Assembly: GCA_016196065.1 (NCBI GenBank)
Contig: JACPYL010000012.1
Location: 744,001-808,000 of the forward strand
Length of the DNA: 64,000 bases
Reading direction: 5' to 3'
Origin: Acidobacteriota bacterium
Lineage (GTDB): Bacteria; Acidobacteriota; Terriglobia; Terriglobales; Acidobacteriaceae
The position numbers were made by a program, and so were the translations under genes. Positions 1 to 64,000 of this stretch are shown piece after piece. The notes beneath the pieces were generated by a model. The model made no database searches. It worked only from the letters and a program-made list of their open reading frames with translations, and was not told the origin of the DNA. Position 1 is the first letter of the stretch; each line of letters begins with the position of its first letter.

Positions 1-238
1 GTTGCTTGCGAATCCGGTCCGCGTCCGCTACCCGTTCTGGAAAAGGCGGGAAAGCGTATACAACATCCACGGCGGCTTCGAACAGCTCAACGATTCGTTC
101 ATCAGTGATGTTGAACGAACGAGCGCGGCTAGCGGCTCTATAGAGGAGACGATCTAACTCCTCATCCACAGCGCATTCGTTACAAGAAAAGTTAGGCATG
201 TCAGACGGACGTTCTTCACAAAAGGGACAGATTGGCAA
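1..238 (-). CDS. Small zinc-ribbon protein, C-terminus outside window
   Basis: The reading frame starts at a TTG preceded by a strong AAAGGAGG ribosome site six bases upstream and stays open to the window edge (79 codons visible). The N-terminus reads CPFC near residues 4-7, followed by a CNEC pair near residues 19-22, so one zinc-ribbon knuckle is likely. The rest is helical and charged, with no recognised domain. It is the leftmost visible gene of the mobile element and is transcribed like the repeat protein next to it. Function is unknown; a DNA- or RNA-binding accessory role is only a guess from the zinc ribbon. Confidence 0.6.
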   Translation of the reverse strand, partial: MPICPFCEERPSDMPNFSCNECAVDEELDRLLYRAASRARSFNITDERIVELFEAAVDVVYAFPPFPERVADADRIRKQ

Positions 239-519
239 TTGAATCCTCCTTTAGAGCGCCGTCGCGACGATGGATTCGGAGCGCGAGCGGGCGCAATACG
301 GCCTAGTTTTTTGGGGTTTTTGGCGTAGCAGGTAGTCCGCTATGACCAGTTGAATCGGGACGAGCAGCGCCAGACTCTGGAGAACTGCGTTCTGGCTTGA
401 GCGGTATAGGCTCCCGTAGGAAGCTCAGTGACCAGTTACAGATTGTCACACGAACTTACTCACGTCAATGACAAAGATTGTCAAGGTCGAAGCAAAGGAC
501 GGTGGTGACTTAGAGCCGC

Positions 520-954
520 CTAAAAACCCAGTTGTCTACAAAGCGCCAGAAGATTGGTCATTCCTCGTTCCGCCAGATAGTTGAGCAAAGCTTCTCTGGG
601 AGGTTGATTGCTGCGATAGGGAGTGCTGCTCGGACCTGTATAGCGACCGCCTCCCGGTCCCGTGTAGAGCCCACCGCCCGGTCCCGTATACAGTCCTCCA
701 CCTGGTCCTGTGTACATACCGCCTCCAGGCCCAGTGTAGAGTCCTCCACCGGGCCCAGTGTAAAGACCTCCGCCCGGACCCGTGTACATACCGCCTCCGG
801 GTCCGCTATACATTCCACCGCCCGGACCTGAGTACGCTCCACCACCGGGACCGGTGTACATTCCACCGCCCGGACCTGTATACAAGCCTCCGCCCGGTCC
901 AGTGTAAAAATCGCGCGGCCAAGTACCTTCTTCATCCTCATTCCTATTACGCAT
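520..954 (-). CDS. Glycine-rich octapeptide-repeat protein (Y-T/S-G-P-G-G-G-x)11
   Basis: A 144-residue protein. A short charged N-terminus is followed from residue 17 by eleven perfect or near-perfect octapeptides of the form Y-(T/S)-G-P-G-G-G-(L/M/A/R) plus a partial twelfth unit. A non-repetitive C-terminal tail of about 40 residues looks alpha-helical (ALLNYLAERGMTNLLALCRQ). The ATG has a GAGGAG site nine bases upstream; a TTG two codons earlier is possible. There is no signal peptide and no cysteine in the repeat. The regular glycine/tyrosine register suggests a beta-structured or assembling repeat; function is unknown. The codons of successive repeats differ at third positions, so the amino acid pattern appears to be under selection. 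Confidence 0.7.
   Translation of the reverse strand: MRNRNEDEEGTWPRDFYTGPGGGLYTGPGGGMYTGPGGGAYSGPGGGMYSGPGGGMYTGPGGGLYTGPGGGLYTGPGGGMYTGPGGGLYTGPGGGLYTGPGGGRYTGPSSTPYRSNQPPREALLNYLAERGMTNLLALCRQLGF
643..906 (-). repeat. Eleven tandem 24-bp coding repeats
   Basis: Eleven contiguous 24-base units encode the octapeptides of the glycine-rich protein. Units share the GGACC(T/G)GGCGG-type core but differ at synonymous sites. They are coding tandem repeats and not a CRISPR, since there are no unique spacers. Confidence 0.9.
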
Positions 955-1093
955 ATACAAACACTCCTCAGCTTGTTATGATAACACAGCGGCGAACAAA
1001 TGCCGAAAGACTGTGGCGGTCACTTAACAACACTTACTGATGACCTTCACAATTCCTGACGTGGGTACGCGCCAATATGTTCTGGTCAATTGA

Positions 1094-2248
1094 GTGACTG
1101 ACGAATTCAAAGAGATTGCCCATAGCGGCGGTCGCCTCACTATCCGTATAGGAACGGACGACAAGAATCGACGAGGCTACCAGTTAAGTTGGCATCACGA
1201 ACGGCCTGTGGCAGCAGGCATCTTTGCCGTGTACGCTCTTCCCCAAGGAGTCGCGGTTGGACAAATGGATCTCGGAGGAATTGGATCTGTCCCTAATCCG
1301 CCTCCCGTTCGAGGGTGTTTTCAAGTCTTCATTGGCTCGGACAGCGAGGGGAGATACGGTCACGAATGCCCCCTCTGCCAAGGCTACTGGAGAGATCGAG
1401 CGGGAACTCACTTCTGTCCGTATTGCGGTGTCCGTCAAGAAGTACACAACTTTTTGACAAAAGCGCAGAGGTCATACGTTGAGCAATACTGCGCAAAGAT
1501 GCGGGAAGTTCTGGAAGCTGACGTGGACGGAGACTATGTAATTGACATGGACGCGGTTGCGGATGCCGCTGGGAAGGACGGAGAGAAGCCGCCTTTCTAC
1601 TACACCGAGGAGAGCCAACAAAACAAATTCGACTGCAATGCTTGCGGCGCTTTCAACGACATTCTCGGCAAATTTGGATACTGTTCGCGTTGCGGTACGA
1701 GGAACGATCTACAAGAACTAGGCGACAAGATCATTCCCGCGCTACGTGAGCGGATCAATTCCGGCACCGGAGCCTTTGAGACGTGCGTCAAAGAAGTCGT
1801 CGCAGCGTTCGACTCGTTTGTTGGTCAATATGCAGCGCAACTCGTGAATCTTGTTCCACTGACGCCGGGTCGCAGGAACAGACTGACAGAACGACGGTTC
1901 CACAATTTAGAAAACGTCGCAGCGGACATTAAAGAGATATTTGATATTGACATACTCGACGGGATCGACGCTGCCGATCTAGCGTTTGCCAAGCTGATGT
2001 TTCAGAGGAGGCACGTATATGAGCACCGAGGCGGCGAAGCTGACGAAAAGTACATAGCCGATAGCGGCGACACCTCAGTTCGTCCTAAGCAAGCACTCCG
2101 CGAGACGCAAGAGTCAGCCCATCGAATTGCTGGGCTAGTATTGAAGATGGCGCGGAATCTCCATGCTGGCTTCCATAACATTCTCCCTCCAGACGACGGT
2201 CCAATTAAGCAGTATCAGCGATGGAAGAACCCGACCGGGCTCGCCTAA
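1094..2248 (+). CDS. Double zinc-ribbon protein with HEPN-type R-x4-H motif
   Basis: 384 residues, GTG start, no clear ribosome site. Two four-cysteine zinc ribbons are visible: C92/C95 with C108/C111, and C181/C184 with C197/C200. The helical C-terminal third contains R306-HVYE-H311, which fits the R-x4-6-H catalytic motif of HEPN ribonucleases, followed by an acidic/GD-containing segment typical of the HEPN region in proteins of unknown function. HEPN proteins are commonly metal-independent RNases of toxin, abortive-infection and CRISPR systems (established for the superfamily). Here an RNase or nucleotide-handling defence role on the mobile element is an inference. It stands alone between the repeat protein and the candidate origin. 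Confidence 0.65.
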   Translation: MTDEFKEIAHSGGRLTIRIGTDDKNRRGYQLSWHHERPVAAGIFAVYALPQGVAVGQMDLGGIGSVPNPPPVRGCFQVFIGSDSEGRYGHECPLCQGYWRDRAGTHFCPYCGVRQEVHNFLTKAQRSYVEQYCAKMREVLEADVDGDYVIDMDAVADAAGKDGEKPPFYYTEESQQNKFDCNACGAFNDILGKFGYCSRCGTRNDLQELGDKIIPALRERINSGTGAFETCVKEVVAAFDSFVGQYAAQLVNLVPLTPGRRNRLTERRFHNLENVAADIKEIFDIDILDGIDAADLAFAKLMFQRRHVYEHRGGEADEKYIADSGDTSVRPKQALRETQESAHRIAGLVLKMARNLHAGFHNILPPDDGPIKQYQRWKNPTGLA

Positions 2249-2272
2249 AACGGTTCCCTGAACCGCCGCTGA

Positions 2273-2389
2273 ATGCAGGTTTACTTTGTTAGCGAGCAGA
2301 ACGCGGGCCTAAAGCGCGGACCGATTGACTCGGTGACTGGTGATCGGCGACGCCTCGCAATTATTGACGGCGGTCAATACATCTGGTGA
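2273..2389 (+). CDS. Possible 38-residue protein
   Basis: A short open frame, MQVYFVSEQN... ending ...IIDGGQYIW, lies directly behind the HEPN-motif gene. Its composition is protein-like, but there is no ribosome site, and it is too short to judge from one sequence. The rest of the 660-base gap to the next gene has no credible frame; it holds the inverted and direct repeats described separately. Confidence 0.25.
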   Translation: MQVYFVSEQNAGLKRGPIDSVTGDRRRLAIIDGGQYIW

Positions 2390-2731
2390 CTGGTGAATGG
2401 CTCCGGCGTGCCGAGTGAGAGCGTCCGGGCGCGGAAAAGCGGGAATCGTTGCTGCATATACTGATCGTTGTCAATGCAGTCCCCGCCATTCGTCCCGGCT
2501 CCTTGGGGCTACTCGGTTTCCCAGCGTTTCCATTTGGGGAGACTTAGCTAACCTCCAGAATCTTCTATATTTAGAGAAAAAGGCTCCCAAGTTTTCCTAA
2601 TGTACGCATACCGGGGTATTTTTAACTTTCTAAATAAGAATATAAGAAGTCCATTTTGGGAGCCTTTGGGAGCCTCGTATTTCGGACGATCTACCTCCCC
2701 ACCTTGCACCACGCACTAGTCGCCGATCACC
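2339..2731. other. Candidate replication origin with iteron-like repeats
   Basis: A 13-bp perfect inverted repeat (GGTGATCGGCGAC at 2339-2351, its complement at 2719-2731) encloses an AT-rich stretch at about 2550-2660. Within it the decamer TTGGGAGCCT occurs twice in tandem (2656-2665, 2666-2675) and once inverted (2581-2590). AT-rich DNA beside short iterated sites, just upstream of a helicase gene, is the layout of many phage and plasmid origins. Whether it functions as an origin is an inference; the repeats could also be operators or a hairpin (10-bp stem). Confidence 0.4.
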
Positions 2732-2912
2732 ACGAAGCGCTGGTTTATTCAGCGAAAATAATCGTAGCTTTGTAACATGGTTTCCGGAGATAATTAACCG
2801 TTCACTGGGCTCCTTCGGGGTCTATAACGCCTAAGCCGGAAAGTTCCCCGGCGCTCGGCTCGTTCCAGAGCCACCAAGCGGCGCTATCCCAAATTGTTTG
2901 TAAAGGACCCAG

Positions 2913-3245
2913 ATGCCAGACGTTATTGCTCGTTTCCGCTCAGACTCCCGTCGTATCTCACCACCCAAGATTGACGCCTCCGTCCCGAAGTACGCGACGG
3001 CACAGCTCAACTTCGCCAGCTACCTGATTGCTCTGAACCTTCTCCAGTACCAACGCGCATACCTCAGCGCGGACTCTCGCAGCGTCACCTTCGAGTTCAC
3101 GGACCCGGACGGACTGTCGTCTCTCTACTTGAGCCGGTTCAACGCCTCGATTGGCGAATGTAACGCGAGAGTGTTGCTGGAAGTTCGCAATTACCTGCTG
3201 AGCGAAGCCAAGCGCGTTCAATCGAAGGTGGCCAAAAGTGACTAA
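2913..3245 (+). CDS. DUF5659-like small protein
   Basis: 110 residues. The pattern (alternating residues around LNFASYLIALNLL, then VTFEFTDPDGLSSLYLSRFN, then a helical NYLLSEAKRV end) resembles the DUF5659 family found in phage and bacterial genomes, judged by eye. It overlaps the helicase gene by eight bases in another frame, so the two are probably co-translated. Its position between the candidate origin and the helicase suggests a replication accessory role, which is an inference. Confidence 0.6.
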   Translation: MPDVIARFRSDSRRISPPKIDASVPKYATAQLNFASYLIALNLLQYQRAYLSADSRSVTFEFTDPDGLSSLYLSRFNASIGECNARVLLEVRNYLLSEAKRVQSKVAKSD

Positions 3246-4617
3246 CTTCGAGCGCGCAAGAGATCAAGCCATCGTTGAGTTGAACAAAGAGGTCGCCATC
3301 AACGACCGAGGCGTCATGTTCAATATCGTTACCCGCGAAGTCATGTCCAGCGCCACGTTCCGGACTTCCTTCGCTCACCGCACGTTCGCCGTGGGTGACA
3401 AGACCTATCGCACCATTGACCATTGGCTGGAGTCGCCGCACCGTCGCGAATATAAGGAGTTGGTGTACGAGCCGCAGACCACCGCGAACGCCTTCAATCT
3501 CTATCCCGGCTGGGGAGCGAAGTCGAAAAAGGGTGACATCAAGCCGTGGGTCCGCTTGATGGACTCTATCTATGGCGCGGGCACGCCGGAGCGGAAATTC
3601 GCCGAACAATGGAACGGCTACCCCATCAAGCATCCGGGCACGAAGCTGAACACGGCGCGGCTCGTCATGTCCGCAGCCTACGGCACCGGGAAGACGAGCG
3701 AGACTTACGCGCTGGCTCGCGTCTACGGCAAAGAGAACGCCGTGGAGAACCTCACGCAAGACGAACTGGGCTCCCAGTTCAATCCGTGGGCTGACCGCAA
3801 ACAACTGATCGTCGTACAGGAGTGCTTGATTACGCGCTCGAATCTTCTGAACAAGATGAAGACGCTGATCACTCACGACTCCGTGACGATCAATCGCAAG
3901 AATCAGCCTTCGTACTCGATTGGAACTTGCGCCAACTACATCTTCCAGTCGAACTATCCGAACGCCATGCGGCTTCCCAGCGGCGAGCGCCGGATTCACG
4001 TGTTCGAAATGGAAGGCGAAGGTTACAAGAATGATCCTGCGTTCTGGGAGGAGTTTTATACGTGGTCGGACTCAGAGGAAGGACCGGCAGCGTTGCGGTG
4101 GCACTTCGAACATCTGGACTACTCCGGCTTCAATCCCTTCGCAGCAGCTCCGCTAACCGCAGCCAAGTGCGACATGATCGAGGCGACCGCTTCAACAACC
4201 GAACTTTGGTGTGCCCAACTCAAGGCTGATCCGACTGCGACGCTGGGTGGGGAGTTCGAGTTGGCTACCACCACGGACCTACTACGTAAGGCGCGGAAGG
4301 CGCTCAACAATAAAAACCTGACCGTGTCGGAACTCCGCGCCGCTCTGAAGTCCGCTGGAATCCGAAAAGCCATACCAGAGAAGATGAATCTCGATCAGCC
4401 GGACGGTGACGATCTGGACCCTTGGGGCAGACCCAAAAAGAGGAAGCGAATCGAACAGGTCAAGTTTGAAGGTGAGAATCACACGTTCTGGGTGTTAAAG
4501 GGTAACGCCGCGTACACACCAGCCGCGATTCGGGAGCGGTATCAGCGTATCTATCGGCTGAAGGAGTTGAAGAAGCCGGACGGCGAGTGGATACAGACAG
4601 ATCAGGAGGCGAGATGA
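3238..4617 (+). CDS. Phage-type SF3 helicase (DUF5906-like)
   Basis: 459 residues, GTG start inside the preceding gene. The ATPase core shows Walker A GTGKT at 149-153, LIVVQE at 190-195 in the Walker B place (the usual D of DE is Q), a sensor SN at 238-239 and an ERR arginine-finger motif at 250-252. This order matches the helicase half of primase-helicases such as DUF5906 proteins of phages and plasmids. No primase-polymerase domain precedes it; the 140-residue N-terminus is not recognised. It should unwind the element's DNA for replication. The stop codon overlaps the next start (ATGA), coupling it to the terminase genes, which is unusual since replication and packaging genes are normally separate operons. 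Confidence 0.8.
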   Translation: MTNFERARDQAIVELNKEVAINDRGVMFNIVTREVMSSATFRTSFAHRTFAVGDKTYRTIDHWLESPHRREYKELVYEPQTTANAFNLYPGWGAKSKKGDIKPWVRLMDSIYGAGTPERKFAEQWNGYPIKHPGTKLNTARLVMSAAYGTGKTSETYALARVYGKENAVENLTQDELGSQFNPWADRKQLIVVQECLITRSNLLNKMKTLITHDSVTINRKNQPSYSIGTCANYIFQSNYPNAMRLPSGERRIHVFEMEGEGYKNDPAFWEEFYTWSDSEEGPAALRWHFEHLDYSGFNPFAAAPLTAAKCDMIEATASTTELWCAQLKADPTATLGGEFELATTTDLLRKARKALNNKNLTVSELRAALKSAGIRKAIPEKMNLDQPDGDDLDPWGRPKKRKRIEQVKFEGENHTFWVLKGNAAYTPAAIRERYQRIYRLKELKKPDGEWIQTDQEAR

Positions 4618-5132
4618 GACCACAGGACCGTGCAGCTACGAAGGCTCGAATGGCGGCCAAGAAGAAGCGTCTAACGACGCTGTGTATACGAGAAGGAAAG
4701 TCAATACGCGCCGCGTCCGCCATCCTCAAGCAGGAAGGCTTCGCCGTGGGCGCGAGCAAGACGCGCCTCGGAGCCGATCTACTCGCAATCAGCCGCGAGG
4801 CTCCCAAGGCGTTCGAGCGCGAACGGCAGACGGCATACGGGGAGTTGAAAACGCTCCAGAAGTTCGTTGCTGACGCGGACGATATGAACAGTAAGGAAAC
4901 CGTGGACAGCCTGCTGGCTATCCGGGACCGGATTAATCGCCTCCTCGGTCTGGACGCTCCGCAGAAGTCCGTCGTGGCGAACGTGGGATTGACTCCCGCG
5001 TATATCGAGATTGCGAAGGCGATGGCGGACGTAGCGCCGGAAGATCGTCTCAAGGTTCTCGCGTACATCCGGTCCCTCGTCAAGCCACTTGAGTTGACGG
5101 CGGATTGTTTTCCGCCAACGGAGGTTGAATGA
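4614..5132 (+). CDS. Candidate terminase small subunit
   Basis: 172 residues starting at an ATG with AGGAGG nearby, overlapping the helicase stop by four bases and ending four bases into the large terminase. The basic N-terminus with a helix-turn-helix-like stretch (REGKSIRAASAILKQEGFAVG) would recognise DNA; the middle is coiled-coil-like and the end helical. Size, coupling and position directly before the large subunit are those of small terminases, which bind the packaging site and load the large subunit. There is no clear sequence match by eye, so the call rests mostly on context. Confidence 0.6.
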   Translation: MRPQDRAATKARMAAKKKRLTTLCIREGKSIRAASAILKQEGFAVGASKTRLGADLLAISREAPKAFERERQTAYGELKTLQKFVADADDMNSKETVDSLLAIRDRINRLLGLDAPQKSVVANVGLTPAYIEIAKAMADVAPEDRLKVLAYIRSLVKPLELTADCFPPTEVE

Positions 5133-6661
5133 TCACGTTTCGGAAATTCTTTACGGCAACGAGTCCGGCGACGTTCGAACAGCCGTGGCACTTGAAGTTG
5201 ATCGGCTCGTATCTTGAAAAGGTAGAACGCCGGGAGATTCAGAATCTCGCCATCTTTACGCCTCCTCAGCACGGAAAGTCCACGACCGTGGCGGAGCGAT
5301 ACCCGGCGTATCACTTTGCGCGTGATCCGCTCAGTCACGTGCTGGTCTGCTCCTATTCGGACGATCTAGCCGTGCGCGCCTCCGCGAACTGTAAAACGAT
5401 TGTTCAAAGCGACTGGTGGCAGGAGACGTTCAACTATCCGGTCGGAAAGGCGACCGAGGCGCGTTGGATGTTCGTCGTGCCCGGTCAGGACGGTCGCTAT
5501 AGCTGCGTTGCTTCGGGTATCGCCGGAGGTATCACAGGCCATACGGCGGACCTATGCGTGATTGATGACGTTCTCCGAAACAGGATGGATGCGCTATCGC
5601 CTACGATTCGAGAAAACATCTGGCAGAACTTTACATCTTCGGTTGAAAGCAGGTTGCCCAAGAATGGCCGCATAGTGATGATCACGACCCGCTGGCACGC
5701 GGACGATCTGGCCGGCAGGATTCTGACGCGGGCGAAGGAGAACAAGAAGGCTTCGCAGTGGACCGTCCTCGTTCTCCCGGCGACGAACGATTCCGGCGAG
5801 GAGGCTTACGTGCTGGACACGCGGACCGGTGAGCAGAAGTTCCTAGCGAAGTACGACGCGCTTTGGCCGTCGCGCTTCCCTCGCGACATTCTGGACCAGC
5901 GCCGCGCTGATCTGGGCGAAGGTATCTGGAGCGCGTTGTACGCCTGTCGCCCGTCGATGGGCACTGACATTCTCTTTCCTGTCGAATCTTGGGGCACGTA
6001 CAAAGGCATCGAGGAGGACCAGCTTAGTCTTGTCGTAACCGCTTGGGACTGCGCAAGCAAGACCGGGAACGGCAACGATTATTCCGCCAACGTTGTTCTG
6101 GGGAGAATGAACGACGGTCGCATACTCGTCCTTGATGTCTGGAAAAGCAAAGTGGACTTCTCACAGCTGCCCGGAATCATCTTGGAGAGGTATCGCGCCG
6201 TGGCCGCTCGGTATCACACGGTTCCCGCGCTGGTGATCGAAGACGCGGCAGCCGGGACTCAAGCTATTCAGCTCTTTCAATCGGCCCACCCACTGATCCC
6301 GCTCGTCGTGGCGAAGCCCGGAGGAAAGTCCAAGATCGTTCGCGCTGAAGGCGTCACGGTCTTTACCCGGAGCGGAGTAGTGCTGCTCCCACAACAAGCC
6401 ATCTGGCGCGATTCGTTCGTAAACGAGTGCGCGGAGTTCCCGCTGGGTGTTCACGACGACGTGGTAGACGCCTTCGTGCACGGTTGTAAGGTGTTCGTAT
6501 CTTCCGGCGACTTCAAGTCAACCGAGTTCTTGCTCACGCCGGGCAGCACGCGACCATACACCAACGAAGATATCATCGCTGAATTTCTTGAAAATCAACC
6601 AGCCTTCGGGATATGTCTATCACCCGAACTAGACCGGGCTGACGAAGGAGACTTTGAATGA
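5129..6661 (+). CDS. terL: Phage terminase large subunit (packaging ATPase/nuclease)
   Basis: 510 residues, complete. The ATPase domain has Walker A PQHGKST at 46-52, Walker B CVIDD at 143-147 and a TTRWH coupling motif near 190. The RNase H-fold nuclease follows: AWDCASK near 310 with the following DYSANVVLG and ILVLDVW strands, VIEDAAAG near 371 and DDVVDAF near 446, giving the expected acidic triad. This is a Terminase_6-type motor that cuts and pumps DNA into a capsid. All key residues are present, so it may be active. Uniquely for a phage operon, no portal or capsid gene follows; instead come small unknown genes and the integration edge. Confidence 0.93.
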   Translation: MITFRKFFTATSPATFEQPWHLKLIGSYLEKVERREIQNLAIFTPPQHGKSTTVAERYPAYHFARDPLSHVLVCSYSDDLAVRASANCKTIVQSDWWQETFNYPVGKATEARWMFVVPGQDGRYSCVASGIAGGITGHTADLCVIDDVLRNRMDALSPTIRENIWQNFTSSVESRLPKNGRIVMITTRWHADDLAGRILTRAKENKKASQWTVLVLPATNDSGEEAYVLDTRTGEQKFLAKYDALWPSRFPRDILDQRRADLGEGIWSALYACRPSMGTDILFPVESWGTYKGIEEDQLSLVVTAWDCASKTGNGNDYSANVVLGRMNDGRILVLDVWKSKVDFSQLPGIILERYRAVAARYHTVPALVIEDAAAGTQAIQLFQSAHPLIPLVVAKPGGKSKIVRAEGVTVFTRSGVVLLPQQAIWRDSFVNECAEFPLGVHDDVVDAFVHGCKVFVSSGDFKSTEFLLTPGSTRPYTNEDIIAEFLENQPAFGICLSPELDRADEGDFE

Positions 6662-6933
6662 GCGGAGAAAACGACAAGATACTTCACGAAGTGCGGCTCG
6701 GTCTGATGCAGGCCAAGATCGCGTCGAAGCGCGAGGAGGCGAGGGAGCGTCGCCGGGAAGAAGAGATGCGCACGGAACTCGAATTGATGCTGGATGACCT
6801 CACGCAAAACGACGTTGACCTCAACTCGCCGGAGGGAATGGCGATTGCGGTGAAGTGTTGGGCGGTCAAGATGGCGCGACGGCGAGGCGCGGATTCCGGT
6901 GGACTTACTAACGGCGAGATTTTCTTAAGGTGA
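6658..6933 (+). CDS. Small charged helical protein, coupled to terminase
   Basis: 91 residues; its ATG overlaps the terminase stop (ATGA). The N-terminal half is a strongly charged helix (KREEARERRREEEMRTELE) likely to form a coiled coil; the C-terminal half is a short helical unit ending in NGEIFLR. No family recognised. The four-base overlap says it is made with the terminase; an adaptor, inhibitor or small packaging factor is possible but unproven. Confidence 0.65.
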   Translation: MSGENDKILHEVRLGLMQAKIASKREEARERRREEEMRTELELMLDDLTQNDVDLNSPEGMAIAVKCWAVKMARRRGADSGGLTNGEIFLR

Positions 6934-7056
6934 TTGCTTTACAACTTCGGATTTTCCCCGTAACTGGCACGAACCGTGTGTGATTCAGTTTTGAAGCTGT
7001 CATAGCTACAGATGAATTCCTAGCTATGCTTTAAGTAGGCGACCAGAGGAGGAACA

Positions 7057-7344
7057 ATGATCAAGTTGTTCGAGAAAAAAGGTCAACCCGGCGTTCTCTG
7101 CGATGCCGAAGGGAAGGTCTTGACTCCGGCAGATATCAAGCGGCTGGAAGAGTCCTCGCCGCTCGCAGAGTTCAACCGTCTCGCGGAAGGAACCGGCGTC
7201 AAGCCGGACGCGGATAAGGAACTTATCGACGCGTGGCAGGCTTACGGACTCTCTCCGGAAGCCGCTCGTATTGCTGCTGCGGTTCAATCGGAAACGCCCA
7301 AGACTGCTGACGACGTTGATTGGGCGAACGTCTTCGGAGCATAA
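7057..7344 (+). CDS. Unknown 95-residue element protein
   Basis: Starts at ATG with GAGGAGG seven bases upstream, after a 120-base gap that could hold its own promoter. The sequence has a small beta-hairpin-like start (KKGQPGVLCDAEGKVLTPADI), then helices (LAEFNRLAEGTGVKP..., DAWQAYGLSPEAARIAAAV) and an acidic end with a terminal DVDWANVFGA motif. No cysteine ligands, signal or membrane segment. Family not recognised. It heads a run of three closely spaced genes. Confidence 0.6.
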   Translation: MIKLFEKKGQPGVLCDAEGKVLTPADIKRLEESSPLAEFNRLAEGTGVKPDADKELIDAWQAYGLSPEAARIAAAVQSETPKTADDVDWANVFGA

Positions 7345-7347
7345 ACA

Positions 7348-7650
7348 ATGTTAGCGCCGTCTGTACGTGGGTGGGAGAACCGGCTCGAAGCGTATTACAA
7401 GACCTTCGCGCCTTACTTCGAGGGTCGCAGGAAGTCCGTCAAACAGCACGACGTGATTTGCTTCATTCGCGACTATCACTTCACTCCCGCTCAGGTTGTG
7501 ACGGCGACCGGCTACTCGCTCGACTTCATTCACGACACAATCCGTCGATTCGCCGCCAGATGTAACGTTCGACTCATTCAAGAACTCAAGGAGATCAACG
7601 ATGTATCAACAGAACATCACGCTACCCGTAGAGTCACTAAACGTCGATAA
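7348..7650 (+). CDS. Unknown 100-residue protein, possible HTH
   Basis: Begins three bases after the previous stop. Residues 45-70 (FTPAQVVTATGYSLDFIHDTIRRF) read like a helix-turn-helix, so DNA binding is possible. The last 17 codons overlap the next gene in another frame, and the C-terminal residues there are basic (ATRRVTKRR). Family not recognised. Confidence 0.5.
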   Translation: MLAPSVRGWENRLEAYYKTFAPYFEGRRKSVKQHDVICFIRDYHFTPAQVVTATGYSLDFIHDTIRRFAARCNVRLIQELKEINDVSTEHHATRRVTKRR

Positions 7651-8050
7651 GATCGCAGCCACCGTCCGCGAACTCGTCCCGGCCAACACTCAAGATCACA
7701 CAACGGCGGAAGAACTTCGGACGCAACTGCGCTCGCTCGTAGAGCGACGGGACTTCCACGACTCCCGCGCCGAACGGTACTCGCAGGAACTCGCTATCGT
7801 AGAGGGTACGCTGCGCAACACGAAGTCCGCGTTAGACGAGGCTCAGAAACTCGTCATCACCCGTCCCGCCTTGCGGCATCGAATCGCGGAACTCGAACAG
7901 AACAAGGAACGGCTCCGGGAGGAGATTACGGCGCTACAAGTCGCCGTCGAACGTCAGGCTGCTATCCGGGACTCCGCCATAAAAGCTATCGCGGAATTCG
8001 ATCATTCAAAATTGAAACGCCTGAGCGCTGAGGAAAAAGCGCTGGGCTAG
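7601..8050 (+). CDS. Coiled-coil protein of the mobile element
   Basis: 149 residues with an AAGGAG site before the ATG. From about residue 40 to 135 the sequence is an almost unbroken heptad-rich helix (LRSLVERRDFHDSRAERY..., LRHRIAELEQNKERLREEITALQ). No enzyme motif. Similar length and form are seen in phage scaffolding or structural adaptor proteins, but a coiled coil alone does not identify function. It is the last gene before a strong terminator. Confidence 0.6.
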   Translation: MYQQNITLPVESLNVDKIAATVRELVPANTQDHTTAEELRTQLRSLVERRDFHDSRAERYSQELAIVEGTLRNTKSALDEAQKLVITRPALRHRIAELEQNKERLREEITALQVAVERQAAIRDSAIKAIAEFDHSKLKRLSAEEKALG

Positions 8051-8103
8051 AGTCTCCCCGCTGTTGTGCGTTTTACCTCCAGTTCTTCGCAAAACAGCCG
8101 GAT

Positions 8104-8136
8104 AGCCGGGGTCTTGGGAGAGTCCCCGGCTTTTTG
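8104..8136 (+). terminator. Rho-independent terminator
   Basis: A perfect 8-bp stem, AGCCGGGG paired with CCCCGGCT, around a 12-base loop is followed by TTTT. It closes the 7057-8050 gene group. Confidence 0.85.
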
Positions 8137-8318
8137 ATATGTGACAACACGGCGCTCTGGCAGAGCGACGGCGTTGTGGTGGGTGACGGTCCCGACCCAG
8201 CAATGGGTCAATCCGTCACGAGTCTTCGGTGTACTCGTTCCAGCAAAGCGCCGGACGCTCCGAGCAACGTTCTCGGTACACGAAGCCGGGGGAGTCGCGC
8301 TTGCCTCTCCCGGCTTTT
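8137..8318 (+). ncRNA. Candidate structured non-coding RNA between two terminators
   Basis: No gene fits here, yet four consecutive stem-loops can be drawn. Stem 1: CGCTCT/AGAGCG (8153-8158 with 8162-8167) extended by CAAC/GTTG. Stem 2: GTGACGG (8183-8189) with CCGTCAC (8213-8219), enclosing GACCC/GGGTC. Stem 3: GTGTAC (8229-8234) with GTACAC (8276-8281), enclosing AGCG/CGCT. Stem 4 is the terminator at 8284-8318. The T-runs say the transcript is on the plus strand. No promoter is evident after the first terminator, so it could arise by read-through or processing. A structured 3' UTR is the main alternative. Confidence 0.45.
8284..8318 (+). terminator. Second rho-independent terminator, same stem core
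   Basis: AGCCGGGGGAG pairs with CTCTCCCGGCT (one mismatch), followed by TTTTACTTTC. The left arm shares the AGCCGGGG core with the terminator 180 bases upstream. It ends just before the ribosome site of the next gene. Confidence 0.75.
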
Positions 8319-8336
8319 ACTTTCTCGGAGGCTCGA

Positions 8337-8621
8337 ATGAAATGGCTTAAGACTCGCCGTCAACTACATAAGGCGTACAGCGCAACGTTGAACGCTCACG
8401 TGGAGGCGCTCGCCACGTATCAGGACTTGATTGCCGGTTATCAGGAGACGATTGCGAGGCGCGATACGCTGATCGAGTTCCAGCGCCGGACAATGGCTGA
8501 GATGAGAGAACAAATTGTCGAACTGAAGAAGTACTGCGATGACTACCATAAAGCGCGGGAGTCCAGAGCGGCTGAGATTCAGCGACGGCTCGCGGCTCCT
8601 CCATCCACGACCATCCACTAG
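8337..8621 (+). CDS. Small coiled-coil protein of the mobile element
   Basis: 94 residues from an ATG with CGGAGG six bases upstream; longer readings upstream run through the terminator hairpin and are unlikely. A basic N-terminus (MKWLKTRRQLHKAY) leads into a long heptad-type helix up to about residue 80 and a short proline-containing tail. No recognised family. Being placed behind a terminator it needs its own promoter or anti-termination. Confidence 0.5.
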   Translation: MKWLKTRRQLHKAYSATLNAHVEALATYQDLIAGYQETIARRDTLIEFQRRTMAEMREQIVELKKYCDDYHKARESRAAEIQRRLAAPPSTTIH

Positions 8622-8773
8622 AGTTCGTCTTCCCAGCACGGCTCCGAATGGCCAACCAGCCTCGGAGCCGTTCGTGTCTACAACCATTCCACTGCGAGTG
8701 AGGAAACTGGACAATCCGGGCGTCAGTGACCGAGGGTCAATGAGTGTAATCGCGATATTTCAACAGTTGAAAA

Positions 8774-9205
8774 CTACACCGCAGCGTTTGCACGGTTCGA
8801 GTCGGCGTGATTCGAGGAGTCCAATAGTAACGTCAATGCTGCGAGCGTTGCGACGGCCAATCCGAATGCACCGATATGCCTGATTGCAAAAGCCCACTGA
8901 GGTAATAACGTTCTTGCAGGCCACAGCAGAATGTTCGCAAACATCCCCACCATAAACAGACGCTCCCGCCCTATCGTGCGACGAATGCACCAGAATGCGA
9001 TCCAGCATATCTCGCCGTAGATGGCGATGTTGAAAACTACAAGCACCCAGCCGTGGAAGAGAATACTCTGAGGTACCAGCCAGCCTGCATGACTGCGCCG
9101 GATGATGCCTCGGATTGCCAGCCCGAGCAGGGAGACCGTCCAACCCATTGCCAGCATGATTCTGAGGCGCGTGGTAAGCAGCCGAGTTGGGTGTGATTCG
9201 GTCAA
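8774..9205 (-). CDS. Small membrane protein at the element edge
   Basis: 143 residues with about four hydrophobic segments (near residues 15-33, 45-65, 83-100 and 108-127), TTG start with a weak GAGAG site; an ATG at codon 17 is an alternative. It is opposite in orientation to the preceding genes and sits next to the integration edge, the usual place for cargo (lysogenic conversion) genes. Family unknown. Two copies of CTGGACAATCCG flank it (8707 and 9310). Confidence 0.5.
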   Translation of the reverse strand: MTESHPTRLLTTRLRIMLAMGWTVSLLGLAIRGIIRRSHAGWLVPQSILFHGWVLVVFNIAIYGEICWIAFWCIRRTIGRERLFMVGMFANILLWPARTLLPQWAFAIRHIGAFGLAVATLAALTLLLDSSNHADSNRANAAV

Positions 9206-9434
9206 CGATCTTCTCTCATTCTCCGACCGTTATTATGCGACAGAGCCTCGACTGTTGAAAACAGGCGATTACACCAACTACAGTGTGCGACCCGCACGAG
9301 CACACACCTCTCTGGACAATCCGAGTGTCAGAAACGCGGGCCTATCGCGGGCCTAAGCATGAGTACCTTTTGATGGGTTCGGAGCGGACCTAAGTCATTA
9401 CAGGGAAAGGAAAATGGGTGTCAGACTTTTCGCG

Positions 9435-9473
9435 TTAGCAAACCGCCGCATTCGGCCACTCTGCCACCTCTCC
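9435..9473 (-). pseudogene. 5' half of tRNA-Ser(GCU): element attachment site
   Basis: Read on the minus strand, the 39 bases match the start of a bacterial serine tRNA: acceptor GGAGAGG, TG at 8-9, D-arm GCA pairing with TGC, left anticodon stem GCGGT and loop TTGCTAA with anticodon GCT. The expected right stem (ACCGC) and everything after it are missing: the next bases are CGCGAAAAG. The break is exactly at the 3' edge of the anticodon loop, a known crossover point of tyrosine integrases. It is not a functional tRNA as it stands. Confidence 0.75.
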
Positions 9474-9614
9474 GCGACGGGTGGAATTTAGTGTAACACT
9501 GAGCTGGAGGTTGATAAATTCCTCTTCACCAGCCTGCACCTGAATTCGCGTTTCGTCCCGCCGTCTATATAATCCTTTGCATTCTTGCATCTAAAGTTTT
9601 TAGGAGGCCTGATT

Positions 9615-11327
9615 ATGCATTCGCGTGAGATCTTGCGTAAAGGAATGGCAGCGATCGGTTTCGTGTTGCTGATTGTGGCTTCGGCAGCGGCTTGGCAGTA
9701 TGGCAATAGTAGTAATGGTGACGAAGGGCAATACCAGATTCTGCAGGCGCGCTACGGTACCTCAGAGAGAAATGTGGATGTAACCCAGCGCCTGAAACAG
9801 TTGGCGACTCAGGATCGCACTTTCCGCATGGGCAACTCCACGTTTGGAGAAGATCCTGATCCTGGCCGCGTGAAGACTCTGCGCATTTACACGCGCGGTC
9901 CCGGCGGTGCGAATCGCATGTTCGAGTACCGCGAGGGCAGTGTCGTCGATGGCTCGCAGTTCACCGGCTGGGGCCGCGGCGATTGGGGCGGCGGCGGATG
10001 GAATGGCGGCTGGGGCGATGGCAACAGCACGGGCAATGGCAACGGGGATGACGGGCAATATCAGATCCTGCAAGCCCGCTACGGTACGGCACAAAGAAAT
10101 GTGGACGTCACAGAACGGCTGAAGGAACTGGCGCGCCGCGATGTAACTTTTCGGATGGGCAACTCCACGTTTGGGGTTGATCCCGATGAAGGCCGCGTCA
10201 AGACGCTGCGCATTTACACTCGTGCGCGCAACGGACAGAACCGGATGTTCGAATACCGCGAAGGCAGCGTCGTCGATGGATCACAGTTCACCGGCTGGGG
10301 CCGTGGCGACTGGGGTGGCGGCGGCTGGAATGGCGGCTGGGGCGATGGAAACGGCGGCGGCAACGGGAGCGGCGACAGCGGTCAATACCAGATCCTGCAA
10401 GCCCGTTACGGCACGCAGCAGAGGAACGTCGATGTGACCGAGCGGCTGAAGGAACTCGCGCGTCGAGACCAAACCTTCCGCATGGGGAACTCGACGTTTG
10501 GAGTCGATCCTGACGAGGGCCGTGTCAAGACGTTGCGGATTTACACGCGTGGCCCGGGCGGTCAATATCGCGTCTTCGAATACCGCGAAGGCAGCTATGT
10601 TGACGGCTCGCAATTCACAGGTTGGGGCGGCGGCAACTGGGGTGGTGGCGGCGGCTGGAACGGTGGCTGGGGAGACGGAGATGAGGGGCAATACCAGATC
10701 ATGCAAGCGCGTTACGGCACGGCGCGTCGCAACGTAGACGTCACCGAGCGGTTGAAGGAACTGGCTCGCCGCGATGTAAGTTTCCGGATGGGGAATTCCA
10801 CGTTCGGAGTCGATCCGGATCGTGGTCATGTCAAGACTCTGCGCATCTATGCTCGCGGGCCGAACGGCGGCAATCGCACGTTCGAATACCGCGAAGGCAG
10901 CGTCGTTGATGGCGCCCTCTTTAGCAGCTGGGGCGGCGGCAACTGGGGTGGTGGTGGCGGCGGCTGGAATGGCGGCTGGGGGAATCTCGGCAACGATGAC
11001 TGGCGCGACGGCCGTCGCGTCGTGGATCGTGACCGCGATGGCGATCGCGACAACAACCGTGACTACAACCGCGATGATCGTGGCCGCTATGGCCAGTTGA
11101 ACATTGTCCGCGCCACCTATGGTGCGGGCAATCGCACGCAGGATGTTACCGGACGTCTCCGCTCGCTGGTTCGAGACGGCCGTCTGCAGATCACCGTGAA
11201 TAACGATTCGATGGGTACCGATCCGGCGCCCGGCGCGCGCAAGACGCTATCGGTGAGCTATTCGAATGGCGGCGGCTCTCAGCAGCAGGCTCGCGTTTCG
11301 GAAGGCAGTCAACTCAGCATTCCGTAA
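9615..11327 (+). CDS. Secreted protein with tandem DUF3395-like (DnaJ-C11 C-terminal-like) repeats
   Basis: 570 residues from an ATG behind AGGAGG. A signal peptide (hydrophobic GFVLLIVASAAA, cleavage near AAA-W) is followed by four nearly identical repeats of about 102-109 residues and a fifth divergent one. Each has GQYQILQARYG, a NVDVT-RLK helix, FRMGNSTFG-DPD-GRVKTLRIYTR and a FEYREGS end, resembling by eye the DUF3395 domain. Repeats are joined by Gly/Trp linkers (GWGRGDWGGGGWNGGWGDGN); before repeat five the linker is Asp/Arg-rich. It is probably exported and may bind polymers or assemble; function is unknown. High identity of repeats 1-4 points to recent internal duplication. Confidence 0.8.
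   Translation: MHSREILRKGMAAIGFVLLIVASAAAWQYGNSSNGDEGQYQILQARYGTSERNVDVTQRLKQLATQDRTFRMGNSTFGEDPDPGRVKTLRIYTRGPGGANRMFEYREGSVVDGSQFTGWGRGDWGGGGWNGGWGDGNSTGNGNGDDGQYQILQARYGTAQRNVDVTERLKELARRDVTFRMGNSTFGVDPDEGRVKTLRIYTRARNGQNRMFEYREGSVVDGSQFTGWGRGDWGGGGWNGGWGDGNGGGNGSGDSGQYQILQARYGTQQRNVDVTERLKELARRDQTFRMGNSTFGVDPDEGRVKTLRIYTRGPGGQYRVFEYREGSYVDGSQFTGWGGGNWGGGGGWNGGWGDGDEGQYQIMQARYGTARRNVDVTERLKELARRDVSFRMGNSTFGVDPDRGHVKTLRIYARGPNGGNRTFEYREGSVVDGALFSSWGGGNWGGGGGGWNGGWGNLGNDDWRDGRRVVDRDRDGDRDNNRDYNRDDRGRYGQLNIVRATYGAGNRTQDVTGRLRSLVRDGRLQITVNNDSMGTDPAPGARKTLSVSYSNGGGSQQQARVSEGSQLSIP
9717..11080 (+). repeat. Tandem coding repeats of 306-327 bp
   Basis: Units begin at 9717, 10044, 10371 and 10677 (periods 327, 327, 306 bases) at the codons for G-D-x-G-Q-Y-Q-I. 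A shorter diverged fifth unit begins near 11080 after an Asp/Arg-rich linker. The DNA is also strongly conserved between units. Confidence 0.85.
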
Positions 11328-11340
11328 CTCTGATCGAATC

Positions 11341-11378
11341 GCGCTCTCGCCTGGAGAAACAACTCCGGGCGAGAGCTC
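11341..11378 (+). terminator. Hairpin behind the repeat protein
   Basis: GCTCTCGCCTGGAG pairs with CTCCGGGCGAGAGC (one mismatch), a 13-14 bp stem with a short loop. No strong T-run follows, so it may act as an mRNA-stabilising or attenuating hairpin and not as a classic terminator. Confidence 0.55.
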
Positions 11379-11411
11379 GATTTCCAAGCGGACTTCACGA
11401 AACTCACCATT

Positions 11412-12599
11412 GTGGACACACCTCCCGGCTCCAGCAATGCCTCGATGACCCCGGCGGACAGAGCCGACGCATCTCGTCGTCGCCAGTTGGTTCTCGCCGG
11501 GCAAATTGCTTTTCTTCCTACCGGAATCCTGACCACGCTGCTCAGCCCGATGCTCCCCATTCTCAGCAAGCGGTGGGTGCTGACGGACGCACAGGTCGGA
11601 AATTTCTTTCCCATACAGTTTCTTTCCCAACTCGCGGGCGTTCTCCTGTCTGGATACATGCTTGCACGGGTGGGCTTCCGAACTGTGTTTCTATCCGGCT
11701 TACTGCTGATGGCGGCCGGTACGAGTACGCTTTTTCTAGGAACAATGTCGCTGGGAATGGTGTCGGTGGCGGTGTACGGGCTGGGGTTGGGATTGATTAT
11801 CCCGACTACCAACCTGATGGCCGCGGAAGTCACGACCGGTTCTCGCGCGGCAGCGGTGAGCCTGCTCAACTTTTTCTGGGGCGTGGGTGCCGTACTCGGT
11901 TCGCTGCTGGTGGCGTGGGCTTCGAAGACGCAGCATGTGCCGCTGTTTCTTGGCGGAGTGGCGGTCTCGCTCCTGGTGCTCGCCTTTGCGGTACGGAATC
12001 TTCCATTTCCGCCGGCGCATCCCACGGGAGAGTCTTCGCTGCGCTGGAGCGCGATCGCGAGAAATCCGGTCACGTGGCTGTTTGCAGTCGTGTTTTTTCT
12101 CTATCCCGGCGCGGAAACATGCGTGGGCGGCTGGATCGGGTCCTATGTTTCACAGACGGGAATGGGCGCTACAGCCATCGCAGCCATGATCCCCGCTTTC
12201 TTCTATGCCGCGCTCACGGCTGGCCGAGGAGTGGGAGGATGGCTGCTGCGGCATTTTTCCGAGCGGCGGGTTCTGCAATGCGGGTACGCGGTGGCGACGA
12301 TCGGCATCGGGATATTGCTGCGCTCCTCGACCTTGATGGAAGTAAAAGTGAGCGCGGTGCTCACGGGCCTTTCCTATGCCACGCTGTATCCGATCACGGT
12401 GGCACGACTCTCTCATCGCTATGGCGTCGAGGCGCGCAGCGTGGGTTCGCTGATGTTCTCTCTTGCAGCCATCGGACCGGCCGCTCTGCCGTGGCTGGTG
12501 GGAATGGTGTCGCAATCTGCGGGGAGTTTGCGCGCCGGCTTGCTCGTACCTTTTGTTGCGACTGCAGTTCTGTTTTTCATTCACATCAAGGAATGGTAG
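11412..12599 (+). CDS. MFS permease, 12 TM
   Basis: 395 residues, GTG start (an ATG 11 codons in is possible). The 12 hydrophobic segments form two six-helix halves; the A-like motif between TM2 and TM3 reads GYMLARVGFRTVF. Overall likeness is to sugar/organic-solute MFS proteins of the FucP-like kind, but the substrate cannot be read from the sequence. It stands alone, in front of a convergent diguanylate cyclase gene. Confidence 0.8.
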   Translation: MDTPPGSSNASMTPADRADASRRRQLVLAGQIAFLPTGILTTLLSPMLPILSKRWVLTDAQVGNFFPIQFLSQLAGVLLSGYMLARVGFRTVFLSGLLLMAAGTSTLFLGTMSLGMVSVAVYGLGLGLIIPTTNLMAAEVTTGSRAAAVSLLNFFWGVGAVLGSLLVAWASKTQHVPLFLGGVAVSLLVLAFAVRNLPFPPAHPTGESSLRWSAIARNPVTWLFAVVFFLYPGAETCVGGWIGSYVSQTGMGATAIAAMIPAFFYAALTAGRGVGGWLLRHFSERRVLQCGYAVATIGIGILLRSSTLMEVKVSAVLTGLSYATLYPITVARLSHRYGVEARSVGSLMFSLAAIGPAALPWLVGMVSQSAGSLRAGLLVPFVATAVLFFIHIKEW

Positions 12600-12660
12600 A
12601 GAAACATTGCAGAGGTCAGAAGTCAGATTGAAGAAGTGGAACCTTCTTTGCGATAACGCC

Positions 12661-13992
12661 TCACACCCGGGACGCTTTGGCTCCCTTGCCACGAGTCACA
12701 CGGAGTGCAACGTTCGACGCCAGTTCTACCCGGTTGCGTCCATTGTGTTTCGCGCGATAAAGAGCCTGATCGGCGGCATGGATCACCTGTTCCGGCTGGC
12801 GATAGCGCGTGCTGGGTTCGGCCACTCCGATGCTCACGGTCACGGATAGCTCACCCGCCGGACGCTGCGGCGGCGTCACAGCAAGCGCTTTCTTTCTGCC
12901 CGGTTTGCGGCGCTCGGGCTCTGCGGCGCGCGGTTCCGTCCGCCTCTCATGGCCGCGAAATCGAAAAGTGGAATTCTGAATTGTGTGTCTTAGTCGCTCG
13001 AGTTCTTCGAACGCTTCTTTCGCCGAGGCATTGCGGAACAGGATGGCAAACTCCTCGCCTCCGCAGCGAAAGGCTTGTCCCCCGCCCCCCACACTCGCGA
13101 GTCGCGAGGCGACCATGCGGAGCACCTGGTCACCGGTGTCGTGGCCATAGGTATCGTTGAAATTCTTGAAGTGGTCGATGTCGACGATTGCGATCGCGTA
13201 TTGCTGATCGAGCGATAGCAAGGACTCGTTGAAGGCGCGCCGTCCGCGAATGCCGGTGAGTTCATCAAAATAGGCTAGCACGTACGAGGTCTCAACCATG
13301 GACGCTGCCAGAATGAGTCCCGCGGTCGCCACGTACACATCGGCGATCTTTCCGACCGGCGAGAGATCAAGCCAGAGAAATACCGCGACCAGCGACCAAA
13401 GGAACCCGGGTTCCATGGGCTTGCGGGTCTGGAAAAACCGCAAAACCAGGACGGTCGCGCCCGCCGCGAAGCTGATGAGTGTCCACAGAGGCAGGCCGCT
13501 CGCGGCAGCCGAACTCCCGCTGCTGTTTTCCGGCCTGCAGGCGACTGCAACCACCACCGATTCGAGAAACAGAATCCCAAAGCGCGGAGCCATGCCGGCA
13601 ACGGTGAATCCACGCTCGCGCATCAGTGCGAGTGCGATGTAGTTGAGAGGAACCAGGAGGGCGACCAATATGATCGCGGTGCGACCGGACCCGCTATGAA
13701 GGCGTCCAGCGGAAAAGAACTCTACGGCGCGGTGCGCCAACAATATGACGAGCAATGAAAAAAGCACGCGGCTGGAATTGAATCGCCAGGCGAGCAGCAG
13801 TCCAGCAGTGAAGACGGCGAGGTAATAGAACCCGAGAGAGGGCGCGACCAGTTGCAGCAAAGAACTGTTGACGAGCGCCACCGACAGGGCCAGCAACAGG
13901 CCTCCGGGGAGCAGCCACGATTTCCATGCGTTCGCTGTCAAACGAACCTCGCCACAACACACCGCTTCTTCCTCAGAATACGGCAGTTCCAT
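12661..13992 (-). CDS. Membrane-bound diguanylate cyclase (GGDEF)
   Basis: 443 residues. Seven to eight membrane helices fill residues 20-240, then a GGDEF domain from DELTGIRGRRAFNE to the C-terminus. The catalytic signature is GGEEF, with VDIDHFKNFND upstream for metal binding, so c-di-GMP synthesis from two GTP is likely. No RxxD inhibitory site stands before GGEEF. An extra basic/proline segment of about 38 residues (RGHERRTEPRAAEPERRKPG...) interrupts the domain before SVTVSIGVA; this is a usual place for a loop but far longer than normal. Divergent from the pilin gene, which hints at a link between c-di-GMP and surface behaviour (inference). Confidence 0.9.
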   Translation of the reverse strand: MELPYSEEEAVCCGEVRLTANAWKSWLLPGGLLLALSVALVNSSLLQLVAPSLGFYYLAVFTAGLLLAWRFNSSRVLFSLLVILLAHRAVEFFSAGRLHSGSGRTAIILVALLVPLNYIALALMRERGFTVAGMAPRFGILFLESVVVAVACRPENSSGSSAAASGLPLWTLISFAAGATVLVLRFFQTRKPMEPGFLWSLVAVFLWLDLSPVGKIADVYVATAGLILAASMVETSYVLAYFDELTGIRGRRAFNESLLSLDQQYAIAIVDIDHFKNFNDTYGHDTGDQVLRMVASRLASVGGGGQAFRCGGEEFAILFRNASAKEAFEELERLRHTIQNSTFRFRGHERRTEPRAAEPERRKPGRKKALAVTPPQRPAGELSVTVSIGVAEPSTRYRQPEQVIHAADQALYRAKHNGRNRVELASNVALRVTRGKGAKASRV

Positions 13993-14160
13993 CTCTTAAC
14001 TGGTTAGTTTTGCGATGCGGGAGCTTGAATGCCAACCCCACGGCGGTCCCAGTTGTCGCTGCGCCTGAAATTTGGCATGCAAGATCGAGCGGCGGACGCC
14101 GTTCCATTTCTAGCCAAGTCTTCGCGGCTCCCAGGCCTCGGACAACGGAAAGGATTCTCC

Positions 14161-14640
14161 ATGCGAAATAGACAGAATGGTTTTTCTCTGATCGAACTGT
14201 TGATCGTGGTAGCGATCATCCTGATCATCGCTTCGATTGCGATCCCAAGTATCGTCGGCGCGCACCGCTCGGCCGATGAGGCGTCGGCGGCGAATACCGT
14301 CCGGGCCATCAACAGTGCTCAGATTTCGTATAACTCCGCGTATCCGGCGATCGGCTATGCTGGCACTCTGGTTGCGTTAGGCGGAAACGCATGTACTCCC
14401 CCGTCCTCAGCCAGCGCGTGTTTGATTGACAGCCAGGTCGCGTCTGGAACAAAGAACGGATACACATTCACGCTGAGCGGCGCGTCTGGCAACCCTGCCG
14501 GGACCTATCAGATCATTGGCGCGCCGACCGTCCCGAATCAGACTGGTGTCCGTTCATTCTGCTCGTATGCGGACGGCGTTGTGCGAGCGCAAGTGAGCGC
14601 GATTGCTACTTGCGACAACAGCGTGCCGCCGCTGCAGTGA
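14161..14640 (+). CDS. Type IV pilin-like protein
   Basis: 159 residues. The ATG with AAAGGA upstream gives MRNRQNG|FSLIELLIVVAIILIIA, a textbook prepilin leader with glycine before the PilD cleavage site, F+1 and E+5, followed by the hydrophobic assembly helix. The globular domain holds a cysteine pair near the C-terminus (FCSYADG...ATC). Major pilin or a minor/pseudopilin are both possible. No other pilus gene is nearby. Longer upstream starts add a sequence without leader features and are rejected. Confidence 0.88.
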   Translation: MRNRQNGFSLIELLIVVAIILIIASIAIPSIVGAHRSADEASAANTVRAINSAQISYNSAYPAIGYAGTLVALGGNACTPPSSASACLIDSQVASGTKNGYTFTLSGASGNPAGTYQIIGAPTVPNQTGVRSFCSYADGVVRAQVSAIATCDNSVPPLQ

Positions 14641-14745
14641 CGAACACGTTGCAGTCAGCGCGGCCCACGCATTCAATGCCGAAGGCCGCATCGGAAGGCG
14701 GAGTACTGATTGCTGAGGGCTGCTTCTGGTACTCTTCCCCTGTTC

Positions 14746-16770
14746 ATGGCACGAGCAACGCGTCGCGAAATCCGCATTGCGATTGATACGGGTGGGACCT
14801 TCACGGACTGCGTGTGGGCGGCAGGCAGTGTGCTCAAAACGCTGAAGGTGTTTTCGACGCCTGACGATCCTTCGCGGGCGATTGCCGAGGCACTACAGAA
14901 AATCGGCGTCACGGAAAATTTCACGCTTCTCCATGGCACGACGGTTGGCACCAACGCGCTTCTGCAACGAAAGGGCGCGCGGGTAGCTCTGATCACGACT
15001 TCCGGATTTGAAGATGTCATCGAAATCGGACGTCAGGCGCGTTCGCAGTTGTATGACTTCTTCTTCGAGCGCGTACCTCCGCTTGTGCCACGAGAACTGC
15101 GCTTCGGAATCAAAGAAAGAATCAGCGCGGACGGACAGGTCCTGGAAACTCCTTCGGTCGAGGGACTGGAACGCCTGAGGGAAATGGTCGCCAGTGCGAA
15201 TGCGGATGCGATCGCCATCTCGCTCTTATTCTCGTTCGCGAATCCGAATGACGAAATAGCGGTGGCAGCGGCTCTGGCGAAACTAGGCAAGCCGCTTTCC
15301 GCCTCTCACAAGATTCTCCCCGAGTTTCGCGAGTACGAGCGCACCAGCACGGTGGTGGTGAATGCTTATTTGCAACCGCTGATGCAAAGCTATCTGCAGA
15401 AAATTGGCGAGCGGGCCAAAAATCTCAGCGAGCGATCACTGGCTGCGACACCGCGCATCTTCGTCATGCAATCCAGCGGCGGGATCACGTCGCTGGATGC
15501 CGCTGCTCGCGAGCCAGTTCGAACCGTACTGTCTGGTCCTGCCGGAGGGTTGGTGGGCGCGGCCGCGATGGCGGCGCGCAGCGGGTTCCCACGCATATTG
15601 TCCTTCGACATGGGAGGAACTTCCACCGACGTCGCTCTGGTTGAAGGCGAGGCGCGTCCCAGCATTGCCGGTGAAGTGGCGGGATTTCCCGTCGGCGTGC
15701 CCATGCTCGACATCCACACGGTCGGCGCGGGTGGTGGTTCGCTGGCTCGCTTCGACGCTGGCGGCGCATTGCGTGTTGGGCCAGAATCGGCGGGCGCCGA
15801 TCCCGGACCAATCTGTTATGGCCGCGGCACGCAGCCCACGGTCACCGATGCCAACCTGATTTTGGGAAGACTGCGCGCGGATCGCTTTCTAGGTGGTGAA
15901 TTCGCTCTGCAGGCGGAACGTGCTCGCAGTCTCACGTCCGAATGGTTGAAGAAGGAGAACTCGCGTTTGACGCTCCTGCAGTTTGCTGCAGGGGTGTTGC
16001 AAGTTGTGAACGCCAACATGGAGCGGGCCCTGCGCGTCGTGTCGATCGAGCGCGGCTACGATCCCCGCGACTTTGCCCTGGTCGCGTTTGGAGGAGCGGG
16101 TGGCTTGCACGCCTGCGAACTCGCCCAGTCGTTGGGCATCCCAACGGTCATCGTGCCGGCTCGCCCGGGAGCACTCTCGGCATTTGGAATTCTGGTCAGC
16201 GACGCAGTCAAAGATTTTTCGCGAACTTTACTGTGGAATCTTTCCACGAGAAAACCGCGCCCAGAATTGGAACGAGAATTTCGAAAGCTTGAGGTCCTGG
16301 CGCGAAAAGAGTTTCTTGCGGAAAGATGGGTCGGACGTCCGATCTTCGAACGCAGTCTCGATCTGCGTTACCGGGGACAAGGTTATGAACTCAACGTTCC
16401 TGCTACCGGAGATGCGACAGCCCACTTTCATCAGGAACATCAACGACGCTACGGATATCACCATGCAGCGAAGGAAATCGAGTTGGTGACCGTGCGGTTG
16501 CGGGCAAGAGTCAAGGCGCAAGGATTAGACATCACCAGGGACAAGGCTGTCGGCAGACCCTCGGGAAGGGCAAAGCCGCTCGAGCGAGCAAAAGTCATTT
16601 TCCAGGGAAAGGCCGTCATCACTCCGGTATACGAACGCGGCGACTTGATTCCAGATCAATCGTTAAGAGGTCCAGCCGTGGTCACGGAATACAGCGCGAC
16701 CACAGTTATCCCACCGGGCAGGAAATTCTGGGTTGATCGAGCGGAGAACCTTCTGATTGCGATCAAGTGA
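14746..16770 (+). CDS. hyuA: Hydantoinase/oxoprolinase A subunit
   Basis: 675 residues from ATG (MARATRREIRIAIDTGGTFTDC). The N-terminal Hydant_A_N domain has the DTGGTFTD phosphate motif; the ATPase-like core carries HGTTVGTNALL, SGPAGG, FDMGGTSTDV and GAGGGS motifs; a C-terminal domain of the oxoprolinase type ends the protein. Family members cleave 5-oxoproline or N-methylhydantoins (or carboxylate acetone) with ATP hydrolysis. The B subunit normally encoded next door is absent here, so the enzyme must be completed by a distant gene, or act alone. Confidence 0.88.
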   Translation: MARATRREIRIAIDTGGTFTDCVWAAGSVLKTLKVFSTPDDPSRAIAEALQKIGVTENFTLLHGTTVGTNALLQRKGARVALITTSGFEDVIEIGRQARSQLYDFFFERVPPLVPRELRFGIKERISADGQVLETPSVEGLERLREMVASANADAIAISLLFSFANPNDEIAVAAALAKLGKPLSASHKILPEFREYERTSTVVVNAYLQPLMQSYLQKIGERAKNLSERSLAATPRIFVMQSSGGITSLDAAAREPVRTVLSGPAGGLVGAAAMAARSGFPRILSFDMGGTSTDVALVEGEARPSIAGEVAGFPVGVPMLDIHTVGAGGGSLARFDAGGALRVGPESAGADPGPICYGRGTQPTVTDANLILGRLRADRFLGGEFALQAERARSLTSEWLKKENSRLTLLQFAAGVLQVVNANMERALRVVSIERGYDPRDFALVAFGGAGGLHACELAQSLGIPTVIVPARPGALSAFGILVSDAVKDFSRTLLWNLSTRKPRPELEREFRKLEVLARKEFLAERWVGRPIFERSLDLRYRGQGYELNVPATGDATAHFHQEHQRRYGYHHAAKEIELVTVRLRARVKAQGLDITRDKAVGRPSGRAKPLERAKVIFQGKAVITPVYERGDLIPDQSLRGPAVVTEYSATTVIPPGRKFWVDRAENLLIAIK

Positions 16771-16805
16771 GATCGGGCAATCCCCATCTCTATCTCGAGC
16801 CTATC

Positions 16806-17000
16806 TCAGCCTTCTTCCTCGGGCGCTTTACCCTCTTCCAGCGCCATATCTTTGAACTCGCTGGACTCGAAGACGTCCCCGCACTCTTTGCATTCCACAT
16901 ATTCGGTGTCTTCGACGCGGGAAACGATCTGCACCCGGGGATGCTTACACGGCTGCGGAGTGGTCTTGGCAGGGGGTTGCGGCGGCGGGCTTGTCGTCAT
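16806..17000 (-). CDS. Small zinc-ribbon protein
   Basis: 64 residues. A proline-rich start is followed by CKHPRVQIVSR...VECKECGDVF, giving a C-x-H / C-x2-C zinc site, and an acidic tail. It is short but the metal-ligand spacing and composition are convincing. Function unknown. It lies back-to-back with the isc operon's upstream region. Confidence 0.6.
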   Translation of the reverse strand: MTTSPPPQPPAKTTPQPCKHPRVQIVSRVEDTEYVECKECGDVFESSEFKDMALEEGKAPEEEG

Positions 17001-17198
17001 AGATTCCGGGTCCGCTCTGATTCTGAAAGAGCGGCTGATTCCAATAACCGGGAAATTTGCCGTATTTTAGAACGCTGGTTCAGGATGTCAAGTACCCTCA
17101 GACCGGCATTCCGATTACTCGCCGCGAAGCCCTCGCTAACCTGTTCAGAGCACTAAACTTGCCGTCCATTGCAAAATTCAGCCGTTGCCTGCGTGGGC

Positions 17199-17228
17199 TT
17201 GCGTTCGGGCTCCCAACGGCAGTAATAT
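17199..17228 (+). promoter_or_regulatory. Likely isc operon promoter
   Basis: TTGCGT (17199-17204) and TAATAT (17223-17228) are 18 bases apart, a sigma-70-like promoter. The predicted start falls at the first bases of the IscR-type operator pair. Confidence 0.6.
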
Positions 17229-17230
17229 GT

Positions 17231-17280
17231 ATATGCGACCAAAACAGTCGGCAATCTATACGACCTTATCGGTCGGCATT
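17231..17280 (+). promoter_or_regulatory. Two tandem 25-bp IscR type-1 operators
   Basis: Two head-to-tail 25-bp units (17231-17255 and 17256-17280), each with CGACC-N5-GTCGGC dyads flanked by A/T. They follow the E. coli IscR type-1 pattern, ATA-N3-GAC-N6-AGTC-N3-TAT; the first unit matches it closely, the second has GGTC for AGTC. The end of unit two is seven bases before the iscR ATG. Autorepression by [2Fe-2S] IscR is the expected logic (known for E. coli; inferred here). Confidence 0.7.
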
Positions 17281-17287
17281 ACAAGCA

Positions 17288-17740
17288 ATGCTGAAACTGA
17301 CCAAAAAAGCGGACTACGGCCTGATGGCGATGAAGCACTTCGCCGAGCGTGCCCCGAAGGGTTCATGCAGCGCCAAGGACGTGGCCGAAGCCTACGGCAT
17401 CCCGCAGGAAGCACTGGCGAAGATTCTGCAACGGCTGGCGAAGGCCGGCTTGCTGCGATCGCAACACGGGATTAACGGTGGATATACCCTGGCCCGCGAT
17501 CCGAATACGATTTCGGCGTTTGAGGTCATCCAGGCGATCGATGGCCCGCTCTTTATTACTTCCTGCATCACGGTGCGGGGCGAATGCGATCAGACGGACC
17601 GCTGCACGATTCGCGAACCGTTGCGCAAAGTAAATGAAAGCATCGAGCAGGTGTTGAAGAAGATCAAAATATCGCACATGCGAGAAGAGCCGGAAATGAT
17701 TGAGATTTCAAAACCGGCGGAACTCGTAACGATCATTTAG
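17288..17740 (+). CDS. iscR: Rrf2-family Fe-S cluster regulator, IscR-like
   Basis: 150 residues. The winged helix-turn-helix ([15 protein letters not shown]..., [32 protein letters not shown]) is typical Rrf2. The cluster loop has C93, C100 and C106 (E. coli IscR: C92, C98, C104), so an Fe-S cluster is likely. It is the first gene of the isc operon and probably senses cluster supply, repressing the operon through the two operators just upstream. A longer upstream reading would run over promoter and operators and is rejected. Confidence 0.92.
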
Positions 17741-17781
17741 CCGGCGACTCGCCGGCAAGAGATTTGAGGAGAACAGCAATC

Positions 17782-19071
17782 ATGAGCACGGATGTGAAGA
17801 CGGCGCCCCCAGCCACCCAGACCAACGAACAGCGCGCGGCAGCAGACGGCATTAAACTGCCGATCTACATGGACAATCACGCGACCACGCAGCTTGATCC
17901 GCGAGTTCTGGAAGAAATGCTGCCTTACTTCATGGAGAAATTTGGCAACGCCGCGAGCCGCAATCATCCTTTTGGATGGGCGGCAGAAGAAGCGGTTGAA
18001 TTATCGCGTGAGCGCATCGCGAAGTTGATTGGAGCGACCGCGAAAGAAATCATCTTTACGTCAGGCGCAACCGAGAGCGATAACCTCGCCATCAAGGGCG
18101 TTGCCGAGATGTATCGCGAGAAGGGCAACCACATCATCACCGCGGTCACCGAGCACAAGGCGGTGCTTGATACCTGTAAGCATCTCGAGAAGTATGGCTT
18201 CCGCGTCACATATTTGCCGGTGCAGAAGAGTGGCCTGGTTGATCTCGACGACCTGAAACGCGCCATGGACGACAAGACGATCCTGGTTACGATCATGGCT
18301 GCGAACAATGAAATCGGCGTGATTCAGCCGCTGGCGGAAATCGGAACGCTTTGTCGCGAGCGCGGCGTCATTTTCCACACTGACGCGGTGCAGGCGATTG
18401 GCAAAGTTCCGGTCGATGTCAACAAGATGAACATCGACGTCGCGTCCATCACTGGACACAAGCTGTATGGGCCGAAGGGCGTGGGCGCTCTGTATGTGCG
18501 CCGCAAGAACCCGCGCGTGCAGCTGGTGCCGATGATCGATGGCGGAGGCCACGAACGCGGCATGCGATCTGGAACGCTGAATGTTCCCGGCATCGCTGGT
18601 CTCGGCAAGGCCTGCGCGATTGCGATGGAAGAAATGCCACAGGAGTCCTGCAAGATCGCCGGCCTGCGGAATCGGCTGCGCGACAAAATCATGGGCCGTC
18701 TCGACGAGACCTATATCAACGGCTCGATGGAGCAGCGGCTGCCGGGCAACTTGAATATCAGCTTCGCTTACGTGGAAGGCGAGTCGCTGCTGATGGGCAT
18801 CAATGATATTGCGGTATCGAGCGGTTCGGCCTGCACCTCGGCGACGCTGGAGCCATCCTATGTATTGAAGGCTCTGGGCACGGGCGACGATCTGGCGCAT
18901 AGCTCGATCCGTTTCGGCATCGGACGTTTTAATACCGAGGCCGAAGTCGACTACGTAGCGGATCGCGTGATCGAGACCGTTGAACGTCTGCGTGAACTTT
19001 CGCCGCTTTACGAGATGGCGAAAGAAGGCATCGATCTGAAGTCCGTGAAGTGGGTTGGAGAAGCGCACTAG
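17782..19071 (+). CDS. iscS: Cysteine desulfurase
   Basis: 429 residues from ATG with GAGGAG ten bases upstream. Class V aminotransferase fold: MDNHATTQ start, [10 protein letters not shown], the PLP lysine in [12 protein letters not shown] near residue 227, and the mobile active-site cysteine in SSGSACTS near residue 351. It removes sulfur from L-cysteine as a persulfide and hands it to IscU. A non-conserved lead of about 28 residues precedes the usual N-terminus. The gene follows iscR by 41 bases. Confidence 0.96.
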
Positions 19072-19194
19072 CACTGCTTCGGGCCCCGAGCTGCGAGCGA
19101 GCAGGGTTTCTTGTAACTTGATTTTGATTGCTCGAAGCTCGCGGCTCGAAGCTCGCAGCCTAAGTTTTAGATTTTGAAAGAGTGAGGAGAACAC

Positions 19195-19611
19195 ATGGCG
19201 TATAGCGATAAAGTGATTGACCACTACAACCATCCACGCAACGTTGGTTCCATGGACAAGGCCAGCGCCGACGTGGGCACCGGTCTGGTTGGCGCGCCCG
19301 AGTGTGGCGACGTCATGAAGCTGCAGATCAAGGTCAATCCGGAAACGAACGTGATTGAAGACGCGAAGTTCAAGACCTTTGGCTGCGGATCGGCCATTGC
19401 CTCGTCCTCGCTCGCCACCGAGTGGGTGAAAGGCAAGACCATCGACGAAGCTCTCGCGATCAAGAATACGGAGATCGTGAAGGAACTCGCGTTGCCTCCG
19501 GTCAAGATTCACTGCTCGGTACTGGCAGAAGACGCCATCCGCGCGGCGATTGGTGACTGGAAGAAGAAGCAGGACGCGACGAAGCCGGTAGCGGTTCAGA
19601 CAGCGCAGTAA
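19195..19611 (+). CDS. iscU: Fe-S cluster scaffold protein IscU
   Basis: 138 residues, start ATG with GAGGAG. Conserved ligands: C37 with the D39 that makes the cluster labile, C63 (TFGCGSAIAS), and C106 in LPPVKIHC, which is also the HscA recognition motif LPPVK. It builds [2Fe-2S] and [4Fe-4S] clusters with IscS and Fdx. The preceding 123-base spacer has short repeats of GCTCGAAGCTCG. Confidence 0.96.
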   Translation: MAYSDKVIDHYNHPRNVGSMDKASADVGTGLVGAPECGDVMKLQIKVNPETNVIEDAKFKTFGCGSAIASSSLATEWVKGKTIDEALAIKNTEIVKELALPPVKIHCSVLAEDAIRAAIGDWKKKQDATKPVAVQTAQ

Positions 19612-19711
19612 GACCGCTGCAGGCCACGAGCGGCGAGCTTCGAGCGATCAATGCCAAACCGCTCGGCGTTCAGGTTGCTCGTAGCTAGCGGCTCGAAGCC
19701 CGTAGCTCCCT

Positions 19712-20086
19712 ATGGAACAAACGACACAATCCGCAGCGCCCGCGGCTCCTGTCAAAGGGATCCAGATCACTGACAAGGCGATCGCCAAGGTGCGTGCGGC
19801 GATGGAGAAGGAAGGCATCTCGCCCGAGCAGGGAGGCCTTCGCCTCGGCGTGCAGGGCGGTGGATGCTCGGGACTGAGTTACAGCGTTCGTTTCGATACG
19901 CAGCCTCGTGAGCGGGATCGCGTGTTCACATTTGGCGATGTGCGTGTGTTCGTGGACCCGAAGTCGTTTATCTATCTGCACGGGATGGTTCTTGATTATC
20001 AGGAGACGCTCATGCAGCAGGGCTTTGTGTTCGTAAATCCGAACTCGACGAAGTCCTGCGGCTGCGGCACGTCGTTCTCCGCATAG
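19712..20086 (+). CDS. iscA: A-type Fe-S carrier protein
   Basis: 124 residues. A short Ala/Pro-rich lead precedes a normal A-type domain (ITDKAIAKVRAAM...). The three metal-ligand cysteines are in GGGCSGLSY and in the C-terminal SCGCGTSF. It carries iron or clusters from IscU to apo-proteins. The order iscS-iscU-iscA is the standard one; a 100-base repeat-rich spacer separates it from iscU. Confidence 0.94.
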   Translation: MEQTTQSAAPAAPVKGIQITDKAIAKVRAAMEKEGISPEQGGLRLGVQGGGCSGLSYSVRFDTQPRERDRVFTFGDVRVFVDPKSFIYLHGMVLDYQETLMQQGFVFVNPNSTKSCGCGTSFSA

Positions 20087-20090
20087 CTCT

Positions 20091-20158
20091 TGTGGGCACA
20101 GGTTCTGTGGGCACAGGTCTCTGACCTGTGCAGGACAGGTCGACGACCTGTCCCCACA
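20091..20158. repeat. REP-like repeat in the iscA-hscB spacer
   Basis: Contains GGGCACAGGT twice, then the palindromes CAGGTCTCTGACCTG and GACAGGTCGACGACCTGTC. A related sequence lies inside the gtrA reading frame near 34,200-34,246. Confidence 0.75.
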
Positions 20159-20180
20159 CATATCCGCCCAAGATTTTTGC

Positions 20181-20921
20181 ATGGCAAATCCAGAATCCAA
20201 ATCGTCGTTGATCATGCCGGGGGACGAGACCTCGAGTTGCTGGTCCTGCGGAACCATGCGGGCCGTTCATTTTTGTAGTGCCTGCGGCAAAGTGCAGCCG
20301 CCCGCACCCGCGGACTACTTCATGTTCTTCGGTTTTCCGCGCAAATTGGAACTGGACACCGCGCTGCTTGAAAAAGAGTTTTACGCCCTCAGCCGGAGAC
20401 TCCATCCGGATATGTCAGCGCAGGCCGATAGCCAGGAGCGGTCCTGGAGCCTGGAGCAAAGTTCGCTGCTCAACGACGCGTATCGCACGCTCAAAGATCC
20501 GATCAAGCGCACGGAATATCTGTTGCGCTTGGAAGGAGTAGAGCTTGAAGAGCAGTCCAAACAGGCCACAGAGAAGGCTCGTGCGAGTGGAGAAGTAAAA
20601 AAGCAAGTTGTGCCGCCCGATCTTCTGGAAGAAGTGTTTGAGCTGAACCTGCAGCTTGAAGAATTCAAGATGCAGAAGAAGATGGGTGAGAATGATCCCG
20701 CGTTGCTCGAAGAAATCGGGAAAGCGAAACTTCATCTGGAAGAAAAGAACGGTGCCTTGCTGGCCGAACTTCAAGCTGATTGGACGCAGTGGGACAAAGC
20801 AGTAGACGGCTGTACAGAAGCAGAGCGCCTGAAAATCCGCGACCACATGGTGGACGTACTGAATCGCAGAAACTACGTGCGGAACCTGGTACGGGACGTA
20901 AATGAAGCTCTGGAAGGCTAA
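20181..20921 (+). CDS. hscB: Fe-S co-chaperone HscB with N-terminal zinc finger
   Basis: 246 residues. Residues 20-35 form a C-x2-C-x8-C-x2-C motif (C20, C23, C32, C35), then a J-domain from DYFMFFGFPRKL with HPD at 75-77, and the C-terminal three-helix IscU-binding domain. HscB delivers IscU to HscA and stimulates its ATPase. E. coli HscB lacks the cysteine motif; human HSC20 has a comparable N-terminal zinc site, so this form resembles the mitochondrial type. The C-terminal part is longer than in E. coli. Confidence 0.92.
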   Translation: MANPESKSSLIMPGDETSSCWSCGTMRAVHFCSACGKVQPPAPADYFMFFGFPRKLELDTALLEKEFYALSRRLHPDMSAQADSQERSWSLEQSSLLNDAYRTLKDPIKRTEYLLRLEGVELEEQSKQATEKARASGEVKKQVVPPDLLEEVFELNLQLEEFKMQKKMGENDPALLEEIGKAKLHLEEKNGALLAELQADWTQWDKAVDGCTEAERLKIRDHMVDVLNRRNYVRNLVRDVNEALEG

Positions 20922-21013
20922 AGATTTTGTAATTTGGTAGTCGGGTATTTTGCAATTTAAAAACCCAGACTATCGACAACAATTACCAAATTACCCGATT
21001 GCGAAATTACCAA

Positions 21014-22909
21014 ATGGACTACATCGTCGGCATCGATCTCGGGACCACGAATTCTCTGGTGGCGTATATGCGCGGAGATTCGCCTGTCGTCATTCCGGGA
21101 GAAGATGGACTGAATCTTGTGCCGTCGGTGGTTGCGCTCGACGAGAAAAATCAGATTGTTGTCGGCAATGCGGCGCGCAAGTATTTGATCGAGACGCCGG
21201 AACGGTCAGTCTACTCGGTCAAACGGCTGATGGGACGCGGCGTGGAAGACATTCAAGAAGAGCTGAAATTCTTTCCGTTTCACCTGGCCGACGACATTCA
21301 GCCCGGTGAAGTCCTGCGCATCAAAGTAGGAGAGCGGTCTTACAACCCGCCGGAAATTTCCGCGCATGTGTTGCGGCAACTGAAGCGGAACGCGGAGCGC
21401 TTTTTTGCGGCACCGGTCACGAAGGCAGTCATCACTGTCCCGGCATATTTCAACGATGCGCAACGGCAAGCGACAAAAGATGCTGGACGCATTGCAGGAC
21501 TGGATGTTCTGCGCCTTGTGAACGAGCCGACGGCGGCCTCACTCGCGTATGGTCTCGACAAAAAGAAGAACGGCATCGTGGCCGTGTACGACCTGGGCGG
21601 CGGCACGTTCGACATTTCGATTCTCAAGTTGCACGATGGGATCTTTGAAGTCATATCCACGAATGGCGACACGCACCTTGGCGGCGACGACATCGACAAT
21701 CTGCTGATCTCGATTGCGCTCGACGACATACAGGGCGATTTGAAGCTGAATGTGCGGAGAAATGGCGAGGCGGTCGCGCGCATCCGCAAAGCCGTGATTG
21801 AGGCGAAGGTTGCTCTTTCGTCGGAGGCCTCCGCGAAGCTTGATGTGGAATTGCCCGGCGGACAGCGCTACCAGCGCGAAATCACGCGCGAAGGATTCGA
21901 ACAGCTGATCCAGCCTGTCATTGAACGCACAGTTGCGCCCAGCAAGCAGGCGTTGAAAGATGCGGGACTTAGACCCGAACAGATTGACGAAGTCGTGTTG
22001 GTCGGCGGATCCACGCGCATTCCGAAGGTCCGGCAACTCGTTCAAAACCTATTTGGGCGAGTTCCGCACACGGATCTCAATCCTGATGAGGTGGTTGCAT
22101 TGGGGGCGGCGGTGCAGGCGCACATTCTGGGTGGCGGGTCCGATATCACGAAGGAGATGTTGCTGCTCGACGTCACACCTCTTTCGCTTGGAATCGAAGT
22201 AGCCGGCGGCGTGACGGACAAGATCATCCTGCGCAATTCGACCGTGCCTGCGTCCGCGACACAACATTACACGACCCAAGTCGATGGTCAGACCAACGTC
22301 GCGATTCATGTGTTGCAAGGCGAACGCGAACTGGCGCGGGATTGCCGGTCATTGGCGCGCTTTGACCTGAAGGGCATTCCGCCGATGCCAGCGGGACTGC
22401 CGCGAATCGAAGTGAAGTTCCTCATCGACGCGAACGGCATCCTGCAGGTATCGGCACGCGAGCAGCGCAGCGGCCAGGAAGCTCAGATCGCAGTGCAGCC
22501 GAGCTACGGTCTGACCGACGAGCAGGTCGAGGGAATGCTGCTCGAGTCCTACGACTTCGCCGAGGAAGATTTCCGGCAGCGCCAGGTGATCGAAGCTCGG
22601 CGCGAAGCCGAGACGATTCTTACGGCGCTCGCCAAAGGAAAGAAAAACGAAGCCTGGCGTGTGCTGACGAGCGACGAACGCGATCGCATCGCGATGCTGG
22701 AGAAGGAATTGGAAACGGTGCAAACCGGCGATGATTACCAGGCGATCCGTAAGTCCATCGATACGCTCAACCAGGCCACGATGCATCTGGCGGAGTTGAT
22801 GATGGACACCGCAGTGTCTGCAGCCCTTAAAGGAAAAACAATGGGTGAGACCGATCTCGGCGATGGCGGCAATGCGGGGCATCCGGTGGCGAAAGCGGAG
22901 TTTCAGTAG
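21014..22909 (+). CDS. hscA: Fe-S assembly chaperone, Hsp70 family
   Basis: 631 residues. Hsp70 signatures are intact: [24 protein letters not shown] and [13 protein letters not shown]; the substrate domain begins at [16 protein letters not shown]. The lid is shortened against DnaK and ends without a GGGF/EEVD tail. Place between hscB and fdx defines it as the IscU-specific HscA. The 92-base spacer upstream can fold into a long imperfect hairpin (ATTACCAAATTACC repeats) and has no clear ribosome site, so expression may depend on coupling. Confidence 0.93.
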
Positions 22910-22962
22910 GGCAGGTCTCAGTCTCAAAAAGCGTTCTGGCTACTATAATTTCAGGAGCAACG

Positions 22963-23376
22963 ATGTCAGATACAAAAACGCAAGGCGCAGGAACGGCGAC
23001 GGTGGATTCTCCCGGTGAAAACACGGTGGAAGTTACATTTCTTCCCGAGGGCAAGACGGTCACCTTCGAGCATGGCAAACTGCCGTACAAAGATCATGGC
23101 AAGCCGGAGTCGCTACTCGATGTGGCGCTGAACAACGGGATCCATCTCGACCACGCTTGCGGCGGAAATTGTGCCTGCACCACGTGCCACATCTGGGTGA
23201 AGGAAGGCGCGGAGCTGATCTCCGCCATGGAAGACGACGAAGCCGACAAACTCGACATGGCGGCCGATCTGCAACTGAATTCGCGCCTCGGGTGTCAGGC
23301 GGTGATCAACAAGCCGGGCAAAGTCGTCGTAGAGATTCCCGCATGGAATCGCAACTACGTTTCGGAAACACATTAA
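22963..23376 (+). CDS. fdx: [2Fe-2S] ferredoxin of the isc operon
   Basis: 137 residues; AGGAG precedes the ATG. The cysteine pattern C66-x5-C72-x2-C75 plus the distal cysteine in RLGCQAV forms the cluster; the extra C70 equals the conserved non-ligand cysteine of isc-type ferredoxins. A 25-residue flexible N-terminus is unusual. It supplies electrons for cluster assembly on IscU. Confidence 0.94.
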   Translation: MSDTKTQGAGTATVDSPGENTVEVTFLPEGKTVTFEHGKLPYKDHGKPESLLDVALNNGIHLDHACGGNCACTTCHIWVKEGAELISAMEDDEADKLDMAADLQLNSRLGCQAVINKPGKVVVEIPAWNRNYVSETH

Positions 23377-23477
23377 GAAGCAGCAATGGCATCTGGCCGT
23401 TAGCACCTAGCTCGTCTCGCCGAGATCGGAATTCGAGTACGGCCCGTCAGTTTGCTGTCCTCAGGAGGCTCTCGTTC

Positions 23478-23699
23478 ATGCCGAAGCAACTCGCGTGGGA
23501 AGATGCTGAAGACATCGGAATCTTGTTGTCGGAAGCGCATCCGGAAATCGATCCGCTCAGTGTCCGCTTTACCGACCTGCACAAATACGTCGTCGAACTT
23601 CCTGACTTCAAGGACGATCCCAAAAAGTCCAACGAAGGAAAGCTGGAGGCCATTCAGATGGCGTGGCATGCCGAGGTTCTAGATCGAACCCAAGGTTGA
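23478..23699 (+). CDS. iscX: IscX/YfhJ iron-sulfur accessory protein
   Basis: 73 residues from an ATG with AGGAGG ten bases upstream. LAWEDAEDIGILLSEAHPEIDP and VRFTDLHKYVVELPDF are typical IscX. The acidic surface binds IscS and iron and tunes its activity (known for E. coli). It is the final gene of the isc operon; finding it here confirms the isc type over suf. Confidence 0.93.
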   Translation: MPKQLAWEDAEDIGILLSEAHPEIDPLSVRFTDLHKYVVELPDFKDDPKKSNEGKLEAIQMAWHAEVLDRTQG

Positions 23700-23979
23700 G
23701 ATGACCACGGGCCATGCTCGACGCAGGCCGGCAGACATCTTGCATCGCATGTGCACCAATGTGTAGTACGTCTTATTTTTTCTTGTAACAATCTTTTTAC
23801 TCTTCCATGACATCCTACCTAGTGAGGGAGCTTTAACCTTCATCATAGAGCGCTGTGGCACGAGGGTTAGTCGCGCTACCTTATTTGGGAGTTACCGGGG
23901 ACGGCCAGTCCTGCTGGCTGTGGTGCTTCAGGATGAGGGCAGTGCGGACCACAGTCGCTGGTTGGAGTATCCTCCTGGA

Positions 23980-24011
23980 AGGCACGGCGTAGAAGCCGTG
24001 CCTACTTTTTT
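23980..24011 (+). terminator. Terminator between isc operon and GH2 gene
   Basis: AGGCACGGC and GCCGTGCCT form a perfect 9-bp stem with a six-base loop, followed by ACTTTTTT. The stem overlaps the end of the convergent GH2 gene. The 280 bases between iscX and this point show no gene; they include a TA-rich stretch near 23,770-23,800. Confidence 0.85.
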
Positions 24012-25801
24012 GTCGTATCGGTCCGCGTGTGTTCTTCCTTCTCGCGATAGTACTTCTGCAAGACGAAGAAGGCCTGCTTGCGCTGTCCCTTATCCGAGAG
24101 CAAGCCTTTGCGATTGAAGTAATCCTGAATTCCCGGCAAGGGCCTGCGCGGAGAACGAAAATCTACGAGCAGCCATGGTGACAGTCCAGCCAGGCCAGGA
24201 ATCTTGTCGACCATCGTCAGCTGATGCACGAACAGGTTCGATTGATATTCCTCCGTCCATCGGGCTGCACTGTCGCCGTGTCGTCCTTGAGGCGCTTCGC
24301 CACCAAACTCGCTGACGATGAGCGGCTTGTCGAATTTACTGGACCATTGCTGCCGGTCGGCATCCTCAGGACGGCCGTAATACCAGCCGAAATATTCATT
24401 CAATCCCAGGACGTCCAGAAATTTGCCGGCGGGGTCGTTGAGCACACGCCGGTCGGGGCCATCATCGTCCACGTGGTTTAGTGCCGAGGTGATCAGGCGA
24501 GTGGAATCGAGTTCGCGTGCTTGATCAGCGAGGCGCCGTAGAAATTCGGTTCGTTCCGGCTTTACTGGAGTCTCGTTTGAGAGGGACCAGAATATGACGG
24601 AAGCGCGATTGTGATCCCGCGCAATGGACTCCCGCAGTTGCTGTTGCGCATTCGTTAGTGTGGCCGGATTCTTCCATGAGATGTCCCAGTAGACGGGGAT
24701 CTCCGACCAGACGAGCAGTCCCATGCGGTCTGCCATCCGTATTTCATTTTCATTGTGTGGATAGTGCGCCAGGCGGACGAAGTTGCACCCCAGGTCTTTG
24801 GCCCATCCGAAAAGAGTCTGTGCGTCTTCTTCGCTATACGCGCGTCCGCCTCGAAGGGGTGCCTCTTCGTGTATCGAAATTCCGCGCAGAAATACGGGCT
24901 TGCCGTTCAGCAGGATCTGCGTCCCACGTGTCTCGATGGTGCGAAATCCGATGCGATCATGGACGGTTTCTCCGCCCGATGAGACGGCAACGTCGTACAA
25001 CTTTGGATTCTCCGGAGACCACAGTTGCAGCGAAGCTGGAAAATGGAATTCGGCGCGGCCGGTGGCGTCCGCAGTTACTGCGTGCTTCCATCCTGCTTCG
25101 GGGATCTCCACTACCACCTGCTGACCGGCTCGCTGATCGCCATCAAGCTGAGCCCAACCAGCAATTTCATTGGCTGATCTCTTGGCGGACTGAATCCAGT
25201 AGTCGCGAACGAATATTTCTGGTGTTTCTACGAGCAACACGTCGCGCGTCATGCCGCCGTAGTTCCACCAGTCGGTGCGTAACGATGGAACTGCGTCGGG
25301 GCGGCGAGTATCGTCGGCCTCTACCACCAGAAAATTGTCGCCGTCCTTCAGGAGGCTCGTGATTTCGAAGTTGAAAGGAGTAAAACCGCCCTCGTGCTCG
25401 CCCAACTTCTGACCATTCAGATAGACGCGCGCCAGAGAATTGACTGCTCCGAAATAGACGAAGGCGCGCGTGTGGGCACGCTTCTTGTACGCAAATGACT
25501 TCTCGTACCAGACTGGACCTTCATAAAAGTGCAGTTTCTCTTTTTGTGTGTTCCAGTCGCCGGGCACATTGAGCGTCTCGGAGGAATCGAAGTCGTACTC
25601 GACGAGGTCGCTGCGGTCTTTGGGCTTTCGATTCTTGTAGTACTGCGCCTCGAGGCCTGACTCCAGGGGGTCGATGATGATGTGCCATGCCCCGTTCAGG
25701 CTGATATTCGTGCGCCCGGAAGGATTGTTGATCAGGGGCGCCGGCGTCGTTTGAGCTGAGGTTAATGTGACGAGGACGGCGACAAACAAGAAGTAGCGCA
25801 T
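24002..25801 (-). CDS. Secreted GH2 glycosidase, beta-glucuronidase/galactosidase-like
   Basis: 599 residues with a signal peptide (FLFVAVLVTLTSA-Q). Jelly-roll sugar-binding domain, immunoglobulin-like domain, then the TIM barrel. The general acid/base is E in SLSNE near 413 and the nucleophile E in VSEFGGE near 500; both fit GH2. RGISIHEEAP and NFVRLAHYPHNE motifs fit beta-glucuronidase best, but galactosidase or mannosidase specificity cannot be excluded. Periplasmic or outside use of plant or microbial glycans is expected. Confidence 0.87.
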   Translation of the reverse strand: MRYFLFVAVLVTLTSAQTTPAPLINNPSGRTNISLNGAWHIIIDPLESGLEAQYYKNRKPKDRSDLVEYDFDSSETLNVPGDWNTQKEKLHFYEGPVWYEKSFAYKKRAHTRAFVYFGAVNSLARVYLNGQKLGEHEGGFTPFNFEITSLLKDGDNFLVVEADDTRRPDAVPSLRTDWWNYGGMTRDVLLVETPEIFVRDYWIQSAKRSANEIAGWAQLDGDQRAGQQVVVEIPEAGWKHAVTADATGRAEFHFPASLQLWSPENPKLYDVAVSSGGETVHDRIGFRTIETRGTQILLNGKPVFLRGISIHEEAPLRGGRAYSEEDAQTLFGWAKDLGCNFVRLAHYPHNENEIRMADRMGLLVWSEIPVYWDISWKNPATLTNAQQQLRESIARDHNRASVIFWSLSNETPVKPERTEFLRRLADQARELDSTRLITSALNHVDDDGPDRRVLNDPAGKFLDVLGLNEYFGWYYGRPEDADRQQWSSKFDKPLIVSEFGGEAPQGRHGDSAARWTEEYQSNLFVHQLTMVDKIPGLAGLSPWLLVDFRSPRRPLPGIQDYFNRKGLLSDKGQRKQAFFVLQKYYREKEEHTRTDTTKK

Positions 25802-25882
25802 GGGTTTTGAAGCGTCAAGAATACACCCTTGCCTCGGCTTCCCACGCCGGGTCCCATGCTACAAACTTCCGGGTTTCACGTC

Positions 25883-26923
25883 CTATTTTGTTGCGAGAGG
25901 CGCCGGCTCTTCCACGCTGGCTTCGCGTAGAAATCGGGCGGCTTCTTCCGGCGGGGTTGGGTTGATGTAGAACCCTGTTCCCCATTCGAAGCCGGCAGTC
26001 TTGGTCAGCTTCGGCATGAACTCGATATGCCAGTGATAGTGCTCGTTATTGGGATCCTGCACCGGGGAAGAATGAATCACCAGGTTGTAAGGAGGGTTGT
26101 CGAGCACTCGATCCGCCTTCATGAGCAGCAACTTCAGTGCTTTCGCAAGATTCTCGAACATATGCGACGACGCGTTTTCGAACGCGGACTCATGCCGTTT
26201 CGGCAGGATCCAGGTTTCGAAAGGGAAGCGTGGCGCATAAGGAGCAACGGTTAGAAAGTCTTCGTTTTCCGCGACCACGCGAATGCCGTTATCGATTTCC
26301 TGGCGGATGATGTCGCAGAACACGCAGCGCTCTTTGTAAATGTAGTATTGCTTGGCTCCCTGAATTTCTTCCACGACGTAAATCGGCAGAATCGGCAACG
26401 CAATCAGCTGGGAATGAGAGTGCTCGAGTGAAGCGCCCGCGGCTTCTCCATGATTCTTGAAGATCAGGATGTACTTGAAGCGCCGGTCTTTCTTCAGATC
26501 GAGGATGCGATCGCGAAAAGCCCAGAGCACATCTTCGATCCGCCGCGCGGGAAGGGTGGCCAGGGTCGCGTTGTGATCGGGCGTTTCGATGATTACCTCG
26601 TGCGCGCCGATGCCATTCATCTTGTCGAACATGCCTTCGGCTTGTTTGTTGAGGTCGCCTTCGATGCCGAGTGCCGGAAATTTGTTGGGCACAACGCGTA
26701 CGGTCCAGCCGGGGCTGTCTTTCATGGACGCCGAGCCGTTCGGGCTGGGGCGGTACGCCAGAATCTCAGGCGGAGTCTTGCTCTCGTTGCCATAGTCGAA
26801 CGGACAAAAGCTGCCAGCCTTGTTCTTGAGCGGTTCACGGGCAAAGTCGGTGGGGCGCTTGGCGCGATCCGTGGAGATAATCACCCATCGTCCTACGATG
26901 GGGTCTTTTCTTAATTCAGGCAC
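25883..26923 (-). CDS. galT: Galactose-1-phosphate uridylyltransferase
   Basis: 346 residues, GTG start with AAAGGA upstream. The HIT-fold active site is in EHYHWHIEFMP near residue 296; HSHSQ near 170 and the zinc-binding CxxC (ERCVFCD) near 200 are also present. The enzyme exchanges UMP between UDP-glucose and galactose-1-phosphate (Leloir pathway). It neighbours a GH2 enzyme, which could supply galactose or a related sugar (inference). Some family members are ADP-glucose phosphorylases, a close alternative. Confidence 0.88.
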   Translation of the reverse strand: MPELRKDPIVGRWVIISTDRAKRPTDFAREPLKNKAGSFCPFDYGNESKTPPEILAYRPSPNGSASMKDSPGWTVRVVPNKFPALGIEGDLNKQAEGMFDKMNGIGAHEVIIETPDHNATLATLPARRIEDVLWAFRDRILDLKKDRRFKYILIFKNHGEAAGASLEHSHSQLIALPILPIYVVEEIQGAKQYYIYKERCVFCDIIRQEIDNGIRVVAENEDFLTVAPYAPRFPFETWILPKRHESAFENASSHMFENLAKALKLLLMKADRVLDNPPYNLVIHSSPVQDPNNEHYHWHIEFMPKLTKTAGFEWGTGFYINPTPPEEAARFLREASVEEPAPLATK

Positions 26924-26971
26924 GTACTAAATCCTTTCAGTAGGGCCTTTCCGAAGTTTCGAAGTTCGCAG

Positions 26972-27445
26972 TCAGCGATTGTACGACACGGAAGGGGAAA
27001 AGGCATTTTGAAACAGTTCGAACGACACTTCCCGGCCCGCTTCGTAGTATATCGCCAGCACGTCAAAGCGCCACTGGCACGAGGGTGGCATAGCGCGCAG
27101 GAAATCACGCGCCACCATTCGCAACTCTTTTTGCTTATCGTGGTCCACGGCAGCCTCGGCGGGCTTCACGTCGCGGGTCGTTCGAGTCTTCACTTCAATG
27201 AAGCAGAGCACGTCCTTGTCCCATCCAACCAGATCGAGTTCGCCACGATGATGCGGAGAGCGAAAATTCCGGGAGATGATTACGTAGCCCTTTCGGCGGA
27301 GGTAGAAATACGCCTCTTCTTCACCACGGCGGCCGGTACGCTGGTGCGCAGGCATGTCCTCGGGGGGGAGCGTATGCGCTGCCAGCCAGTCCAACGCTCG
27401 AAGAGTGACCTGGGTGATGCGCCCGGCGAACATAAGAGTTCTCAC
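26972..27445 (-). CDS. yraN: YraN family endonuclease-fold protein (UPF0102)
   Basis: 157 residues. GRRGEEEAYFYLRRKGY, NFRSPHHRGELDLVGWD and LCFIEVKTRT are the family's conserved motifs; the acidic residues and E-V-K form a PD-(D/E)XK-like nuclease core. The N-terminal extension of about 35 residues is longer than usual. Biological role is not settled in the family (DNA processing is suggested). GTG start, or ATG at codon 5. Confidence 0.85.
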   Translation of the reverse strand: MRTLMFAGRITQVTLRALDWLAAHTLPPEDMPAHQRTGRRGEEEAYFYLRRKGYVIISRNFRSPHHRGELDLVGWDKDVLCFIEVKTRTTRDVKPAEAAVDHDKQKELRMVARDFLRAMPPSCQWRFDVLAIYYEAGREVSFELFQNAFSPSVSYNR

Positions 27446-27481
27446 TATAGGCGTGGCGCGATCACGCGGTTGTGACAGCGG

Positions 27482-28390
27482 TCACGCTGCAGTTGGTATA
27501 TTCTCCTCGATTTCGTGATGCACTATTTTTCCCTTGGTGTTGACGAGGACCACTCCCGCGAGTGCGATTGCGCCGCCGGCCAGCGAAATCCAGCGTGGCA
27601 CTTCGCCCAGCCACACCCACGCGATCCCGATCGCCATCACTGGAATCAGGTAAAGCAATGTTGCGGTGCGTCCCGCAGTGCCGTGTGACATGACATAGGC
27701 CCACGCGACGTACGCCAAAGCCCCGGGAAAAATTCCAAGATAGATCACCGACAACGTTGCTGCAGCCGGCGCTACTCGAAGGGAATGGAAGAAGCCACGG
27801 CCGAATGGCAGCATCAGGAGTGTCCCAAACCAGATCGAGTAAGCGGTAAATTCCAGCGCACTGTATCGGCCCAGATAATGCTTCTGCATGATCATGTAGA
27901 CGGACGAGGTCAGCGCCGCAGCAAGAATCACCAACGCCTGGGGAGACAAGCGGATGCCTTCGCCCTCTCCGCTGGCAATGAGCGCGACTCCTGCGAAGCT
28001 CAGCAACACGCCGCACCATCCCAGGGACGTAAGTTTTTCGTGCAGCATGAAGCGCGCAAACAGCGCAGTCCAGATGGGGACCGACGCAATCAGCAAGCTG
28101 GCGGCGCCGGCCGTGACGCGCGTCTCCCCGTAGTTCAGCGCGATGTTGTAGAACGTAATGCCGATTGCTCCGGTGAGAACCAACCCTGGGATGTCGCGTA
28201 GCTTCGGACGGCGAAAATGCGCGATGCCGGCGTAGATCGCAAGCACGAGAGAAGCCACGAGAAAGCGCAGGATCGCGAGATGTCCCGGCGAGTACGCGCG
28301 GAGACCAGCGCGAATCCCTGCGAAGGCCGACGCCCACAAGGTCAGGGCGACAGCGAGTGCGATGAGGGTACGACTTGTAAAACGCGGCAT
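27482..28390 (-). CDS. EamA/DMT permease
   Basis: 302 residues with ten membrane helices in two EamA repeats ([12 protein letters not shown] near the start; [23 protein letters not shown]-type in the second half). The family exports amino acids or other small metabolites. The short cytoplasmic tail ([12 protein letters not shown]) is charged. Substrate unknown. Confidence 0.87.
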
Positions 28391-28459
28391 AGGGAAATCC
28401 TCAAAATCGATGAAACTGGGTTTAGCTATTGGATGAGGCGGAGGAACAGAGGTTACGGC

Positions 28460-28987
28460 TTACCAGCTATCTCCGCCTCGAAGAGGAGGCCATTGGTTGC
28501 ACTGTCGCCGGAGCATGGCGACCTGGCCGACGTGATAACTGTTGTGTGCCACAATCTGTTTCAGGATTGCGGCCGTTGTTGATGGCGGCGAGTCAGGTTT
28601 ATCTGGAAGCACTTCCTGCGCAAGCGATGCATCATCCGTTTCAGCCAGCGACGCTAGCCTTCCGAGCAAGTTGCCGAAACGCTCGCGTACCGCTTGCCAC
28701 TGCAATTCGCCGGCAGGATCAGGATGGGTGGGCCAGCTTTCAATCGCATGATCGGGATAAGACAGGCGCTCTCCGGCGATTCTGCGGAACTCGTATTCCA
28801 TCCAGTAATTCATGTGCTCGACGATCTGCCAGATCGAGTGGGGATACCCCGCCACGGTCCGTGTTGCAAGATCGGCGCCGATGTCTTCGACGCACGCCAT
28901 GGGATCCACATGAGCGCCTCTGCCGTATACGAGTTCGCGCATTGTGGTGTCGCCCATGGTCAATTCCGTTCTTAACTTCGGTTCCAT
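28460..28987 (-). CDS. DinB/YfiT-fold protein
   Basis: 175 residues, four-helix bundle with metal-ligand histidines in IVEHMNYW and HNSYHVGQV. The family contains metal-dependent thiol transferases and many uncharacterised proteins. An upstream ATG/GTG choice is open; the chosen start leaves an 11-residue lead. Function cannot be named more closely. Confidence 0.78.
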   Translation of the reverse strand: MEPKLRTELTMGDTTMRELVYGRGAHVDPMACVEDIGADLATRTVAGYPHSIWQIVEHMNYWMEYEFRRIAGERLSYPDHAIESWPTHPDPAGELQWQAVRERFGNLLGRLASLAETDDASLAQEVLPDKPDSPPSTTAAILKQIVAHNSYHVGQVAMLRRQCNQWPPLRGGDSW

Positions 28988-29116
28988 TGCTGCTGTGTTC
29001 CGGTTGCTGAACTGGTTTTGGGTGGCGCAGCGGTTTACCGCTGTGGTTCAAAAGATCCCAATTGACGGCTTCAGCCGCTGGGGAATGCAGCTCATCTGTC
29101 GCGGCAAGCCGCGCTT

Positions 29117-29581
29117 CTACGGCGAAGGCGTTACTGCGTCGCCGACGCTGATCGCCCCTTGCGTCAATATTTGCGCGCGCAATCCGCCGCGATGGCGCAG
29201 CCCTTTGATCACTTGCTTGCCGGTTACCCGTTGCAGATGGTCGCAGGGTTCGCACAGACGAATGCCGCGGATGCGAATGTTGCCGATGACAAACTCTTTT
29301 CCCACCAGATGATTCAACGGCACATCGCGCGTGACAATATTGCGGCGAGCCTCGCCTGCTGAAAGTTCGACGTTGTATTCGCGACGCAGCGCTTCCAGCG
29401 CCTCCGCCTCGATCAACGTCAGTTCGAAATCCGGTTCGGGTTTGAAGAACGTGCCTTGCTTAAGGGCATACCGATCGCCTTCGAGTCCGACACGCGGAAT
29501 CAGAACTGCATGATCCAGAGCCTGTACCGGCCCTTTGGGAGCGGAGGCGATGTGGATCGATTCCACTCTTCCGTTCCACAT
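29117..29581 (-). CDS. MOSC-domain protein
   Basis: 154 residues covering a single MOSC domain: VGLEGDRYA, ELTLIEAEALE, AGEARRNIVTRDVPLNHLVGKEF and the cysteine region LCEPCDHLQR. MOSC domains handle activated sulfur with molybdenum cofactor or reduce N-hydroxylated compounds. No Moco biosynthesis gene is nearby. Confidence 0.88.
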   Translation of the reverse strand: MWNGRVESIHIASAPKGPVQALDHAVLIPRVGLEGDRYALKQGTFFKPEPDFELTLIEAEALEALRREYNVELSAGEARRNIVTRDVPLNHLVGKEFVIGNIRIRGIRLCEPCDHLQRVTGKQVIKGLRHRGGLRAQILTQGAISVGDAVTPSP

Positions 29582-29633
29582 CGCACACCTCCGATTGGCT
29601 AGCCGATGGTTTACGAAAGGCTAGCCGGGCTGC

Positions 29634-30992
29634 TTACGCGTTTTTCTCGACGATGGAGATCGACTCTTCCAGAGCGTCGATGGCTACATCGGCCTCTTCC
29701 TTGGTGACGACCAGCGGCGGCGAAATACGAACCGTGCTCGGGCCACAACCCAGGAACAGAATCCCGCGATCGAAAGCGAGTTCCACGATGCGGTCACGCT
29801 GCTCGGGAGCGTACTCGCGCGTCTTCTGATCTTTTACGATTTCGACGCCGACCATCAGGCCGCGTCCGCGAACGTCGCCGACGATCCTGTGCTTCTTCGG
29901 CCAGTCCGCCATCCGGGCGCGCATGTAGTCGCCCACTTCCTGCGAGTTCTTGAGCAGGCCTTCCTTCTCGATCACGTCGAGCGTGGCGAGAGCAGCGGCG
30001 ATACAAACCGGGTTGCCGCCGAACGTCGACGCGTGCGAGCCGGGAATCCAGTCCATCACTTCTTCCTTGCTGATGACCACGCCCAGCGGCATGCCGGATG
30101 CAATACCCTTGGCGCTGCAGACGATGTCAGGATGCACTCCGGTGTGCTCGACGGCCCACCACTTGCCGGTGCGTCCCATGCCGGACTGTACTTCGTCGAC
30201 GACGAGCAGGATGCCGTGCTTGTCGCAGATGCGGCGCAGTTCCTGCATGAAGATGGTCGGCGCGACGACATACCCGCCTTCGCCTTGAACCGGCTCGACG
30301 AAAATTGCCGCGACTTCTTCGGGAGCGACGGTGGTCTTGAACAGTTTGTCTTCGATGAAGCGAGCGCAGCCGAGGGCAAACTTCTCAGCGTCCTGCGGTC
30401 CGCCTGCGCAGCCGCGATACACATCGGGATAACGCACGTGCGTCACGCCCGGAACCAGCGGCGCGAAACGGCGCTTCTGCTGCGGCTTCGATGCCGTAAG
30501 CGAGAGCGCGCCCATGGTGCGTCCGTGGAATGCGCCGAAGAACGCGATCACCTGCTGGCGCTTGGTGTGATAGCGAGCCAGTTTCAGAGCGCACTCGACG
30601 GCTTCCGCTCCGGAATTGCCGTAATAAACCCGGTGCGGGCCGGGCATGGGAGCGATCTTTGAAAGGCGATTGGCGAGCGTCACCATGCTCTCGTAGTAGA
30701 AGTCGGTGCCCGACATGTGAATCAGCTCGCCGGCCTGCTTCTGAATCGCCGCCACCACTTCCGGATGGCAATGGCCGGTTGAAGTCACGGCAATGCCTGC
30801 GGAGAAGTCGAAGAACTCGTTGCCGTCCACGTCTTCAATCACGATGCCGCGGCCGCGCTTGGCGACCAGCGGATACGAACGCGTGTAAGACGGCGAAATA
30901 ATCTTGTCATCGCCCGCCACGATGCGAGCAGCGTTGGGGCCCGGAATCTTTGTCATCAGCTTGGGGCCGGCAGTCAGAGTCTTGGTGGTCAT
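29634..30992 (-). CDS. Class III (ornithine/GABA-type) aminotransferase
   Basis: 452 residues. PLP lysine in CSAKGIASGMPLG; GNSGAEAVECALKLAR, FHGRTMGALSLT, EPVQGEGGY and DEVQSGMGRTG are fold-type I, subgroup III motifs. Closest types are 4-aminobutyrate aminotransferase and acetylornithine/succinylornithine aminotransferase; specificity is open. It stands alone, with a 480-base leader region upstream. Confidence 0.87.
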   Translation of the reverse strand: MTTKTLTAGPKLMTKIPGPNAARIVAGDDKIISPSYTRSYPLVAKRGRGIVIEDVDGNEFFDFSAGIAVTSTGHCHPEVVAAIQKQAGELIHMSGTDFYYESMVTLANRLSKIAPMPGPHRVYYGNSGAEAVECALKLARYHTKRQQVIAFFGAFHGRTMGALSLTASKPQQKRRFAPLVPGVTHVRYPDVYRGCAGGPQDAEKFALGCARFIEDKLFKTTVAPEEVAAIFVEPVQGEGGYVVAPTIFMQELRRICDKHGILLVVDEVQSGMGRTGKWWAVEHTGVHPDIVCSAKGIASGMPLGVVISKEEVMDWIPGSHASTFGGNPVCIAAALATLDVIEKEGLLKNSQEVGDYMRARMADWPKKHRIVGDVRGRGLMVGVEIVKDQKTREYAPEQRDRIVELAFDRGILFLGCGPSTVRISPPLVVTKEEADVAIDALEESISIVEKNA

Positions 30993-31470
30993 GGGATCCT
31001 CCGGATCTAGTTCTCGGTTCTTGGTTCTCAGTGGTCGGGAGTCGCAAGCGAAGATCGTTCGATCGAATCGTTTGGACTTGGCAAGCTAGAGGCGAGTGGC
31101 TAGGAGCGAATAGCTGAATGCCACTGGCGTTGGCGAAGGATGCGACGAACTAGTCGCTGCCGAAGAGGCCGGCGCGAACATTCGAGGGTAGAACGCAGAG
31201 ATACCGGCGAGGACAAGCGCGTCCTTCGATCCAGCACATCCGCGAGATGGAGCCGTTCGTACGCATGATTACTGGCTTAATTATAGCTTGGATTCTACGG
31301 TAGCGGAACCCCCAACCAGGTTACTGAGAGATCAACTTTAGATTACCTGTATTTCTTGGAGGTGGGCTTCGCCGCGTATCTGGACTACACTATCCGACTA
31401 ACTGGGGCGATGCCGGTATTCCACCGGGCCAAAACAAGGTCTTTATTCTTTTTGAGAACGGTATGCCCCA
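30993..31470. other. Intergenic region with a likely minus-strand promoter
   Basis: No gene seen in this divergent gap. On the minus strand TATAAT (complement of 31280-31285) may be a -10 box for the aminotransferase, but no good -35 box is found. Near 31,010-31,035 the sequence TTCTCGGTTCTTGGTTCTC repeats a TTCT(C/T)GGTTCT core. Confidence 0.4.
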
Positions 31471-32577
31471 ATGCTCGAGTTCGTTCCCTACACCGAAGAA
31501 TGGACCGGCAGCGTGCGCGAGTTCAACGCGCGCATGCTCGCAGGTGGGCTGGAAGAGGAACTCCGGTTTCCGGAGCCCTGCCCGGCAATGCCGGCTGCCG
31601 GCGCTGAGGACGCGTTTTCCCGCGAACACGTACTGGCGGTCGACGGTTGCGATGTTCGGGGTGCCTATTTCCTAACCTACGAGACCTGGGCCGCCAACCG
31701 CCAACCTCATCGCGTCGCCAATTTCCGTTTACCGCTCTCCGAGGGCTTTATTGACGCCAGGCACAAGGGCACCGGCCGCGCACTGTTGTCCCATGCCCTG
31801 CAAAAATGCTCGATGTTGTACTGCCTGGGGTTGGGCGACAAGACCCGTCCCCTTCCGCGCTTGCTCGCCGGACAAAATTGGATGATTGCGGAAACGCCGT
31901 TCTACTTCCGTTGCATCCACCCGCGGGAAGTGCTGCGCAATCTGACCTGGTTGCGCACGAGCCCCATCCGCCGCTTGCTGATGGACGTTGCCGCAGGCAC
32001 CGGCGGTTGGCAGGCCATCGCGGCTCTCCAGCACCTTCGGACGCGGGCACCGGCATGCGAAACCGGCGCCACTGTGGCTGCCGATTTTGGGGATTGGGCC
32101 GACGAGCTTTGGGATCGAGCCTGCACCGCCTACTCTTTGCTCGCGGATCGAAGCCGCGATTCTCTTCGCGCCCGCTATCCCACCAGCGACGCTCGTTTCC
32201 AGCGTCTGGTTGTGCGTACCAGTGCCGGGGTCTCCGGCTGGGCCGTCCTGCTGGCCACCACCATGCGTGACCACCGGCACTTCGGAAATCTCAAGGTGGG
32301 CACCATCGTGGATTGCCTGGCGGTTCCGGGACAGGAACACAGCGTGATTTGCGCTGCAACGGGTTTTCTTGAAGGACTTGATGTGGACTTGATCGTCAGC
32401 AACCAGTCTCATCGCAGCTGGCGCGCGGCGTTCGATCATGCTGGATTTCTTTCCGGGCCCACCAACCGGTTCTTTACTCCGTCACCCGATCTGGCGGGCC
32501 TGCTGGCGCCCTTCGACCAGAAGTTCCCGCTGACTCACCTTACTCGCGGTGACGGGGCGGGGCCGATCCACCTGTGA
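31471..32577 (+). CDS. GNAT-like acyltransferase protein
   Basis: 368 residues. Residues 60-140 contain a GNAT-like core (VLAVDGCDVRGAYFL, then RHKGTGRALLSHAL as the acetyl-CoA loop), followed by a second, less conserved half (LVVRTSAGVSGWAVLLATTM... and GFLEGLDVDLIVSNQSHRSWRAAFDHAGF) that looks like a second GNAT-like unit. Such proteins are common in exopolysaccharide clusters and its neighbours are glycan/lipid genes. Its end overlaps the convergent glycosyltransferase by 38 bases. Confidence 0.7.
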   Translation: MLEFVPYTEEWTGSVREFNARMLAGGLEEELRFPEPCPAMPAAGAEDAFSREHVLAVDGCDVRGAYFLTYETWAANRQPHRVANFRLPLSEGFIDARHKGTGRALLSHALQKCSMLYCLGLGDKTRPLPRLLAGQNWMIAETPFYFRCIHPREVLRNLTWLRTSPIRRLLMDVAAGTGGWQAIAALQHLRTRAPACETGATVAADFGDWADELWDRACTAYSLLADRSRDSLRARYPTSDARFQRLVVRTSAGVSGWAVLLATTMRDHRHFGNLKVGTIVDCLAVPGQEHSVICAATGFLEGLDVDLIVSNQSHRSWRAAFDHAGFLSGPTNRFFTPSPDLAGLLAPFDQKFPLTHLTRGDGAGPIHL

Positions 32578-33769
32578 CGGAGACATGCCCGCCGAGAATC
32601 TCTTCAAAACAAGCCGCCACTTTCTCCCACGAAAACTTTTCGCGTACCAGGCGAAGACCCGCTTCAGCCTGGCGGGCCCGCAATTCCGGATGCGCCAGCA
32701 ACTCCACACAGGCGCCGGCGAACGCCTCCGGAGTGTCTGCGAGTCGGATGTCTTCAAGAGAAGTGACTGCCAATCCCTCGGCGCCGATCGTGGTTGAGAC
32801 GACGGCAATCTCCGCTGCCATCGATTCGTAGACTTTCAGCCGCGTACCGCTTCCGATGCGGAGCGGCACAATGGAAACATCGGCATTCCACAGATACGGC
32901 CGTATATCTTCCACGGTGCCCGTGACCTGAACAAGGGGCTCGGCTGCGAGCGCGCGAATCGCCGCTGCTGGACGCCTTCCTGCAATCGTCAATGTGCACT
33001 GCGGGAAGCGGCGACGGATTAAGGGCAATACTTCGCGCACGAACCACACCATGCCGTCGATGTTCGGCATCCAGTCCATGGAACCGGCGAAGACCAATTT
33101 AGTGCTGGTGCTGTCGACGGGCGGGCCGCTGCGGGAGAAATACTCCACGTCGACTCCGGTGGGAATACTCGATACGTGGGAGATCCCGCTTAACTCGCGG
33201 AGCAGTTCGGCATCCGCCTCGGAAACGGTGATCACGTGAGTGGCTCGCCGGCAGGCGGCACGCTCGAATGCAAGCAGGCGCTTTGCCTGGCTGCGAAAGA
33301 AAGCGCGCCGAACCGGATCCGAGGCGCTCTCCGCATAGCGGCGCCAGATGACGGTCTCCACGTTGTGCTCGAACAGGACGAAGGGTTGGGTGGATGGCAG
33401 ATTGACGACCGGCGTCAGAAAATCGCAAACGACGACGTCAAAATGTTCGACGGACAATACCTGTTCGATCAACTGCCGCGCCGCCGCCGACCGCTTCCGC
33501 GCTACCATCACCGGTAAATGCGAGAACAGCGCACCCGCGGTTTGGATCCAGAACCGCGCCGAAGCTCGCGGCGCGAGAACAAAGGGTACGGGCCACGCCT
33601 TGAAGCAATATTCAGAACTGCGGGCCAAAGCTTCGGGCGATCCATCATGCAAGGCGAGGTAGTGAATCTCGTGCCGTGTCCGCAAGCGCCGCAGCATTTC
33701 CAACGTGCGTATCTGGCCGCCCCGGGTGGTGGGATGCAGGGACCCTGAACTGTGCCAGAGGATCTTCAC
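32540..33769 (-). CDS. Glycosyltransferase, GT-B fold (GT4-like)
   Basis: 409 residues. Two Rossmann halves: MKILWHSSGSLHPTTRGGQIRTLEML at the start, FEHNVET in the linker, and in the donor domain LVFAGSMDWMPNIDG, VTGTVEDIRPYLWNADVSIVPLRIGSGTRLKVYESMA with the conserved E. It transfers an activated sugar to a lipid or glycan. Starts with GTG overlapping the gtrA stop (GTGA), so gtrA and this gene are co-translated. Confidence 0.86.
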   Translation of the reverse strand: MKILWHSSGSLHPTTRGGQIRTLEMLRRLRTRHEIHYLALHDGSPEALARSSEYCFKAWPVPFVLAPRASARFWIQTAGALFSHLPVMVARKRSAAARQLIEQVLSVEHFDVVVCDFLTPVVNLPSTQPFVLFEHNVETVIWRRYAESASDPVRRAFFRSQAKRLLAFERAACRRATHVITVSEADAELLRELSGISHVSSIPTGVDVEYFSRSGPPVDSTSTKLVFAGSMDWMPNIDGMVWFVREVLPLIRRRFPQCTLTIAGRRPAAAIRALAAEPLVQVTGTVEDIRPYLWNADVSIVPLRIGSGTRLKVYESMAAEIAVVSTTIGAEGLAVTSLEDIRLADTPEAFAGACVELLAHPELRARQAEAGLRLVREKFSWEKVAACFEEILGGHVSVTGGSAPPRHRE

Positions 33770-34278
33770 CGCGCCAGTGTAACGCCTCCGTCGGGAGCGC
33801 CACTTTCTTCCCTCTGAAACACGAGGCGGTCGCTAAGCAGAAAATTCACCAGCGCGCAGACTCCGATCGCCAGAACGTTGGAGGCCATGGCATTGAATTT
33901 GAGCTGCCCGACTAGCCAGCGCATCAGTAGCAGGTTGCCGATGATCGAAACCGCTCCGTTCGTAGCATTGAAACGGGCCAGCCGGGCGAGCGAGTGCGTC
34001 CATCGCAGCGCCGGACGGTCTGTCCAGGTAAAGCGCTCGTGCCATAGGAAATTGTGTAGGACCGCGGTTTCAACCGCCATGGCTGTAGCCATCAGGTAGT
34101 CCAGATGCAGAAGAGACCGGTAGATGGTCAGCGCCAGAAGTTGCACGGCGATCCCGATTCCGCCTACGAGATTGAATTTCAGCCAGCGGGATAGAGCCTG
34201 CCGGGCCTTGCCCGGCTTGGATGGGTCAGAGACCCGTCCCCACATGTTTGCTTTTTTGAGCCCCATCAGCGGACTCAT
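33766..34278 (-). CDS. GtrA-family membrane protein
   Basis: 170 residues with four membrane helices: LKFNLVGGIGIAVQLLALTIY, MATAMAVETAVLHNFLWHERFTW, the NATNGAVSIIGNLLLM segment and ASNVLAIGVCALVNFLLSDRLVF. GtrA proteins move or orient undecaprenyl-linked sugars. The ATG overlaps the upstream stop codon. The first 30 codons (GRVSDPSKPGKARQAL) are encoded by a REP-like palindromic repeat and may be a later addition to the gene. Confidence 0.84.
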   Translation of the reverse strand: MSPLMGLKKANMWGRVSDPSKPGKARQALSRWLKFNLVGGIGIAVQLLALTIYRSLLHLDYLMATAMAVETAVLHNFLWHERFTWTDRPALRWTHSLARLARFNATNGAVSIIGNLLLMRWLVGQLKFNAMASNVLAIGVCALVNFLLSDRLVFQREESGAPDGGVTLAR

Positions 34279-35000
34279 CCAATTCTCTCTTCCCGATAGA
34301 GTCGGACAGTGTTCTTGATCGTGACAACGATCAACATGGCCGCCATCCCCACCAGGCCGATCGCGCCGGACACGTCGAACAGCCGATAGTGTCCGCGAAC
34401 CACCCACGCCCACCGGAACAGCGCGAGGTTGCCGACAGCGAGCAGGATGCGCAATTCCGTCGGACCAAAATGCCAGAACGAAAGATGAAATTCACCGAGC
34501 GTGTAGGTGGCGAGGTAGGACTGGATCGAGAGCAGCAGAAACGCAACCAGCAATCCGGTGGCGATGCCGGGATGCATGTATCCCGAAAGAGCGAGCCCGC
34601 CCATCATCGCGACCGAGCCGATCGAGTCGATGACGTGATCCACATAGAAGCCATAGCGCGGACGCTGCTGCTGGCGAACGCGGGCGAGCGTGCCATCCAG
34701 ACTGTCCCCGAACCAGTTCACCGCGAGGCAGACGATAGCCGCGAGCAACATCCGTCGGTCCCGGGCGGCCAAGGCGTAGCAGACGCCGGTTGCGATCTGC
34801 GCCGCGAATCCCAGCAGTGTCAGTTGGTCAGAACTGACCCAGGCCGGCATGTGTTCCGCGATCCATATCAGCGCGCGTTTTTCGGCCGTCGCCAGGAAAC
34901 TGCCATGAACCCGTGTGGCCTGCTTGAATCCAGCGCGGCGTGCTTCGGCGAGTGTCCGGGGATTGGCTTGTTCCGCAAAATCGGTGAGAGATGTTGCCAT
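34275..35000 (-). CDS. CDP-alcohol phosphatidyltransferase
   Basis: 241 residues with about six membrane helices and the family signature D-G-x2-A-R-x8-G-x3-D-x3-D: DGTLAR, then GFYVDHVID, all present. It condenses a CDP-linked diacylglycerol (or CDP-polyol) with an alcohol phosphate to make a phospholipid. Substrate unknown. First gene of a three-gene coupled unit with gtrA and the glycosyltransferase, suggesting a glycosylated lipid product (inference). Confidence 0.87.
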   Translation of the reverse strand: MATSLTDFAEQANPRTLAEARRAGFKQATRVHGSFLATAEKRALIWIAEHMPAWVSSDQLTLLGFAAQIATGVCYALAARDRRMLLAAIVCLAVNWFGDSLDGTLARVRQQQRPRYGFYVDHVIDSIGSVAMMGGLALSGYMHPGIATGLLVAFLLLSIQSYLATYTLGEFHLSFWHFGPTELRILLAVGNLALFRWAWVVRGHYRLFDVSGAIGLVGMAAMLIVVTIKNTVRLYREERIG

Positions 35001-35177
35001 GAGTGCCTCCGAGATGGAGGCAGAATGAGGCTCGGGCAGCGGGATGACAATGCACAGAGGGTAAAACGGATGTCAAGCGCTATCTGCTGTTTTATGAATG
35101 AATTACAGTGGGATATCGACTCGCCGAAAGAGGCTATTTAGGCCCGGATTTCTTATTCCGGATTTCTCAGTTAAGAA

Positions 35178-35251
35178 CTGTCATCCCGAGCGAAGCGAGG
35201 GATCTGCAGTTCGCGGCAGATACAGATCCCTCGCTTCGCTCGGGATGACAG
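35178..35251. repeat. Large palindromic REP-like element
   Basis: Two perfect 29-base inverted arms (35178-35206 and 35223-35251) around a 16-base loop; each arm itself contains the palindrome GAGCGAAGCGAGGGATC-type core. This kind of element is common in acidobacterial genomes. No gene falls in the 290-base gap that contains it. Confidence 0.85.
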
Positions 35252-35294
35252 AATCTAAGGAAGGTTCACAGATGGTCGGCGTTCGACATGAGAC

Positions 35295-36698
35295 CTAAAT
35301 GGCCTCCCCGATCGCCGCCCGCAGTTGATCTACCGCCCACCCAATCTGCTCGGCTGCAATCACGGCCGGGGGCGCAATCAACAGGTGGTCGCCGGAGATT
35401 CCGTCGATGCATCCCTGCATCGGATACACCAGCAGTCCGCGCTTGCGGCAGCCTTGGCCAACGAGTCCTGCGAAATTTTTCTCCGCCGAAAACGGTTGCT
35501 TAGTTTTTTTGTCGCGGACGATTTCCACGGCCCACAACAAGCCTAGGCCTCGGACGTCACCAACGGCGTCGAGATCGCCCAGACTTTCTAGTGCAGCTTT
35601 GAGTGTCGAAGCTATGGTGCCTTCAAGACTCGAATCCGCCGCACGCACCAGATTCAGCGTTTTCATCCGGTGCAGCACCGCCCGCCCCACCGCCACCGAT
35701 ACCGGATGCGCGTTGTAAGTAAAGCCGTGCAGGAAGGCACCGGCGCCGGGTCCATCGGCAATCGCATCGACAACTTTTTTGCTGGCGATGACTGCGCCGA
35801 GCGGCGCGTATCCCGAAGAAACGCCTTTCGCGGCGACGATGATGTCCGGCGCAACCTGCCAGTGCTCGACCGCAAAGTTGCGCCCCGTGCGGCCCATGCC
35901 GGTCATCACTTCGTCGGCAATCAGCAGGACGCCGTGACGTTGGCAAATTTCCGCGACACTCTGCAGGTATCCGGGCGGCGGAGTGACGGCTCCGAGTGTC
36001 GCTCCGCTCATGGGCTCGAAAATAAAAGCGGCGGCCTGGCCGTCCGCGGCGACGATCGCGTTTTCAAGTTCAGCGGCGTATTGCTGGCCGCAATTGCGGC
36101 AACCGTCCGCGCAGTCGAAGTCGCAGCGATAGCAGTAAGGAATCCCGATGTGGGCGAACTCACGCACCATCGGCAGATACATCTCTCGCCGTTTCTTGTT
36201 ACCGGAAACCGCGAGCGCTCCCAGCGTCGATCCGTGATAGCTCTGATTGCGGCTCAGGACCTGATAGCGTCTTGTCTGGCCGATTTCCACCTGATATTGC
36301 CGCGCGAGCTTCAACGCGGTCTCGATCGATTCCGATCCGCCACAGGTGAAGTACACCGCGCCGCCGCGGAAGTGCGGGCCGGCAAACTCCAGCATCTCGG
36401 CAGCAAATTCCTCTGCCACCGGTGTCGTGAACTGGCTGGTGTGGACAAACTCAAGCTGGCGCGCCTGCTCCAGCATCGCATCGCCGATCTCGCGGACGCC
36501 GTGTCCGATGAAATTTACGGCGGCCGATCCAGAAAAATCGAGATAGCGATGCTCGTCGGCGTCCCAAACGTAGACGCCTTCGCCGCGTACCGCCGCCGGA
36601 TACGGCTTGCGAAAGGAGCGACGCAGAACGGGAGTACGGAAATTCTGATCAGGTCGAGTCACGCAAGGAATTATCGAATCGGGAAGACCCGATGTCAA
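35295..36698 (-). CDS. Class III aminotransferase with cysteine-rich insert
   Basis: 467 residues, likely TTG start (a GTG 12 codons in is the alternative). PLP lysine in AAKGVSSGYAPLG; GGSESIETALKLARQY, YHGSTLGALAVSG, EPMSGATLG and DEVMTGMGRTG support an omega-transaminase-like enzyme. Between sheets, near residue 190, CYRCDFDCADGCRNC puts five cysteines close together, a possible metal site. Substrate unknown. Confidence 0.85.
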   Translation of the reverse strand: MTSGLPDSIIPCVTRPDQNFRTPVLRRSFRKPYPAAVRGEGVYVWDADEHRYLDFSGSAAVNFIGHGVREIGDAMLEQARQLEFVHTSQFTTPVAEEFAAEMLEFAGPHFRGGAVYFTCGGSESIETALKLARQYQVEIGQTRRYQVLSRNQSYHGSTLGALAVSGNKKRREMYLPMVREFAHIGIPYCYRCDFDCADGCRNCGQQYAAELENAIVAADGQAAAFIFEPMSGATLGAVTPPPGYLQSVAEICQRHGVLLIADEVMTGMGRTGRNFAVEHWQVAPDIIVAAKGVSSGYAPLGAVIASKKVVDAIADGPGAGAFLHGFTYNAHPVSVAVGRAVLHRMKTLNLVRAADSSLEGTIASTLKAALESLGDLDAVGDVRGLGLLWAVEIVRDKKTKQPFSAEKNFAGLVGQGCRKRGLLVYPMQGCIDGISGDHLLIAPPAVIAAEQIGWAVDQLRAAIGEAI

Positions 36699-36702
36699 AA
36701 TT

Positions 36703-36785
36703 GCATTCCTCCGTGACCTCCGTGCCCCCCGTGGTAGAGATCAAGAGCTTGAACCACAGAGGACACGGAGGTCACGGAGGAATGC
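36703..36785. repeat. REP-like inverted repeat upstream of murJ
   Basis: Two arms of about 33 bases, the right one ACCACAGAGGACACGGAGG with a TCACGGAGG extension, the left its complement with few mismatches. The same family flanks the other end of murJ and occurs in part inside rnr. Confidence 0.8.
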
Positions 36786-36858
36786 CACACTTGTCATTTC
36801 CGATTCGCCACCACCGATAGCCCCCCAGGTCTCGCTCGGATGCGTTACCCTGCGATAG

Positions 36859-38412
36859 ATGTGGATTCCGCGAATCTTCCGGCCGTCGCACCAGCACAGC
36901 GCGTTTTCCGCGACCCTGCTCCTGATGACGACGATCACGTTGTCGCGCGTGATCGGCTACATCCGCGAAGCGTACATCGCCTATGCCTTCGGCGCGGGCC
37001 AGCAAACAGACGCTTACGTAGCCGCATTCACTCTGCCGGACTGGCTCAACTACATCGTTGCTGGCGGCACAGCGTCCATAACATTTATCTCCATCTACAC
37101 ACGCTTCCTCGCCGAGAAGCGCGAGCAGGACGCGCAAAAGACTTTCTCGATCATCATCACGGTAATGACCACCATGCTGATCATCGGCACGATCATCGCA
37201 GAGATTTTTACGCCCCAGTTCTGCGGCTGGATGTTCCACAAATTCAATGCCGAGCAAATGCAACTCTGCATTCACTTGACCCGCATCCTGCTGCCGGCAC
37301 AGATCTTCTTTTATGTTGGTGGAGTCGTTTCCGCGGTTCTGCTCTCGCACCGGCTGTTTCTGTTCCCCGCGTTCGGGCCGCTGCTCTATAACGTTGCGAT
37401 TATTGCTGGAGGAGTTGTTGCCGGGCACCAGTTCGGAATTGCTTCGCTGGCCTATGGTGCGGTGATCGGTAGTATCGTGGGACCGTTCCTGATCAACGCA
37501 ATTGGAGCAGCGAAAATCGGCACGGGATATCGTCCCAGCTTTGACATCAAGAACCCGTCGTTCCGGGAGTGGGTGCGCCTGTCGATTCCGCTCATGCTCG
37601 GCGTTTCACTGGTCACGGCGGACGACTGGATTCTGCGCTACTTTGCTTCCGGCGGTATCGGCGACATTGCGCGACTGAATTATGCGAAGCGCCTGTTCGC
37701 GGTGCCCATTGCGATCCTCGGACAGGCGGCCGGGCAGGCCTCGCTACCTTTTTTTTCCCGTCTGTTTGGCGACAAGAAATTCGATGAATTCGCCGAGACT
37801 GTCAACGCTTCGGTCTATCGCATCACAGCGGCTTCGTTGCTCATCACAGGCTTGATGATGTCGGTCGCCGTGCCGGTGATCGATCTTGTCTATCGCCGCG
37901 GCCGATTTACTTTCGGAGACTCCGAATCCACCGCAATCTACTTTTTCTGGTTCTCGCTTTCGCTCGCGTTGTGGTCCGCGCAGGCACTCTACGCTCGCGC
38001 GTTCTATGCTTCCGGCAACACGCTGACTCCGATGGTGGCGACCACGTTGATCACTCTCGCCTCGTTGCCGGTGTATTCAGTTTTGTTTCGGACGCTCTCC
38101 GTAACCGGCCTCGCGATTGCGTCCGATATTGGAATCGCAGCGAACGCCCTGGCGATTGCCCTGTTACTGCATCTGCGTGGGATGGTATCGCTCGGGGGAA
38201 TGAACTGGAAGGAACTAGGCAAGGCGGCGCTGATTGGAATCGCGTCCGGTGGGCTGAGCTATGAGGTGACGCGCATCATTGCACTCGATGGCAGCCGCCG
38301 AGCCGATTTGCTCGCCCTCGTGCTCGGCACGTTAACCTGGGCCGGGGCCGTGGCCGCAGGGTTATGGCTTTTGCGCTCGCAACTTCCAGCCGCCCTGCGT
38401 AGAAAAAGCTGA
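36859..38412 (+). CDS. murJ: Lipid II flippase, MurJ/MviN family
   Basis: 517 residues, 13-14 membrane helices. Conserved features: RVIGYIREAYIAYAFGAGQQTDAYVAAFTLP at the start, ADDWILRYFASGGIGDIARLNYAKRLFAVPIAILGQAAGQASLPFFSRL, and YRRGRFTFGDSEST. It moves lipid II across the inner membrane for peptidoglycan synthesis; the MOP superfamily also includes polysaccharide flippases. ATG start without a strong ribosome site. Flanked by related inverted repeats. Confidence 0.88.
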   Translation: MWIPRIFRPSHQHSAFSATLLLMTTITLSRVIGYIREAYIAYAFGAGQQTDAYVAAFTLPDWLNYIVAGGTASITFISIYTRFLAEKREQDAQKTFSIIITVMTTMLIIGTIIAEIFTPQFCGWMFHKFNAEQMQLCIHLTRILLPAQIFFYVGGVVSAVLLSHRLFLFPAFGPLLYNVAIIAGGVVAGHQFGIASLAYGAVIGSIVGPFLINAIGAAKIGTGYRPSFDIKNPSFREWVRLSIPLMLGVSLVTADDWILRYFASGGIGDIARLNYAKRLFAVPIAILGQAAGQASLPFFSRLFGDKKFDEFAETVNASVYRITAASLLITGLMMSVAVPVIDLVYRRGRFTFGDSESTAIYFFWFSLSLALWSAQALYARAFYASGNTLTPMVATTLITLASLPVYSVLFRTLSVTGLAIASDIGIAANALAIALLLHLRGMVSLGGMNWKELGKAALIGIASGGLSYEVTRIIALDGSRRADLLALVLGTLTWAGAVAAGLWLLRSQLPAALRRKS

Positions 38413-38423
38413 AGATCCAGAAG

Positions 38424-38504
38424 TCCTCTGTGACCTCCGTGTCCTCCGTGGTTCAAGCTTTTGTGTCCCAACCACAGAGGTCACGGAGGTCACAGAGGAA
38501 TGCA
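38424..38504. repeat. REP-like inverted repeat downstream of murJ
   Basis: Arms 38424-38453 and 38470-38504 pair over about 30 bases; same consensus as the copy before murJ. It may serve as a bidirectional mRNA end. Confidence 0.8.
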
Positions 38505-38506
38505 TT

Positions 38507-38548
38507 TTGCAAAAAGAAAAAGGCATCTCCCAACCGGGGGATGCCTTT
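38507..38548 (-). terminator. Terminator of the bactofilin gene
   Basis: On the minus strand AAAGGCATC and GATGCCTTT close a 9-bp stem with extra CCC/GGG pairs, followed by TTTTCTTTTTG. Confidence 0.85.
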
Positions 38549-38570
38549 GATAACCAGTCGACTTTGAAAC

Positions 38571-39092
38571 TTACGCCCGCGCCGCCACAGCCTCTGGTGC
38601 CGACACAGACGACTCTTTCTTAACTTCTTCCGGCTTGCCACCCGCTTTGCGGATGTCGATACCGCCCTTGAAGAAGGCGCCGTCTTCAATCGAGATTCTG
38701 GCTGCGACGACGTCGCCGGTGAGCGAACCGTCGCTGCGGATATCGACGCGATCACTGGCGGTCAGATTGCCGCGGACTTTGCCCAGGACAACGATTTCAC
38801 GCGCGTTGATGTTGGCTGCGACCACGCCATTGCGGCCGACCGTGACGCGATTGCCGGAGAGGTTGATCGAACCTTCGACCCGGCCATCAATATAAAGTGA
38901 TTCGGACCCGGTAACTTCGCCTTTGATCACAAGGGACTTGCCGATCGTCGCCTGGTCAGAAGTGGTGGTGGTCACCGGACGCGCGGGCGCAGCGGGTTCG
39001 CTGGTTACGGGCGCGGTCGGTGTAGACATCGTCGGACGTTCCGGCTCCGCCGGTCGGCCAGGCGTTCCAGGTTGATTGGTAGGCTTCCACAT
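38571..39092 (-). CDS. bacA: Bactofilin
   Basis: 173 residues. Pro/Thr-rich flexible N-terminus up to about residue 50, then the beta-helical bactofilin core with regular IxGxVxGSxxLxIDGRVEGSI and VVLGKVRGNLTASDRVDIRSDGSLTGDV ladders, then a Lys/Glu/Ala-rich tail. Bactofilins polymerise without nucleotide and organise cell-shape or division enzymes. Neighbour of murJ, which fits a cell-envelope role. AAAGGAA precedes the ATG. Subtype name is by family only. Confidence 0.88.
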   Translation of the reverse strand: MWKPTNQPGTPGRPAEPERPTMSTPTAPVTSEPAAPARPVTTTTSDQATIGKSLVIKGEVTGSESLYIDGRVEGSINLSGNRVTVGRNGVVAANINAREIVVLGKVRGNLTASDRVDIRSDGSLTGDVVAARISIEDGAFFKGGIDIRKAGGKPEEVKKESSVSAPEAVAARA

Positions 39093-39371
39093 TGTGCTCA
39101 GATTCCTTTCCTTAATGAGGAATTTCAGATACGTCGCCGCACTTCGGCTGCCAAATGCGATTGTACTCCGGACTTTCCGCGCCAGACTGTGGAAATCCAG
39201 TATTTACTAGGTCTTTTCGTGGTTCCCCCCATTGCAACCCCGGTTTCAAGCGGGCAGAAGTCATCGAAAGCGTGTAACCCCTTCCCGGCTCGGCGGTAAA
39301 TGTTCTATCGCGATAGTATGAAGAGAGCCGCACAAGGGATCCCACCTTGGTGCGGATTCTGGGGAGATTTT

Positions 39372-39899
39372 ATGAGCACTCTGACCGCTTCTTTTGGCCG
39401 ACCCCTGCCCGGTGAATTCAATCCTTACTACGACAAATACGTTTCTCTAGTGCCCTCTGGCGACATCGTTGGCTTGTTGGAACAGCAGGCGCCAGAAACT
39501 GTGGCTCTGTTCAAGTCTTTGAGCGCGAAAGCGCACTTCCGTTATGCTGCGGGCAAATGGAGTGTCAAAGAGATGCTTGGGCACCTCAACGACACCGAGC
39601 GGATCATGGCCTATCGCGCGCTGCGGATCGCCCGCGGGGACAAGACACCGTTGGCAGGGTTCGAGCAGGACGACTATGTCCGCGACGGCAACTTTAGCCA
39701 GCGGACGCTGGCCGATCTGTTGGACGAATTTCTAACCGTTCGCCAGGCAACGGTGGCGCTGTTCCGGCATGTCGATGCCGAAGGCGGCGCCCGTAAGGGT
39801 GTGGCCAACAATTCTCCAGCCAGCGTCCGCGCACTGGCCTACATCATCGCAGGGCACGAATTGCATCACCGGAAAGTGCTGAGTGAGAAATATTTGTGA
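39372..39899 (+). CDS. DinB-family metal-binding protein
   Basis: 175 residues from an ATG after GGGGAG. Four-helix fold with histidines in MLGHLNDTERI and IAGHELHHRKVL, the typical DinB-like metal triad. Function not known; some relatives use bacillithiol or mycothiol. Longer upstream starts lack features. Confidence 0.82.
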   Translation: MSTLTASFGRPLPGEFNPYYDKYVSLVPSGDIVGLLEQQAPETVALFKSLSAKAHFRYAAGKWSVKEMLGHLNDTERIMAYRALRIARGDKTPLAGFEQDDYVRDGNFSQRTLADLLDEFLTVRQATVALFRHVDAEGGARKGVANNSPASVRALAYIIAGHELHHRKVLSEKYL

Positions 39900-39902
39900 G
39901 GA

Positions 39903-40040
39903 AGGTGCCAGGTCTTAGGTGTCAGGTGTCAGGCACAGAACCGAACTGGTACCTGAGTCTTGAAGCAACGATGTCGCGACATCTGACCAACAGTTCCAAT
40001 TCCCGCGACCTGACACCTAACACCTAGCACCTAAGACCTG
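39903..40040. repeat. Long imperfect inverted repeat
   Basis: Left arm built on GGTCTTAGGTGTCAGGTGTCAGG, right arm on CCTGACACCTAACACC/TAGCACCTAAGACC; the two are complementary over about 25 bases with a 90-base centre. It fills the gap before rnr. Confidence 0.75.
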
Positions 40041-40047
40041 AACCTTG

Positions 40048-42627
40048 ATGCTCTCTGACGCTTTCATTCTTCGTCACATCGATCGCCAGTCTAAGAAGAT
40101 GGCGACGTACAAACAATTGCTGCGCGAACTCGGCGTGAAGGGTGACGAACGCCGGGAGTTGGCCGACCGGCTTCGCATTCTGGTAAAGAGAGGCGCACTT
40201 CTGGAGATCGATTCGGGCCGCTACTCCCTGCCGAAGGCTTCTCCGACCACCAATCGCAACATGTTCGTGGGACGTCTGAGCATGCATCGCGATGGTTTTG
40301 GTTTCGTCATTCCGGAAGCGGCCACGCTCGATCCCAGTTTGAAATCTCGTCTCAGTGGCGATGTGTTCATTCCTCCGAATGCCGCCGGATCGTCAATGCA
40401 CGGCGACCGGGTATTAGTCGAGATCACGGCTTTTCGTCCCGAGGGACGGGCCGAGGGGCGTGTCGTTCGCTCCGTGGTGCGCGCGCATCCGACGCTGGTG
40501 GGAGTGTTTCACTACGGAAATCGCGGCAACTACGTTACCCCGCTGGATGGAAAAGTTGGGCAGCAGATCGTGATTCCACCGCGGATGGAAAAACCTCAAA
40601 CGGCAACCACGGGGGCCACGGAGGACACGGGGAAAAGCGCACAGGGGAAGGCGAAACCAGTAGCGCAACATCGTGTGGTGGGCAAAGAGGCCGCGCAGCA
40701 TGCGGACTGGCGGGATCTCGAGGGAGTGATCGTCGATGTCGAGATTACGGAGTGGCCCTCGGCGACGCAGAATCCGCGCGGACGCGTGATCGAGATCCTC
40801 GGAGAAGAAAATGATTTCGGCGTCGATGTCGAGATCATGATCCGAAAATTTCATCTGCCACACCGTTTTCCTCCGGCAGTGATTGAAGAGGCGCAGGCGA
40901 TCAGTCCGGTGATTCCCGAAGCGGAGCTGAAGCGGCGTCGCGACTATCGCGACCTGCCGATCGTGACGATCGACGGCGAAACTGCCCGCGACTTTGACGA
41001 CGCCGTTCATGTCCGCCTCCTCGAAAACGGCAACTATGAACTGCAAGTTCACATCGCGGACGTCGCACAGTACGTCACGCCCGATGCGCCGCTCGATCAA
41101 GAAGCCCGCCTGCGAGGTACCAGCGTTTATTTTCCTGACCGTGCCGTACCGATGTTGCCGCTCGAACTCTCGACTGACATTTGCAGCCTGCGACCGCAAG
41201 TCGACCGGCTGGTCTTGTCCTGCACGATGGAAATGGATCATCAAGGCGAAGTGCTGGGTTACGAGGTCAACGAAGGAGTGATCCGCTCCGTTGAACGCAT
41301 GACGTACACGGCAGTGAATGCGGTGATCGAAGGTGATGCGGCTACGCGAGAACGTTATGCGCCGCTGGTCGAGAATTTCGAACGGATGCGTGACCTCGCG
41401 ATGATCCTGAACCGGAAGCGGCAGCGTCGCGGATCCATCGACTTCGATCTGCCCGAAGCGGTTATCGAATTCGACGAACATGGATTGATGAAGAGCATCA
41501 CGCGTTCGGAGCGGAACATCGCGCACCGGCTCATCGAAGAATTCATGCTCTCTGCCAATGAAAGCGTCGCGCACTATCTCGAAAATAAACGCATTGCATC
41601 GCTTTACCGCATCCACGACAAGCCGGATGCCAAGCGGGTCTATGACTTTGAGGTGATTGCGTCCACGTTTGGATACTCGTTAGGCGTAGGCGCTCTGCCG
41701 ATTCATCGCGTGCAGATGAAGACCGACCGCCGTTCCGCCCATGGCACCGGAAAGGGCGCGCGCGAAATTGAGGTGCCAAAGGAAGTCCACATCACGCCGC
41801 GCATGTATCAGAAGCTGTCCGCCAAAATCGCTGGTACGCCGGAGGAACGCATTCTCAGCTTTCTCATGCTTCGCTCGCTGAAGCAGGCGCGGTATTCGGA
41901 GGAGAATCACGGACACTTCGCCTTGGCGGCTCCGACCTATACGCATTTCACGTCGCCGATCCGGCGCTATCCGGACCTGATCGTGCACCGTATTTTGAAA
42001 GACGTCCTGCGCGAGTCTGCCGAAAAAATGGATGGAGACGTGCCGGTTGGTGTTGCCACGGGAACGCACGAATTTAGTCGTGGCGGGGATCATACAAAAA
42101 AGCGTGAGCCTTCAGCCCCCGACAATTCGCGGGCGGGGGCGCCCGCGCCACAGCAACCTTCTCCGTGGTCAAAGCGGCGAGATCATGCTGCTCATCAAGC
42201 GGAACTGGAGCCACTCGGCGGGCCGATTGCGATCGAAGAACTGCATAGTATCGCGGAAGAATCGAGCACCACCGAGCGTCGCGCCGATGAAGCGGAACGG
42301 GAACTGATGGAGTGGAAGAAAGTAAAGTTCATGGAGTCCCGCGTTGGCGAGGACTTCGACGGCCTCATTATCAGCGTCACCAAGTACGGCTTCTTCGTGG
42401 AACTCACTGACCTTTTTGTGGAGGGGCTCGTCCCGCTGGATTCTCTGGCTGACGACCGTTACACTTTTCACGAAAATACCCGCCAGATTATCGGACAACG
42501 CAGCCGCAGGACGTACAGCATGGGCGACCGGGTACGAGTCCTGCTGGATCGAATCGATCCGGTGGAAAAGAAACTGCAGTTTGCGGTGTTCGAGGAGCTG
42601 CGTCCGCCATCGCGCCGGCGAAAGTGA
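40048..42627 (+). CDS. rnr: Ribonuclease R
   Basis: 859 residues. N-terminal winged helix (ATYKQLLRELGVKGDERRELADRL...), two cold-shock domains, the RNB catalytic domain with TARDFDDAVHV and DLPEAVIEF..., and a C-terminal S1 domain (GEDFDGLIISVTKYGFFVEL). A processive 3'-to-5' exonuclease for structured RNA. Two unusual segments are in-frame repeat insertions: TATTGATEDTGKSAQGKA near residues 186-204, and a Pro/Ala-rich stretch (SAPDNSRAGAPAPQQPSPW) between RNB and S1. The start TTG or ATG are adjacent. Confidence 0.92.
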   Translation: MLSDAFILRHIDRQSKKMATYKQLLRELGVKGDERRELADRLRILVKRGALLEIDSGRYSLPKASPTTNRNMFVGRLSMHRDGFGFVIPEAATLDPSLKSRLSGDVFIPPNAAGSSMHGDRVLVEITAFRPEGRAEGRVVRSVVRAHPTLVGVFHYGNRGNYVTPLDGKVGQQIVIPPRMEKPQTATTGATEDTGKSAQGKAKPVAQHRVVGKEAAQHADWRDLEGVIVDVEITEWPSATQNPRGRVIEILGEENDFGVDVEIMIRKFHLPHRFPPAVIEEAQAISPVIPEAELKRRRDYRDLPIVTIDGETARDFDDAVHVRLLENGNYELQVHIADVAQYVTPDAPLDQEARLRGTSVYFPDRAVPMLPLELSTDICSLRPQVDRLVLSCTMEMDHQGEVLGYEVNEGVIRSVERMTYTAVNAVIEGDAATRERYAPLVENFERMRDLAMILNRKRQRRGSIDFDLPEAVIEFDEHGLMKSITRSERNIAHRLIEEFMLSANESVAHYLENKRIASLYRIHDKPDAKRVYDFEVIASTFGYSLGVGALPIHRVQMKTDRRSAHGTGKGAREIEVPKEVHITPRMYQKLSAKIAGTPEERILSFLMLRSLKQARYSEENHGHFALAAPTYTHFTSPIRRYPDLIVHRILKDVLRESAEKMDGDVPVGVATGTHEFSRGGDHTKKREPSAPDNSRAGAPAPQQPSPWSKRRDHAAHQAELEPLGGPIAIEELHSIAEESSTTERRADEAERELMEWKKVKFMESRVGEDFDGLIISVTKYGFFVELTDLFVEGLVPLDSLADDRYTFHENTRQIIGQRSRRTYSMGDRVRVLLDRIDPVEKKLQFAVFEELRPPSRRRK

Positions 42628-42690
42628 AAAGGGACGATACGAAGTTGCAGGCAGAGAGGGCGTCCATCCCGCCAACCTGTCACTCTAATT

Positions 42691-42734
42691 TGTGATGGAA
42701 ATCACGCAATACTGTGTGAAATAACCCATTTCAC
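42691..42734 (+). promoter_or_regulatory. Two palindromic Crp/Fnr-type operators
   Basis: TGTGATGGAAATCACG (42691-42706) is one base from the CRP consensus TGTGA-N6-TCACA. Ten bases on lies the perfect dyad GTGAAATAACCCATTTCAC (42716-42734). Both are upstream of the regulator gene and could mediate autoregulation. Confidence 0.55.
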
Positions 42735-42905
42735 CTGTTTCTGAAGCTGATTGCAATGCTTCTACATACCTACCTGCTGCCTGAAACTCTTTTATTTAGT
42801 TCGGGTTACATCAGATTCGCCCTGGTTCTAGAAGGATGGCCTCCGGTTTGCCGTTACATAGGTGTAAGGTGGCGCGAATGGGCCACCGAAAGGGGAGGAA
42901 TCTTC

Positions 42906-43691
42906 ATGGCGGCGACATTGGCTGGGGTGGCTCCGGTTTCACTGACAGACTTCCATCGGGCGGTTCATGCGCATGCCATTACCCCCTACGGTTTGACCGT
43001 TGCGGACAATTGCGTGAGCAGCGCACTGCGCGCTCAGCATTCGTCGTCTGTGCTCTCCCAAGCCACGCTGGAAGGTCTAGACCGCATCGCCCATCCGACC
43101 ACCCACCCGGCGGAATCGGTGATTCTCGTGGAAGGCCAGACACCGCGCGGAGTTTTTGTCCTGTGCCAGGGCCGCGTGAAGTTGATGAGCACCAACCGCG
43201 ACGGCAAGACTTTCATCATGAAGATTGCCCAGCCCGGAGAAATCCTGGGACTGCACGCCGTGGTCACCGGCGGCACGCAGGAACTGACAGTGGAAACTCT
43301 GCAACCCTGCCAACTGGCGTTTATCAGCCGTGCCGATTTTCTTCTGTTCATCAAGCAGCATGGCGACGCCTGCCTGCATATCGCCGAGCAACTGAGCAGC
43401 GATTGCCACTCTGCCTATGAAGTGATTCGTTCGATTGGGCTATCGCAGTCCGTGAAAGAAAAACTCGCACGACTGTTGCTGCACTGGTCCGAAGACGGAC
43501 ACATGAACGAAGGCACCATGCGGCTCACCCTCGCCCTTACTCATGAAGAAGTAGCGCAACTGATTGGAACCAGTCGCGAGACCGTGACCCGCATCCTGGG
43601 CGAACTGAAACGGCAGCGCGTAGTGGAATTGAAGGGCGCCACGTTGTTGATCAAGAACATGGCAGCGCTGGAACGGTTGGCGCAGGCATAA
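42906..43691 (+). CDS. Crp/Fnr-family transcription regulator
   Basis: 261 residues from an ATG with GGGGAGGAA nearby. N-terminal cyclic-nucleotide-binding-like beta barrel (EGQTPRGVFVLCQGRVKLMSTNRDGKTFIMKIAQPGEILGLHAVVTGG), dimer helix, and C-terminal winged helix with the recognition motif EEVAQLIGTSRETVTRILGELKR. The PGEILGL bend lacks the phosphate arginine of cAMP-binding proteins, and no FNR-type N-terminal cysteine set is clear, so the signal is unknown. Confidence 0.88.
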   Translation: MAATLAGVAPVSLTDFHRAVHAHAITPYGLTVADNCVSSALRAQHSSSVLSQATLEGLDRIAHPTTHPAESVILVEGQTPRGVFVLCQGRVKLMSTNRDGKTFIMKIAQPGEILGLHAVVTGGTQELTVETLQPCQLAFISRADFLLFIKQHGDACLHIAEQLSSDCHSAYEVIRSIGLSQSVKEKLARLLLHWSEDGHMNEGTMRLTLALTHEEVAQLIGTSRETVTRILGELKRQRVVELKGATLLIKNMAALERLAQA

Positions 43692-43753
43692 CAGGGTTCA
43701 TCACTGCTTTAGCTGCGCCTGATGACCAGGCTCGCAACTATCTTCGACGAGTC

Positions 43754-44161
43754 TCAGCGAACTACAACTCCACCGTGAATCTCAATGATGGGCCGTCGAA
43801 TGATGATCCGCCCAGCTTCGTCCTGATAGTAGTAGTGGGGACGTCCCTGATAGGTGTAGGCCCGGCAACCATATTTCTTGGCCTGGCCGGGAGGCAGCCC
43901 GCAATTCTTCCAGCCTGTTTTCTGCCCGCGGCTCCATCCGGGAGGACGCCCGTCGCGGTCATAGCTGCGATATTCGTAACCGTCCCGGTGTTCCCAGCCT
44001 TGATCGTTGTCATCATCGCGATCGGCGTGTTTGTTCCCGTGTTTGTGTTTGTGGCCTTTGTCGTCTTTATCGGCCAACACCGACGGTGCTCCGAAACCTA
44101 GTGCGGCAATCAATGTGAGAATCGCCAACAATCGTTTGCTCATGAGTCCTCGCGTCTTCAT
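43754..44161 (-). CDS. Secreted His/Asp-rich protein
   Basis: 135 residues with a signal peptide (LLAILTLIAALGFGAPSVLA). Directly after it is a metal-binding-looking stretch KDDKGHKHKHGNKHADRDDDND, then a Tyr/Gly/Arg-rich part with two cysteines (NCGLPPGQAKKYGC). The LPPGQAKK motif is seen in several small periplasmic proteins. Nickel, copper or zinc binding is plausible but unproved. Confidence 0.65.
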   Translation of the reverse strand: MKTRGLMSKRLLAILTLIAALGFGAPSVLADKDDKGHKHKHGNKHADRDDDNDQGWEHRDGYEYRSYDRDGRPPGWSRGQKTGWKNCGLPPGQAKKYGCRAYTYQGRPHYYYQDEAGRIIIRRPIIEIHGGVVVR

Positions 44162-44323
44162 CGCAGTTGCCTTTCAAGGCATATCTTACCGTTAAGGGCC
44201 GCGCAAGTGCTCATTACCTACGTACGCCATAGGATGCAAGGATTGGGCATTGGGGAATGACGCCCGAGGTGCTGGTAGAATTGCCCTTCACTATTCTTGG
44301 CGCCTGCCTGGGAAGTACGCTCC

Positions 44324-44980
44324 ATGTCCAGCAATTCCATGCCAACCGCACGTACGCGAGTCGTGCGTGAACCGGATCGCGCAGTTTATGACCGCGATGC
44401 CGTCAACCAACTTCTCGACGAGGGATTCCTCTGTCATGTCGGCTTCGTAGTCGACGGCCAGCCTTTCGTGATCCCAACCTCCTATGGGCGAGATGGTAAC
44501 GTCCTCTACATTCACGGCTCCGCTGCAAGCCGCATGCTCCGGAATTTGAGCCAGGGAATCCGCGTCTGTATCACGGTCACACTCTTGGATGGACTGGTGC
44601 TGGCGCGTTCGATCTTCAATCATTCGATGAACTACCGCTCGGTCGTAATTCTCGGCACGGCGACGCTGGTGGATGATCCGGAAGAAAAGCTCAAGGCCCT
44701 GCGCGTTTTGACCGAGCACATCATTCCCCACAGGTGGGACGATTCTCGCCAGCCCAACGAGAAAGAGTTGAAGGCCACTTCGGCTTTGCGGGTACCGATT
44801 GAAGAATTCTCCGCAAAGGTTCGCAAGGGTCCGGCGATTGACGATGAGCCGGACTACTCCTTCCCCACGTGGGCCGGAGTCATTCCGCTCGATACGACCG
44901 TTGGGACGCCCATTCGTGACGAACGGTGTGAACTGGAATTGCCGGAGTATCTGCGGAAGTATTCGCGCAAGAAGGGCTGA
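44324..44980 (+). CDS. Pyridoxamine 5'-phosphate oxidase-like flavin protein
   Basis: 218 residues. A split-barrel with conserved FLCHVGFVVDGQPFVIPTSYGRDGNVLYIHGS..., typical of COG3467 flavin-nucleotide-binding proteins, not of true PdxH. It likely binds FMN or F420 and reduces an unknown substrate; NimA-like relatives inactivate nitroimidazoles. ATG start; an upstream TTG adds nine poor codons. Confidence 0.83.
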   Translation: MSSNSMPTARTRVVREPDRAVYDRDAVNQLLDEGFLCHVGFVVDGQPFVIPTSYGRDGNVLYIHGSAASRMLRNLSQGIRVCITVTLLDGLVLARSIFNHSMNYRSVVILGTATLVDDPEEKLKALRVLTEHIIPHRWDDSRQPNEKELKATSALRVPIEEFSAKVRKGPAIDDEPDYSFPTWAGVIPLDTTVGTPIRDERCELELPEYLRKYSRKKG

Positions 44981-45044
44981 GACGCGGTCAGATAAGAGCA
45001 TTAAGTCAAAGGCAGCGGGGGGGCGCCCGCTCCACACTAGCAAC

Positions 45045-46328
45045 ATGAATTCGACGGTTCAGAAAATCACGGCGCAGGTTGACTCACTGCAGAGTGAAAT
45101 GACCGCGTTCCTCGCGCGCCTGGTGCAGTTTGCCAGTCTTCCGGGCAGGGAACAGGCGGCGCAACATTTTTATGCCGACAAGCTGCGGGCCCTCGGTTGT
45201 TCGCCTCAGATCCTGACGTCGAAGCGCGAAGAACTGGAATCGCATCCTGCATTTTGTGATGACCTGGTTCCTTTCAACGACCGCCTGAATGTGGTGGGAC
45301 GCTGGAGCGCGACTCCCAACAGCGAAAATAGAGGGCGGTCCCTGATCCTCAACGGCCACATGGATGTTGTTCCTACAGGCCATGAATCGTTGTGGTCGGC
45401 CTCGCCCTGGAGCGGCTCCGTAATAGACGGCAAGCTTTATGGACGCGGCTCCTGCGATATGAAAGCCGGACTTACAGCAAACGCGTTCGCTGTGCAGGCG
45501 CTGCAGAATCTGGGATTTCGTCCCGCGGGCGACGTGTTGCTCGAAAGCGTAATCGGCGAAGAGAGTGGCGGGGTCGGTACGCTCACGACCATCGTCAAGG
45601 GATTCAAGGCTGATGCGGCGATCATTACGGAGCCGACTTGCCTCCATGCATGTCCGGTGCAATCCGGTGCGCTGACCTTCCGCCTGAAAGTCGCAGGACG
45701 CGCCATTCACGCGTGCATGAAACCGCATGGTGTGAGTGCGATTGAAAAGTTCTATCCCTTGCTGCAGGCCGTGCAGGAATTGGAGCGCCGGCGGCACGTG
45801 GAGTACAAGAATGCTCTGTATCCGGATCCGAATAACATTGCGCCCGTAAACTTCGGCACGATTCACGGAGGCGATTGGCCTTCTACCGTGCCCGATGAGG
45901 TGGTGATCGAAGGCCGGTTCGGAGTTCTGCCCGGCGAATCAACCGCTGACGCAAGAAAGGCGCTGACGACCGCCCTCGATCGCGCCGTGGCAGCGGACGA
46001 ATGGATGAAGATGCATCCCCCGCAACTCGAATGGTTCGAAGGACAATTCGAATCCGGACAGACACCGCTGACCGATCCGATTGTCGAGTCGTTGCAACAA
46101 TGCCACGCCGAAGTACTCGGCAAGCCAACGGTGCTGCAAGGTGTCACTTACGGATCCGATCTTCGATTGTTCACGAACCACGGCCATGTGCCGGCCGTTC
46201 TCTACGGACCGGGCAACATCGAGCAGGCGCATACCGTCGATGAGTGGGTCGATTTGCAGGAAGTATTTTCCGCAGCCAAAGTGCTGGCCACCATCATCAC
46301 GCAGTGGTGTGGCGGAGAATTTGTCTAG
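45045..46328 (+). CDS. M20-family deacylase/peptidase (ArgE/DapE-like)
   Basis: 427 residues from ATG. Metal-site motifs: NGHMDVVPTG, GRGSCDMKAGL and GEESGG, plus the C-terminal H in AHTVDEWV. A lid domain interrupts the catalytic one. ArgE, DapE and acetylornithine-type deacetylases share this layout; the substrate is not determined. A repeat-like leader (GGGGGGGCGCCCGCTCCACAC) precedes the start. Confidence 0.85.
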   Translation: MNSTVQKITAQVDSLQSEMTAFLARLVQFASLPGREQAAQHFYADKLRALGCSPQILTSKREELESHPAFCDDLVPFNDRLNVVGRWSATPNSENRGRSLILNGHMDVVPTGHESLWSASPWSGSVIDGKLYGRGSCDMKAGLTANAFAVQALQNLGFRPAGDVLLESVIGEESGGVGTLTTIVKGFKADAAIITEPTCLHACPVQSGALTFRLKVAGRAIHACMKPHGVSAIEKFYPLLQAVQELERRRHVEYKNALYPDPNNIAPVNFGTIHGGDWPSTVPDEVVIEGRFGVLPGESTADARKALTTALDRAVAADEWMKMHPPQLEWFEGQFESGQTPLTDPIVESLQQCHAEVLGKPTVLQGVTYGSDLRLFTNHGHVPAVLYGPGNIEQAHTVDEWVDLQEVFSAAKVLATIITQWCGGEFV

Positions 46329-46998
46329 GCGTCTGGTACGCCTTCGTTATCCGGACGCGAATCAGCCAGAAGATCATCAAGAGCAGCGCCAGGGCAGGCG
46401 GCACAAACCATATCTTCAGTCCGCGCAATGCAACGGGGAATACTTTTTGTTGTCCGAGAAAAAAGGACCCTGCTGCAATGAATAACGCGAACAACATGCG
46501 CCAAAGGTGACGCGCAACCCGCTGAGTGCCAAAAATGCCGCCACGGGCGAGCATGCGAACGTCTCCCACGATGCACAGCAAAACCACGAAACCCCAAATA
46601 AAATACAACGGCGGTGGATATCCTTCTTTTAGTCTAGTCGGGCTATACAGGGCTTCGAAGCCAAACGTCAGCACCACGCCTTCGAACACTGCGGCAACCA
46701 GGAGAGCGGCCCAATCAAGAAGTTTCGTTTCGCCGTTCTTGTCGCCCCGGCTGGCGGCCGACCATCCGGTAGCAACCAGGTAGAACGTGATCACGCCGCC
46801 CAGAACATTCCCTAACTGGGATCTCATCAACGCCAGGTACGCGCCGCTGCCGGACATGGTCAACATGGCGATGGCGAATACTCTCCCGGCCATGCCGTGC
46901 CTTGGGGAGCCTTTGCGGAGAGACATGGCTGCGGTGCCGGCGAGTAAGCCTGTGATTCCGGCGCTAATGTGCAGTAGTACTAAAGGTGACCAGCGCAT
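46297..46998 (-). CDS. Multi-pass membrane protein (DUF2306-like)
   Basis: 233 residues with seven hydrophobic segments. The LLHISAGITGLLAGTAAM start, RHGMAGRVFAIAM and the HLWRMLFALFIAAGSFFLGQQ segment resemble DUF2306-type proteins, whose histidines may bind heme. The tail overlaps the convergent M20 gene. Function unknown. GGAG lies just before the chosen ATG. Confidence 0.72.
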   Translation of the reverse strand: MRWSPLVLLHISAGITGLLAGTAAMSLRKGSPRHGMAGRVFAIAMLTMSGSGAYLALMRSQLGNVLGGVITFYLVATGWSAASRGDKNGETKLLDWAALLVAAVFEGVVLTFGFEALYSPTRLKEGYPPPLYFIWGFVVLLCIVGDVRMLARGGIFGTQRVARHLWRMLFALFIAAGSFFLGQQKVFPVALRGLKIWFVPPALALLLMIFWLIRVRITKAYQTPRQILRHTTA

Positions 46999-47031
46999 GT
47001 TTCTCCGCACTTCGTGAACTGTGCACGTTTC

Positions 47032-47934
47032 TCAGATCGGCCCCTGCGAACGTCGTAAGCGGGCTGCTGCGACTAGAAATAGCGCGGTCAATGCAAGGCC
47101 GATCCACATGCCCGGCTTCAATAATGTTTGCACGGGATCGATATACAACATTGCGGAAGCGGATGAGGCTTTTTCCCCTCCGGCGCCAAGGATCCGGTTT
47201 CCCACCACGTCCACGATATGTCGTGTGTTGAATGCAATCTTTTCAATTGTGCCGATCGCAAACAGAGGCAAGGCTGCCCACAGGAATGGTGACCTTCGAG
47301 ACCAAGCCGAGACCAGCAGCAACCACCCATAGACCGGCGCATACCATAATCCATGACCCAACAGCAGGTGATAGAACTCCATCAACGTCATCTGCGCCAG
47401 TGCAACGTGAGACCACAGCATTCCCACACCCTGGCCACTCCCCAGCAGCACCATGGTATGCAGCAGCATGATCATCCATTGCGTCACGATGGTGATGACG
47501 AAAGTGATGAGCGGGAGAACAAACACCGGAATCGCCGCCTTGGAGAGTACGGTGGTGAGATCGGACACCGGCAGCGATTTCCAGAACAGGATGCTGCGGT
47601 CGCGCCGCTCGCCATGGAGCGCCCCGAGACTGTAGAAAATCGCGACCACGAACGTGGCGCCCATGATGAGAAGTGCTGCGAACATGTACGCCTGCTCGAT
47701 CGCGTCATGCTGCATTGCCGGGCTCATTTCCGCCCCCCCGCGCACATTCGCCAGGAAACGTGGCAAGCCGATGAGCGCGCCAATGAGAACAATGCCTGCC
47801 GCGGCCAGGGGAGCGAGAAAGATGGAGCGGTTCTCCCACAACTCCCGCTTCACCGACCAGAGGATAAGTCGACTCACAGGGAAAGCAGCGCGAGAGGCGG
47901 ACATCGCGTTCGATTGAGGATTCATAGTATTCAT
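47032..47934 (-). CDS. ABC-2-type transporter permease
   Basis: 300 residues with six membrane helices; an RELWENRSIFLAPL start and long GERRDRSILFWKSLPVSDL cytoplasmic loop are typical of ABC-2 permeases associated with YtrB-like ATPases. It overlaps the ATPase gene by four bases, so they form one exporter. Substrate unknown. Confidence 0.83.
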   Translation of the reverse strand: MNTMNPQSNAMSASRAAFPVSRLILWSVKRELWENRSIFLAPLAAAGIVLIGALIGLPRFLANVRGGAEMSPAMQHDAIEQAYMFAALLIMGATFVVAIFYSLGALHGERRDRSILFWKSLPVSDLTTVLSKAAIPVFVLPLITFVITIVTQWMIMLLHTMVLLGSGQGVGMLWSHVALAQMTLMEFYHLLLGHGLWYAPVYGWLLLVSAWSRRSPFLWAALPLFAIGTIEKIAFNTRHIVDVVGNRILGAGGEKASSASAMLYIDPVQTLLKPGMWIGLALTALFLVAAARLRRSQGPI

Positions 47935-48830
47935 CGGGCGGCTCCTTGCGGCTGCACTTGCTCCTGATTGCCAATGACCGCGACGAACAGGTCGGCGATG
48001 CTGGGCGTGTGCGCCTCACCCAGGCTGGCAAGTTGCTGACGATCCACATTGAGTTTGGAATCCGGCTTCAGATCGAAAAGCAGGATGCTGCGACCAATGG
48101 TCTTGCGCTCGTTGATTGGCTTGAGCGCCCGTGCGGCAGCGATCTGGTCTGGATTTATGGTCACTTCTACGTAGCGCGTTTCCAGTTCTTCCATGCTGCA
48201 GTTGAATACGATGCGGCCGCGGTCGATGAACATGAGGTCGGTGAGGACGTTCTGCACTTCCTCCACCTGATGCGTGGTCAGGAGAATGGTGCGGCTGCCA
48301 TCGAAGTAATCGTTCAGCAGAGAATCGTAAAACTGCTTCCGGTACAGGATGTCGAGTCCCAAGGTCGGCTCGTCCAGCACCAGCAATTTCGCGTCGATCG
48401 CCATCACCAGCGCGAGGTGGAGTTGCGCCACCATTCCCTTGGATAACTCCCGGACCTTGCGGTCACGGCCGATGGTGGTCTTCGCCAGAAAACTTTCTGC
48501 CTTGGCGCGATCGAATCGCGGATGTACTCCGGCAACGTAGTCGAGAGTCTGCGAGACCTTGATCCAACGCGGCAGGACGGCGACATCGGAAATGAAGCAG
48601 ACATCGAGCATGAGCTGATCGCGTTCCGTCCAGGGATCGTGTCCGAGCACTTTCAACTCTCCCTGATAAGGAGTGAGCCCGAGAATCGCGTTGAGCGCAG
48701 TCGTCTTGCCGGCGCCGTTGGGGCCGATGAGCCCGAGGATGCGGCCCTCCTCGACGCGTAAATCGACGCCGTCGAGCGCGACCGTTGTGCCGAAGACCTT
48801 GCGAAGACCGCGTGCTTCTATGCATGCCAT
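47931..48830 (-). CDS. ABC transporter ATP-binding protein
   Basis: 299 residues. Walker A GPNGAGKT, Q-loop VCFISDV, signature LSKGMVAQ, Walker B LLVLDEPT and a switch HQVEE. A C-terminal extension carries a regulatory domain. Powers the permease of the next gene; YtrB/Nod-like export systems for antibiotics or lipids are relatives. Confidence 0.92.
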   Translation of the reverse strand: MACIEARGLRKVFGTTVALDGVDLRVEEGRILGLIGPNGAGKTTALNAILGLTPYQGELKVLGHDPWTERDQLMLDVCFISDVAVLPRWIKVSQTLDYVAGVHPRFDRAKAESFLAKTTIGRDRKVRELSKGMVAQLHLALVMAIDAKLLVLDEPTLGLDILYRKQFYDSLLNDYFDGSRTILLTTHQVEEVQNVLTDLMFIDRGRIVFNCSMEELETRYVEVTINPDQIAAARALKPINERKTIGRSILLFDLKPDSKLNVDRQQLASLGEAHTPSIADLFVAVIGNQEQVQPQGAAR

Positions 48831-48834
48831 GGTG

Positions 48835-49251
48835 TCAGCGCTTCTCCTCGGAGGGATTTGACTTGTTGTCCTTGGACTTGTCCTCGGCCGGGGATGACTT
48901 ATCGGTGGCGGCCAGAAGTTCTTCCGCTTTCAGGCCCAGTCGCTGAATGGTAGCGTGGACCCTGGGCCATTCTTCGCCAAGAAACTTTTGGCGTTCGCCC
49001 TGCAGTAACAGGTTGCGCGCGCCGGAATTGATGAACATGCCAAGACCTCGCCTGCTCTCGACCAGACCGTCGTCGACCAGTTGCTGATAGCCCTTCAGAA
49101 CCGTGAGCGGATTGACGCGATACTCGGCGGCGACGTTGCGCACAGAAGGAAGTGGATCTCCTTCCTTGAGCACGCCGTCGAGGATCATCGCGACCACGCG
49201 GTCGCGAAGCTGGCGGTAAATCGGTTGACTGTCGTTCCAATCACGGTCCAT
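48835..49251 (-). CDS. GntR-family regulator, YtrA-like
   Basis: 138 residues. N-terminal winged helix (IYRQLRDRVVAMILDGVLKEGDPLPSVRNVAAEYRVNPLTVLKGYQQLVDDGLVESRRGLGMFI) with a short C-terminal dimer helix and an acidic/lysine tail, the layout of YtrA. Only four bases separate it from the ABC gene, so it likely represses its own exporter operon in response to cell-wall-active compounds (inference from relatives). Confidence 0.88.
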   Translation of the reverse strand: MDRDWNDSQPIYRQLRDRVVAMILDGVLKEGDPLPSVRNVAAEYRVNPLTVLKGYQQLVDDGLVESRRGLGMFINSGARNLLLQGERQKFLGEEWPRVHATIQRLGLKAEELLAATDKSSPAEDKSKDNKSNPSEEKR

Positions 49252-49289
49252 CCTGAGTCCCAATAATCCTTTTCCCTAAGTAGTGCAGT

Positions 49290-50006
49290 CTAACTAACCG
49301 CCGGCGATGGAGCTGCGAATTCCAGTGCCGGTGGTTTGGCACCCTTGATGACGAGCCACAGCATAAGCGCCATCTCCCCGAAGAGCGCGGGCTGGGAGAA
49401 CATGAATACGTTCCCGTAATACTGCGGCAACAGCAATCCGATGAAACTCAAGATCACGTAGGCCAAGCCGTTGAAGACCAGCCAAACTCCCAAAAAGCGC
49501 GGCATGATGCGCGACCGGTAAATGAGGATCGCCAACGGAATCAGCCATACGCCCCAAAGAATCTCCGCAGCTGTCACTTGATGGTCATGCAGGCGCAGGA
49601 ACAGCATGACCAGCGCGTCCCGCTGAGGCTTTTCGAATGCAGACAAGAAACCGGTGCCGCGCACGATCATCAGGGCACCTGCGTCGCTCACCACGTTAAC
49701 AAAGTAAAGTAGGGAGGGCATCACGCCGCCAAAGATTACAACCTGCACAGCGAGGCCGTGATCCACTCCCTTGAACAACCGGTAAAAGGCCAGGGCGAGG
49801 AAAATCAGGACGACCGCGCCAATCAGGTCGCTGACCATCCCGAAACGGAAGAGCCACTCGTGAGCCGCAATGTTGTTCACGGTTGCCGCAGCATCTTCGT
49901 GGACGAACAGCTTGTTGGGAATATAGATGAGGCGCAGTGGCCCGAGCAGGACGAGGAGAAGGTACCAGAGTCCAGCGACTCTCCCTGGATTGTAGGTTGC
50001 GCTCAA
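49290..50006 (-). CDS. DUF4386 membrane protein
   Basis: 238 residues with six to seven membrane helices; RVAGLWYLLLVLLGPLRLIYIPNKL and the AHEWLFRFGMVSDLIGAVVLIFLALAFYRLFK blocks match the DUF4386 pattern. Function not established. Genes on both sides run in the same direction. Confidence 0.8.
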   Translation of the reverse strand: MSATYNPGRVAGLWYLLLVLLGPLRLIYIPNKLFVHEDAAATVNNIAAHEWLFRFGMVSDLIGAVVLIFLALAFYRLFKGVDHGLAVQVVIFGGVMPSLLYFVNVVSDAGALMIVRGTGFLSAFEKPQRDALVMLFLRLHDHQVTAAEILWGVWLIPLAILIYRSRIMPRFLGVWLVFNGLAYVILSFIGLLLPQYYGNVFMFSQPALFGEMALMLWLVIKGAKPPALEFAAPSPAVS

Positions 50007-50078
50007 GTTTCCCTCCCTCGTTCCCTGAATATCGGGTCAAGATAGCCGTTCCACTCATTCCGCAGAGATACTCTATCG

Positions 50079-50648
50079 TTATTTCGCGCGCTGCAAGTCG
50101 AAGTGCGCATGGATCGGCTTGTCACCCGGCATCATGTACGTCCAGTCTTCCAGGTGGTGATCGGCGTCGATGTAGGTGAACACGGCGTGATGCATGTGTC
50201 CAAACTTGGTGCCGCCGGAGACGTCGACTAATTCGAATTCCACTTTCTTGTTGTCCGGGGACATCGTGCCAACCATGTGCGGACGGTTGCCCGCGTCACA
50301 GTAGTGGATCAGGTTGAGTTTGTCGCCTTCCACGTAAAGCATGGTGACCGGATGATCGAACTTGGCCGGATCCAACGGCGTGTTAGCTTCCTGAAGTTCG
50401 TGCACTACGGCGTTTCCTCTGGACGTCACACGCAGCGAAACATGAAGCGGCTTCCCGCCACTCATCGACGGCATTTCCGGAACTGCCACGGGGCCTTCCC
50501 ACTCTCCGGCGAAGGTCTTCATCTGCTCGAATGATTTTTGCGCTTCGGACGGAGCCGGTTTGTCAGCCTTGTGCATGTCGGACTGCGCGAAGGCCAAGAT
50601 CGAGAGTGACAGCAGCGCGGCAGGTAGGGTACAGCGAAGGAATTTCAT
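50079..50648 (-). CDS. Secreted DUF1579-like protein
   Basis: 189 residues starting at ATG behind AGGAG; signal peptide MKFLRCTLPAALLSLSILAFA. The body (EQMKTFAGEWEGPVAV..., VVHELQEANTPLD..., HYCDAGNRPHMVG) reads like a lipocalin-type beta barrel of the DUF1579 kind. Function unknown. An upstream TTGACA and TA-rich sequence in the 260-base gap could be its promoter. Confidence 0.75.
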   Translation of the reverse strand: MKFLRCTLPAALLSLSILAFAQSDMHKADKPAPSEAQKSFEQMKTFAGEWEGPVAVPEMPSMSGGKPLHVSLRVTSRGNAVVHELQEANTPLDPAKFDHPVTMLYVEGDKLNLIHYCDAGNRPHMVGTMSPDNKKVEFELVDVSGGTKFGHMHHAVFTYIDADHHLEDWTYMMPGDKPIHAHFDLQRAK

Positions 50649-50910
50649 ATGTGATTCTCCTGAAGAGTTCAATTTGCTTTTGGAGCCAGGCTTCACGACT
50701 GCAGTCCGCAACAAACGACCTTGCTCAGTACGATTGGCATCCAGCACTGGTATAGTTAACTACAACACTATATATGCTGTCAATGATTTTCTTTGATGGC
50801 GGGTATCCTAAAGAAGACAAAGGAATTTCCTTGAAGTGAGCGTGAGATGGATTTCGGGATCTAACGGGAATGGGTGGAGTCTGTAACCTGTTTGTGCGCT
50901 GGCAGCGGGT

Positions 50911-51882
50911 CTAGTTTGGGATAAGGAGCAATTTTCCAGTCGTCTTGCGGCCTTCCAGATCGCGGTGAGCCTGCGCGGCCTGTTCCAGCGGATAGACATG
51001 CTCGATCCGCAACTTGAGCTTTCCGGCGCGAATCATCGAGAAGACGGATCCGGCTCGCAGCTGCAGTTCTTTCTGCGTCGCGATGTAGTTGCCGAGCGAA
51101 GGGCGAGTGAGGAATAAGGATCCCTTTTGGGTCAGCACAATCGGATCGAACGGGGGCACCGCTCCGCTGGAACCTCCGTAGAGCGCCATCATCCCGCGCG
51201 GCCGAAGAATGTTGAGGCCCTTCTCGAACGTGGTCTTGCCCACTGAGTCGTAAACGACGTCTACGCCTTTGCCATTGGTGAGCCGCTTGGTTTCGGCCTC
51301 GAAATCGGCTTCCTTGTAAAGGATGGTCTCGTCCGCACCGGCGGCATGGGCGAGTGTAGCTTTCTCTTCGGTCGAAACCGTTGCGATGACACGGGCGCCG
51401 ATATTGTGTGCCATTTGCACCAGCAGCAATCCCACGCCTCCGGCGGCAGCATGGACGAATGCGGTCTCACCTTTCTTCAGCGGATAAGTGTCGTGTGCCA
51501 GATAATGCGCCGTCATCCCCTGCAACATCGCGGCTGCAGCTTCGCGGTCGGTGACATCGTCGGGAACTTTGACCAGGCGGTCGGCGGGCACGGCAATGTA
51601 TTCCGCGTAGGCTCCCATCGCGGTCGCGAAGGCCACGCGATCGCCTTTTGCAAATCCGTACGCATCGGGACCTACGGCGGTGACAACTCCGGCAGCCTCT
51701 TGCCCGGCAACGAAGGGTACGGGTGCTTTGTAACGTCCTTCGCGATAGTAGACGTCAATAAAATTGACGCCCGCCGCCAGGACGTTCACCACCACCTCGT
51801 TCGTGCGCGGCTGAGGAACGGGCAAATCCACCAGTTCCATCGCCTCTGGACCGCCGACTTGTTTGACTTGAATGGCTTTCAT
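50911..51882 (-). CDS. NADPH quinone oxidoreductase (zeta-crystallin type)
   Basis: 323 residues. MDR fold with the N-terminal GroES-like domain (VVVNVLAAGVNFIDVYYREGRYKAPVPFVAGQEAAG), the Rossmann motif HAAAGGVGLLLVQMAHNIGA and QGMTAHYL; no catalytic zinc cysteines. It reduces quinones with NADPH. The start ATG is four codons after a possible earlier start. Confidence 0.88.
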   Translation of the reverse strand: MKAIQVKQVGGPEAMELVDLPVPQPRTNEVVVNVLAAGVNFIDVYYREGRYKAPVPFVAGQEAAGVVTAVGPDAYGFAKGDRVAFATAMGAYAEYIAVPADRLVKVPDDVTDREAAAAMLQGMTAHYLAHDTYPLKKGETAFVHAAAGGVGLLLVQMAHNIGARVIATVSTEEKATLAHAAGADETILYKEADFEAETKRLTNGKGVDVVYDSVGKTTFEKGLNILRPRGMMALYGGSSGAVPPFDPIVLTQKGSLFLTRPSLGNYIATQKELQLRAGSVFSMIRAGKLKLRIEHVYPLEQAAQAHRDLEGRKTTGKLLLIPN

Positions 51883-52186
51883 GGGATCTCGCATCTCAAA
51901 TATATAACGATCGATCGAATGAGATTGAGGCCGCCGCGCTCACTCGCAGGTTGGGACGGGAGTCGGGCTTGCGAACGGCCAAGGACGAGCGGCGAAGGAC
52001 GTGTTATTTCACGACGCGCCTCTCTTGCCACGGCCAGTGTGCCTGGGGTAATATCCCGGCCCTGGTAACGAAAGTAACCGGTGGAAGGCTCTGTCGTAGC
52101 ATTGACCCAACGAATTTCTGGATAGTACCATCTCAACAGTCAGGGGCCAGGAAGAGTCCCAAGTTTTTGGGTAAGTTTCTGAGAAT
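51883..52186. other. Divergent intergenic region
   Basis: No gene is seen. Close to the oxidoreductase the minus strand is TA-rich (TTATATATTTGAG), a possible -10 region, next to the palindrome CGATCGATCG. The remainder to the mltD start is mixed sequence. Confidence 0.35.
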
Positions 52187-54112
52187 ATGAGACTTCAAAC
52201 CTATCGGTCTCTGGCGATCGCGATGGCTGCTTTGGCGGCCAATATCGCCTGTCAATCAGCTCAGAAGCAGACTTTCTTTCCGCCCGTTGAAGCGCAAGCG
52301 CCCGCTCTGAAGGCGACCAAAGCTCCAGCCCCCGCGCCCGCGCCAAGTCCAGAAGAGCCCAAGCCAGTAGCCGCCGCTCCCGAACCGCCAAGCAAGGCGC
52401 AACCTGCTGCTGCCGATGCAGCCGCGGAGCTGATTGCGCGCGTGGAGAAGGAATATCAGGCTGGGCAGGAAAGCTATAAGAAAGGCAATCTGGAAGCGGC
52501 CAAAAAGAGTTTTGACGCTGCGGTCAACCTGCTTCTGAATGCCAGCGACAACCTGCGATCGGACGACCGCCTCGATCGCGAACTGGATCGCGTCATGGAA
52601 GGCATCAACGGACTCGATCTGCTGGCGGCGCAGGACGGCGAAGGTCCGCAGCAAAAGCAGGAGCCGGCTCCCATCGACGAAGCCAACGAGCAGACGCCGA
52701 CGGTCGACGCCAGTGTTAAGGCAAAAGCGGAAGCGGAAGTGAAATCCACCCACTCCGATCTGCCGCTGATGATGACCGATCAGGTGGCTGGATTCATCAA
52801 CTTCTTCTCCAATCGCGGACGCGGAACGCTGGAACGTGCCTTAGCTCGCTCCGGACGTTACGAGGAAATGATCCGAAGGATTCTCAAGCAGGAAGGCGTG
52901 CCGCAGGATCTGATTTACCTTGCACAGGCGGAATCCGGTTTTCATTCGCTCGCGGTTTCGCGCGCTGGCGCTCGCGGTATGTGGCAATTCATGGGCAGCC
53001 GCGCCAAGGGCTACGGGCTGCAACGCAACTTCTGGGTCGATGAGCGTCAGGATCCCGAGAAAGCGACGCGTGCCGCTGCTCACCATCTTAAAGACCTGTA
53101 CGCGCAGTTTGGGGACTGGTATTTGGCAATGGCGGCCTACAACTCCGGTCCAGGCAGGGTACAGAGCGCCGTAAAGCGTACGGGCTACGCCGACTTCTGG
53201 GAACTCTATCGCCGCGACGTGCTGCCCAAGGAAACGCGGAACTATGTTCCGATCATTCTGGCTGTCACCATCATGGCGAAGAATCCAGAGCAGTACGGAC
53301 TCGACGACGTGAATCGCGACCAGCCAATTCCCTATGACACGGTGAAGATCGACTATCCGATTGACCTGCGTCTGCTTGCCCAGTGCGTCAATGCAACTCC
53401 CGCCGAGTTGCAGGAACTGAATCCGAGCCTGTTGCGCCTGAGCACTCCGAAAGACGGCACGTTCGATTTACATCTTCCAGTCGGAACAAAGAAGAATTTC
53501 GAGGCCGCGGTCGCGGCGATTCCGGCGGACAAGCGTCTCTGGTGGCGCTATCACGACGTGAAGGACGGCGACACTCTGGCATCGCTGGCGCGTACCTATC
53601 ACACGACTTCCAGAGCGATCTCGGAAGCCAATAAGCTCGACGATGATTCGCTGGAGTCTCAGACTCGCCTCGTCATCCCAATCGTTGCCGGCAAATTCAG
53701 CGATACCGGAACGTACGCCCACCGCATCACGCGCTACAAGGTACACAAGGGCGACACGGTGGAAACCGTCGCCGAAAACTTTGCCGTACCTGTGAAGATG
53801 GTTCGAAGCTGGAATCGCCTGAAAGGGAACAGCCTGGCAGGGCGAAAAGTGCTCTATCTGCACCTGCCCGTCACTCCGGGCGTTGCCGATACGCACGTGG
53901 CGACGACGCACTCCAGGCGCTCTCGAAAGAAGACGACGGATGCCAAGGTGTCCCCACCGAGCGGTGTGGTGCATCACAGAGTGAAGAGCGGCGAAACCCT
54001 CTACTCGATCGCAAGTTCCTACAACACGACCGTCGCTGCCCTGCAACGGAATAACCGCAATACTTCGTCGCTGCGTCCGGGAATGATCCTGGTCGTGCGG
54101 GCAGCACGTTAA
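52187..54112 (+). CDS. mltD: Lytic transglycosylase MltD with three LysM domains
   Basis: 641 residues. Lipoprotein signal with lipobox AANIAC at about 17-22; Ala/Pro-rich linker; a small helical domain (tetratricopeptide-like YKKGNLEAAKKSFDAA); SLT domain with catalytic glutamate in LAQAESGFHSLAVSRAGARGMWQFM; then three LysM repeats (VKDGDTLASLARTY, VHKGDTVETVAENF, VKSGETLYSIASSY). It cleaves the glycan strands of peptidoglycan. E. coli MltD has two LysM domains, so the Pro-rich linker and third LysM are notable. Divergently placed from the quinone reductase. Confidence 0.92.
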   Translation: MRLQTYRSLAIAMAALAANIACQSAQKQTFFPPVEAQAPALKATKAPAPAPAPSPEEPKPVAAAPEPPSKAQPAAADAAAELIARVEKEYQAGQESYKKGNLEAAKKSFDAAVNLLLNASDNLRSDDRLDRELDRVMEGINGLDLLAAQDGEGPQQKQEPAPIDEANEQTPTVDASVKAKAEAEVKSTHSDLPLMMTDQVAGFINFFSNRGRGTLERALARSGRYEEMIRRILKQEGVPQDLIYLAQAESGFHSLAVSRAGARGMWQFMGSRAKGYGLQRNFWVDERQDPEKATRAAAHHLKDLYAQFGDWYLAMAAYNSGPGRVQSAVKRTGYADFWELYRRDVLPKETRNYVPIILAVTIMAKNPEQYGLDDVNRDQPIPYDTVKIDYPIDLRLLAQCVNATPAELQELNPSLLRLSTPKDGTFDLHLPVGTKKNFEAAVAAIPADKRLWWRYHDVKDGDTLASLARTYHTTSRAISEANKLDDDSLESQTRLVIPIVAGKFSDTGTYAHRITRYKVHKGDTVETVAENFAVPVKMVRSWNRLKGNSLAGRKVLYLHLPVTPGVADTHVATTHSRRSRKKTTDAKVSPPSGVVHHRVKSGETLYSIASSYNTTVAALQRNNRNTSSLRPGMILVVRAAR

Positions 54113-54119
54113 GACCTCT

Positions 54120-54863
54120 TTACCCCATCAGCATCCCACCATTCACATTCAGCACGTGCCCCGTAATGTAGGACGCTTCATCTGACGCGAGAAAGCTCAC
54201 TGCATTTGCAATGTCGTCGGCCGCGCCGACGCGTCCGAGCGGGATCATCTTGACGGCAGTCTGCTTGAATTCCTCGCTGAGGCCGGCGGTCATGCTGGTC
54301 TCGATGAAACCGGGTGCGACTGCATTGCAAGTGATGTTGCGCGATGCCACTTCGCGAGCCATCGCCATGGTCAGGCCGATCAGACCGGCTTTCGATGCTG
54401 CGTAGTTCGCCTGTCCGGCCTGGCCCATCTGCCCAAAGATGCTGGTGATATTGATAATTCGTCCCCAGCGCTGTTTGAGCATGGAGCCGATGACTTGCTG
54501 GATGCAGAGATACGCCGAAGTCAGGTTGGTGTTGAGGACGGAATCCCAATCGGCGCGCTTCATGCGCATCACCAGTTGGTCGCGGGTGATGCCGGCGTTG
54601 TTCACGAGGATGTCGATCTTGCCAAATTGTCCCATGGCCGCTTTGATTCCGGATTTGATTTGCTCTTCGTCGGCAACGTCGATGACGAAGGCGGCAGCGC
54701 GGCCGCCGGATGCAGTGATTTGCGCGACCACTTCGTCGAGTTTCTGCTGATTGCGCGCGGCCAATGCCACGGTTGCGCCCTGCCTGGCGAGGGCCAGCGC
54801 GCAGGCGTGCCCGATTCCCTGGGACGCTCCAGTGACCAGCGCGACTTTCCCTTCGAGTTTCAT
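54120..54863 (-). CDS. fabG: 3-oxoacyl-ACP reductase
   Basis: 247 residues. SDR fold with NADPH motif GASQGIG, NNAGITRDQLVMRM, and the catalytic Ser-Tyr-Lys (ITSIFGQMGQAGQANYAASKAG). The DQLVMRM segment and total length are typical of true FabG of fatty acid synthesis. Convergent with mltD with a seven-base gap. Confidence 0.9.
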   Translation of the reverse strand: MKLEGKVALVTGASQGIGHACALALARQGATVALAARNQQKLDEVVAQITASGGRAAAFVIDVADEEQIKSGIKAAMGQFGKIDILVNNAGITRDQLVMRMKRADWDSVLNTNLTSAYLCIQQVIGSMLKQRWGRIINITSIFGQMGQAGQANYAASKAGLIGLTMAMAREVASRNITCNAVAPGFIETSMTAGLSEEFKQTAVKMIPLGRVGAADDIANAVSFLASDEASYITGHVLNVNGGMLMG

Positions 54864-55122
54864 GGGAGCTCCTTCTCGAAAGGCGAATTATAAATGCGCG
54901 GAGGTGCTTCGCACGGCAGAAGCCTGATTTGACTGCGCTTGCGCCGCCCGTTCCCGTTCGGAACAATCGCGAAGGTCTGCTGAGTCACGATGCGACCCAA
55001 CGCAGAGAGTCCCGGAGGGGCAACTGAGACTAGCCCGGCGTTTTCAACGCCGGGGTGGGGCTTTCAATTGTCCGTTCGGGACGTTTGCCTGCCAGCTTGA
55101 GAATTGAGCCGGTACTCGCTGA

Positions 55123-55560
55123 TCAGCCGGCGTGCGTGGCGGGACGCTTCTTCTCGGTGAACCGAAAGATCTTCTCCAAGGCGGCGACCAGTTCCACGCG
55201 CGAATAAGGTTTGGGGAGAAAGTGAGTTCCGGTGTCCTGCGAATCCCGAGTGCCTTCCTCAGCGTTGTAGCCAGAAGTCAATAGGATAGGCAACTTCGCC
55301 GATTTGGAACGAAGTTCCAGCGACAGTTCGCGCCCACTGCGGCCGGGCAATGTGATGTCGCTCATGAGCAGATCGATGTTGCCGTTCAGGAGCGCATACG
55401 CGTTCATTGCTTCCTGCGCGTTGGCGGTGGAAAAGACTTCAAAGCCGGCTTTTTCCAGTGTGCGGCACGTCGCATCCCTGACAAAGGGTTCGTCCTCGAC
55501 CAGTAGCACGATTCGCCGTGGACTCGGTTCGCTACTGCGGAGTTGCTGATTGGGGACCAT
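55123..55560 (-). CDS. Single-domain response regulator
   Basis: 145 residues: a receiver domain with acidic pair VEDE at 21-24, phospho-acceptor D68 (LLMSDITLPG), T/S in LLTSGY and K117 in LPKPYS. No output domain follows, so it works through protein contact. No histidine kinase is adjacent. Upstream (54,864-55,122) only a hairpin CCCGGCGTT/AACGCCGGG is seen. Confidence 0.88.
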   Translation of the reverse strand: MVPNQQLRSSEPSPRRIVLLVEDEPFVRDATCRTLEKAGFEVFSTANAQEAMNAYALLNGNIDLLMSDITLPGRSGRELSLELRSKSAKLPILLTSGYNAEEGTRDSQDTGTHFLPKPYSRVELVAALEKIFRFTEKKRPATHAG

Positions 55561-55725
55561 TGCACATCTCAAGAAGTGGCTGCATCACGGAAGTGACGCA
55601 GGTGCAATCCACATTCTGCTTCCAGGTTTGATGTTGCAAGGCACGAAGGGTGGAAGCCGGGCGGGCACTAAGAAGGGCGTTGATTGCAGTGCTTTTGCGT
55701 CATCGCGGAAGAGATGCTCGGAGGA

Positions 55726-58227
55726 CTACTTCAGGGTACTCAAGATCGTCTGGCGGGGATCGAGCAAAATCTTCCGAATGCCGGCGGGCGCGTTGAGATG
55801 AAACGAGGTCTCCGGGCCATCCGCTAACACTTGGCCCAAGAATACAGTTGCGTTGCTCGCGGTCACGCCATAGACCGGAATGGCGGTGACCAGGTCTTCG
55901 GGAACGTCATCCTGTTGAATCACTCCATTCACCGAAACTCCGCGATCTTTCGGAACGATTCGCACGTCCCGCGCTTCCACGTGAGGCATGGCCGTGCCGT
56001 TGACCCATCCGTCAAGGAACCAGTCCAGGGAGCGGCGATTCTCGAACCATAAGGAGCGGGGCAAATCTTCTTCGAAGACTTGCAATACCTGCTGCGTGGT
56101 TACGCTCTTTCCCGCATAGCGCTCGCGAACTTTTCGCAGGCCGCGAAAGAACGGTTCTTCCGGATGAGCCGCCCCACTGCGCGATCGGGACGCGGATTCG
56201 GCATCGCGCAGCATGCACCGCAGCATGTGAAACAACCACGTTCCACGCTCATAGCTGATGGCTTCATATGCCGATGGAAAGTGCGAAGAAATCAAACGCT
56301 GTCCCAGAGTGACGGGACCAGCATCGCGCAGCCACTCTCCATCTTTGTTCTTGCTGAGAAGATTCTTGCGGTACACCTCGAGAACTTGCCGGAATTGTGC
56401 TGGATTCTGTTGTTCGAGCACCAACAGTGCTGAATAGTTGGCCAGCCCCTCCACCAGCCATTGATCCCGATAGCCGTTCCACAATACGAGATCGCCCCAC
56501 CATTGGTGGGCGGTTTCGTGTACCAGTACCTGGTTGCTGAGAAGGGCGCGGTCTGGCTCAAGGCCCAAATCGCTTTGCTCCTGGGGACTGAGAAACGCAT
56601 AGCTGGAGAGGAAGACCAGACCGGGCCAGCCTTGGCTCAGATCGCCCGGCATCTGCGTGAACGAAAGCGAGCCAAACGGATACGGCCCAAACCACTGGGA
56701 AAAGCTTCCCACCGCGCGCGCCGCCCGATCGGCCACGGCTTGCGTGTTGCGAGCCGGTGACGGTGGCGGGGGTGGGGCCAGCACCACCGTGGATGTTCGC
56801 GAGCCGGGAAATCCCGCTTGCTCGTGCACGACTTCAGCCGGCGCTTTGGGAAACGAGCGCTCCACTCCGACCGTCCCGTAGGCTTCCACCAGCACGCTGC
56901 CTGCTTTCGACTCCGCGCGAATGTATTTTCCGAGATTGAATCCCGCGACGGCAATCGGCCCGTCCGATGTCCAATGGGAGGCCTGCATGCCGGGCATCTC
57001 TGCCGTTGCCGGTGATTGCTTGCCGGTTGCGACCAGCGTCCAGGCGGGAGGATATTGAAATTCCATATCGAAAAGCGCTGGGCTCAGTCCGAGATTTGGA
57101 TACCACGTGCCACGCTCTCCCACGTACAACAGGCCATTTCCGGCTTCGGAGAGTACGTCGCCAGCGTAGGTGAAAGTCAATTTCAGCTTTTGCCCCGTTT
57201 CGAGCGGTGCTGGAAACACAACCGCGACCAGGTCGTTTCCTTTTCGCCTGAGCTGGGTTCCTTCCAATGCCTCATTCTGGATGAAGTCCGCCGGTTTTCC
57301 GTCCATTCGCACAGCCTCGATCTTCAGATAGCGCGAAAGCTCGAACAAGAGAGTTCGTTTGCCTCCCTTGCGGACCTGCACATCAAGGTCGGCAGTTGCA
57401 CGCAAGGTAGTAGGCGGTTGCACCGCCGCGCGAATGCGAAAGTTCGAGATGCCAATATCGGAAGCTGCTGCGCCGCTCGACCCGCCCGGGCGCTCCAGTG
57501 CTCGGGGGCGAAAGGAGGTCCACACATCCCAGAAGGCGACGCCGTCTCGCAAGCGGACCTGGCCCGCCCACAAAGGCTCGGCGACGGTTGCATCCCAGAA
57601 CAACTCGAAGTTGGCCAACTTTTCGCCCTGCAAGTGGGCGTGAAAAAAACGAGGGAATTCTTGCGCAGGTTCCATTCCGCCCGGGGTAGGCAGGAAATGA
57701 CTGAAGTCCAGGAGGAATCGGAGAGCGTCGGGTTGTGACAAGTTACGGCTCACGTTGCTCCAGGCTTTTGTGGACTCGGCACCCTCGGAAAATGACGTGA
57801 GATACGGTTGCCAACTGGCGGCCGTGTCGTCGTTAAAGCGGAAGTAGGCCGAGGTGAATTGCTCTTCCAGAATTGCCATCCCGGTAAACAGAGCGAGGGA
57901 CCGTCGTTCCACTTTGCTGGGCGGGCGCAGCAAGACTTCTCCTTCACCCTCGAAGTATGCCCCGGTGATCCGGCCGCAGATGTCTTCGGTGAAAGCAACC
58001 ACGCCGTCGTCCAAAACAAGATGGAGGTTGGGCCGGTCGACCGAAGCGCCGCGCACGCGATAGACGCGATGCGGATTTAGCCCAACGGATTGCAGCCGAG
58101 CGTATAGGCCAGCAGTCGTAGACGGACAATCCAACGGTGCGGACACCGACTGCGCACAGGCCGCAGCTACCCCTAGAATGCAGGCCAGCAGCAACCTTGG
58201 ACAGCGCCAGTCCAGTACCTTGGTCAC
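55726..58227 (-). CDS. M1-family zinc metallopeptidase
   Basis: 833 residues with a signal peptide (LLLACILGVAAACA). The N-terminal half is beta-rich; the gluzincin site is HETAHQWWGDL near residue 571 with the third ligand E in LVEGLANYS near 592. The exopeptidase motif (GAMEN in classic M1) is not obvious: the expected place reads QMPGDLSQGWPGLVF. A C-terminal helical domain follows. Probably a periplasmic aminopeptidase-like enzyme. The GTG start is near the divergent gene's start; the two N-termini overlap if the longest forms are used. Confidence 0.85.
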   Translation of the reverse strand: MTKVLDWRCPRLLLACILGVAAACAQSVSAPLDCPSTTAGLYARLQSVGLNPHRVYRVRGASVDRPNLHLVLDDGVVAFTEDICGRITGAYFEGEGEVLLRPPSKVERRSLALFTGMAILEEQFTSAYFRFNDDTAASWQPYLTSFSEGAESTKAWSNVSRNLSQPDALRFLLDFSHFLPTPGGMEPAQEFPRFFHAHLQGEKLANFELFWDATVAEPLWAGQVRLRDGVAFWDVWTSFRPRALERPGGSSGAAASDIGISNFRIRAAVQPPTTLRATADLDVQVRKGGKRTLLFELSRYLKIEAVRMDGKPADFIQNEALEGTQLRRKGNDLVAVVFPAPLETGQKLKLTFTYAGDVLSEAGNGLLYVGERGTWYPNLGLSPALFDMEFQYPPAWTLVATGKQSPATAEMPGMQASHWTSDGPIAVAGFNLGKYIRAESKAGSVLVEAYGTVGVERSFPKAPAEVVHEQAGFPGSRTSTVVLAPPPPPSPARNTQAVADRAARAVGSFSQWFGPYPFGSLSFTQMPGDLSQGWPGLVFLSSYAFLSPQEQSDLGLEPDRALLSNQVLVHETAHQWWGDLVLWNGYRDQWLVEGLANYSALLVLEQQNPAQFRQVLEVYRKNLLSKNKDGEWLRDAGPVTLGQRLISSHFPSAYEAISYERGTWLFHMLRCMLRDAESASRSRSGAAHPEEPFFRGLRKVRERYAGKSVTTQQVLQVFEEDLPRSLWFENRRSLDWFLDGWVNGTAMPHVEARDVRIVPKDRGVSVNGVIQQDDVPEDLVTAIPVYGVTASNATVFLGQVLADGPETSFHLNAPAGIRKILLDPRQTILSTLK

Positions 58228-58264
58228 CTACGAAAGGCCTCCTGCCCGTTCTAGAATCAGCCGA

Positions 58265-59677
58265 GTGCGAACCTGGTCTATCGCAATTCTAGTGCTTCTG
58301 GCTATCTTGCCGGCGCCTGCGGACGTCATCCGTCTCAAGAATGGGCGTACCATCTGGGCCGACGAGGTTCGCGAAAAGAAAGACCGCGTTGAGTATGACG
58401 TGGGAGAGGACTCCTACGCTATCCCGAAATCGTCGGTGGAGCGGATTGATGCGGGAGGCATGGCGCCTTCGCGATCGAGTTCCGCGGCATCCCACGATGT
58501 GCCCGACTTTACTCCCGCCACGCCGACTTTCAGCCACGAAGCGGATGTTACCGGAAGGGTCATCCGTGACGGCAAAGTAGATGCGGATGCTCTCTCGGCA
58601 ATCGAGGGTGAAGGCAAGTCCGACGTGACTGCCACGGCCTATTTCCTGGCCGGCAAGCATGAAATAGACGCGGGAAATTTCCCCCAAGCCAAACATTATT
58701 TTGAGACTGCTCTTCGCTTGGAGCCTGAAAACTCCACCCTGTTGACGTATTACTCCGCGTGCCTGCTCCGCACGGGACACGCAACGGACGCAGTCAGCTA
58801 TGCCGATCGCGCCGTGCGCGCTGCTCCGGATTCTCCGGACGCACTTGCCATGCTCGGGTTCGCCCAGTTCGCCAGCGATCATACGGCGGATGCGATTCGT
58901 GCCTGGAAGAAGTCGCTGAAACTTCGTCCCGACGCCACGATTACGCAATACCTCGCCAAAGCGGAGCGGGAATCGAGCGCCGAGTCTGAGTTTTCGCAGC
59001 GTGAGAGCAGCCATTTCAACCTGCACTTCGAAGGCAAGCAGACGTCCGAAGGTTTCCGGCGCGACCTGCTGAATACCCTCGAAGCCGACTACGACGATCT
59101 GGTTCGCGATCTCGGATATTCTCCGCACAACACGATCGTGGTCACGCTCTATACCGAGCAGGCATTCTTCGACGTGACGCGCGCGCCCTCGTGGAGTGGC
59201 GCCGTCAATGACGGCAAGCTGCGCATTCCGATCAGCGGAATGAATAGCATGACCTCCGACTTGTCGCGCGTGTTGAAACATGAACTGGCGCACTCGTTCA
59301 TCAACCAGATGTCAGGTGGACGCTGCCCGACCTGGCTGCACGAGGGAATCGCACAAGCAGAAGAAGGGAAGTCGTCCGCCAGTTACGGACGGCCCCTCTC
59401 ACAGCTCTTCAAGGACGGGAACGAAATTCCGTTTAATGTCCTGGAAGGCAGCTTCATGCAATTCTCCAGCGCCCAGGCCACGCTGGCCTATGCCGAATCT
59501 CTGGCGGCGGTGGAATACATCCGCGATACCTTCGGCATGAGTGACGTGCCCCGCATCCTCGAACGGCTGGCGCAGGGTGGTTCGACCGAGGCAGCCCTGC
59601 GAGCGACGATCCATGGCGATTACCGGCAGTTGCGGGACGACATGGCGCGCTGGCTGAAAGATAAATACGGCGAGTAG
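58265..59677 (+). CDS. TPR protein with gluzincin peptidase domain
   Basis: 470 residues from GTG (VRTWSIAILVLLAILPAPADV, a signal peptide). Then a beta-rich unit (DVIRLKNGRTIWADEVREKKDRVEYDVG), TPR-like helices (AKHYFETALRLEPENSTLLTYYSAC...) and a C-terminal zinc-peptidase domain with HELAH near 338 and E in WLHEGIAQAEE near 358, like peptidase MA (M48-M1-type) families. Probably a membrane-associated protease or adaptor. An ATG at 58178 would overlap the opposite gene and is less likely. Confidence 0.82.
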   Translation: MRTWSIAILVLLAILPAPADVIRLKNGRTIWADEVREKKDRVEYDVGEDSYAIPKSSVERIDAGGMAPSRSSSAASHDVPDFTPATPTFSHEADVTGRVIRDGKVDADALSAIEGEGKSDVTATAYFLAGKHEIDAGNFPQAKHYFETALRLEPENSTLLTYYSACLLRTGHATDAVSYADRAVRAAPDSPDALAMLGFAQFASDHTADAIRAWKKSLKLRPDATITQYLAKAERESSAESEFSQRESSHFNLHFEGKQTSEGFRRDLLNTLEADYDDLVRDLGYSPHNTIVVTLYTEQAFFDVTRAPSWSGAVNDGKLRIPISGMNSMTSDLSRVLKHELAHSFINQMSGGRCPTWLHEGIAQAEEGKSSASYGRPLSQLFKDGNEIPFNVLEGSFMQFSSAQATLAYAESLAAVEYIRDTFGMSDVPRILERLAQGGSTEAALRATIHGDYRQLRDDMARWLKDKYGE

Positions 59678-59703
59678 TTTCGCAGGCGCCAGCACCCTTC
59701 CTT

Positions 59704-60483
59704 CTATTCCAACTCCGGGACATAGCATGGATATTCGAGCCGCGCGGCCGCGGATGTTTCTGGATCGAGTTCCAAGGTCAGCACGGGACTGGCTGGCGTA
59801 GTCACGGCGAGGAATCGCCCATGAGGCGCATAGGCGAAACCGCCTCCGCCAAAGCGCGTACCGCTCCTGGAGCGCCCAACGCGGTTCGAACTGACAACAT
59901 AGGCTCCCGAAACGACGGACGCCATCGCACCCGCGATCTGCCATGAGTCCCGGTCCATGCCGCTCGCACGCGGTATGACAAGAAGAGAAGCCTGTTGTCT
60001 CCCGTAGGCACGTGCGCGTTCGTTGAACATCGCTTCTGTGCACAAAAGCACGCCGACCTTGATTCCGAGAATTTCGGCCACGCTGAAGCCGGAATCATCG
60101 CGAGCGTACCATTCGTGTTCGAACCAGCCCGGCTCGTTCGGGAAATATTGCTTCCGGTGCAAGGGACGAACGGCTCCCTTTTCCAGCACAAATGCCTCGT
60201 TCGCAAGCCGTCGTCCGTTCCATACCGGCCGCGAGGAGATAATCGCGGGAAGGTCAAGATCAATGAGTGCGGCTAGGCCCTCTTCGTGTGCGCGAATGCT
60301 GAGGTGTGCTTCGTTCTCTGAAAAGAAAGCGTTGTCGGCAAGCCAGGGGCCGAAGGGCAGTTCATTGGTGACCAGGAGATCGGGGCGCGCCACGCTCACG
60401 CGCTCCTTCAATTCATCCCACTGAGCGTCACCCGTCGACAGTGCCTCAGGCCATTCCACAAAAGCAATACGCATCGGCGTCAC
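59704..60483 (-). CDS. Carbon-nitrogen hydrolase (nitrilase superfamily)
   Basis: 259 residues. The catalytic triad is visible: E41 in NELPF, K111 in HRKQYFPNE and C148 in LLCTEAMF. It hydrolyses an amide or nitrile. The GTG start overlaps the M13 peptidase stop (GTGA), so they may be co-translated; an ATG three codons in is the alternative. Confidence 0.86.
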   Translation of the reverse strand: MTPMRIAFVEWPEALSTGDAQWDELKERVSVARPDLLVTNELPFGPWLADNAFFSENEAHLSIRAHEEGLAALIDLDLPAIISSRPVWNGRRLANEAFVLEKGAVRPLHRKQYFPNEPGWFEHEWYARDDSGFSVAEILGIKVGVLLCTEAMFNERARAYGRQQASLLVIPRASGMDRDSWQIAGAMASVVSGAYVVSSNRVGRSRSGTRFGGGGFAYAPHGRFLAVTTPASPVLTLELDPETSAAARLEYPCYVPELE

Positions 60484-62522
60484 CAGATTCGGATCCGATC
60501 TTCCGGCTTCAGATATAGCTTGTCACTGGGCACGATGTCGAATGCCTTATACCATTCATCGACATTGCGCACGGTAGCGCTGCGATATTTTCCCGGCGAG
60601 TGGCTGTCTGTCGCAACCTGCTGGCGTAAAGCGGATTCGTCCTGGAGTTTGCGCCACCGGTGGGCGAACGCAAGAAAGAAGCGCTGTTCACCGGTCATTC
60701 CACTGATTACGACATCGGGCTTGCCTTTCAGCGACAAGATGTACGCGTCATGTGCGACCAGTAGTCCCGCGAGGTCTGCGATATTTTCCGTCAGGACTTG
60801 TTTGCCGTTGAGGCAGAGATCAGCCATCGGGCAGTACCCGCTAAATTGCGCTGCCACTTTCGCAGCCTCAGCGTGGTACGCATCGCGATCTTCGGGCGTC
60901 CACCAGGCGCCAAGCCGCCCGTGTGCGTCGTAGATATTTCCAAGCTCGTCGAAGCTGTGGCCGATTTCGTGGGCCATGCCGGCGCCGGCGGATCCGTAGT
61001 TGGAGGCGGCGTCACCCTCGCTATCGAAATATGGCGGTTGCAAAATGCCCGCCGAGAAAAATTCGGCATTAGGGCTGAACATGATCACCGCGCCAGGTAC
61101 TTGCACATTCATCGGCCACTCGATCGGATCGACCGGTTGCTTTAGCTTGGCCAGGTTGCGCGATCGAAGGAAGGCTTCCGCTCTGCGAATGTTCCCTAAG
61201 GCGTCGCCTCGCACGATATTGAGTGACGAATAGTCAATCCATGTGTCGGGGTAGCCGATGAGAATCTCAAACGCGGCCAGTTTCGCTAACGCCTTTTCCT
61301 TTGTGGGAGCGGACATCCACTTGAGATTGGCAATGCGAGCGCGAAATGCTGAGATCAGGTCGCCCGCCATGGCTTGCGCTCTGGCTTTCGCCTCAGGCGG
61401 AAAATAACGCTGGGCATAGAGCTGGCCGACCGCCTGGCCGAGTGCGCCGTTCGTGGCGGAGATCGCCAACTTGCTGCGGTCTGGCGCCGACTGCGCCCCC
61501 GATAGCGTCGTGCCGTAAAAAGCGAAATGTTCGGAGCGCACGGCTTTGGGCAAGACATCGGCGTAGTGCTCGATCAGATGAAACCGGAGATAGTCCTTCC
61601 ATAGATCGATGCTTTCGCTTTCCACCAGCGCGGAAACGCCCGTCACCGCCGAGGGCTGCCACACGAGGAAGTCGGCCTGATCCGCGAGTCCAGCCGACTT
61701 GAAGTAGGCGTTCCAATCCAGGCCCGGAGCCTTGACCGGGAAGTCGGCCAGCTTCCACGGATTGTTCTGCTTGAAGACGTCGGCGGCGTCAGAGTCCGGT
61801 GCGAAGGCTTGCGCGATTTTTGTCTCCAACGACAGGATGCGCGCCGCCTTGGGATCTGCGTCGGTCACGCCTGCGAGTTTCAGAACGGCCGCGATGTGCG
61901 CCTGATAATGGCTGCGCAGGTCAGCCATCTTTTGCGACGGATCGAGATAGTGATCGCGATCCGGCAATCCCAAGCCGCCTTGCCACAGGTGCACAACGTT
62001 GTGGTCCGTGTCTTCAAATCCCTGATTGATCCATAGGCCGAAAATGTGATCGGCATTCGTGGTAAGTCCGTCCATCTCGCTATTTAAAGTCGAGCCGAGA
62101 TAGGCCGAAAGCGACGCTTTATTCGTGATTGCCGAAATCTGAGCCAGTTCATCTGCCAGGGGCGTGAGCTTCTTGGATTCGATTCCTTCTTCATCCATGA
62201 AGGTGGCGTAGTAGTCGCCAACTTTTTGCCGGGCGCTGCCCTGCGCGGAATGGGATGCGGCCGCGTCTTGTACGAGATCGCTAACCCGGCGGCCCGTTTT
62301 CTCCCGCAACTCGGTGCGCGTGTCGTAGATCGTTTGACCGGGAGCCACGGTGACTTTCGCGAGCCAACTCCCGTTGGCGTACTGGTAGAAGTCGTCGCCC
62401 GGCTTGATGGAGTGATCGACCGCATCATCATTCACGGTTTGTGCAGCGGATGTGCCCGGCGCAATGAACAGGGCCGTCGAAGCCAAGATGGCAAGGAATG
62501 AAATAGTGCGGGGAAGTCGCAT
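60480..62522 (-). CDS. pepO: M13-family (PepO/neprilysin-like) endopeptidase
   Basis: 680 residues from ATG with GAGGA upstream; signal peptide (FLAILASTALFIAPGTSAAQ). The M13_N domain includes DDFYQYANGSWL and LWINQGFEDT; the zinc motif is HEIGHSFDELG near residue 519, third ligand in ENIADLAG near 579. NAEFFSAGILQPP is typical. Cuts peptides in the periplasm or outside. The family usually has HE(I/M)(G/T)H, so this is normal. Upstream starts have no ribosome site. Confidence 0.9.
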   Translation of the reverse strand: MRLPRTISFLAILASTALFIAPGTSAAQTVNDDAVDHSIKPGDDFYQYANGSWLAKVTVAPGQTIYDTRTELREKTGRRVSDLVQDAAASHSAQGSARQKVGDYYATFMDEEGIESKKLTPLADELAQISAITNKASLSAYLGSTLNSEMDGLTTNADHIFGLWINQGFEDTDHNVVHLWQGGLGLPDRDHYLDPSQKMADLRSHYQAHIAAVLKLAGVTDADPKAARILSLETKIAQAFAPDSDAADVFKQNNPWKLADFPVKAPGLDWNAYFKSAGLADQADFLVWQPSAVTGVSALVESESIDLWKDYLRFHLIEHYADVLPKAVRSEHFAFYGTTLSGAQSAPDRSKLAISATNGALGQAVGQLYAQRYFPPEAKARAQAMAGDLISAFRARIANLKWMSAPTKEKALAKLAAFEILIGYPDTWIDYSSLNIVRGDALGNIRRAEAFLRSRNLAKLKQPVDPIEWPMNVQVPGAVIMFSPNAEFFSAGILQPPYFDSEGDAASNYGSAGAGMAHEIGHSFDELGNIYDAHGRLGAWWTPEDRDAYHAEAAKVAAQFSGYCPMADLCLNGKQVLTENIADLAGLLVAHDAYILSLKGKPDVVISGMTGEQRFFLAFAHRWRKLQDESALRQQVATDSHSPGKYRSATVRNVDEWYKAFDIVPSDKLYLKPEDRIRIW

Positions 62523-62614
62523 AGAAGTCCTCGATAACATTCGCAAGTTGGGCGCGTCCTGTTCAATTCCCACGAAGCGTGTGGTGACGATAACGGAACG
62601 AATGCTTCTACATC

Positions 62615-62677
62615 GGACGTTTTCGGACCTCTTTCCTTGATTGCGGCAAGCCCGTGCAACCATGTCCGAAAACGTCC
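62615..62677. promoter_or_regulatory. Dyad of 14-bp inverted repeats between pepO and alkA
   Basis: GGACGTTTTCGGAC (62615-62628) and its exact complement GTCCGAAAACGTCC (62664-62677), centres 49 bases apart, sit in the divergent promoter region. The arrangement suggests a dimeric regulator or a looped operator; the regulator is unknown. Confidence 0.55.
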
Positions 62678-62752
62678 ATAATGGCTGCCAGCGTCGAGGT
62701 ATCGTCGTCTATCATGGGAGCGCGGTCGCGGCCCGGGGGTTAGCAAAGAATC

Positions 62753-64000
62753 ATGACAACGGATTGGCAGGTTTATTCCCGAGCGAGGCTGTCGCGCGAT
62801 CCCCGGTTCGACGGTAAGTTTTTCATCGGTGTGCGCAGCACCAGGATTTATTGCCGGTCGATTTGTCCTGTTCCTACCGTAAAAGAAAAAAACGTTCGCT
62901 ATTTTTCCACGGCTGCTGCTGCGGCGGAAGCCGGATTCCGTCCTTGCCTGCGCTGCCGTCCGGAAAGTTCGCCGGGTACTCCGGCGTGGCTAGGTACCTC
63001 GAATACCGTTTCGCGCGCGCTGCGCTTGATCGGAGAGAGTGCCTTGGACGACGAGGGTATGGAAGGCCTTGCCGAGCGCCTCGGAGTCGGCACGCGCCAC
63101 CTGCGGAGGTTATTCCTGCGCCACCTGGGCGCACCGCCTAGCGCCGTCGCACAGACTCGACGGCTGCATTTCGCCAAGAAACTCATCGACGAAACACAGC
63201 TGCAGATGAACGACGTCGCGCTTGCAGCGGGGTTCGGATGCGTGCGCAGATTCAATGCTGCCATCCGGAAAACGTACCAGCGAACGCCCACTCAAATCCG
63301 GCGTTTCGCACGACAGAAAGAAGTTCAACCAGAGAATCAATATCTCTTCAATCTTCGTTTTCGTCCGCCGTATCAGTGGCAGCACATGCTCGCGTTTCTC
63401 GCGGCCCGCGCCATCCCTAGCGTGGAAGTCGTGGACTCCCGCGGCTACTGTCGCTCGATTTCGGTAAATGACTGTCCTGGTCATTTCGAGGTTTCGTTGG
63501 ATCAGGCGAACGATTCCCTGGCGGTGCGTGTCCAGATCGCCGATTCTCGTTCCCTGTTTCCGATCATCGACCGAATCCGCCGTATCTTCGATTTGAATGC
63601 GGATTGGGCGGCGATCGCGCAGGGCCTGCAAACCGATTCCGAACTGGGCGTGCGGATTCGGACGGAACCGGGGTTACGAGTGCCCGGTTGCTGGAACGGG
63701 TTCGAACTTACGATCCGAGCGATCCTCGGCCAGCAAATCTCCGTGAAGGGCGCGACCACGCTCGCAGGCCGGATCGCAAAGGGTTACGGCCAGCCGTTCT
63801 CCGGTCCAGTCGGACTAACCCACATCTTCCCGGGCCCCGAAGTCCTCGCAGACGCCAGGCTGTCCAGTGTTGGCCTGACTCTGAAGCGCGCCGAGACGAT
63901 TCGCTCTCTCGCCCGCGCGGTATGCGAGGGAAAGATCCAGTTTGAACGGATCCACGATACCGAAGCCTTTTTGTCGGGGCTGGTTGAGATTCCGGGCATC
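62753..64000 (+). CDS. alkA: Ada-AraC-AlkA fusion: 3-methyladenine glycosylase (C-terminus cut by window)
   Basis: 416 residues visible. Residues 1-80 form an Ada zinc domain (RIYCRSICPVPTV..., FRPCLRCRPE with the four cysteines), followed by an AraC-type helix-turn-helix (LAERLGVGTRHLRRLFLRHLGAPPSAVAQTRR; MNDVALAAGFGCVRRFN), an AlkA N-terminal domain and the helix-hairpin-helix region ending at EIPGI. It combines methyl-phosphotriester sensing, transcription control and removal of alkylated bases, as in mycobacterial AdaA-AlkA. Start ATG with no strong site; the frame is open to the window end. Confidence 0.88.
   Translation, partial: MTTDWQVYSRARLSRDPRFDGKFFIGVRSTRIYCRSICPVPTVKEKNVRYFSTAAAAAEAGFRPCLRCRPESSPGTPAWLGTSNTVSRALRLIGESALDDEGMEGLAERLGVGTRHLRRLFLRHLGAPPSAVAQTRRLHFAKKLIDETQLQMNDVALAAGFGCVRRFNAAIRKTYQRTPTQIRRFARQKEVQPENQYLFNLRFRPPYQWQHMLAFLAARAIPSVEVVDSRGYCRSISVNDCPGHFEVSLDQANDSLAVRVQIADSRSLFPIIDRIRRIFDLNADWAAIAQGLQTDSELGVRIRTEPGLRVPGCWNGFELTIRAILGQQISVKGATTLAGRIAKGYGQPFSGPVGLTHIFPGPEVLADARLSSVGLTLKRAETIRSLARAVCEGKIQFERIHDTEAFLSGLVEIPGI

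Follow-up and report, generated by a model that had tools for sequence, protein, structure and literature searches.

A structured non-coding segment between two predicted terminators in a satellite-like element of an acidobacterium

What is a gene-free, strongly folding piece of DNA doing between two terminators in one arm of a bacterial mobile element? The piece in question spans positions 8137-8318 of the window (the whole 64,000-nucleotide stretch that was analysed, bases 744001-808000 of an acidobacterial contig, whose positions are used below unless another locus is named). An earlier note, made from the letters alone, had singled it out as a candidate regulatory or packaging-related RNA. 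A limited literature search, made up mostly of titles and the openings of abstracts, turned up no description of the element or of an RNA from the segment. We find the content to be most likely ordinary: a structured spacer with a terminator on either side, carried by a satellite-like element.

The segment lies in the small-gene arm of a satellite-like element

The first 9.5 kb of the window are part of a mobile element, and both gene content and attachment repeats bear out the earlier placing of the segment in the small-gene arm of a helicase/terminase element. The 40-bp repeat at the right end has its other copy 11,044 bp away, outside the window, in an intact tRNA gene, the complete tRNA-Ser(GCT) at contig positions 742336-742429. 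A tyrosine integrase gene adjoins this left copy, and an integrase with attachment repeats at a tRNA gene is a trait of phage satellites. After the integrase come genes for a SprT-like protein, a glycine-rich repeat protein, a zinc-ribbon-like protein, a DUF5906 primase-helicase, the probable small and the large terminase subunits (TerS and TerL) and a run of small genes that have no solid family match (Table 1). No capsid or tail family was recognised among the element proteins, ten of which were compared with PHROGs and Pfam and the others with Pfam only; several of the small proteins matched no family. With an integrase, a primase-helicase, a large and a probable small terminase subunit and no recognised capsid or tail gene, the element appears satellite-like.

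Several other features of the element and its borders were observed. A minus-strand frame at 520-960, inside the element, has 11 GPGGG-containing units of eight residues encoded by a 24-base tandem repeat. The 384-aa protein encoded at 1094-2248 (plus strand) has zinc-ribbon-like cysteines, a weak PADLOC match to PDC-M14A (E 1e-6) and a RRHVYEHR stretch of HEPN-like appearance; it is possibly defence cargo of the satellite. Near the right end, a 143-aa minus-strand frame that by eye has long hydrophobic stretches, and whose codon score is poor, lies between repeats at 8707-8770 and 9248-9331, both direct (CTGGACAATCCG.G.GTCAG) and inverted (27 nt, 81%); this is possibly a small insertion. Directly across the same tRNA-Ser gene, a second, different tyrosine integrase (locus L003, 948-2291, plus strand) suggests a second element or a remnant at the same tRNA.

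Table 1 Features of the element in the window.
Feature	Position	Strand	Basis or remark
DUF5906 primase-helicase	3238-4617	+	PHROGs and Pfam scans
Probable small terminase subunit (TerS)	4587-5132	+	Position and helix-turn-helix look, no family match; 42% to kin
Large terminase subunit (TerL)	5129-6661	+	phrog_38, 3.6e-89
149-aa gene	7601-8050	+	Coiled-coil-like by eye; homologue in locus L158 (32% over 145 aa) likewise precedes a structured segment
T1, predicted intrinsic terminator, AGCCGGGG-N12-CCCCGGCT and T run	8104-8135 (stem 8104-8131)	+	-20.1 kcal/mol; 3' of the 149-aa gene
Structured non-coding segment	8141-8281	+	Predicted rod with branched tip; alternative, local hairpins
Hairpin GTGACGG(...GACCCA-GCAA-TGGGTC...)CCGTCAC	8183-8219	+	Most certain; retained in both folds; pair probabilities 0.67-1.0
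T2, predicted intrinsic terminator, AAGCCGGGGGAG...CTCTCCCGGCTTTT and T run	8283-8318 (stem 8283-8316)	+	-23.2 kcal/mol
GGAGG, likely ribosome-binding site	8327-8331	+	Read from sequence
94-aa gene	8337-8621	+	Coiled-coil-like by eye; codon score 0.164
T3, 10-bp perfect hairpin ACGGCTCCGA...TCGGAGCCGT, weak T tail	8638-8671	+	After the 94-aa gene
Right attachment repeat, 40 bp	9435-9474	-	Exact; 39 bp are the 5' part of tRNA-Ser(GCT)

Two strong terminator sequences flank a segment without a convincing reading frame

The segment sits between the 149-aa and 94-aa genes, which lie on the same strand. That no credible frame crosses it had been claimed before, and a codon test agreed: the six frames across 8137-8318 scored from -0.11 to 0.075, like non-coding sequence, and a coding frame through the segment was ruled out on this test. 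The codon table was built from five genes of the same element, so that their own scores (0.11-0.27) are self-scoring. Three frames outside the training set scored 0.105, 0.222 and 0.164, the last being that of the 94-aa gene, which falls in the range of the element genes and thus scores like a gene.

T1 and T2, noted earlier as twin terminators, are strong terminator sequences in the same orientation, each a GC-rich hairpin followed immediately by a T run, with the core AGCCGGGG common to both. They are spaced 146 nt apart and form the sole pair with both members at or below -20 kcal/mol among the 13 pairs of same-strand terminators found 20-350 nt apart in 464 kb of the genome. T2 was missed by a general terminator scan that listed T1, owing to a T2 loop longer than the scan allows; over the first 9.6 kb the same scan gave 7 sites against 9.4 expected from shuffles, fewer than chance.

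Between the end of T2 and the ATG of the 94-aa gene are 18 nt, with GGAGG in between. This distance leaves no room for a promoter, and hence any promoter of the 94-aa gene must be upstream of T2; a scan for one promoter type found no promoter-like site in the segment. A terminator so close before a start is not special in this genome: by automatic gene calls, a same-strand start follows at no more than 80 nt for 8 of the 50 strong intergenic terminators in the 464 kb, T2 being one of the eight.

A hairpin core shared within the element was also considered as an element-specific signal and rejected: two hairpins share one here, and two or more share one in 17 of 40 host control segments. The exact pattern AGCCGGG...CCCGGCTTT, chosen post hoc, is rare, with four distinct places in 5.5 Mb, two of which are T1 and T2. 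An exact search of viral contigs for the hairpin pattern gave nothing useful.

Much of the folding signal is the second terminator

Four successive stem-loops had been drawn by hand in the segment. Their stems are present in the sequence: CGCTCT (8153-8158) with AGAGCG (8162-8167), joined by CAAC (8145-8148) with GTTG (8173-8176); GTGACGG (8183-8189) with CCGTCAC (8213-8219), enclosing GACCC (8194-8198) with GGGTC (8205-8209); and GTGTAC (8229-8234) with GTACAC (8276-8281), enclosing AGCG (8247-8250) with CGCT (8256-8259). The succession of stem-loops fared less well than the stems, for the minimum-energy prediction is a single rod (8141-8281) followed by the terminator. Of the hand-drawn hairpins, the predicted rod, a long irregular duplex of 48 pairs, retains the one with GTGACGG but not the first or the third, which it replaces. 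When only local pairs are allowed, the best fold is a row of hairpins at -82.0 kcal/mol, 6.3 kcal/mol worse. As local hairpins form first during transcription, either the rod or the row of hairpins may exist.

When the 182 bases were folded and compared with shuffled sequence, as the earlier note had proposed, the plus strand gave -88.3 kcal/mol (z -4.22) and the minus strand -81.1 kcal/mol (z -3.82), with none of 200 shuffles as stable in either case. Without T2 (8137-8281) z was -2.87 for the plus and -3.19 for the minus strand, again with 0 of 200 shuffles each, and a separate set of 150 shuffles gave -2.62 for the plus strand (two as good) and -3.61 for the minus strand. The drop in z on removal of T2 indicates that much of the folding signal is T2 itself and, the minus strand then being equal or better, the remaining structure shows no preference for the plus strand.

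The structure is high against its surroundings, though not unique. Among 532 windows tiled over the 64 kb, that at 8161-8342 ranked fourth by z. Among 277 intergenic windows from the 464 kb (276 tiled plus the segment itself, the better strand being taken for each) the segment ranked 18th by z and sixth by energy, three of the top six being chromosomal inverted repeats within the 64-kb window. Inverted repeats of the chromosome at about 35161-35342, 36601-36823 and 38401-38520 fold very strongly (z -6.9 to -9.4); their units include TGTCATCCCGAGCGAAGCGAGGGATC and GTCACGGAGGTCACAGAGGA, and they are perhaps MITE-like.

Two explanations draw on these controls. One takes the segment as two terminators and a GC-rich, partly palindromic spacer whose internal structure has no function. 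A z of just -2.6 to -2.9 once T2 is removed, the 17 of 277 intergenic windows that do better and the sharing of the hairpin core at no more than host background all speak for it; the structured segments in the same slot of one homologous element and at the matching place of two more, described below, speak against it, and we consider it unlikely. The other explanation is a DNA-level site (a packaging start, replication origin or operator array) that is palindromic by chance. The nearly equal folding of the two strands without T2 would suit such a site, as would the terminase and primase encoded by the element, but the T runs that follow the flanking hairpins on the plus strand would not, and none of the 20 largest repeat families, out of at least 60, forms an iteron-like array there. 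Packaging sites are usually found at the gene for the small terminase subunit, which here is about 3 kb from the segment. A DNA-level site thus seems highly improbable.

Searches for the RNA return the segment itself

An Rfam search with the segment gave no family at gathering score and, at E 10, only weak sub-threshold matches, the best at 17.8 bits against a cut-off of 55; a known RNA family was excluded at both settings. The packaging role proposed earlier gained no support from this search, as no Rfam match placed the segment in a packaging-RNA family and its tie to the terminase consists of sharing an element. Rfam includes the phi29 pRNA. The regulatory reading of the segment is possible. 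No tRNA or tmRNA was found in the 64-kb window.

Searches at the DNA level matched the segment to itself only in 101 related genomes, gave no phage match for 7601-8700 and, with the segment, gave short weak matches in phages and plasmids. A covariance model of the segment, R1, was built from this single sequence and scores it at 185.8 bits. Under strict filters R1 found itself and one weak hit (20.7 bits) in the 101 genomes, and itself and two weak hits (20.7 and 21.5 bits) in 299 genomes of the class; many pairs are broken in both hits, and open frames overlap that of 21.5 bits. The top scores were 16.7 and 15.1 bits in 80 viral contigs, and in two further loci, L158 and L159, the best was 11.2 bits, outside the L158 segment described below. 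We take these weak hits (20-21, 15-17 and 11 bits) as chance.

These results bear on a further explanation, an independent small RNA, some 145-180 nt long, that runs from just after T1 to T2 and regulates the satellite, a helper phage or the host in trans. It would account for a gene-free, structured segment with a strong terminator at its end and a second one that insulates it from upstream, and of the two strands the plus strand gives the more stable fold when T2 is counted in. It is weakened by the empty promoter scan (of one promoter type), by the failure of the DNA and covariance searches to find anything beyond the segment itself in the genomes and viral contigs above, and by the counterpart segment in L158, which differs in sequence and fold. 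We consider such an RNA unlikely.

A structured segment occupies the same place in related elements

In 300 genomes of the family, a search with the primase found one other genome, G633, at a locus (L158) that adjoins tRNA-SeC and where no long attachment repeat was found. L158 has homologues of the integrase (37%), the primase (26%), TerS (42%), TerL (37%) and the 149-aa protein (32% over 145 aa), together with weak homologues of the 110-aa and 95-aa proteins, and its gene order is the same as here. The 149-aa homologue is followed by a non-coding segment of 164 nt with z -3.95 on the plus strand (0 of 200 shuffles as good) and -2.84 on the minus strand (2 of 200). It folds into three hairpins and then a final GGGAGCCG/CGGCTCCC hairpin with TTTT two bases on, and this T run ends 4 nt before the next ATG, that of a 77-aa frame that is coiled-coil-like by eye and has no clear ribosome-binding site. 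The two slot segments did not match each other at E 10 in a BLASTN comparison with a word size of 7, and the 94-aa and 77-aa proteins had no BLAST similarity (26% in a forced alignment). Farther along L158, at 15748-16010 after the 77-aa frame, is an array of about five strong hairpins (z -8.0 plus, -7.3 minus) that is more structured than the segment at 8137-8318.

Two more distant elements, L188 (in G633, at tRNA-Arg) and L189 (in a third genome, G900, at tRNA-Ser), have homologues of the integrase, TerS and TerL. Their small genes before the slot have no match to the 149-aa protein and are coiled-coil-like by eye. At the matching place both are structured, with z -3.47 at 10779-10978 of L188 and z -4.28 at 9869-10126 of L189 (reverse complement), each with 0 of 150 shuffles as good. 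In L189 about 15-20 nt separate the end of a hairpin of -28.6 kcal/mol, which has a T-rich tail, from the start of the next frame; in L188 the strong hairpin of this kind (-23.6) stands about 80 nt upstream of the next frame. On the plus strand a second non-coding stretch of L188, at 11165-11391, folds hardly better than shuffled sequence (z -1.33, with 18 of 150 shuffles as good). A strict terminator scan missed the hairpins that precede the slot genes in L158, L188 and L189; these come from folds and from a permissive scan that has many matches inside genes. G633 carries two different members of the element group, at tRNA-SeC and at tRNA-Arg.

Sliding scans placed the slot at varying ranks. 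Its region was the best window in L188 and the fourth in L189; in L158 it was seventh, with the top four starting 350-500 nt after the slot begins; in the element described here it held the second, fourth, fifth and sixth places, the best window being inside a gene. What recurs is the place and not the sequence, a descriptive observation on the four elements found.

Other searches added no further members. The 149-aa protein matched itself only in 396 genomes, the L158 arm matched itself only at the DNA level in 120 genomes around G633, and single-protein scans of viral and genome contigs gave nothing useful. Loci in G514 had TerL (one also a short integrase match) and no TerS or 149-aa homologue, and L190 and L191 had TerL only. 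An IMG/VR contig (L160) has TerL (36%) and a primase and stops about 700 nt after TerL.

Hairpins near the small genes of L158, L188 and L189, and a rod model that is a long irregular duplex between two same-strand genes, would also be expected of hairpins that process or stabilise a long polycistronic transcript (RNase III type), separating the 149-aa and 94-aa messages and shielding the ends. This explanation leaves the T runs after both flanking hairpins unaccounted for, and the searches gave no homologue through which covariation of the pairing could show. We regard it as quite unlikely.

A leader RNA bounded by two terminators

The explanation that we favour, tentatively and at somewhat less than even odds, is that the segment is a non-coding leader (intergenic) RNA of the right-arm operon whose two terminators limit expression of the 94-aa gene. 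If the genes form one operon and the terminators work in vivo, T1 would stop most transcripts of the terminase and small genes 3' of the 149-aa gene. Polymerases that pass T1 would transcribe the structured segment, and most would halt at T2. The 94-aa protein would then be made from those polymerases that leak or are let through T2, and the pair of terminators would set a low, possibly conditional, level of the 94-aa gene. The rod may have a part in this, by helping polymerase through T2 or by protecting the RNA, or may do nothing. The position of T2, 18 nt before the 94-aa ATG, suits a leader or a read-through terminator at least as well as the end of a free-standing RNA. Speaking for the leader are the pair of strong terminators, the short gap between T2 and the ATG, the gene-like codon score of the 94-aa frame and the same layout in L158, together with the structured segments of L188 and L189.

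Several observations count against the leader. Once T2 is left out, the plus strand folds no better than the minus strand; the 94-aa protein has no BLAST similarity to the 77-aa protein of L158, whose frame lacks a clear ribosome-binding site; terminators close before a start also occur elsewhere in this genome; the strict scan did not list the hairpins before the slot genes of L158, L188 and L189; and the second L188 stretch folds near shuffle level. An antiterminator switch in which the 5' arm of T2 pairs with the leader, which is one form of switch, was rejected at chance level, as 51% of 300 shuffled leaders gave pairing as strong.

A single result lifts the finding above background, the same layout seen again in a homologous element. 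The structured RNA itself is an ordinary candidate, and nothing found marks it as a new functional RNA. A broader and rather doubtful proposal concerns a family of satellites that bear TerS and TerL. Such elements may place a structured leader at one fixed point, after a coiled-coil gene and before a small downstream gene, and keep its architecture (hairpins that run up to a terminator near a start codon) but not its sequence; the leader would serve each element as a conditional terminator of its own, which a factor of the satellite or of a helper phage perhaps opens. Were the slot a conditional terminator, it would give compact access to the way in which these satellite-like elements time their last genes. 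For now, the result mainly shows a group of satellite-like elements that encode a large terminase themselves and have structured stretches with terminators in the right arm.

Comparison with known systems

The element resembles satellites of the PICI type in its length of about 11 kb, tRNA site, tyrosine integrase, primase-helicase, terminase gene and lack of recognised capsid or tail genes; unlike them, it carries a large terminase subunit and has no known helper phage. The phi29 packaging RNA, of about 174 nt, is similar in length to the segment, and in both cases a packaging enzyme is encoded by the same element. The differences are that the segment has no Rfam match and that the terminase encoded with it is a phrog_38 TerL containing an RNase H-like domain, not a phi29 packaging ATPase.

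Satellite P4 has a primase-helicase, as does the element here, and its CI RNA is related to the C4 antisense RNA of phages. The C4 RNA is a small structured RNA of a phage-like element, whereas our segment has no Rfam match and lies in the right arm after the terminase genes. C4 antisense RNA is entered in Rfam as RF01695 (PMC2864571).

Attenuators and riboswitch leaders share with the segment a structured non-coding leader and a terminator just before the ribosome-binding site, here 18 nt from the ATG. The segment departs from them in belonging to no Rfam family at gathering score and in having no antiterminator pairing above chance.

Read-through, leaky or tandem terminators of this kind are well known between phage genes. 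Phage read-through terminators have the same strong GC-rich hairpin and T run between same-strand genes, with the next gene adjoining and no room for a promoter. The element described here differs in having two such terminators, putatively leaky, with a common core and a structured spacer between them.
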